From: Planctomycetota bacterium
GTDB taxonomy: Bacteria; Planctomycetota; Planctomycetia; Pirellulales; Pirellulaceae
Length of the DNA stretch: 36,125 bases
Assembly: GCA_963204995.1 (NCBI GenBank)
Contig: CAUJKL010000496.1
Location: forward strand, 1-36,125
Reading direction: 5' to 3'
The position numbers and the translations under genes are program-made. This document shows, piece by piece, positions 1-36,125 of this stretch. Position 1 is the first letter of the stretch; each line of letters opens with the position of its first letter. Under the pieces are notes generated by a model. That model had not been told where the DNA came from and did no database searches. It saw only the letters and a program-made list of their open reading frames with translations.

Positions 1-1002
1 CAGTTCGCCCGGTGAACCATACGCCGATGCGATACGGCTGACCGTCGCTGCTAGTGGTCCGTTGTTATCGTCGGCAAGTCCGCCCGAGGCGATGAACGGA
101 TCTTCATGAGTGATGGGAACTGACTTGTCCAGCTTAGCCGCCAGGTAGTCGATCACATGTTGCCGAGCTACCAGCGGATCTTCGCCTGGCAAAACTCGGC
201 GATCGATTTCGATCACGCAGGCATCGGGCACCGTGTTCACACTGATGCCGCCGGTGATGATGCCGACACTGACGGTTGGTCCGCCAAGCAATCGATGCTG
301 CCCGAGGGTCGGCGCCACGTCGCGTGCATACTCTTCGAGATGATGCAGCACGCGAGCCATGTGATAGATCGCATTCTCGCCGAGGTGAGGGGTTGAACTG
401 TGGCAGGCGCGACCGCTGGTGTGGATTCGCCAGCGGGCGACTCCTTTGTGCGCAACGACGATGTTGAGCAGAGTAGGTTCGGCGACAATGACGGCGTCTG
501 GCTTGCGTGGCACGACTGGACATTCGCCGCGATTCCACAACGCCGCCATGTCGCTTGCTCCGCTGAAGCCATGCTCTTCGTTGACGGAGCAGGCCATGAT
601 GATCGTTGGCATTCCAGCCGGGCGATCTTCGGCTAATCGCGAGACGGCGGTTAACATCGCCGCCATTCCGCCTTTGATGTCACACGATCCGCGACCGTAG
701 ACGCGCCCGTCGCGAATGGTTGGCTCCCAAGGCGGAATCGTCATGCCATCGACGGGGACGGTGTCTTGATGAGCTTCGAAGGCGAGCAGCTGATCACTGC
801 CTTCGAGTCGGGCCATGATGTTGCTTCGTTTGGGCGCGATTTGTTGTCGCTCGAACGGAATCCCCATCCCGCGGAAGATTTCTTCGAGGCGATCTGTCAT
901 TCGATATTCGTAGAATTCGTCGCCCGTATCATCTCGTCCCATCGGATTCACACTGGGAATAGCAACGAGACTGCATAATGTTTCGACGACATCCAACGCC
1001 AT
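1..1002 (-). CDS. M20-family metallopeptidase/deacylase (ArgE/DapE/acetylornithine deacetylase-like), truncated by window edge
   Basis: Own reverse-strand translation from ATG at 1002: MALDVVETLCSLVAIPSVNPMGRDDTGDEFYEYR...LLAFEAHQDTVPVDGMTIPPWEPTIRDGRVYGRGSCDIKGGMAAML...; the motifs HQDTVPVD and GRGSCDIKGGMAAM are typical of M20. Open to position 1, so absent from the ORF track. Confidence 0.9.
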   Translation of the reverse strand, partial: MALDVVETLCSLVAIPSVNPMGRDDTGDEFYEYRMTDRLEEIFRGMGIPFERQQIAPKRSNIMARLEGSDQLLAFEAHQDTVPVDGMTIPPWEPTIRDGRVYGRGSCDIKGGMAAMLTAVSRLAEDRPAGMPTIIMACSVNEEHGFSGASDMAALWNRGECPVVPRKPDAVIVAEPTLLNIVVAHKGVARWRIHTSGRACHSSTPHLGENAIYHMARVLHHLEEYARDVAPTLGQHRLLGGPTVSVGIITGGISVNTVPDACVIEIDRRVLPGEDPLVARQHVIDYLAAKLDKSVPITHEDPFIASGGLADDNNGPLAATVSRIASAYGSPGEL

Positions 1003-1164
1003 CTTTGGCTCCTCGGAATTTGGTGCGGATATTGAGATTCTGAAGTGAGCATTGTAACGGGCTTGTCGTTGCGGTTGTGGCTGTCTTCCGGGGCGCCGAA
1101 GATTTTTATGAAGATCTCGGAGATGCAGTTGCAATTCGTACAGGTAGTAGTTAGATGTATACCC

Positions 1165-1231
1165 TACGAGGCAGGGGCATTCTTGCCTCGTAATAAGACC
1201 TCCGTAGGCACCTGCCCCGCTTACGGAGGTC
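1165..1231. repeat. Two adjacent hairpins in the divergent M20/nuoA intergenic region
   Basis: TACGAGGCA(1165-1173)/TGCCTCGTA(1184-1192) and GACCTCCGTA(1197-1206)/TACGGAGGTC(1222-1231), both perfect stems. Confidence 0.8.
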
Positions 1232-1325
1232 GCTTTTGTTTAACGCGAGCCAGCGGCCAGCTCGCATATTTCGTGCTTCGTCGCACGCTCGCCGTCGGCA
1301 CGTGTTCGCCGCACCTGTTAATATG

Positions 1326-1353
1326 TGCGGTAGAAGCAGTGCGGTAGAAGCAG
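1326..1353. repeat. 14-bp perfect tandem duplication upstream of nuoA
   Basis: TGCGGTAGAAGCAG x2. Confidence 0.85.
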
Positions 1354-1495
1354 TACCTTGACCGTGTATCTGAGCAGAGATACGATGCTGCTTAATTGGC
1401 CGGAGGAAACGGCTGGTTTTTTTATTGCCAGACATTGTGACAAGATTCACGAAGTCTTGGGCCGTCCGTAATAGTTGCCTGAAAACCAAGAGGTT

Positions 1496-1894
1496 ATGGA
1501 AAACCTTCTCGTCCCACTCCTGCTCTTCGCCGCCTGTGCGACCCTGTTGTCGGTCGGCTTATTGGCGGTCGGTAGCCTGCTAGGCCCTAAGCGATCGGGG
1601 CGAGTGAAAGAGATGCCGTACGAAAGCGGCATGGATCCCATTCACGATGCACGACGGCGTTTTGACGTCCGTTTTCATTTGGTGGCGATCGCCTTTCTGC
1701 TGTTTGACGTGGAATTGTTGTTCCTGTATCCGTGGGCGGTTGCGAACAAAAACCCTGCTGGTTTGAAAAGCATTGCGGACGCAAATCCCGATTTCAGCCC
1801 GACGGTGGTGTTCGTTGAAGTGATGGTTTTCATCGCTCTACTGACTGTCGGTCTTGCCTATGCGTGGCGGAAAGGCGTGTTTCGATGGCGATAG
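1496..1894 (+). CDS. nuoA: NADH-quinone oxidoreductase subunit A
   Basis: [45 protein letters not shown] is diagnostic of NuoA. ATG at 1496 preferred over the TTG at 1475. Confidence 0.95.
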
Positions 1895-2460
1895 AACTGC
1901 CGGAAAACGTTGTTGTCAGCAAGTTGGATTCGTTGGCCAGTTGGTGTCGGAAGAACAGCTTGTGGCCGATGCCATTCGCGACGGCTTGTTGCGGGATTGA
2001 ATTGATGGCGACCGGTGCGAGCCGCCACGATATGGCGCGCTTCGGTGCGGAAGTCTTTCGCTTTAGTCCGCGTCAGTGCGACCTGATGATCGTGGCCGGG
2101 CGAGTTGCGATGAAGATGCTGCCGGTGTTGCAGCGTATTTGGCAGCAGATGCACGAGCCGAAATGGTGTATCTCGATGGGAGCGTGTGCCTCGACGGGCG
2201 GTGTTTTCGATACCTATGCCGTTGTGCAGGGTATCGATCGTTTCATTCCTGTCGACATGTACGTTCCAGGATGTCCTCCGCGTCCCGAGCAGTTGATTCA
2301 GGCGATCATGGACTTGCAGGACAAGATTCAGGCCGAAGGTACGATCGAAGGACGCGAGTTCAATACTTTTGCTCGCCAGCAACGTAAGCGAGCGCTGATG
2401 GAATTGCCAATCATCGGCGGACGACAACTCATCATGCCGCCACGACAGGGAGTGAACTGA
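1885..2460 (+). CDS. nuoB: NADH-quinone oxidoreductase subunit B
   Basis: [27 protein letters not shown]...[41 protein letters not shown]; cluster N2 ligands present. ATG 1885 overlaps the nuoA end; an upstream GTG at 1864 is possible. Confidence 0.96.
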
Positions 2461-2462
2461 GT

Positions 2463-2963
2463 ATGTCAACTCTGTCGGAAGTGGTAGCGGCCCTGAAGGA
2501 TCGCTTTGCGGAAGTCACTGACAGCGAGTTTCGCGGGCAAGTGCGAATCGTTGTGTCTCAGTCGTGCTGCCTCGACGCGATGACTTGCCTCAAGCTTGAA
2601 TTCGGCTTTGACATGCTGGTCGATCTCACGTGTGTCGACTATTTGAACTTTCGCGATGCCACGGATCGGTTCGGTCTGGTGTACGTGTTGGCGAACACGG
2701 ATAGCAACTTGCAATTGACCGTTCGCGTGATGTTAAACGAGCCTGACTTGACCGTCCCCTCGGTAACGCCTCTGTGGGAAGGTGCGAACTGGATGGAGCG
2801 TGAGGTCTGGGACATGTTCGGGATTCGATTCGAAGGGCATCCCGACTTGCGGCGTATCTTGTTGCCGGAGGAATTCGCAGCACATCCACTTCGCAAGGAC
2901 TATCCGCTGCAAGGTCGTGGCGAACGTCATAACTTCCCCGTGCTGACGCGAGACGAAGCATGA
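2463..2963 (+). CDS. nuoC: NADH-quinone oxidoreductase subunit C
   Basis: WMEREVWDMFGIRFEGHPDLRRILLPEEFAAHPLRKDYPLQGRGER signature of the 30 kDa subunit. Confidence 0.96.
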   Translation: MSTLSEVVAALKDRFAEVTDSEFRGQVRIVVSQSCCLDAMTCLKLEFGFDMLVDLTCVDYLNFRDATDRFGLVYVLANTDSNLQLTVRVMLNEPDLTVPSVTPLWEGANWMEREVWDMFGIRFEGHPDLRRILLPEEFAAHPLRKDYPLQGRGERHNFPVLTRDEA

Positions 2964-2979
2964 ATAGTCGGTTGTTATT

Positions 2980-3007
2980 GGTCATTGGTCATTCGGATTT
3001 GGTCATT
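2980..3007. repeat. 7-bp-period array (GGTCATT-type) between nuoC and nuoD
   Basis: GGTCATT GGTCATT CGGATTT GGTCATT in phase; reverse complement of the AATGACC unit found upstream of nuoE. Confidence 0.8.
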
Positions 3008-3027
3008 AAAGCGAAAGCTTAAAGAAC

Positions 3028-4257
3028 ATGGCGACTACAGCTTCCTCAGTTCGACCTGACTTTGCCGCAGACGCGCGCGAAGAGGATTATCTGTGGACGC
3101 TGAATTTTGGTCCGCAGCATCCCGCGACGCATACGACGCTGCGGATCGTGCTGAAGTTGGATGGCGAGCGAGTGGTCGATGCCATTCCGGATATCGGCTA
3201 TTTGCATTCGGGCTTCGAGAAGATCGGCGAGCATCTGGATTACAACCAGTATGTGACGGTCACCGACCGCATGAACTACATCTCGCCGATGGCCAACAAC
3301 GTGGCCTGGCATCATGCGGTAGAGACGCTGTTGGGTATCGAGCTGACGCCGCGTTGCAAATACATTCGCGTGATCATCTCCGAGTTGGCTCGCATCAGCG
3401 ATCATTTGCTCTGTACGGGTGCCATGGGACTTGACACCGGCGCTTTCACTTTCTTCTTGTACGCGTTCTACCAGCGCGAGAAGATCTACGACATTTTCGA
3501 GACGCTGTGCGGGGCGAGGTTTACGAACAGCTATACCCGCGTTGGTGGTGTGATGTACGACATTACACCCTTGGCCGTGGAGAAAATCCGCACGTTCTTA
3601 AAGGATTTTCCGAAGACGATTGTCGACATGGAAAAGTTGCTCAATCGCAACCGTATCTTCGTCGATCGCATGAAAGACGTGGGAGTGCTGACGAAAGAAG
3701 AGGCGATCAATCGCAGTTGCACGGGACCGATTGCTCGGGCCAGTGGCGTGACTCGCGATGTACGAAAGGATCAACCGTATCTCGGCTACGAAGATTTTGA
3801 CTTCCAAGTCTGTTGCGCGAAGGCGGGGGATAGCTTTGCTCGCTACTACGTCCGCATGGCCGAGATGCGCGAGAGCTTGAAGATTCTTCAGCAAGCCGTC
3901 GAGAATATTCCGACCGGGCCGGCCAATATCAATGTCGGCGAACGGGCGACTTTGCCGCAGAAGCAGCAGGTTTACCAAACGATCGAAGGACTGATTACCC
4001 ACTTCGAGTTGGTGATGACGAATCGCGGTATTGAGGTTCCCTGCGAAGAGGTGTACGCCGCGACCGAGACGGCCAACGGCGAACTGGGGTTTTATATTGT
4101 TGGCGATGGTAGTGACGTCGCATATCGAGCGCGTTGTCGTCCGCCATCGTTTATTCACTTTGCCGCCTTTCCGCATTTGATTCGCGGACATACCCTGAGC
4201 GACATTGTAGCTGTCTTGGGCAGCCTGAATATTATCGCCGCCGAGCTTGATAGATAG
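3028..4257 (+). CDS. nuoD: NADH-quinone oxidoreductase subunit D
   Basis: NFGPQHPATHTTLRIVLKLDGERVVDAIPDIGYLHSGFEKIGEHLDYNQY...; ends HLIRGHTLSDIVAVLGSLNIIAAELDR. Confidence 0.97.
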   Translation: MATTASSVRPDFAADAREEDYLWTLNFGPQHPATHTTLRIVLKLDGERVVDAIPDIGYLHSGFEKIGEHLDYNQYVTVTDRMNYISPMANNVAWHHAVETLLGIELTPRCKYIRVIISELARISDHLLCTGAMGLDTGAFTFFLYAFYQREKIYDIFETLCGARFTNSYTRVGGVMYDITPLAVEKIRTFLKDFPKTIVDMEKLLNRNRIFVDRMKDVGVLTKEEAINRSCTGPIARASGVTRDVRKDQPYLGYEDFDFQVCCAKAGDSFARYYVRMAEMRESLKILQQAVENIPTGPANINVGERATLPQKQQVYQTIEGLITHFELVMTNRGIEVPCEEVYAATETANGELGFYIVGDGSDVAYRARCRPPSFIHFAAFPHLIRGHTLSDIVAVLGSLNIIAAELDR

Positions 4258-4267
4258 CATTGGCTTG

Positions 4268-4302
4268 AATGACCAATGACCAATGACGAATGACCAATGA
4301 CC
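4268..4302. repeat. 7-bp-period array (AATGACC)5 between nuoD and nuoE
   Basis: AATGACC AATGACC AATGACG AATGACC AATGACC; the ATG of unit 5 (4297) is the nuoE start codon. Confidence 0.85.
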
Positions 4303-4782
4303 AACAATGAACGCATTCTGACAGACGAGATGGTCGCCGAGATCAAGGCGTTCTTCCCTCGTTATCCTTCCAAGCAGGCGGTGACGTTGCCGGCGTTGCA
4401 TGTCGTTAATGAGCGGTTGCGTCATGTACCGTTGCAAGCGGTGGTGGAAGTGGCGGAGCTGTTGGAGTTAAGTCCTGCACAGGTGCAAGACACGCTGACG
4501 TTCTACGGATTTTTCAAGCAAGACGAGCCGCATGGTCGCGTGCGAGCATGGGTCTGCCGTTCGATCAGTTGCCATCTTCGCGGTGCGGATGAATTGCTGG
4601 AGCACATGTGTCATAAGGCCGGCGTCGAGCCCGGTGGCACAACTGCCGATGGAAAGTTGACGTTGGAGTTCGGAGAATGCCTCGGCGCTTGCGAGTACGC
4701 TCCGTGCGTGTTGGCAAACGAGACGCTGCATAAGTGTGTGACCAACGATCAAGCCGACGCGTTGATTGAATCGTTAGAGTAA
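4297..4782 (+). CDS. nuoE: NADH-quinone oxidoreductase subunit E
   Basis: 24 kDa thioredoxin-like [2Fe-2S] subunit: VCRSISCHLRGADELLEHM...GECLGACEYAPCVLANE. Confidence 0.95.
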   Translation: MTNNERILTDEMVAEIKAFFPRYPSKQAVTLPALHVVNERLRHVPLQAVVEVAELLELSPAQVQDTLTFYGFFKQDEPHGRVRAWVCRSISCHLRGADELLEHMCHKAGVEPGGTTADGKLTLEFGECLGACEYAPCVLANETLHKCVTNDQADALIESLE

Positions 4783-4793
4783 AAGGTGCGAGT

Positions 4794-6149
4794 GTGGCCG
4801 AGTTTGAGCCAGTCTTACTAGCGAATATCCACAATGACGACAGTCATACGCTGCGCGCTTACGAGTCGTGTGGTGGCTATGCCGGCCTGAAGAAGGTGCT
4901 CGGTGGCATGTCGGCCAACGATGTCAAAGAGCTTGTGAAAGGCAGTGGGCTTCGCGGTCGAGGCGGTGCGGGTTTTCCGACTGGTCTGAAGTGGACTTTC
5001 TTGCCGAAGGATCATCCTGGCCCGATCTACTTCTGCCTGAATGCCGACGAGAGCGAGCCGGGCACGTTCAACAATCGAATCTTGATGGAAGAAGATCCTC
5101 ATCAGGTGATCGAGGGCTTGATCATCAGCTGCTTCGCGACGGCGGCCTCGACGGCCTATTTCTATATGCGTTACGAGTATCCGTTGGCCTGGAAGCGAGT
5201 TCAGGCGGCGGTGGACGAGTGCTATGCTGCCGGATATCTCGGCAAGAACATCCTCGGCAGCGGCTACTCGCTGGATATCTTTTTGCATCGCGGAGCGGCG
5301 GCCTACATCTGCGGCGAAGAGACTGGTTTGATCGAAAGTTTGGAAGGCCGACGTGCCTGGCCGCGAATCAAGCCACCGTTCCCGGCGGTGGAAGGTGCCT
5401 TTCGCAAGCCGACGGTCGTCAATAACGTCGAGACGGTTGCGTGCGTGAAACAAATTGTGGATCGAGGCGCGGATTGGTTTCGCTCGATCGGCGTTCCGCC
5501 CGATCCGAACAACCCGCGAGATCCCGGCAGCTTTGGTCCAAAGCTGTATTGTTTGAGTGGTCACGTGGAGAAACCCGGTTGCTACGAAGCTCCGCTGGGC
5601 ATCACGGTCAACGAGTTGATCGATCACTATGGCGGTGGTGTCTGGAAGGGACGTCAGGCCAAGGCGGCGATTCCCGGTGGCATCAGCATGGGATTATTGA
5701 CGGCGGACGAATTCGATTGTCCGCTCGATTTTGCGGGCCCCGGCAAGTATGACTGCTTAGGCCTCGGCACGGCTGCGGTCGTGGTGGTTGACGAAACCGT
5801 TCCCATCGTCGACTTCCTTCATAACAGCTGTCAGTTCTTTGCCCACGAGAGTTGCGGACAATGCACCCCGTGTCGTGAAGGCACTTTCTGGGCACTGAAG
5901 ATGATGAATCGGATCAAGGGCGGCCAAGGTCGTCTCAAGGATCTCGAGCTGTTGCTCGAAATTGGCGACACGATCGGCATCATTCCCGGCACTACGATCT
6001 GCGGTTTAGCCGATGGCGCCGCGTGGCCGATGAAGAACGCCATTCGCAAATTTCGCGGCGAGTTTGAAGAGTATATCAAGAGAACAAATCCGGAGGGCTA
6101 CATGGAAACAGATCCTGTGCCCATCCTGGAAATCATTGGAGCCCATTAG
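4794..6149 (+). CDS. nuoF: NADH-quinone oxidoreductase subunit F (GTG start)
   Basis: GRGGAGFPTGLKWTF (NADH site), ESEPGTFNNRILMEEDPHQ, SCGQCTPCREGT...GTTICGLADGAAWPM ([4Fe-4S]). Confidence 0.97.
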   Translation: MAEFEPVLLANIHNDDSHTLRAYESCGGYAGLKKVLGGMSANDVKELVKGSGLRGRGGAGFPTGLKWTFLPKDHPGPIYFCLNADESEPGTFNNRILMEEDPHQVIEGLIISCFATAASTAYFYMRYEYPLAWKRVQAAVDECYAAGYLGKNILGSGYSLDIFLHRGAAAYICGEETGLIESLEGRRAWPRIKPPFPAVEGAFRKPTVVNNVETVACVKQIVDRGADWFRSIGVPPDPNNPRDPGSFGPKLYCLSGHVEKPGCYEAPLGITVNELIDHYGGGVWKGRQAKAAIPGGISMGLLTADEFDCPLDFAGPGKYDCLGLGTAAVVVVDETVPIVDFLHNSCQFFAHESCGQCTPCREGTFWALKMMNRIKGGQGRLKDLELLLEIGDTIGIIPGTTICGLADGAAWPMKNAIRKFRGEFEEYIKRTNPEGYMETDPVPILEIIGAH

Positions 6150-6154
6150 AATAT

Positions 6155-6283
6155 GAGATTTGTAATTTGAGATTTGTAATTTGAGATTGTGGATTGCACA
6201 GTATCGATGCGATCAAATCTCAAATCTCAGATCTCAAATCTCAAATCTCAAATCTCAAATCTCAGATTTCAGATTTCAAATTA
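6155..6283. repeat. Inverted pair of 7-bp-period arrays between nuoF and nuoG
   Basis: Left arm 6155-6189: GAGATTT GTAATTT GAGATTT GTAATTT GAGATTG. Right arm 6214-6283: CAAATCT CAAATCT CAGATCT CAAATCT x4 CAGATTT CAGATTT CAAATTA, exactly 10 units. Confidence 0.9.
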
Positions 6284-6285
6284 TC

Positions 6286-7899
6286 ATGGCAACTGTAATC
6301 GTAGACGGACAGGAAATTGAACTTGCCGAAGGCGAACGCCTGAATGGCATTCAAGTCGCTGCGCGTGCCGGGGCTGCTGTACCGCATTATTGCTGGCATC
6401 CTGGGCTGACCGTCGTGGCCAGTTGCCGTATGTGTCTGGTCGAGACCGGTCGCCGCGATCCTGCGACAGGCGTGATCACGATGTTACCCAAGCTGGTTCC
6501 CGGCTGCCAGACACCGGCTACCGACGGAACCGTCTTCGTCACCAAGAGCGAGAAAGTCACCGCCGCTCGCGCCATGGTGGAAGAAGATTTGCTGATCCGC
6601 CATCCGGTCGATTGTCCGATCTGTGACAAGGCGGGTGAGTGCTTTCTGCAAGACTATCACTTCGAGCATGGTCGCGACGAGCGGCGGGCCGACTTAAAGC
6701 CCTTTACCAGTCGTCGCCGAGAGCTAGGTGATACGGTCACGCTGTTTGTCGATCGCTGTGTCATGTGTACGCGTTGTGTTCGCTTCACTCGTGAAATCAG
6801 CGGCGACGCCGAACTGATGGTTGTGAATCGCGGTGCTCACGAAGAGATCGATGTCTTTCCGGGCTTCCCACTCGATAACAAGATGTCTGGTAATGTCGTT
6901 GACATCTGTCCCGTTGGTGCGTTAGGTGATCGCGACTTCCTTTACAAGCAGCGTGTCTGGTTCATGGAGAGTCACGACAATGTTTGTGCGGGCTGTTCGA
7001 CGGGTTGTTCGATCAAAGTCGAAGAGAATCAAGACAAAGTCTATCGCCTGAAGCCGCGTGAGAACCCGCACGTGAACCAGTGGTGGATGTGCGATGAAGG
7101 TCGATACGGTTGGAAACATGTTCACGATCCCGCGCGGGTGACGCTGCCTCGTCGTGCCGGTAAAGAAGGCTACGAGAATGTTGAGTGGGCGACACTTCCC
7201 GCCGAGCTCGATGCCAAACTGTCGGCCAGCAAACGAGTTGCGGTCGTGCTGTCACCGCACTTGACCGTGGAAGAAGCCTATCAGTTAGCCAAATATATCC
7301 GCGGCATCGACGAGCAAGCCTTGCTGGTGCTCGGGTCGGTTCCGACCGAAGGCGAGGACGAGAGTTTCCCGAGTGGGTTTACCATTCGCGCCGAGAAATG
7401 TCCGAACCGTCGCGGTGTCGAAGAGGTGGTCGTCGGCATCGCTAAAGAGTTGGTCACGTGGGATGATTTCCTCGGTCGACTGAACGACGAGTCGTTCGAT
7501 GCGGTGTGGGTGACCGGCGGCTACAAGACTGCGTGGAACGACGAAGCGATTGCACAGCAGCTCGCTGCCGTTCCGCTGCTCATCGTTCAAGATACGTTCG
7601 CTTCACCACTGTGGGACGCCGCAACCTATCAATTGCCCGCGGCGACATTCGCGGAACGCGATGGGTCTTACGTGAATCACGCAGATCGATTGCAGTCGTT
7701 CAAGTGGGCGGTGCGGCCACCGGCGGGAGTGACAACTGAAGGACAGCTGTACTGGCGATTACGGAAATCCCAGGGCTTGTATAATTCGCGGGCCGTTCTC
7801 GATGAGTTGACTCGCGAGTTGCTCTACTTCAGTGCTGCAGCCGGAGTCGAGTGTGAGTACGGGATCGATTTGAAAGTAAATCAATTGGCTTCCGTATGA
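6286..7899 (+). CDS. nuoG: NADH-quinone oxidoreductase subunit G (short form, about 537 aa)
   Basis: MATVIVDGQEIELAEGERLNG...; [2Fe-2S] Cys set, HPVDCPICDKAGEC (N5), CVMCTRCVRFTREI (N4), CAGCSTGCSIKV...WWMCDEGR (N7-type). ATG 6286 preferred; the upstream extension in the ORF track is repeat-derived. Confidence 0.93.
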   Translation: MATVIVDGQEIELAEGERLNGIQVAARAGAAVPHYCWHPGLTVVASCRMCLVETGRRDPATGVITMLPKLVPGCQTPATDGTVFVTKSEKVTAARAMVEEDLLIRHPVDCPICDKAGECFLQDYHFEHGRDERRADLKPFTSRRRELGDTVTLFVDRCVMCTRCVRFTREISGDAELMVVNRGAHEEIDVFPGFPLDNKMSGNVVDICPVGALGDRDFLYKQRVWFMESHDNVCAGCSTGCSIKVEENQDKVYRLKPRENPHVNQWWMCDEGRYGWKHVHDPARVTLPRRAGKEGYENVEWATLPAELDAKLSASKRVAVVLSPHLTVEEAYQLAKYIRGIDEQALLVLGSVPTEGEDESFPSGFTIRAEKCPNRRGVEEVVVGIAKELVTWDDFLGRLNDESFDAVWVTGGYKTAWNDEAIAQQLAAVPLLIVQDTFASPLWDAATYQLPAATFAERDGSYVNHADRLQSFKWAVRPPAGVTTEGQLYWRLRKSQGLYNSRAVLDELTRELLYFSAAAGVECEYGIDLKVNQLASV

Positions 7900-9125
7900 T
7901 TGAAACACTCATCAAAATCGCGATTGTGATCGGTGCCCTGATGACGGCCGCCGCCTACTTTGTGCTGCTCGAACGTCGCATGGCGGCTTGGATACAGGAT
8001 CGCGTGGGACCGAATCGTGTTGGCGCGCCGCTGAGCCAGTTGAACAAGAGCTGGAAGGATCTGCGTCTGTTCGGCCTGGGCCAGCCCGCTGCAGACGGCG
8101 TGAAATTCATTTTGAAGGAAGAGTACACGCCGGCGCATGTCGACAAGCGGCTGTTTGTGCTGGCTCCGATCTCGATCCTTGTTGCCGCGTTGGCGACCTT
8201 CGCGGTGATCCCGTTCGGCAGCGTCTTGCCGCCCGGGCTGCTGGGGGACAAACCAATCGAGATGGTGATTTCTCCCGGCGCAGGGGTCGGCATGCTAGTT
8301 GTGTTTGCTCTGTCAAGTATCGCCGTCTACGGAGTGATTCTCGGCGGTTGGGCCAGCAATAACAAATTCAGCTTTCTCGGTGCTTTGCGTTCGAGTGCCC
8401 AGTTAATTGCTTACGAGTTGCCTCTGGGGCTCGGAATTCTCGGTGTAGTTCTGGCGACTGGATCGTTGGATCTGGACAAGATCATTGCCGTGCAGGCGGA
8501 GTCTGGTTGGTGGTTCGCTTTCACACAGCCGCTTGGTTTCTTCGTGTTCTTTGTGGCCGCGTTTGCCGAGGCCGCCCGCTTGCCGTTCGACCTTCCCGAG
8601 TGCGAACAAGAACTGATTGGCGGCTATCACACCGAGTACTCGGGAATCAAGCTGCTGCTGTTTCTCGTGGCCGAATTCTTGCACATGATTGCGGCTTCGT
8701 TCCTGATCGTGATGCTCTTCTTTGGCGGTTGGCACTTTTGGTTCATCACGGGCGCGGACGCTAACCCCGGCTGGGTGCAAGCGATTCTGCGGGTGGCGGT
8801 CCTGATGACCAAGATCTTCGTGGTGATCCTGTTTTTCATGCTCGTCCGCTGGAGTTGGCCACGATTCCGCTTCGATCAACTAATGGCCTTCGCCTGGAAG
8901 GTCATGTTACCGCTAGGGTTGATTAACTTCGTTGCCGTTGCAGTGATCGATCAATTCAAGACGATTTCTGGAAATTCATCGCCCGGGATGGAATTGCTTT
9001 GTGTAGCGGTAGCTTGGGCGGTGTGCATTGTGGCTTGGTTCGGAATCTCGTTTGGGGGACCGCTCGTTGCCGATAACCGTCCGCGCACTGATCTAAATCC
9101 GTTCGACGTGGATTCGCAGATATGA
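7896..9125 (+). CDS. nuoH: NADH-quinone oxidoreductase subunit H
   Basis: LLERRMAAWIQDRVGPNRVG...KFILKEEYTPAHVDKRLFVLAP...AEAARLPFDLPECEQELIGGYHTEYSGIK; ATGA overlap with nuoG. Confidence 0.97.
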   Translation: MIETLIKIAIVIGALMTAAAYFVLLERRMAAWIQDRVGPNRVGAPLSQLNKSWKDLRLFGLGQPAADGVKFILKEEYTPAHVDKRLFVLAPISILVAALATFAVIPFGSVLPPGLLGDKPIEMVISPGAGVGMLVVFALSSIAVYGVILGGWASNNKFSFLGALRSSAQLIAYELPLGLGILGVVLATGSLDLDKIIAVQAESGWWFAFTQPLGFFVFFVAAFAEAARLPFDLPECEQELIGGYHTEYSGIKLLLFLVAEFLHMIAASFLIVMLFFGGWHFWFITGADANPGWVQAILRVAVLMTKIFVVILFFMLVRWSWPRFRFDQLMAFAWKVMLPLGLINFVAVAVIDQFKTISGNSSPGMELLCVAVAWAVCIVAWFGISFGGPLVADNRPRTDLNPFDVDSQI

Positions 9126-9130
9126 ACTCT

Positions 9131-9547
9131 CTAGTCCCAGTATTCAACCTGCAGATTCGGAATCAAATCGAAGTCGGTGCGATTGCGGGAGACCAGCGTC
9201 GCACCGTGTACAACTGCGACGGCGGCAATGCGCAAGTCATGCGTTCCGATACGGATTTTTTGTGTTCGCCAAGTACGAAACAACCGATCGGCGACGTCTG
9301 TGTAGGGCAGGATGTGGAACGCGTTAAGAGACGCTATCGACCTTTGCAGCATCGCGTAGGCTTGGTCCAGCTTTCGGCCTGTTCCGGCCTCGGCACGACG
9401 AACGGCACTCAATCTGCCTCGCAGAACCTCTTCGGCAACCACAATCGGAAGCGACTGCTCTTCGCCGGGAATGGCGACGGCACGGGCCGCATACGTCGGG
9501 GAACCAAAAAACAGCTCCGAGAAGATATCGGCGTCGAAGGTGATCAT
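9131..9547 (-). CDS. PIN-domain ribonuclease toxin (VapC-like)
   Basis: MITFDADIFSELFFG...LPIVVAEEVLRGRL...GTHDLRIAAVAVVHGATLVSRNRTDFDLIPNLQVEYWD; acidic residues at expected PIN positions; ATGA overlap with the upstream partner. Confidence 0.88.
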   Translation of the reverse strand: MITFDADIFSELFFGSPTYAARAVAIPGEEQSLPIVVAEEVLRGRLSAVRRAEAGTGRKLDQAYAMLQRSIASLNAFHILPYTDVADRLFRTWRTQKIRIGTHDLRIAAVAVVHGATLVSRNRTDFDLIPNLQVEYWD

Positions 9548-9834
9548 TCCGGCAACTCGTCCCGTTGCCGATCTCGTTCGGCGTATATCTCGTCGACAAT
9601 TTCACGGAGCGTTGTGTCATCGGCGAACATCCCGATAATTGCGGCAGCCCCCGGTTTCGGCAGATCGACGAAAACGAGTTCGCCGCGAATGACACGCTGT
9701 TCGACTTCGCGCTTCAATGCATCGACAGCCTCATCTCGAGTTGGACGCACAACACTGATTCGGTCGTCACCGAGGAGCTTCGCGGAAAATTGCCCATTGT
9801 CCGGCTCGACAATAACTGGATATGTCATCTTCAC
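9544..9834 (-). CDS. Putative antitoxin, HicB-like N-terminal region, partner of the PIN toxin
   Basis: MKMTYPVIVEPDNGQFSAKLLGDDRISVVRPTRDEAVDALKREVEQRV...; small ORF upstream of and overlapping the PIN gene by ATGA. Confidence 0.75.
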   Translation of the reverse strand: MKMTYPVIVEPDNGQFSAKLLGDDRISVVRPTRDEAVDALKREVEQRVIRGELVFVDLPKPGAAAIIGMFADDTTLREIVDEIYAERDRQRDELPE

Positions 9835-9909
9835 ACCTCACTGACGTGCGCTCCCCCAATTCATTAGCATTGTAGCCGCCGACTGCTACTTCGTAAATCA
9901 GAAAACGCC

Positions 9910-10455
9910 ATGAAAGCCGACGATCCTGACATCAAATGGGTGGAAGAGCCAAAGCTGGGCTTGAGCGGCAAGATGTACGCGCCCATGTTCGTGGAGGGCT
10001 TGACGACGACTTTCAAGCACTTGAAAAAGTCCTTGCAAGGGAAGACCGTGACGGTCAGCTACCCCGACCAAGAACCCAATATTGAGAGTCCGCTGATCTA
10101 TCGCGGCGTGCATCGGTTGAATAAGGACTCGCAAGGTCGCGTCAAGTGCGTCGCCTGCTTCTTGTGTGCCACGGCTTGCCCCGCACATTGCATCGACATC
10201 ATCGGCATCGAGAGCCCTTGGGAAGATCGCGAGAAGTATCCCGAAAGCTTCACGATTGACGAGTTGCGTTGCATCTATTGCGGCATGTGCGAGGAGGCTT
10301 GTCCGGTCGACGCGATCGAGCTGACCAGTCTCTACAACTTGACGGGTCGCAGTCGCGAGGAAATGATCTTCGACAAAGAGAAGCTGCTCAGCGTGTATGA
10401 TGCCACGAAGGACACCGAGCCGATGCGCTCGCCTGGTATGGGAGGGACGGTGTGA
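9910..10455 (+). CDS. nuoI: NADH-quinone oxidoreductase subunit I
   Basis: Two 8Fe ferredoxin motifs: CVACFLCATACPAHC and CIYCGMCEEACPVDA. Confidence 0.96.
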   Translation: MKADDPDIKWVEEPKLGLSGKMYAPMFVEGLTTTFKHLKKSLQGKTVTVSYPDQEPNIESPLIYRGVHRLNKDSQGRVKCVACFLCATACPAHCIDIIGIESPWEDREKYPESFTIDELRCIYCGMCEEACPVDAIELTSLYNLTGRSREEMIFDKEKLLSVYDATKDTEPMRSPGMGGTV

Positions 10456-11189
10456 ACGTGACGGCCCTCCTGCTCGCTCAAACTGCGTTAACGATTAGCT
10501 CACCGATGACCTGGGGAATCGGCTTGGCAGCCGCTGGCCTGGCGTTGCGTCTGGCCCCACAAGCTGCTTGGAAAAGGCTGGGCCTGTTCGCGGGTTTGAT
10601 TGGAATCGCGTTGATCGGCGTCGCACTGCCACCGCTTGGAGATGCGCTGCCGCAGGTTTTGTTTTGGCTGCTGGCCTCGCTGGCCGTCATCGCGTCGGGA
10701 GCGGCGGCAACCTCTCGCAGCCCCGTCTACGCGGCGATTTGGTTCGCGGTGTCATTGCTCGGAACAGCTGGTCTGTTCCTTCTGCAAGGAGCTCAATTCC
10801 TTGGCATCGCCACGATCGTTGTCTATGCCGGTGCCATCGTTGTGATGTTTTTATTCGTGCTGATGTTGGCTCAGCCCGAAGGACACTCGCCCTACGATCG
10901 CATCAGCTGGGCGGGTTTCGCTATTCCAATTGCTGCGATCGGTGTTGCTCTCGTCTTAGGCGCGCTGATCAGTTCGTTACCCGAGTTGCCGCCCGTCGCG
11001 ACGCCAGACGAAATCCTGCACGACGAACACGTCGCGCGGCTGGGTGGCGAGTTGTTTGCTAAGCATCTCGTCTCCGTGGAAGTTGTCGGGACGATATTAC
11101 TCGTGGCGTTGGTCGGCGCGATTGCGATTGTGATTCAAGGAAACCCGCGCCGCAAAACCGCGGTACAGGAAGGAGCGACAGATCGATGA
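10452..11189 (+). CDS. nuoJ: NADH-quinone oxidoreductase subunit J
   Basis: FLLQGAQFLGIATIVVYAGAIVVMFLFVLMLAQPEG; ATGA-type overlap with nuoI. Confidence 0.94.
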   Translation: MNVTALLLAQTALTISSPMTWGIGLAAAGLALRLAPQAAWKRLGLFAGLIGIALIGVALPPLGDALPQVLFWLLASLAVIASGAAATSRSPVYAAIWFAVSLLGTAGLFLLQGAQFLGIATIVVYAGAIVVMFLFVLMLAQPEGHSPYDRISWAGFAIPIAAIGVALVLGALISSLPELPPVATPDEILHDEHVARLGGELFAKHLVSVEVVGTILLVALVGAIAIVIQGNPRRKTAVQEGATDR

Positions 11190-11629
11190 ACGAAGCCGCT
11201 CTCCTACAGAACTACTTGGTTGTTGGCGCTTTGCTCTTCGGCATCGGCTTACTCGGCTTCATCGTTCGCCGGAACATGATCGTCATGTTCCTGTGTGCCG
11301 AGATGATGTTGCAGGGAGTTTCTGTTAGCGTCATCGCCTTCGGACGCTATCACAACGATTGGGGTGGCCAGATGCTGGTCATCTTCATCATCGCTGTCGC
11401 TGCCGCCGAAGCAGGCATTGCCCTGGCCTTGATCCTAATGCTGTACCACAAGAGCGGCACGCTCGATATGGCGTTCTGGCAAGACATGCGCGAGGAAGGC
11501 CAACCGGCATTCATCGATCACGGGGTTCCCGAGGAACGCGATGAAGATCGGGTCTGGCCGACATTGACTCCGGCGGGCGTCGAGCCCGAGGTCAATCAAG
11601 ACGAACAGCAGCATCGGAGCAAAGTCTGA
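11186..11629 (+). CDS. nuoK: NADH-quinone oxidoreductase subunit K with acidic C-terminal extension
   Basis: LFGIGLLGFIVRRNMIVMFLCAEMMLQGVSVSVIAFG...AAAEAGIALALILMLYHKSGTLD, then about 50 extra residues. Confidence 0.94.
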   Translation: MNEAALLQNYLVVGALLFGIGLLGFIVRRNMIVMFLCAEMMLQGVSVSVIAFGRYHNDWGGQMLVIFIIAVAAAEAGIALALILMLYHKSGTLDMAFWQDMREEGQPAFIDHGVPEERDEDRVWPTLTPAGVEPEVNQDEQQHRSKV

Positions 11630-11631
11630 GC

Positions 11632-14136
11632 ATGGATGACGCGCTGAGTAGATTTTTGATTCTGATCCCGGCCCTTCCTTTGGCCGCTGCGATCCTCGTT
11701 GCTATCGCTGGCCCTAAACTGCTAAAGCAATGGAGTCACGTGCCGGTTATCGTCGCGCTGGTCGCTTCGTTCATTTGTAGCTTGGGTTTGTTGAGTCAAG
11801 TGAATCAGCGATCCAAGGCCGCTGAGCCCGAGCACGCCGCGTTGGCTCACGCCGGCTTCGAACACGTCGTCAATTTGTGGACCTGGGTGGATGTGCGCGA
11901 GGCATATCATCTCCCTGGGATTTCGTACGGCAACTCGGATATTTCAGTGCCGGACGCGGGATCACGAGATTTCCGGATCGATATCGCGCTGCGGGCTGAT
12001 GCTTTGACGGCGATCATGCTGTCGATGGTTACTTTCATCTCGGCCTTGGTCGCGATCTTTGCCGCGGGTTACATGCATGGCGATCGCGGTTATTGGCGGT
12101 TCTTCGCCTACATCGGTTTATTTGTCTTTTCGATGACGATGCTAGTTTCCGCTAGTAACTTCATTTTGCTGTTTGTGTTTTGGGAAGCGGTCGGTGTTTG
12201 CAGTTACCTGGCGATTGGTTTCTGGTACGAGAAACCCGAAGCAGCAGCCGCCGGAAAGAAAGCGTTTCTCGTCAACCGTATCGGCGACATTGGGTTCGCG
12301 CTGGCGTTGTTTCTGATCTGGACCAACTACGGTACGCTGAACTTTCACGATACGCGTGCAGACGGCGAAACGGATCAAGTGCTGATTGCACAGGCGATGG
12401 AGACGCAGCTCGCTGGCGATGCCCCGGGCGACAACGATCCGCTCGTCGTACGCGGGGTCGTCGGCCGCTGGCGTGTGGCCGCAAACGATTACGCGACGGG
12501 TGGCGTGGCGTTAGCGATTTGCTTGCTGTTGTTGCTCGGTGCCTGTGGCAAAAGTGCCCAGTTCCCGTTGCACGTCTGGTTACCGGATGCGATGGAAGGC
12601 CCGACTCCTGTCAGTGCCTTGATCCACGCCGCGACCATGGTCACTGCGGGCGTGTACATGATCACCCGCTGTACCCCGCTGTACATGGCGTCGCCGGAAG
12701 CACAATTGACCGTGGCTTGTGTTGGTGCGTTCACGGCCCTGCTGGCCGGTCTAATCGCCATGACGCAGTACGACCTGAAACGCGTCTTGGCCTACTCGAC
12801 GGTCAGCCAACTTGGCTACATGTTCCTCGCCCTGGGCACGGGAACCGTCGTTGGAATCTCTGCCGGCATGTTCCATCTGTTCACGCATGCCTTCTTTAAA
12901 GCGTTGCTGTTTCTCGGGGCAGGCAGCGTGATGCATGCGATGGGCAACGTGATCGATATACGTCGATTCGGCGGCTTGCGAAAGCGGATGCCGACCACGC
13001 ACGCGACCTTTATGATCGGTTGTCTGGCCTTGGCTGGCTTCCCGCTGTTGTCGGGATTCTTTAGTAAGGATTCGATTGTTGCGGCAGTACACGATCGCGT
13101 TCACTCGATCGAACACGAACTTGATCATCGCGACGGCCAGGCACCGCATTCGGCGACGGCTGAATCGGAACAACTCAGACACGAGACTGGTGAAGAAACG
13201 AACGCCGTGTCGGCGTTGGCCTCGTGGGATCACGGCCAGTTACATCGTTTTGCGAGGATCTATCAGTGGCTGTACTACTCGGCCATGTTCACCGCGTTTC
13301 TCACGGCCTTTTATACTTTTCGCATCTTCTACATGACGTTCTATGGCAAGGAAGTTATCCCACACGAGGCCGGTCATCACGCCCACGAATCGCCACCGAT
13401 GATGACATGGCCGTTGATAGTGCTTGCGGTTTGTGCCGCACTCGTGGGCGGAAGCTTGGATCAAACATGGATGTCAAACGGCAATAACCCATTCGGCAAT
13501 TTCCTGCTTAACACACCATCGTTGGCAGACGGCGCCGCAGCAGCCACCTTCGAGCCGTTCAAATTCCACTTGGACGTGGCTGGCGTGAGTGGCACGGTCG
13601 CCATCGTTGCCATACTGCTCGCGACCTATCTCTATCTCGGACATCAACGCGAGATTGAATGGATTCGGCGGCTGCTGGACTTTGAACAGTTCGAGAAGTG
13701 GTTTGATGTCGAATCGGTGTCGCGATGGAAGCATGTTGCTTGGGCGAAGCAACTACACTCGGCAGCCGAAGCGGTCAAGCTCGGCTGGCTGACGGTGGCT
13801 ATTGGCAACGTGATATTGCTTCTAGCGTTGATTGCGGCGACACCGTTCATGTTGGGCCATTTTGTCTCGCCGTATAAGCTGTCGCTGGGGAAATTCTTTA
13901 TCGACGAGATCTATCAACTGTTAATCGTGCTGCCATTACGCGGATTCGCCATCGTTTGCTATGCGATCGACCGTTGGATCATAGACGGATTCGTGAATCT
14001 CGCGGGTCGTATCCCGCTGTTGGCTGGCGGGCTGATGCGATCGTTGCAGATGGGGCTCGTCCAGTTCTACGCGTTGGCGATGGTGTTGGGCGTGTTGGTG
14101 TTGCTGGTAGCCCGTGCGGTACTAGCGGCTGGATAG
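11632..14136 (+). CDS. nuoL: NADH-quinone oxidoreductase subunit L
   Basis: FWEAVGVCSYLAIGFWYEKPEAAAAGKKAFLVNRIGDIGFALALF...LHVWLPDAMEGPTPVSALIHAATMVTAGVYMI. Confidence 0.97.
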   Translation: MDDALSRFLILIPALPLAAAILVAIAGPKLLKQWSHVPVIVALVASFICSLGLLSQVNQRSKAAEPEHAALAHAGFEHVVNLWTWVDVREAYHLPGISYGNSDISVPDAGSRDFRIDIALRADALTAIMLSMVTFISALVAIFAAGYMHGDRGYWRFFAYIGLFVFSMTMLVSASNFILLFVFWEAVGVCSYLAIGFWYEKPEAAAAGKKAFLVNRIGDIGFALALFLIWTNYGTLNFHDTRADGETDQVLIAQAMETQLAGDAPGDNDPLVVRGVVGRWRVAANDYATGGVALAICLLLLLGACGKSAQFPLHVWLPDAMEGPTPVSALIHAATMVTAGVYMITRCTPLYMASPEAQLTVACVGAFTALLAGLIAMTQYDLKRVLAYSTVSQLGYMFLALGTGTVVGISAGMFHLFTHAFFKALLFLGAGSVMHAMGNVIDIRRFGGLRKRMPTTHATFMIGCLALAGFPLLSGFFSKDSIVAAVHDRVHSIEHELDHRDGQAPHSATAESEQLRHETGEETNAVSALASWDHGQLHRFARIYQWLYYSAMFTAFLTAFYTFRIFYMTFYGKEVIPHEAGHHAHESPPMMTWPLIVLAVCAALVGGSLDQTWMSNGNNPFGNFLLNTPSLADGAAAATFEPFKFHLDVAGVSGTVAIVAILLATYLYLGHQREIEWIRRLLDFEQFEKWFDVESVSRWKHVAWAKQLHSAAEAVKLGWLTVAIGNVILLLALIAATPFMLGHFVSPYKLSLGKFFIDEIYQLLIVLPLRGFAIVCYAIDRWIIDGFVNLAGRIPLLAGGLMRSLQMGLVQFYALAMVLGVLVLLVARAVLAAG

Positions 14137-14165
14137 CTGGAAGAACGAGTCAATCGAAAGACCGC

Positions 14166-15890
14166 ATGAACGAATCCTCATTACTTTTACTGACCATTTT
14201 TTTGCCCTTAGCCGGTGCGCTGGCGATGTGGCAAGTGGGCCGCTTTGGCCAGCGTGCTGCCCGCTGCTTCGCCCTGTTAATCACCGTGGCGACTTGTGGT
14301 TTGGCGTTCGTTGTGGTCGCGGGATTTCCAGGCGGCGGCGACGCTTATGCCGTCACGAATCTTCCTTGGGCCGGGGGCGATGCCGGTTCGACGCTGGACA
14401 TTCGACTGAACGTCGGTCTCGATGGCCTGGGCGTTTGGCTGTTCGGGCTATCGTCGCTGCTGATGGTGACTTCCGTATTGGTCAGCTGGGAAGCGATTCG
14501 CGATCGTGCCGGTCTGTTCTACGGCATGTTGTTGTTGCTTGAGTTCGGCTGTCTGGGCGTGTTCGCTGCTCGCGACATCATGCTGTTCTACGTCTTCTTC
14601 GAGTTCACTTTGATCCCGCTGTTCTTTCTGATCGGAATCTGGGGCAGTGAAGATCGCCGCTATGCCGCGATGAAGTTTTTCCTGTTCACGTTGGCGGGCA
14701 GCGTGCTGACGTTTCTCGGTCTGATTGCGATCGTGCTGTGGGACTATTATCACGCCGGTAATGGCGTGCTTCGCTTTTCGATTCCCGAACTAGTCGCTTC
14801 GTTGCAAATCCATCCGATACGCCCGGTGTCTTGGCAAGTCTTGATTTTCGTGGCGCTCTTCGCAGGCTTCGCCATCAAAGTGCCCTTGTTCCCCGTTCAC
14901 ACTTGGTTGCCATTGGCTCACGTACAAGCACCAACCGCAGGCTCGGTGATCCTGGCCGGCATCTTACTGAAGATTGGAACCTACGGCTTTGTTCGGTTCA
15001 GTATTCCGATGTTACCCGACGCCGCAGTCATCGCCATGCCCTGGGTCTTGTGGCTGGCGGTACTTGGCATCATCTACGGCGCGCTCGTTGCACTCGCCCA
15101 GACGGATATGAAACGATTGATCGCCTACTCGAGCGTCAGCCACCTCGGCTTCTGCATGCTCGGCCTGTTCGCGTTCAATCCGCTGGGGTTACAGGGAGGA
15201 ACGTTGCAAATGGTGAATCATGGCCTTTCGACAGGCGGACTGTTCGCCGTCGTTGGCATGTTGTACGAACGCTATCACACCCGTGAGATCCGCGCTCTGG
15301 GCGGGCTTGCCAGACGCGTGCCTTGGCTGGCGTTCTTCATGCTGGTGTTTACGTTTGCGAGCATCGGCCTGCCGGGGCTCAATGGCTTCGTCGGTGAAGT
15401 CATGGTGCTGATCGGCATGTTCCAGCGAGCTTGGACAGCGACTCCCGAGGCGTTTCAGACATCACTTCGCATGGTGTCCGTCTTGGCTGTGACGGGCGTG
15501 GTTCTAGGTGCGTGGTACATGTTGTGGTTGGTGCAACGCGTCTTTTTCGGCCCGTTGAAGGAACCGCATCATCGCGGCGGCAACGCCCACGATCGTGAAG
15601 AAGAAGTATCGGACTTGTGCTGGCGGGAGTTCTTCGCTCTGGCACCGTTGGTGGTTTTTATCGTCTGGATTGGACTGCAGCCGAATGTGTTTTTGAGTCG
15701 CATCGAGCCGACGCTCAGCCAAGTTGAAGCGACGGTCGAGAAATCACTGACATCGTCTATTGCGAGCACCGAGAAAGTAGGCCGGACCAAGTCTTCGCAG
15801 TTCCGGCAAGAGGCCAACGCCACACCGCTGCCGGAATCTCGCAAAGCCTCGTTCCGGCCTACGAAGGAGCAGTTATCTCGTGTACGTTGA
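14166..15890 (+). CDS. nuoM: NADH-quinone oxidoreductase subunit M (C-terminal tail overlaps an inverted-repeat element)
   Basis: FEFTLIPLFFLIGIWGSEDRRYAAMKFFLFTLAGSVL...LPLAHVQAPTAGSVILAGILLKIGTYGFVRF. ATG 14166 chosen; the ORF-track start at 13956 lies within nuoL. Confidence 0.95.
   Translation: MNESSLLLLTIFLPLAGALAMWQVGRFGQRAARCFALLITVATCGLAFVVVAGFPGGGDAYAVTNLPWAGGDAGSTLDIRLNVGLDGLGVWLFGLSSLLMVTSVLVSWEAIRDRAGLFYGMLLLLEFGCLGVFAARDIMLFYVFFEFTLIPLFFLIGIWGSEDRRYAAMKFFLFTLAGSVLTFLGLIAIVLWDYYHAGNGVLRFSIPELVASLQIHPIRPVSWQVLIFVALFAGFAIKVPLFPVHTWLPLAHVQAPTAGSVILAGILLKIGTYGFVRFSIPMLPDAAVIAMPWVLWLAVLGIIYGALVALAQTDMKRLIAYSSVSHLGFCMLGLFAFNPLGLQGGTLQMVNHGLSTGGLFAVVGMLYERYHTREIRALGGLARRVPWLAFFMLVFTFASIGLPGLNGFVGEVMVLIGMFQRAWTATPEAFQTSLRMVSVLAVTGVVLGAWYMLWLVQRVFFGPLKEPHHRGGNAHDREEEVSDLCWREFFALAPLVVFIVWIGLQPNVFLSRIEPTLSQVEATVEKSLTSSIASTEKVGRTKSSQFRQEANATPLPESRKASFRPTKEQLSRVR
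15777..15862. repeat. Palindromic (REP/MITE-like) element inside the 3' end of nuoM
   Basis: GTAGGCCGGACCAAGTCTTCGCAGTTCCGG ... CCGGAATCTCGCAAAGCCTCGTTCCGGCCTAC; same arms as the element at 19072-19156. Confidence 0.85.
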
Positions 15891-17487
15891 CCTGGAAACG
15901 ATCAAGCTGTTGTGGCCGGAGTTGATCTTGGTGCTGTTGGCATCCTGGATCTACATCGGTGGCACCGTTCAGCAGAGCCGCCTGTGGTGGACGCTGTTCT
16001 CAATGGCTGGCTACCTGGTCGCCGGCTATGCCGTTCTGTCGGGAGAGGCTCGTCTGTGGTATGGCCCCGACGCTGGCGATGCTTATGTTGGCAGTGGCCC
16101 CCTCGCCGTGGACTATCTCGGTCACGTCGTGCGGCTTTTCGCCGTTGGCATCGGCTTTTTATTCGCGCTCGTGACCTCTTCGTCCGCCCGCCGCGAACTC
16201 GCCAGCGAATTGCTCGCGACTTGGATGTTGTTAGTGGCTGGGTTGATGTTGGTCGCGCGGGCCAATGACATCGTATTCCTGTTCGTCAGCCTGGAACTCG
16301 TTTCGATCCCGACGTACGTGCTGCTGTACATCGGGCGACGCGATCGAGCGACTTCCGAAGCGGCCGTCAAATACTTTTTCCTAAGCATTTTGTCGTCGGG
16401 CATGTTGTTGTATGGTTTGACAATGCTCTACGGCATCGCGGGAACAACGACGATCTCGGGAGCTGGCGATAGTATTCGAGCCGCGATGCTCGGCGGCGGT
16501 TCGCTAGTCGGCCTGGCTCCTGTCGCATTGATTCTGATGCTGGCTGGTTTGGGCTTTAAGATCACTGCCGTTCCGTTTCACTTCTACGCTCCGGATGTGT
16601 ATCAGGGAGCTACGAACGCGAATGCTGGTTTACTGGCAGTTGTCCCCAAGATTGCCGGCATCATCGCACTGATTCGAGTCGTCGTCGTCGCGATGCCAAC
16701 GGTGTCGGAATACGCCTGGCAGCTGACCATCGTACTGGCACTGCTCACGATGACGCTGGGGAATGTTTGTGCCTTGTGGCAGCAGAACATTCGCCGCATG
16801 ATGGCCTACTCGTCGATTGCTCACGCCGGATACATGTTGATTGGAATTTCGGTAGCTCTGGCCGCGAGTGGCTCGTATGGCGGCGTATCCGCGACGTTGT
16901 TCTACTTGATCGTGTATGTCTTCGCTACTTTGGGAACATTCGCCGCCCTGGTGTCGCTCAGCAGCGAGCAACACGAGCTCAGCAGCTTGGAAGAACTAGC
17001 GGGCTTGGGGAAGTCGAAGCCATTCGCGGCGGCCGCGATCGCGGTCTGTATGTTCTCGTTGGCGGGAATTCCGCCGCTGGCTGGGTTTTGGGGCAAGCTA
17101 ACGCTGTTCTCAAGTTCGATTCGGCTGGCCCTCGATCCGCAGCACAGCTCATTAACCTTCTGGTTCATACTTCTCGCCATTGGCGGTGCCGTGAATGCAG
17201 CGATTGCTGCTGCGTATTATTTGCGAGTCGTCGCGACGATGTATTTCCAGGCGTCAAAGATCGAGATCAAGGCCAGCGGACGCAACACGGCTTCGTTGGC
17301 GATGGGATTTGCCGCACTCGTCGTGATTGCCATCGGAGCATTGCCGCGATCGATCATTTCCGAGACAGAACGAGCGGAATCGGTGTCGGCTCAACCTCGC
17401 CTGGCGATTCAGTCAACGGTCAGTGCCGATGAGATTGTTGTTAGCGACACGTTGGCAGGCGGTCGGATGCTCGCTCCGCGAAACTGA
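15880..17487 (+). CDS. nuoN: NADH-quinone oxidoreductase subunit N (GTG start)
   Basis: AAVKYFFLSILSSGMLLYGLTMLYGIAGTTTI...AVPFHFYAPDVYQGATNANAGLLAVVPKIAG...MMAYSSIAHAGYMLIG; AAGGAG Shine-Dalgarno at 15864-15869. Confidence 0.95.
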   Translation: MYVDLETIKLLWPELILVLLASWIYIGGTVQQSRLWWTLFSMAGYLVAGYAVLSGEARLWYGPDAGDAYVGSGPLAVDYLGHVVRLFAVGIGFLFALVTSSSARRELASELLATWMLLVAGLMLVARANDIVFLFVSLELVSIPTYVLLYIGRRDRATSEAAVKYFFLSILSSGMLLYGLTMLYGIAGTTTISGAGDSIRAAMLGGGSLVGLAPVALILMLAGLGFKITAVPFHFYAPDVYQGATNANAGLLAVVPKIAGIIALIRVVVVAMPTVSEYAWQLTIVLALLTMTLGNVCALWQQNIRRMMAYSSIAHAGYMLIGISVALAASGSYGGVSATLFYLIVYVFATLGTFAALVSLSSEQHELSSLEELAGLGKSKPFAAAAIAVCMFSLAGIPPLAGFWGKLTLFSSSIRLALDPQHSSLTFWFILLAIGGAVNAAIAAAYYLRVVATMYFQASKIEIKASGRNTASLAMGFAALVVIAIGALPRSIISETERAESVSAQPRLAIQSTVSADEIVVSDTLAGGRMLAPRN

Positions 17488-17490
17488 ATC

Positions 17491-17530
17491 TGTCGCCGCC
17501 CCAGGCTGCCCCGCTCCTAAGACGGCGACA
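17491..17530 (+). terminator. Possible hairpin after nuoN
   Basis: TGTCGCCG (17491-17498) pairs with CGGCGACA (17523-17530); no strong U tract, so weak. Confidence 0.3.
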
Positions 17531-17682
17531 TTGTTCAGATGTCAACTGTAAAAAACATAGGTTGAGTTCTCGGCAAGAGACTTGGATTTGTCTCACATAG
17601 AACACGTTCGCAAGGATTTTATGCGTCTATAATGACCGTTCTTGTCGATTGGAACGGTCTTACTGATTGCTGGGATAGCTGA

Positions 17683-19050
17683 ATGGCCCGAGAACGAGCG
17701 ATCGCGAATCAACTTGCGAAGCTTATCGGTGCATCGAACCTCCCGATCTACGCCGTCGATGATCGACGCCGCATTGTGTTTTGCAACACGGCCTGTGCCG
17801 ATTGGCTGGGGGTGACCGTTGAAGAGCTCATCGGTCAGCGGTGTGACTACGATTCGGCGGACAGCGGCGACCGACTCGCGGATCTTGCCGCGAAACTTTG
17901 CCCCCCGCCCGAAGCCTTTCTCGGCCAACTACCTGCAGGCCGCATGCAGATTGTAGGTGGGAGCGATAACACTCCGCCGCGCTCGGCCGAATGCATCAGT
18001 CTGCCAGGCGCAGGTGGCGAGCATGTCGGAGTCCTCGTCGTTCTGCAGGAAGTAAAGGATTCGCCAACCGCCGATAATCGGCTTGTGGGCGCGGAGTCCG
18101 CCGAGCAACTGCATCTGCGACTTCAACAGCTCGCCTGCGAGCAACGAATGCCGTATCGCCTGGAGCGGTTGGTGGGCGAGAGCCTTGCGATACAGCTGGT
18201 CCGTGAGCGGGTGCGAATTGCGATCGAGTTGCCCACGAATGTTCAAATCGTCGGACCGGTCGGCAGCGGACGAGAGCGCATTGGACGCACGATCCACGGC
18301 GGCAAGCGGCCCAATCAGGCCGGTCCTTTGATGCCGCTGGCGTGCCCTCTACTCGATGGCGAACTCTTGCAAGCGACCGTGGTGGCTTTCTTACATCGAG
18401 CGACTGCCGCGGATCTAACTCATCCGGCAACCTTACTACTGTTGAATGCCGATCAGTTGAATGCCGAGGCACAGGCTGAGTTGTTGGCCTTCTTTCGCGT
18501 GCCGACCTTTGCGTTGCGGACGATCGCCACGACGCGCCGTCCGCTTGTTGAGTTGGCTGAGGAAGGCGAGTTTCTCCGCGAACTGGCCTATCGTTTGAGC
18601 ACCATGACAATCGAACTGCCGTCTCTGAAGGAGCGCCGCGAGGATTTGCCGCTGCTCTGTCAGCGATTCTTGGAGGATTTCAACGCACGTGGCGAGAAGC
18701 AGCTCAGCGGTTTTACTCCTGCCGCGTTGGATCACCTCTGTTCGCTGCCTTGGAGTGGCGACGTTGGCGAACTCGCGGAAGTCGTACGCGAGACCTGTGA
18801 GAATGCCGACGGGCCGGTGGTCACTGAAGCTGATTTGGCGCGGCGAGTAAAGCTGGTCACGTCCGCGATGAAGCACCCCACCCAGACAAACGAAACGATC
18901 AAGCTCGACAAATTTCTCCTCGATGTTGAAAAGGAATTGCTTCAGCGCGCCTTGCGTTCCGCAAAAGGGAACAAGGCCGAGGCAGCTCGTCTGCTGGGGA
19001 TCAGCCGCGCACGCGTGATTCGTCGTGCTTCTCAATTAGGTTTGGAATGA
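17683..19050 (+). CDS. NtrC-like regulator: PAS + degenerate AAA+ (sigma-54 activator type) + Fis-type HTH
   Basis: N-terminal PAS-like IYAVDDRRRIVFCNTACADWLGVTVEELIGQ; central LPSLKERREDLPLLCQRFLEDFN...SGDVGELAEVV; C-terminal LLQRALRSAKGNKAEAARLLGISRARVIRRASQLGL. Confidence 0.82.
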   Translation: MARERAIANQLAKLIGASNLPIYAVDDRRRIVFCNTACADWLGVTVEELIGQRCDYDSADSGDRLADLAAKLCPPPEAFLGQLPAGRMQIVGGSDNTPPRSAECISLPGAGGEHVGVLVVLQEVKDSPTADNRLVGAESAEQLHLRLQQLACEQRMPYRLERLVGESLAIQLVRERVRIAIELPTNVQIVGPVGSGRERIGRTIHGGKRPNQAGPLMPLACPLLDGELLQATVVAFLHRATAADLTHPATLLLLNADQLNAEAQAELLAFFRVPTFALRTIATTRRPLVELAEEGEFLRELAYRLSTMTIELPSLKERREDLPLLCQRFLEDFNARGEKQLSGFTPAALDHLCSLPWSGDVGELAEVVRETCENADGPVVTEADLARRVKLVTSAMKHPTQTNETIKLDKFLLDVEKELLQRALRSAKGNKAEAARLLGISRARVIRRASQLGLE

Positions 19051-19071
19051 GGTATGTGTAGTGGTTTCCTG

Positions 19072-19156
19072 GTAGGCCGGAACAAGGCTCTGCGCAGTTC
19101 CGGCAGTGTCGTGACGTGTGGCTAATGCCGGAACTGCGCAGACTTGTTCCGGCCTA
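19072..19156. repeat. Palindromic element (GTAGGCCGGAACAAG family)
   Basis: GTAGGCCGGAACAAGGCTCTGCGCAGTTCCGGCA ... TGCCGGAACTGCGCAGACTTGTTCCGGCCTA. Confidence 0.9.
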
Positions 19157-19262
19157 TGTTTGGCTGCGTTGCGTATGCTTCATCGCATGCAGCAGTCCGC
19201 TTGCCAGTCGATGTACTGCCACCTAGGATGGCCCTTTTGGCCCTTACGAAGCTTCGCAGGTT

Positions 19263-19706
19263 ATGACGATCGCTCGAATAATTCTCAGTGAAAGCTCGGG
19301 CCGCTGGGCGTTTGCACTGCGGTCGGTGCTCGTGAATTCGGGAGTTGCCGTGACAGAGATCGCGGGGCTTGAGAATGCGTTCGGGCGATTTCGTGACGAC
19401 TCACAAGCATTGTTGGCGTTCGAAGCGACCGAGGCTTGTGCCGAGGCGGGGCTTCAACATATCTATGCCAGCCGCCTGCGAGACCCCGGCAGCGGAGTCA
19501 TTGTTCTGCTGGACGCTTCGACGATTTCGTCAGAGTCGGTTTGGCACGAGGCGGGAGCGATCGCGGTGGCCGCATCGCCCAGGCATCTGACTCCGATTGC
19601 ACGTTTGATTCACCGCTATTTTGTTACCCGAGACATTCCGCCGCTCACGTTTCGCGAAGCCGTGTGGCAACGAATTCCGTGGAATGCGTCGGAACCGCAA
19701 CCCTAA
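19263..19706 (+). CDS. Hypothetical protein, possibly a receiver-like (CheY-fold) protein
   Basis: MTIARIILSESSGRWAFALRSVLVNSGVAVTEIAGLENAFGRF...GVIVLLDASTISSESVWHEAGAIAVAASPRHLTPIARLIHRYF; alternating strand/helix pattern reminiscent of REC domains. Confidence 0.55.
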   Translation: MTIARIILSESSGRWAFALRSVLVNSGVAVTEIAGLENAFGRFRDDSQALLAFEATEACAEAGLQHIYASRLRDPGSGVIVLLDASTISSESVWHEAGAIAVAASPRHLTPIARLIHRYFVTRDIPPLTFREAVWQRIPWNASEPQP

Positions 19707-19729
19707 AACTTTGAGTGGGAGAGAGAATT

Positions 19730-20809
19730 ATGGCCAATGGCCAGCTTGATACTGCCGCAGTCGAGGCCGCTCTGGCGGACTTCCCAGATCCAGAAACAGG
19801 TCGCAAGGCTCTCCAGCAAGAGCAGATTCGCGACATCCAGCTTTCCGGAACGAAGCTTTCGCTAACACTCGCCTTGACCACGTGGTCGGCACCTGTCTGG
19901 AAAGACGTCGAGGCGGCTCTGAAGGACTGTTTGCAGAGTCGGTTGCCGCAGCTAACCGCAGTTGACGTGAAGCGAGTTGTTCACACACGTTCGGCGAACC
20001 CATTGGGCGAGATCGGCCTCCGCGCAAAGAGCGTGATCGCGGTCGGTTCGGGGAAGGGGGGCGTCGGTAAGAGCACGATGGCCGCGAGCATCGCCGTTGG
20101 TTTGAAACGGGCCGGTGCGAAAGTAGGTTTGATGGACGCGGATGTCTATGGACCGAGCATTCCACATCTCTTCGGCGTTTCGGAAAGGCCGCAAATTGTC
20201 GATGAAAAGATTCAGCCGGTCGAAGCGGACGGGATGCCGTTGATGTCGATGGGCTTTATGGTGCCGCCGGGAGAAGCTGTTGTGTGGCGCGGGCCGATGC
20301 TGCACGGAGCGATCACGCAGTTTCTTCGCGATACCCGTTGGGGCGAATTGGATTATTTAGTGATCGATATGCCGCCAGGGACCGGTGACATTGCACTCAC
20401 GTTGTCTCAGCTGCTGCCGCTGACCGGAGCCGTTGTCGTCTGCACGCCGCTGGAAGTGGCTCTGCTGGATGCGGTCAAGGCGATTGCGATGTTCCGCAAA
20501 GTGAACATCAACGTGCTAGGCATGGTCGAGAACATGAGTGGCTTTCTTTGTCCCGATTGCGGCAAACGCTACGACATCTTTGGCAGCGGCGGCGCGCGAA
20601 AGAAAGCCATTGAACTCGATGTGCCGTTCTTAGGCGAAGTGCCGATCAACATGGCGATTCGCGAACTGGGTGACGCAGGAAAAACGTCGACCAGTTTCGA
20701 CGACCCCGCGCTTGCTCCGGTATTCGATGCGATCTGCCATCAGCTGGTTAGCAACCTCGCGAACTCGGCGGCAGCAGCCCCGCCGATGCCTCAATTGCCA
20801 GTCCTGTAA
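19730..20809 (+). CDS. mrp: Mrp/NBP35/ApbC-family Fe-S carrier P-loop ATPase
   Basis: VIAVGSGKGGVGKSTMAASIAVGLKRAGAKVGLMDADVYGPSIPHLFG...DYLVIDMPPGTGDIALTL...CPDCGKRYDIFGSGG. Confidence 0.95.
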   Translation: MANGQLDTAAVEAALADFPDPETGRKALQQEQIRDIQLSGTKLSLTLALTTWSAPVWKDVEAALKDCLQSRLPQLTAVDVKRVVHTRSANPLGEIGLRAKSVIAVGSGKGGVGKSTMAASIAVGLKRAGAKVGLMDADVYGPSIPHLFGVSERPQIVDEKIQPVEADGMPLMSMGFMVPPGEAVVWRGPMLHGAITQFLRDTRWGELDYLVIDMPPGTGDIALTLSQLLPLTGAVVVCTPLEVALLDAVKAIAMFRKVNINVLGMVENMSGFLCPDCGKRYDIFGSGGARKKAIELDVPFLGEVPINMAIRELGDAGKTSTSFDDPALAPVFDAICHQLVSNLANSAAAAPPMPQLPVL

Positions 20810-20867
20810 TGCGACGTAGGTTGTTGTGCCGCTTTGGCTTACGGAATTTTCTGCCGGACGTCCTGGG

Positions 20868-21068
20868 CTGGCAAAATAACCTCTCCGCGCCAGCTGCGCG
20901 CGGGGCTCCGCCAGTTGTGCGCGGGTCTCCGACCCCGCGCGCTGCGTCTGACCGCAGGTCTCCTCGGCTCTTGTGCCGGTTCGCGGTTCGGGAGACCTGC
21001 GCCGAACGCTCGACCTGCGCCGAGCGCTGGACTGCGGGTGTCGACCTGGCGAAATTACCTCACCGCGC
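20868..21068. repeat. GC-rich composite repeat bounded by 23-bp imperfect direct repeats
   Basis: CTGGCAAAATAACCTCTCCGCGC (20868-20890) versus CTGGCGAAATTACCTCACCGCGC (21046-21068), 3 mismatches; the interior holds inverted and direct repeats such as CGACCTGCGCCGA. Confidence 0.7.
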
Positions 21069-21074
21069 AAAACT

Positions 21075-21098
21075 AGAGCCGCCGAAAACGGCGGCTCT
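21075..21098. terminator. Probable bidirectional terminator hairpin
   Basis: AGAGCCGCC GAAAAC GGCGGCTCT, perfect 9-bp stem between mrp (+) and the KA-rich gene (-). Confidence 0.65.
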
Positions 21099-21119
21099 TT
21101 CTCGTTGTAATCAAAAGAC

Positions 21120-21137
21120 GTCGTCTCTAGAGACGAC
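21120..21137. repeat. 18-bp perfect palindrome
   Basis: GTCGTCTCTAGAGACGAC, 3' of the KA-rich gene. Confidence 0.8.
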
Positions 21138-21151
21138 TGCGAAGACAGAAG

Positions 21152-21265
21152 TTACTTCTTCTTCTTCTTGGCTGCGGCCTTCTTGGCTGGAGCCTTCTTG
21201 GCTGCCTTCTTTGGTGCGGCTGCTTTCTTTGGTGCAGCTTTCTTTGCAGCTTTCTTCTTGGCCAC
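21152..21265 (-). CDS. 37-aa Lys/Ala/Pro-rich histone-H1-like DNA-binding microprotein (GTG start)
   Basis: Own reverse-strand translation: VAKKKAAKKAAPKKAAAPKKAAKKAPAKKAAAKKKKK*; upstream CGGAGGACGTACA gives a strong Shine-Dalgarno. Below the ORF-track size cut-off. Confidence 0.82.
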   Translation of the reverse strand: MAKKKAAKKAAPKKAAAPKKAAKKAPAKKAAAKKKKK

Positions 21266-21663
21266 TGTACGTCCTCCGTAAAAAAGGGATTGGGGCGAGT
21301 TCCATCTCGCAGGCTTCCAAGTTGCCTTCAAGCCGACGAGTCATCCCCAACGACAAAACGAAAACCACTTTTCAAACATTCAATGTTTGCTCCATCCGAT
21401 GAAGTCAAACGATCAAAAAGATTAGTGGTTACCAAACGCATAACGGTAGTTGTACGAATCATCGGAATTTATGCAACACGTTTTCGATGAATTTCCGAAA
21501 ATAGTTTTCCGATTTGTAACGCACTCGTCAAGATCAAATTGCATCGCGCATGTTGTACGTCGTCGCCGTTGCGTTGTTGCGTATCGCGCGAGACACATCG
21601 AAGTTGTAATCATGCGCGGTGCGATTGTTCGCGCTGATGCAACGCGTCATCGTTGTTGTTCTC

Positions 21664-22458
21664 TCAATAAAGAGAAACAAAAGAACCATCGGGCAAACGT
21701 CGCGCAGGTTGTGCTTGATGTTGTTCGACGCCAAATATCTTTCGCGTTTGCGGTCGAATGCGTCGCAGGCTGGCCCAACGAATTAACGAGTGACGCGCTC
21801 GCGCTGGGTCTTGATCGGGGTTCCAAGAACCAAGGATCTGTTGCCAGGCGTCTGGCTGATGAGATCGCTTGATATGGATCGGGTCGATGCCGTACCAATG
21901 ACGAACGGGTTCCACGATGGTTGCTCCGTACTGCTCAGCCACCGCAATCACTTTGTCATTCAGTTCTCTAGCGGTTGTCAACGCATTGCTCATCGTTAGA
22001 CGCGACTTGGGGAACAAAAGCGTTCGCATCGTCAGGAAACGAAACTCGCCAAGGTCTGCGAGGCTCGTGAGTGGTAATTGCGTGACCGTGATCTGCTGCG
22101 CGACAGGCTGAAGCTGACTCAGGCAACGCTCCACCCATCTCGCGATCTGTGCGGCAGAAGCTCCGTAGAGAATATCGTTGCCAATGTCGGTTAACAGGGC
22201 TGCGGTCGGTGCCGGAGGGCGAGCCGCCAAGGCGTCCCACAGCCCCGATTGCAGAATCCCTGGCAGCGTTCGGCCGAGGATGCGGCTCGATTGGCCGTAC
22301 GAACGGCCGTGCCCTGTGGCGACGACGATATCAAGTGGGCTGCCCCATACATTGCGTGCGGAATCAAAGACGATCGATAAACTACGGGCGATATTGCTGG
22401 CCCCGAGCAAGACGACTCGACGGCTCGGCAACTCGCCATCTGATGGTTCCGTTGTCAT
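21664..22458 (-). CDS. SGNH/GDSL-like hydrolase family protein
   Basis: VVLLGASNIARSLSIVFDSA...LLTDIGNDILYGASAAQIARWVERCLSQL...; start MTTEPSDG at 22458 (upstream ATG 22482 possible). Confidence 0.6.
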   Translation of the reverse strand: MTTEPSDGELPSRRVVLLGASNIARSLSIVFDSARNVWGSPLDIVVATGHGRSYGQSSRILGRTLPGILQSGLWDALAARPPAPTAALLTDIGNDILYGASAAQIARWVERCLSQLQPVAQQITVTQLPLTSLADLGEFRFLTMRTLLFPKSRLTMSNALTTARELNDKVIAVAEQYGATIVEPVRHWYGIDPIHIKRSHQPDAWQQILGSWNPDQDPARARHSLIRWASLRRIRPQTRKIFGVEQHQAQPARRLPDGSFVSLY

Positions 22459-22459
22459 T

Positions 22460-23347
22460 TCACCACGGGCCGTGTCCACCACGACCGGAATAGGCCTGCA
22501 GGATTTGGTAGCTCGAAAAAGCCAGCATCCCGAACATCATGGCTGCCATGGTCTGTTGATTAGTTAGGCAGTAAACCGCGACGGCACCGCCGGTGAGTAC
22601 CGAGAGGATCAATGAGTTCTTGATGCCATCGCGAGCGGCGAATAGCGTGAACAGCTCCCGCGAAATCTGGCCTCCGTCGAGCGGGTAGACGGGAAGTAAG
22701 TTCATCAAGGCCCAAAACACATTGACGAAGAGTAGTGCGTCCACGGCGGCGAGCAGCGGGGCGGAACTGATGTAGCGTCCATCGCGCAGTCCGAGGGATT
22801 CGTCGATCACGTTGATGCCTGTCCAAACGGCGTAGCCCTGACTTTTGAACAAGACAATGAGGATCGTGGCGAGGAGAAGCTCGATGCCAGGGCCGGCAGC
22901 CGAGATGACAATCTGTTCGTGCGGCGTGCGATGTCGGGAAAAACCCGAGAACGAACTGGACGAGTCCTCGATGGCGAGACCGCCGAAATGGTACAGAATG
23001 ATGCGAGCATTCCTCCCGTAGTGCCGAATCGCGAACGCATGGCCTAACTCGTGGAGCAGGATCGAGAAGAACATCACCGCGATCCAAATCAAGAGCAGTG
23101 GACCTTGGCCGGGATTCGTGTCTTGGAAATCGGGGCTGCGATGAAAGATTTCATCCCACATCGTTGCCCAGTTCCAGCCGAGGATCGCGCCTGCCAGCCA
23201 AAAGAACGGACTAATTCGAACATCAAATCCAAAGATTCGGAACTGAAAGTCGTAGGGTGTTTGCTGCGGTTCGGCTAACAACACGAGTCGCGCTCCAGGC
23301 GTGTGAGTTCTTTTGCATCGAAGCCAGGGGACTTCGTCAGGCTGCAT
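22460..23347 (-). CDS. Site-2-protease-type M50 membrane metalloprotease
   Basis: FFSILLHELGHAFAIRHYGRNARIILYHFGGLA (HExxH) and ALMNLLPVYPLDGGQISREL (second metal site); multiple TM segments. Confidence 0.88.
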   Translation of the reverse strand: MQPDEVPWLRCKRTHTPGARLVLLAEPQQTPYDFQFRIFGFDVRISPFFWLAGAILGWNWATMWDEIFHRSPDFQDTNPGQGPLLLIWIAVMFFSILLHELGHAFAIRHYGRNARIILYHFGGLAIEDSSSSFSGFSRHRTPHEQIVISAAGPGIELLLATILIVLFKSQGYAVWTGINVIDESLGLRDGRYISSAPLLAAVDALLFVNVFWALMNLLPVYPLDGGQISRELFTLFAARDGIKNSLILSVLTGGAVAVYCLTNQQTMAAMMFGMLAFSSYQILQAYSGRGGHGPW

Positions 23348-23378
23348 CGTAGCAAATCGAAACCGTTTCGCCTTCGCC

Positions 23379-24647
23379 TCACCGTGGCAGACGTTTCGCC
23401 GGAGCAGTGGCCTGCTTGGCAAAGTGTGGTGCCGCGACGGTCGGTCGGCTGCCTCCGAGTGTGGCGAGGATATACATCGCGGCTCGAGCCGACGCGCCGG
23501 GCCGGGCGTGCTGGTCGCAGAGTTTACTCAGCAACGCGATGCGGCCTTGCAGTTTGTTGTCGTCGGCGAGCCATTCAATGATGTGGTCCGCGATCCGGCG
23601 CGATTCGTCTCCACAGCTGACATACTCCGGGAACGGAATGCTATCCGCACCCAAGGCGTTGGGATCGTAGGGAGTGACGCGTTTGAGCAGGCTGGCCGGA
23701 GCGAACAGATCGTCGGTGGCAAACATATTGACGAGCGTGATGTACTTGGACTTTCGTAAGTACTGCTGGAAGAAAAATGCCGTGCGGCTCACCCAATACA
23801 GGACGACCGTCGGCTTCTTGTGATACAGCAGCTCCAGCGACACCGATCCGGAGCAAGCCATGCAGCACGTGGCCGAATGGATCAACTCGGGAGTCTTGCC
23901 GATATGGATCTCGATCGGCAGCGAAGAATCGGAGATCATCTCGCGGGCGAGTTTGGCTTGTTTTTCATTGAACGACGCGATGGCAAAGCGAGTCTCTGGG
24001 TGTACTTGATGCACGAGTGCTGCGGCTTTGATGAACCAAGGCAGGTTGCTGGTAACTTCGAGCGTTCGGCTGCCCGGCAGGATCGTCACGAGTCGACCGG
24101 TTTGCGTTTTCTGTTGCGTGATGAAGTTGCGATCGAGTGGGTAGTTGGCCGTTTCGTCAAAGAAGGGGTGGCCAACATAAGTCGCATGGCAACCGCGCTC
24201 ACGATACCAGGATTCCTCAAAGGGCAGCTTGCACAGCGCGTGATCGATCAAACGCCGCATCTTCTTGATCCGCCATCCGGCCCAAGCCCAGATCTGCGGC
24301 ACGCCGTAGTAGAACACCGGAATCCCATGACGCTTCGCTGCGCGAGCGACCCACCAATTGAAGCCGGGGTAATCGATCAGCACGACGGCGTCCGGTCGAT
24401 GATCGCGGAAGTAAGCATCCGCGCGCCGATAGAACCGCCAGAAGTGATGGATATTCAGCAGCACGCGAAGAAACCACATCACTGCGAATTTGGTGAGGTC
24501 TTCATGCAGTTCGCAGCCAGCCGCCTGCATCTTTGGCCCGCCGTATCCTACACACTCGATATCGCGCCCGCTCGCGCGCAGTTCGCGCACTAAATTCGCG
24601 CCGTGGATATCACCGCTCGGTTCACCGACCGAAAAAAAGATTTGCAT
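23379..24647 (-). CDS. lpxB: Lipid-A-disaccharide synthase
   Basis: MQIFFSVGEPSGDIHGANLVRELRA...CVGYGGPKMQAAGCELHEDLTKFAVMWFLRVL...ILPGSRTLEVTSNLP...ATCCMACSGSVSLELLYHKKPTVVLYW. Confidence 0.95.
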   Translation of the reverse strand: MQIFFSVGEPSGDIHGANLVRELRASGRDIECVGYGGPKMQAAGCELHEDLTKFAVMWFLRVLLNIHHFWRFYRRADAYFRDHRPDAVVLIDYPGFNWWVARAAKRHGIPVFYYGVPQIWAWAGWRIKKMRRLIDHALCKLPFEESWYRERGCHATYVGHPFFDETANYPLDRNFITQQKTQTGRLVTILPGSRTLEVTSNLPWFIKAAALVHQVHPETRFAIASFNEKQAKLAREMISDSSLPIEIHIGKTPELIHSATCCMACSGSVSLELLYHKKPTVVLYWVSRTAFFFQQYLRKSKYITLVNMFATDDLFAPASLLKRVTPYDPNALGADSIPFPEYVSCGDESRRIADHIIEWLADDNKLQGRIALLSKLCDQHARPGASARAAMYILATLGGSRPTVAAPHFAKQATAPAKRLPR

Positions 24648-24700
24648 CTACTTTACTCCCGCCACTGCTACAGCGAACCGCGTGAGTCGTGACACATGCG

Positions 24701-24770
24701 TCGTTTAACGGCGAGCCATAGGCGACTGTTGTATGCACGGGGTCGACGCCTACGGCTTGCCGTTAAACGA
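24701..24770. repeat. Palindromic element upstream of lpxB
   Basis: TCGTTTAACGGCGAGCCATAGGCG ... CGCCTACGGCTTGCCGTTAAACGA. Confidence 0.85.
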
Positions 24771-24880
24771 GTCGCTCATGCCGAAGGCGATCCGTCTTTG
24801 TGAAGGCGGCGAAGTATCGCAAATTGCCTAGCTTGCTGGTAGAGCAATTCGCTACATCGGATCTCTGGTGCGCAACAAAA

Positions 24881-24906
24881 AAGGAACGCCGAATTCGGCG
24901 TTCCTT
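24881..24906 (-). terminator. Perfect 26-bp palindrome, probable terminator of the CCDNC-repeat gene
   Basis: AAGGAACGCCGAATTCGGCGTTCCTT followed on the minus strand by TTTTTTG. Confidence 0.75.
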
Positions 24907-24918
24907 CGTGCGATCGTT

Positions 24919-24968
24919 GTACGTCAGCCTTTCCAGGCTGACGGGTCAGGCTGGAAAGCCCGACGTAC
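24919..24968. repeat. Cruciform-capable element: inverted repeat whose left arm is itself a hairpin
   Basis: GTACGTCAGCCTTTCCAGGCTGAC / GTCAGGCTGGAAAGCCCGACGTAC; left arm GTCAGCCT-TTCC-AGGCTGAC self-pairs. Confidence 0.8.
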
Positions 24969-24972
24969 GAAA

Positions 24973-25437
24973 TTACTCTTTGTCTGCACCAACCTTAAAG
25001 CCACCCTTCTCGAAGGCAGCATCGCCGAACAGAGCGACAAGTTGATCGTCGCCTTCCAACTTTGCCGCTTTGCCTTTGCAGTTGTCACAGCAGAATTGAA
25101 CTTTGGTGCCAGCCACGGTGAGTTCGGTCTTGAGCGCCCCACCGGTGAACACGCACTTCGTTTGTTTGGCTTGACCTGTCGCGATAAGTTGAGCATTGCC
25201 CTTGGCAGCGACAAGCTTGTCGCCAGCTTCGATCTTCTTCGCGAAGCCCTTGGGGCAGTTGTCGCAGCAGAAGAAAACTTTGCCGCCTTTATAATCGACG
25301 GACTTCTCGGCCTTTGCAGCAGCCTTCGGGTTCATGACACACTTGATGCCGTCGAGCTTGATCTCGTCGGCGGCGTACAGGGTGACAGCGAGGACGGCAA
25401 TCGAGGCCACAGCAGTGAACAGGGAGCGAGCTTTCAT
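24973..25437 (-). CDS. Secreted protein with two TRASH/YHS-like CCDNC repeats (putative metal binding)
   Basis: Signal-peptide-like MKARSLFTAVASIAVLAVTLYAADE, then KCVMNPK...VFFCCDNCPKGF and KCVFTGG...VQFCCDNCKGKA. Confidence 0.7.
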   Translation of the reverse strand: MKARSLFTAVASIAVLAVTLYAADEIKLDGIKCVMNPKAAAKAEKSVDYKGGKVFFCCDNCPKGFAKKIEAGDKLVAAKGNAQLIATGQAKQTKCVFTGGALKTELTVAGTKVQFCCDNCKGKAAKLEGDDQLVALFGDAAFEKGGFKVGADKE

Positions 25438-25733
25438 AGGAAGCACCTTTCAAATCGGGAGGGAAAGAAGTTTTGGTTTCCGCGTTTTGTCGTCGAGCGG
25501 AACGTCGGCTCGAATGGCCAGGCGGCAGTATTATCGGCACAGTCGGGCGGACAGGTCAACCAATCATCACAGATTAACGCGATATTTAGGTGCCCTTGAG
25601 AGGAGAAAGTTGCCCGTTTTGTGATCTAGCTCACACTTGTCGGAGCTCGGCGAGTGTTTCGTGCCGTGTGCGGCGGAAAGTTGATCGAGTACTCTGCTGC
25701 TGTTGTGTGGTCTGTTCGGAGATAGGGTGTCCC

Positions 25734-26660
25734 ATGCTTGAACGGTTTCTGCTGTTTTGGTTGCTGCTTTCGTCCGGCGCGGCGTACGTCTTGTCGGAGC
25801 CCGTGGCCAAGATGGAGCCTCTGTTGCCGTGGTTGATTGCGGTGACCATGTTCAGCGTCGGACTGATGCTTCCGCGTGATGAAGTCCGACAAGTCCTCAG
25901 CCGTTGGCCGACCGTGTTGGGTGGTACGGCGATTCAATATGCCGTGATGCCGCTGCTCGCCTTCGGGATGGGGAAAGCGTTCGGACTCACGGAGGAGATG
26001 TTTATCGGAATCGTGGTGGTGGGATGTGTTCCCGGGGCGATGGCGTCCAACGTCCTGACGCTCAACGCACGCGGGAACACAAGCTACTCAGTCAGCTTGA
26101 CGACGGCGGCCACGCTCTTGTCACCCATCGCCGTACCGTTGGTGTTGGCTCTGGCGTTACAGAGTCACGACGCAGTTGATGAAGAGGTGTTGAAGAAGGC
26201 CAGCAAGATGTTGGTCATTACCGTTGTGATCCCCGTACTGATGGGCCACTTGCTCAGTCGACGGTACTCGAAATTGGAAACGCATTCTCGAAAGTACGGG
26301 GCGCTGGTCGCCAATCTGATGATCCTGTGGATCATCGCGGTTGTTGTGGCGAAGTCGAAGCTCCAGTTGGAACAACTTCGCTTTGATGTACTTGGCGCAC
26401 TCTTGGCAGTTAACCTGCTCGGTTACGCAGCGGGGTATGGCGGCGGCTGGGGAATGCGGCTGCCGGAGCCGATGCGACGTGCTTTAACCCTTGAAGTGGG
26501 AATGCAGAACGCAGGGCTTGGTGCGGCACTGGCTGTGAAGCTGTTTCCCGATCAAGCCGGTGTTGCGATCGCACCGGCCATGTATACGTTCGGCTGCATG
26601 TTGACCGGGACGATGTTGGCACACGCGTGGGCACGCGTGGGAGATCGAAACGTGGCGTAA
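25734..26660 (+). CDS. Bile acid:sodium symporter (BASS)-family transporter
   Basis: MLERFLLFWLLLSSGAAYVL...MFSVGLMLPRDEVRQVL...GCVPGAMASNVLTLNARGNTSYSVSLTTAATLLSPIAVPLV...LEVGMQNAGLGAALAVKLF. Confidence 0.88.
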   Translation: MLERFLLFWLLLSSGAAYVLSEPVAKMEPLLPWLIAVTMFSVGLMLPRDEVRQVLSRWPTVLGGTAIQYAVMPLLAFGMGKAFGLTEEMFIGIVVVGCVPGAMASNVLTLNARGNTSYSVSLTTAATLLSPIAVPLVLALALQSHDAVDEEVLKKASKMLVITVVIPVLMGHLLSRRYSKLETHSRKYGALVANLMILWIIAVVVAKSKLQLEQLRFDVLGALLAVNLLGYAAGYGGGWGMRLPEPMRRALTLEVGMQNAGLGAALAVKLFPDQAGVAIAPAMYTFGCMLTGTMLAHAWARVGDRNVA

Positions 26661-26713
26661 GCTTCCAGCTTGCGAACTATGGTCAGCGATGGCTGGCAAG
26701 CCGGAAGCTTACC
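26657..26713. repeat. Inverted repeat overlapping the BASS stop codon, between convergent genes
   Basis: GTAAGCTTCCAGCTTGC / GCAAGCCGGAAGCTTAC; TAA (26658-26660) is inside the left arm. Confidence 0.8.
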
Positions 26714-26723
26714 CCACTTGGTG

Positions 26724-28061
26724 CTACTCGCCGCTTAGCACGACAGCGGGATCTTGTTTCACGGCGGCCAGCGTCGGTAGGTAACTTGCCATCGCTGCGA
26801 TCAACGGAGTGCCGAGAATTGCGCAGGCCGAAGCCAGTGTCGAAGGCGTGAAACTCTCGACGGTAACTTCAAAGACGCTGGTCGCCAACCAGCGAGCAAA
26901 GAAATATCCGAGCAGACAGCCGACGACTCCGCCAGCCATTCCCAAGATCACCGCCTTGCCAAGAAACAGTGAGGCGATGCTGCCGCTGCGCTTGCCAATA
27001 GCACGCAGCAAGCCAATTTCCGCTCGCCGTTCGCGGACGTTGGACCAGGCCAGCAGCCCGACCCACAACGCACAGACAAAAACAATCAACGGCGTGACGA
27101 CGGAAGTGACGCCTGACAGAAGCCCGGCAACTTGGTCGCGGTGCGTTTGTTCTTGTTGAGCGATCTTCGTTCGATTCGCTTCGTAGTCATCCATCGTTTG
27201 CTGGTGGTGAGCCTCGACGAGCTTGCGTTGATCCTCGCGGGCGATCGCTTGCAGGCGGTGCTCTGTAACCTTAGTGTCGGGCAGCACCACTTCGAGTTGA
27301 GCCGTAATCTCTTCGATGCGTTCGACGGTCTTGCACTTGCAACCGAGCGCCAAGATCTCGCTGATCTTGCCGGGCTTGTTCAGAACGGTTTGAGCGTCGG
27401 CCAGGTTCATGAAGATTGCGATGTCTTCATCGGCGCGACCGTGTGCGGGCAAGATGTGCGCGACCTCGAACTGCTTGCCGAGAATCTCGACGTTGTCTCC
27501 GAGCGCGTGCCCCTCGGCGGCAAGTTGTCCCAAGTACACCATGCCTGGTTTCACTTGTAGGCCCATCGGATCCTTCTTCTCGACGTGGGACTGAGTCGCT
27601 TCCGGCGCGATACCAACCACCAAGCGTGGTTTACCTTCCCACTCGACCATCTGCTTCAACGATGCGACAAGGTGGGCGACCTTCGTGATCTCTGGACTCT
27701 CGGCCAACTTTTTCACGTACTCCTCGGGCATATCGTACGACACAAAGTTCGCGTACAGCTGAGCCAGGTCGGTGTTCTGATGCACGATTCGCAGATTGAA
27801 GCCCAGTTCGCGCATGATCCGCTTCGTACGCGTATCGAGATCGGCAAGGTCGCCCTTGGCCTTCTCCTGCATGCTCTGCAGCTCTCTATCGGTTTCCTGC
27901 TGCATCGCGAGGAGTCGTCGTCCGGATTCTTGCTGATAGCCGCGGAGCAGCGTCGGGCTGGCGACGAACAGAGTCGACGCTGCGATCAACGCCAACAGAC
28001 TCAGCAACACGTTCATCTTCCGATGGCGAAGCTCGGCAACTAGCAATTGAAACGTACTCAT
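26724..28061 (-). CDS. ABC-type permease, FtsX/MacB-like
   Basis: MSTFQLLVAELRHRKMNVLLSLLALIAASTLFV...ALWVGLLAWSNVRERRAEIGLLRAIGKRSGSIASLFLGKAVILGMAGGVVGCLLGYF. Confidence 0.82.
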   Translation of the reverse strand: MSTFQLLVAELRHRKMNVLLSLLALIAASTLFVASPTLLRGYQQESGRRLLAMQQETDRELQSMQEKAKGDLADLDTRTKRIMRELGFNLRIVHQNTDLAQLYANFVSYDMPEEYVKKLAESPEITKVAHLVASLKQMVEWEGKPRLVVGIAPEATQSHVEKKDPMGLQVKPGMVYLGQLAAEGHALGDNVEILGKQFEVAHILPAHGRADEDIAIFMNLADAQTVLNKPGKISEILALGCKCKTVERIEEITAQLEVVLPDTKVTEHRLQAIAREDQRKLVEAHHQQTMDDYEANRTKIAQQEQTHRDQVAGLLSGVTSVVTPLIVFVCALWVGLLAWSNVRERRAEIGLLRAIGKRSGSIASLFLGKAVILGMAGGVVGCLLGYFFARWLATSVFEVTVESFTPSTLASACAILGTPLIAAMASYLPTLAAVKQDPAVVLSGE

Positions 28062-28098
28062 GGCATATCACTCGCTGGTATTCGTGGTAGGTTCTCTG

Positions 28099-28147
28099 GC
28101 TGATCGCTGAAAGCTGACTGCTGATCGCTGACCGCTGACCGCTGACC
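28099..28147. repeat. 7-bp-period array (GCTGACC-type) between the MFS and FtsX-like genes
   Basis: GCTGATC GCTGAAA GCTGACT GCTGATC GCTGACC GCTGACC GCTGACC, 7 units in strict register. Confidence 0.9.
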
Positions 28148-28148
28148 G

Positions 28149-29468
28149 CTATCCCTGCCGGGGCTCTTGCAAACGAAACGTCAACAACCAACTTGCCATA
28201 ATCAATCCTGCGATCGTTAAGAATACGGGTTCGAAGCCGAGTCGGTCAATAAAGTATCCGGCCAGCGGCGAAAGAAACATCGGGACGGCCATGCACAGGC
28301 TTAGCGTACTGAGATAAACGGCGTGATCTTCAGGAGCGGCGACTTCCAGCGTGTAGTTCTGAAGTGTTCGCAGCACGACCGGCGTCATTCCGACAAGGAC
28401 AAACACCCAGCCGTAAAGTCGAATGCCGATACTTCCGGAATGAAGCAGCCCAATGGCCACGATCGGTGCCGCCGCGATGCAAAGCAACGACAGCAACAAC
28501 ACCAGGCGGTTGCCGTGACGATCGGCGACGGAACCGACGGGGATGCTTATCAAGCCAGTTCCAATGTTCTGGATAATGACCCACCACATGATACTCTTCG
28601 TCGGGAGATGCATCGTCTGCAAGCCGATACTCTGGTAGTGAGGGAACAGCATAAAAGAAATGCCGAACAGCGACGCGACCATCGCCAGGAGCCGAAAGTT
28701 TCGATCCGCCACGAGCACTCGATAGGCGTCAGCAAAATAGTGCAGTGGGTGTGCGGCGGCAGCTTGCTGAAAGGAATCCTTCGCCTCGACAAGATACAAC
28801 ATCGAGACTGCCGCGACGCCGAATAGAACGCCAGAGAATCCAAAGATCAAGTCAAACCGAGTCTCTTCATCGTTTAGCCATAGCGAGAGGAGTACGAAGG
28901 CACACAAGACGGCACTGGCCGCGCCGATCGTGTTTGACATGAGCAATAAGCGGCCCCGTCGATTCACATCAACCAGCTTTCCTTGCAACGTCGTGAAGGC
29001 GAGTTGACTCAATCCGATACAGACAAAGAAGGCCGCATAGATGATCAAGAAGGCAAACGGCATCCAAACCGCTTTTCGCTCGGCGAAGCCCATGAAGAAT
29101 AACCAGGTCAGTAGCAAGAACAGGGCCGACATCATTGCAGTCGTGCCGCACACCAGCCACTTTTTCTGCGGTTGTAGTTTGATCTGCCTCGCCAGTAACA
29201 CGGGTGGGACACTGTGTCCGAATCGATTCAACAACGGCAAGCAGCCTCGAATCCAACCTGCTCCCGAGATGTAATCGACCACGGCGGGCATGATGATGCT
29301 CTCGGTCTTAAAGATCCAACCGGTTCGCATCAGGATCTGATACAGAGCGAGCATCGCAAAGTTACGTGACGCGTCTCGCTCGTCGGACGGATTGGAAGGC
29401 GACAACTCAATCGACGATGCGTCGGCGGGATCAGCGGCGTCGCGGGCGGGAGAAAGCGAGGAGGGCAT
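28149..29468 (-). CDS. Major facilitator superfamily transporter
   Basis: About 12 hydrophobic segments; SIPVGSVADRHGNRLVLLLSLL (MFS motif A-like). Start ATG 29468 preferred over 29585. Confidence 0.8.
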   Translation of the reverse strand: MPSSLSPARDAADPADASSIELSPSNPSDERDASRNFAMLALYQILMRTGWIFKTESIIMPAVVDYISGAGWIRGCLPLLNRFGHSVPPVLLARQIKLQPQKKWLVCGTTAMMSALFLLLTWLFFMGFAERKAVWMPFAFLIIYAAFFVCIGLSQLAFTTLQGKLVDVNRRGRLLLMSNTIGAASAVLCAFVLLSLWLNDEETRFDLIFGFSGVLFGVAAVSMLYLVEAKDSFQQAAAAHPLHYFADAYRVLVADRNFRLLAMVASLFGISFMLFPHYQSIGLQTMHLPTKSIMWWVIIQNIGTGLISIPVGSVADRHGNRLVLLLSLLCIAAAPIVAIGLLHSGSIGIRLYGWVFVLVGMTPVVLRTLQNYTLEVAAPEDHAVYLSTLSLCMAVPMFLSPLAGYFIDRLGFEPVFLTIAGLIMASWLLTFRLQEPRQG

Positions 29469-29556
29469 TTTTCTAGTATAGGTGCGAGGCGGAAACCTCG
29501 CGAGCAGTGAGTTCCTGGGCGAGAGCCAGAGAACCGGCACTAACTGGGAACCAGAA

Positions 29557-32731
<3,175 letters not shown>

Positions 32732-32827
32732 CATTGATCGTCACGCTTCGACGGTCACTCCGATGCCAGGGCCTTTAGCATCTTTGATGCGGGCACGATC
32801 GCTTCGGCCCGAAGGGGCGGCATAGCT

Positions 32828-32978
32828 CTTGCCGGGGCTGTAAAGCCCCGGAATTCTAAGGCAGCATTAATGAAGCCCCGGTAGGGGCGACACAATACAC
32901 GCCGCAATACCGGTGTCGCCCCTACCGGGGCTTCGTCCCTTTCGGAGTCTGTTACCGGGGCCTTACAGCCCCGGCAGG
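32828..32978. repeat. Nested inverted-repeat element (GCCCCGGTAGGGGCGACAC family)
   Basis: Outer arms CTTGCCGGGGCTGTAAAGCCCCGG / CCGGGGCCTTACAGCCCCGGCAGG; inner arms GAAGCCCCGGTAGGGGCGACAC / GTGTCGCCCCTACCGGGGCTTC (22 bp perfect). Confidence 0.9.
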
Positions 32979-33165
32979 GGTTGTGTCAGCCCTCTCGGGC
33001 TTATCTTTCGAACATATGCCCTTCATCCAAAAAGTGCTCAGAAAGCGCAGGAATGCGGTCCTAGAGATGTTAAAAACTCTGGCCCTCCGAGGCCGTCGCA
33101 TGCCGGTGATTCAGGTGATCAACAACTTCGGAGAGCTGTTGTGCGAACTGCGATCTGTCCTCGCA

Positions 33166-33492
33166 TCAATACACATCTGTCTCGAAGTGATGGCCCCAAT
33201 GATACCGGCGGCCTTCGGGGTAGTAGTTGTGCCACTGCTTGTTGTAGACGGGCACTCGCATTTCCGGCGGATAACGGTTGTATAAGCTTCCGTTGCTCCG
33301 ATAGTACTCGTTGCCGTAGTAGTTCTGCGGATAGTACACATACGGGTAGTGGTAGAAGCGTTCCCAATCGTGAGCCGAATACGACTGTCCCCACGTCTGG
33401 TTGAAGGCCCGCTCTTGAGCCTGGCTTTCCTCCGAACATAGACACAGACCGACAACGGTCGCACACAATAGGCTCAATACAGCTCGACGCAT
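33166..33492 (-). CDS. Small secreted Tyr/Asn-rich protein
   Basis: MRRAVLSLLCATVVGLCLCSEESQAQERAFNQTWGQSYSAHDWERFYHYPYVYYPQNYYGNEYYRSNGSLYNRYPPEMRVPVYNKQWHNYYPEGRRYHWGHHFETDVY; signal peptide then Tyr-rich body. Confidence 0.72.
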   Translation of the reverse strand: MRRAVLSLLCATVVGLCLCSEESQAQERAFNQTWGQSYSAHDWERFYHYPYVYYPQNYYGNEYYRSNGSLYNRYPPEMRVPVYNKQWHNYYPEGRRYHWGHHFETDVY

Positions 33493-33623
33493 CGTCGATC
33501 CCCTCCCTGTGAAATTCGCCGGATTCGCGCAACTGGGTCGTTGCGAGTGAGGCATATTCTTTTCAATCGGTTCGCCCAACGTCCCGCATTGAAAGAATAT
33601 CCGGCAAAATCGGTATTCTCAGG

Positions 33624-33923
33624 GAACCACTAATGGACACTAACAAACACTAATCCCGGATTATTCACCGTAGGCCGGACCGAGGTCGCAAACCCATGCC
33701 GTAGCTGCGCAAACCGATTTGTTCTCAAACACGCTTTGCGACTCGTAGCCGGCTGCGATTTGCGACCGAAGTTCCGGCGCAGCAATGGTTTGCTTGATAC
33801 GGCCTACAGATATTGTGAATAATCCGGGATAAGATGAAGTGGGATGTGGGTGAGCCCAGTGACCGCTCGTCAGTAGTTCACTTCCTTTTTTCATTAGTGT
33901 CAGTTAGCGTCCATTAGTGGTTC
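33624..33923. repeat. Three-layer nested inverted-repeat element
   Basis: Outer GAACCACTAATGGACACTAACAAACACTAAT / ATTAGTGTCAGTTAGCGTCCATTAGTGGTTC; middle CCCGGATTATTCAC / GTGAATAATCCGGG; inner GTAGGCCG... / ...CGGCCTAC. Confidence 0.85.
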
Positions 33924-33937
33924 GCATCACGACCTCA

Positions 33938-34720
33938 TTAAGCCAGCGGTTTGCCTTCCGCGATCTCACGCTCCCACTCGTCCATCAACGGCCAATCGAC
34001 GGCGCAAGTGCCAAAGTCGGTCATGTGCGAATAGCTTTCGACGCGAGCGATCGTGCGGTCTAGCAATGCGTCGTCCTTGCGAAAGATCGGGCCGTGGCTG
34101 GGCAGCAACCACTCGACATCGCTATCACGAATTCGCTGGAGAGATTTGACGAATGCCGGAATGTCGCTGCCGTGATGGGCATCTATTGCTCCGACGCAGC
34201 CATCACGATAGATGTTGTCACCGCTGAAGAGAAGATTGCCCAAGCGGAAAGACAGCTGGCTGTCCGTATGACCCGGTGTGAGCCAGACCTCCAGCTTTAG
34301 ATCGCCCACGGTGATCGTGTCGCCATCAACCACGAGATGCTCGACCTCGACGGGCGGCATCTCCATGTCAATTTTCTGCGGCTCGATCACGGCAAACGTC
34401 TTCAAGCGGTCACCGGTTCGAAGTGGCTCGGCCGCAAGTGGGTGGGCGGTAACGGTCGTGCGCAGCAACTGCTTCGCTTTGGCCAGGCCTTGAATGTGAT
34501 CGACATCGGCGTGAGTCGCGACCAGCGTCTTGCATTGCGACAAGGGAAAATCCAGCTGCCGGATCAATTCGACGATTTCGTCCACGGTGTCTTCGAAACC
34601 GATATCGATCAAGATCCACTCGGACTGATCGTAAATGAGGTAGACATTGCAACCGAGGATCTGCCCCGCTTGATAATTCATTTCGATCACGTTTGGGAAG
34701 ACGGGCTTCCGCTCAAGCAT
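33938..34720 (-). CDS. Metallo-beta-lactamase-fold hydrolase
   Basis: [17 protein letters not shown]...[19 protein letters not shown]...[31 protein letters not shown]. Confidence 0.9.
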
Positions 34721-34815
34721 CGACGCCTCCTCCTCTTGCAATCTAGCTGCCAACTGAGTTGTGGCAATAAATGGATCTGCAAGAATTGTAGAGCGAGGTG
34801 CTAAGTCCTTCAACC

Positions 34816-34843
34816 AGCGGTGGTCGCTGAGCGGTGGTCGCTG
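34816..34843. repeat. Tandem 14-mer (two alternating heptamers) between HtrA and MBL genes
   Basis: AGCGGTG GTCGCTG AGCGGTG GTCGCTG. Confidence 0.85.
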
Positions 34844-34846
34844 AGC

Positions 34847-36022
34847 TTAGGGTCGCACTGCGGCGTTTCGCTTTTCGCCTAGCGTGACTTGCAGCCGCTT
34901 GACTTCGCCATTGCGGAAGACGACAACCTGAACGTCTTTGTTCACGGGTGTAAAAGCGACGATCTTGATGAGATGATCATCGTCTTCGACTTGGCGACCG
35001 TCGAACTCCAGCACGACATCCTCCGTGCGGAAGTCTGCTGCTTCTGCCGGTGAGCCACCGATGACACCCGTGACCAACGCGCCGCGGGCACGAGGTAGAC
35101 CGAGGCGTGCTGCGTATTCGGGACCAAAAGCCTTGTTTTGGTCAAGATTGACCCCTAAGAAGGCGCGCACTGGGTGGCCGTGCTCGATGAACTGTTTCGC
35201 TACGGTGATCGCCATGTTGATGGGGATTGTAAAGCCGATTCCCTCGCTGCCGCCCGAACTGCTCGCGATTGCCGTGTTGATCCCCACGACTTCGCCCCGC
35301 AAGTTCAACAAGGGCCCGCCGCTGTTGCCAGGATTGATCGCAGCATCGGTCTGCATGAAGTCTTGGTAGCGAATGCTGCCATCACCCAGCTTTAAGTCAC
35401 GGCGGCCCATGGCACTGATGATGCCATAAGTTACCGATTGACTCTGGCCAAAAGGGCTGCCGACTGCCACGACAAAGTCACCGCTTTCGATTTCGTCGCT
35501 ATTCCCGAGTCGCGCGGGCACAAGGTCAGTCTCTCCCATCGCCATGACCGCGATATCGGTTTCGCGATCGGACCAGACTGTCGTCGGGTGGAGGACTCGT
35601 CGATCCGATAATTTGATGGCAATATCGCTCAGTTGCGCTTCGTCGATGACGTGTCGATTCGTCAAAACGTAGAGCTTGGAATCCACTTCGATGACGATGC
35701 CCGAACCAGCCTCTTCCACGGGCTTGCGTCCAGTGCGTGTGTTCGCGGCCACTTGCTTTGAAGCTTCTATGTGTACGACGGTGGGGCGTACGAGACGGAT
35801 GACTTTCTTGAGGAGTCCGAAATGTGCATCGAGCGCATCGACCTCCACACCAAGTTCCTCGTAGAGCTTGTCACGATCTTCCGCTGTTAAGCTCGTGGTA
35901 TCAACGAGCTGCGCCCGCGACACGCAAGGAACAAGAGCAACGAACATGCTGAAAACGAACGCGATCCGAATGGCTCGCGCACAACGCAGTGAAAACTTCA
36001 CGTCCGACCTCCATGTCAGCAA
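34847..36022 (-). CDS. HtrA/DegP-like serine protease with PDZ domain
   Basis: Catalytic triad contexts LTNRHVIDE, DRETDIAVM, INPGNSGGPLLNLRGEVVGINTA; C-terminal PDZ RARGALVTGVIGGSPAEAADFRTEDVVLEFDGRQVEDDDHLIKIV. Confidence 0.93.
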   Translation of the reverse strand: MLTWRSDVKFSLRCARAIRIAFVFSMFVALVPCVSRAQLVDTTSLTAEDRDKLYEELGVEVDALDAHFGLLKKVIRLVRPTVVHIEASKQVAANTRTGRKPVEEAGSGIVIEVDSKLYVLTNRHVIDEAQLSDIAIKLSDRRVLHPTTVWSDRETDIAVMAMGETDLVPARLGNSDEIESGDFVVAVGSPFGQSQSVTYGIISAMGRRDLKLGDGSIRYQDFMQTDAAINPGNSGGPLLNLRGEVVGINTAIASSSGGSEGIGFTIPINMAITVAKQFIEHGHPVRAFLGVNLDQNKAFGPEYAARLGLPRARGALVTGVIGGSPAEAADFRTEDVVLEFDGRQVEDDDHLIKIVAFTPVNKDVQVVVFRNGEVKRLQVTLGEKRNAAVRP

Positions 36023-36125
36023 TGCAATGACGTATCAACGTGAATTTTTGCGGCTCAAGCGGAATCCCTCCCGCCGTCGAGTCGCCGTCGCACGAGTGTT
36101 TAAGCGTCGACCTCAATGTCACTGA

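Follow-up and report, generated by a model that had tools for sequence, protein, structure and literature searches.

In solved VapBC complexes, the tail of the VapB antitoxin blocks the active site of the PIN toxin. The 2009 survey by Makarova and colleagues described HicA-HicB as a strictly unique pair (PMC2701414). A survey of Synechocystis 6803 lists predicted PIN3-HicB and PIN-HicB pairs, namely sll0624/sll0624a, slr5116/ssr5117, and ssl7007/sll7006 (PMC4963859). In the open-access literature, we found no description of a chimeric antitoxin with a HicB front and a PIN-antitoxin tail, or of the exchange of such a front with a coiled coil. Here, we describe a pair of this kind in a 36,125-nucleotide stretch of DNA (the window) from a metagenome-assembled genome (MAG) of the Pirellulaceae, where it lies within the operon for respiratory complex I.

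A minus-strand gene pair between nuoH and nuoI

A sequence-only reading of the window had proposed two minus-strand genes overlapping by ATGA, antisense inside the nuo operon between nuoH and nuoI, with the toxin stop 5 bp from the nuoH stop. This picture proved correct. The open reading frames lie at that place and on that strand, nuoH ends at 9125 while the toxin stop codon begins at 9131, and nuoF, nuoG, nuoH, nuoI, nuoJ, nuoK, and nuoL are all intact as judged by Pfam. The features of the region are as follows.

7896 to 9125, plus strand: nuoH (PF00146, 355.7 bits), intact, upstream of the insertion
9126 to 9890, no strand assigned: insertion, delimited by comparison with congeners L019 and L020, whose sites are empty; its left boundary falls at the nuoH stop and its right boundary somewhere within about 9855-9890
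9131 to 9547, minus strand: predicted VapC-type PIN-domain toxin gene, 138 aa (Pfam, AF2 model, Foldseek, residue conservation)
9544 to 9547, minus strand: ATGA overlap of antitoxin stop (TGA) and toxin start (ATG), read from the sequence
9544 to 9828, minus strand: predicted antitoxin gene, 94 aa, ATG start (hhalign, AF2 model, Foldseek)
9574 to 9657, minus strand: antitoxin residues 58-85, putative tail with conserved G66, D70, and R85 (conservation in homologues)
9658 to 9828, minus strand: antitoxin residues 1-57, predicted HicB-type strand-strand-strand-helix domain (profile, model, Foldseek)
9836 to 9839, minus strand: GAGG resembling a Shine-Dalgarno site, 7 nt upstream of the antitoxin ATG, read from the sequence
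9869 to 9897, minus strand: sigma-70-like promoter match, TTTACG-17-TACAAT
9910 to 10455, plus strand: nuoI (Fer4 families), 94 to 95% identical to congeners, intact, downstream of the insertion

The antitoxin frame would span 9544-9834 on the minus strand if a GTG at 9834 were taken as its start. The GAGG motif is just 1 nt from that GTG and 7 nt from the ATG at 9828, so the ATG is the likelier start. The small partner gene of the earlier reading thus stands, but its length of 96 aa gives way to a likelier 94 aa, and its distance from nuoI, put at about 75 bp, becomes 81 bp with the ATG start. The ATGA overlap recurs in homologues L060, L073, L075, L076, L077, and L079, and it may couple translation of the two genes. 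The promoter match agrees at 9 of 12 positions, with 0.6 such matches expected by chance, and is hence weak. No terminator-like site was seen in the sequence 3' of the toxin gene.

Both genes are full length and carry the Shine-Dalgarno-like site and the overlap. They are not chance open reading frames, because the toxin scores above the Pfam threshold for PIN and because the two recur as a pair in distant genomes. A 240-aa plus-strand frame antisense to the cassette (9122-9844) was considered as a gene and rejected, as it stays open throughout in 0 of 7 homologous cassettes. Long open antisense frames are to be expected here, since nuoI also has a fully open one. Elsewhere in the window, an open reading frame extension ahead of nuoG (6181-6285) reads as repeats (NLRSQISNLKSQISDFRFQI), so that a short tandem repeat may lie between nuoF and nuoG.

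The toxin resembles VapC

The toxin scored 34.4 bits against the Pfam PIN family PF01850 (cut-off, 23.6), and a profile built with 15 relatives matched solved VapC chains with E values down to 1.3e-12. Its AF2 model has a mean pLDDT of 95.8, and the top Foldseek matches were VapC/FitB proteins (E values down to 2.6e-8), among them VapBC2 of Rickettsia felis, Shigella VapC, and FitB. Residues D5, E40, D104, N122, and D125 are conserved across 37 aligned homologues and are intact in the window toxin. The earlier designation as a PIN-domain protein is thereby borne out. We file the toxin as VapC-type, and by analogy with that family it would most likely act as an RNase. A search of phage records with the toxin gave no match, and a phage origin of the cassette was set aside on that basis. 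PADLOC defense-system annotation likewise gave no match.

The antitoxin appears to be a two-part chimera

The antitoxin appears from profile comparisons to join a HicB-type front to a tail found in the coiled-coil antitoxins of sister PIN toxins. We compared the two halves by hhalign and hmmsearch, with a negative control and shuffled sequences. The antitoxin family aligned with HicB over residues 1-57 at 97.8% probability and with the coiled-coil antitoxins over residues 58-85 at 96.6%; the control comparison of HicB with the coiled-coil antitoxins gave 0.1%. Most family members score above shuffled sequences. For the window antitoxin by itself, the tail match reached 17.4 bits (shuffle maximum, 7.0), and the HicB match reached 4.4 bits, under the shuffle maximum of 8.2. 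The HicB assignment of the window protein rests on the family profile because its own score is weak. A single-sequence Pfam search returned a subthreshold match to DUF2188 and nothing else; the assignment became clearer once 17 relatives were included.

Structural comparisons point the same way for the N-terminal half. The AF2 model shows a strand-strand-strand-helix domain with pLDDT values of about 87 to 96 over residues 1-50, followed by a helical tail that is less certain. The best Foldseek match was the N-domain of a Burkholderia HicB (6g1c; probability 0.97, E value 0.12, TM score below 0.5), with E. coli HicB also among the best (E value 0.27); by E value, the fold match is weak. At the family level, the profile also matched HicB proteins best in the PDB, with E values of 0.12 to 0.15.

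A profile search of 241 genomes of the same family returned three kinds of match: complete antitoxins of this type, proteins aligned over the first half only, and proteins aligned over the last third only. The first-half matches align through about the first 50 profile positions; those inspected are HicB genes, and those tested adjoin Pfam-confirmed HicA genes. The last-third matches align through about the last 35 positions and are mostly coiled-coil antitoxins, located beside PIN toxins where a full toxin open reading frame was found. Neither Pfam nor NCBIfam gave a significant match to a DNA-binding domain (RHH, AbrB, HTH, or Phd) in the antitoxin, and no such domain recurred as a match across the 17 homologues. 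The sequence-only reading had described the partner as HicB-like at its N terminus and unlike a classical VapB. The contrast with VapB is upheld, and the HicB likeness holds for residues 1-57 but was incomplete, since the last third is the tail common to the coiled-coil antitoxins. Also sustained is the view that a PIN toxin with a HicB-like partner is a noncanonical pairing.

The pairing recurs across phyla

The same pair architecture was found in other Planctomycetota, in Chloroflexota and Cyanobacteriota, in a MAG titled Syntrophobacter, and on a conjugative Nostoc plasmid. This spread over several phyla and a plasmid indicates that PIN toxins with HicB-like partners form a genuine subfamily. 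The closest toxins, about 55% identical, come from MAGs of Pirellulaceae/Planctomycetaceae and Anaerolineae. In a tree of 37 toxins, in which four toxins from this genome and one from a plasmid served as outside PIN toxins, those with HicB-type and coiled-coil-type partners formed one clade (support 100/100) apart from the other sampled PIN toxins. The window toxin falls inside a clade of eight HicB-type toxins (99/95). A single clade for all toxins with a HicB-type partner is compatible with the data (AU test, p 0.53); repeated exchange of HicB-type for coiled-coil antitoxins, or the reverse, was dismissed on this ground. By this measure, the pairing of the HicB-type antitoxin with its toxin clade is stable.

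One homologous locus, L079, comes from a genome titled Bacteroidales (G646), and transfer to Bacteroidota was considered. That genome has 50 DUF1501 matches and planctomycete-type cytochrome domains; the bin is probably from a planctomycete and wrongly labelled, and we do not trust the title. The genome that carries the window has at least five PIN genes of the sister subfamily with coiled-coil antitoxins (L061, L062, L064, L066, and L067). Three loci, one of them in a congener (L104:1335-1613, reverse-complement coordinates), hold a HicB-type antitoxin or tail and lack a full PIN toxin. In the congener, no PIN gene follows; at L103:1797-2525, the beginning of the toxin leads into a sigma-factor-like open reading frame; the third is L109. 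These orphans are possibly products of decay or anti-addiction remnants.

The nuoH-nuoI junction in relatives

Of 40 relatives surveyed for the junction, 34 yielded a nuoI match at the search threshold, and in 22, not counting this genome, nuoH was adjacent. The cassette is absent in 22 of those 22, with gaps of -4 to 267 bp that are too small to hold it. The genus comprises only three genomes, and the two congeners have nuoH-nuoI gaps of 4 and 16 bp; no close copy of the pair was found elsewhere in either. At the edges of the insert, no target duplication or terminal repeat was recognized, a repeat scan returning chance-level repeats only, and the cassette is unremarkable in base composition.

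Homologous cassettes lie beside unrelated genes. Two (L078:4711-5420 and L079:4705-5420) are in sense orientation, with PSCyt1/PSCyt2/PSD1 genes on one side and DUF1501 genes on the other, and others follow smc (L076), precede a glmS-like gene (L073), or adjoin an MFS gene (L077). At L134 and L147, other small open reading frames fill the space before DUF1501. The nuoH-nuoI gaps of three relatives contain long inverted repeats (L026:1372-1445, L031:1371-1471, and L033:1405-1491), with perfect arms of 25 and 32 nt and arms of 27 nt at 85%. The site therefore accepts insertions in other lineages too.

Origin and meaning of the position

The empty junctions of the 22 relatives and the unrelated neighbors of the homologous cassettes argue for a lineage-specific passenger insertion. 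We hold with good confidence that the cassette is a mobile type II module of the VapBC kind, with a chimeric antitoxin, that inserted antisense between nuoH and nuoI as a passenger. The insertion is known from one MAG, and the simplest account is that a tolerant site between genes received the cassette once, after this lineage and its congeners had separated. An assembly artefact, in which cassette DNA was misjoined into the nuo contig, is scarcely credible: the MAG is fragmented (1093 contigs) with 7.25% contamination, but two false joins would be needed within some 20 bp of intergenic sequence, with nuoH and nuoI both left complete. That the pair is a nonworking remnant, decayed or inactive, is unlikely. 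The family does include orphan antitoxins and truncated toxins in relatives (L103, L104, and L109), and one sister toxin copy in this genome carries an internal stop (C840, L067), whereas the window genes are full length and retain the conserved acidic residues together with the Shine-Dalgarno-like motif and the ATGA overlap.

The sequence-only reading had gone further, suggesting that the layout could couple the toxin/antitoxin balance to transcription of the respiratory operon or make the locus addictive and so protect nuo. The same reading had named a clean nuoHI as the norm in close relatives, with the genes lying elsewhere, as the outcome that would speak against these ideas, and this is what the comparison gave. 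A functional position, in which antisense RNA from nuoI-N read-through tunes the pair or cassette transcripts silence nuoH and growth arrest is tied to respiration, is permitted by the geometry, with 5 bp between the stops and no terminator-like site after the toxin, and would suit an antitoxin that has no recognized DNA-binding domain for autoregulation. We nevertheless judge it quite improbable, as the cassette is missing from the junction in every relative compared, both congeners included, and its homologues adjoin unrelated genes, sometimes in sense. That antisense nuo transcription controls the pair in this lineage, with respiratory gene expression setting the balance, is very improbable. 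Type II modules can stabilize linked DNA, so selection of the cassette because loss of the nuo region becomes costly is conceivable in principle, but respiratory complex I should be kept without an addiction module, the relatives retain nuo without the cassette, and 26 PIN-domain matches are scattered over many contigs of this genome. We regard protection of nuo as highly improbable. The location of the passenger cassette looks accidental.

A tentative mechanism may be outlined for the pair. Antitoxin and toxin would be made from one transcript, with their start and stop coupled at ATGA. The HicB-type domain probably renders the antitoxin dimeric, and the flexible tail, with G66, D70, and R85, probably plugs the PIN active site and neutralizes the toxin, by likeness to VapB tails. 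Regulation would proceed without a classical DNA-binding domain, and transcription of nuo would have to pass through the cassette or restart within it.

The locus is more notable for its chimeric antitoxin than for its address. A HicB domain here serves another class of toxin: it forms an exchangeable front for a tail that in other antitoxins is joined to a coiled coil. This suggests that neutralization is the task of the tail in antitoxins of this type and that the front half merely oligomerizes. The locus also indicates that small toxin-antitoxin cassettes can settle within the complex I operon, even antisense, with no visible damage to neighboring genes.

Comparison with known systems

We file the module as VapBC-like. 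It was not assigned to VapBC proper or to HicAB, because the tests showed it to lack a feature that defines VapBC and a feature that defines HicAB. Like VapBC systems with VapC/FitB PIN toxins, it has a PIN toxin with the acidic residues, an antitoxin gene that comes first, overlapping genes, and an antitoxin whose C terminus is a short conserved tail. The N-domain of its antitoxin is HicB-like, however, where VapBC antitoxins have a domain that binds DNA (RHH, AbrB, Phd, or HTH). With HicAB, it shares homology to HicB over about the first 57 antitoxin residues, a likeness that is weak for the window protein alone. It differs in that the toxin is a PIN protein and not HicA, for which Pfam matches occur only beside the true HicB genes, and in that the antitoxin ends in a PIN-antitoxin tail, where many but not all HicB proteins have RHH or HTH. 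The Synechocystis 6803 pairs likewise combine a PIN toxin with an antitoxin labelled HicB, a likeness drawn from the published listing, in which they are toxin-first (PMC4963859). Related by toxin phylogeny are the pairs of a "hypothetical protein" with a VapC family toxin in Cyanobacteriota and Planctomycetota, which have sister toxins within the 100/100 clade and antitoxins with the common C-terminal tail, but the N-terminal half of those antitoxins is a short coiled coil in place of the HicB fold predicted here.
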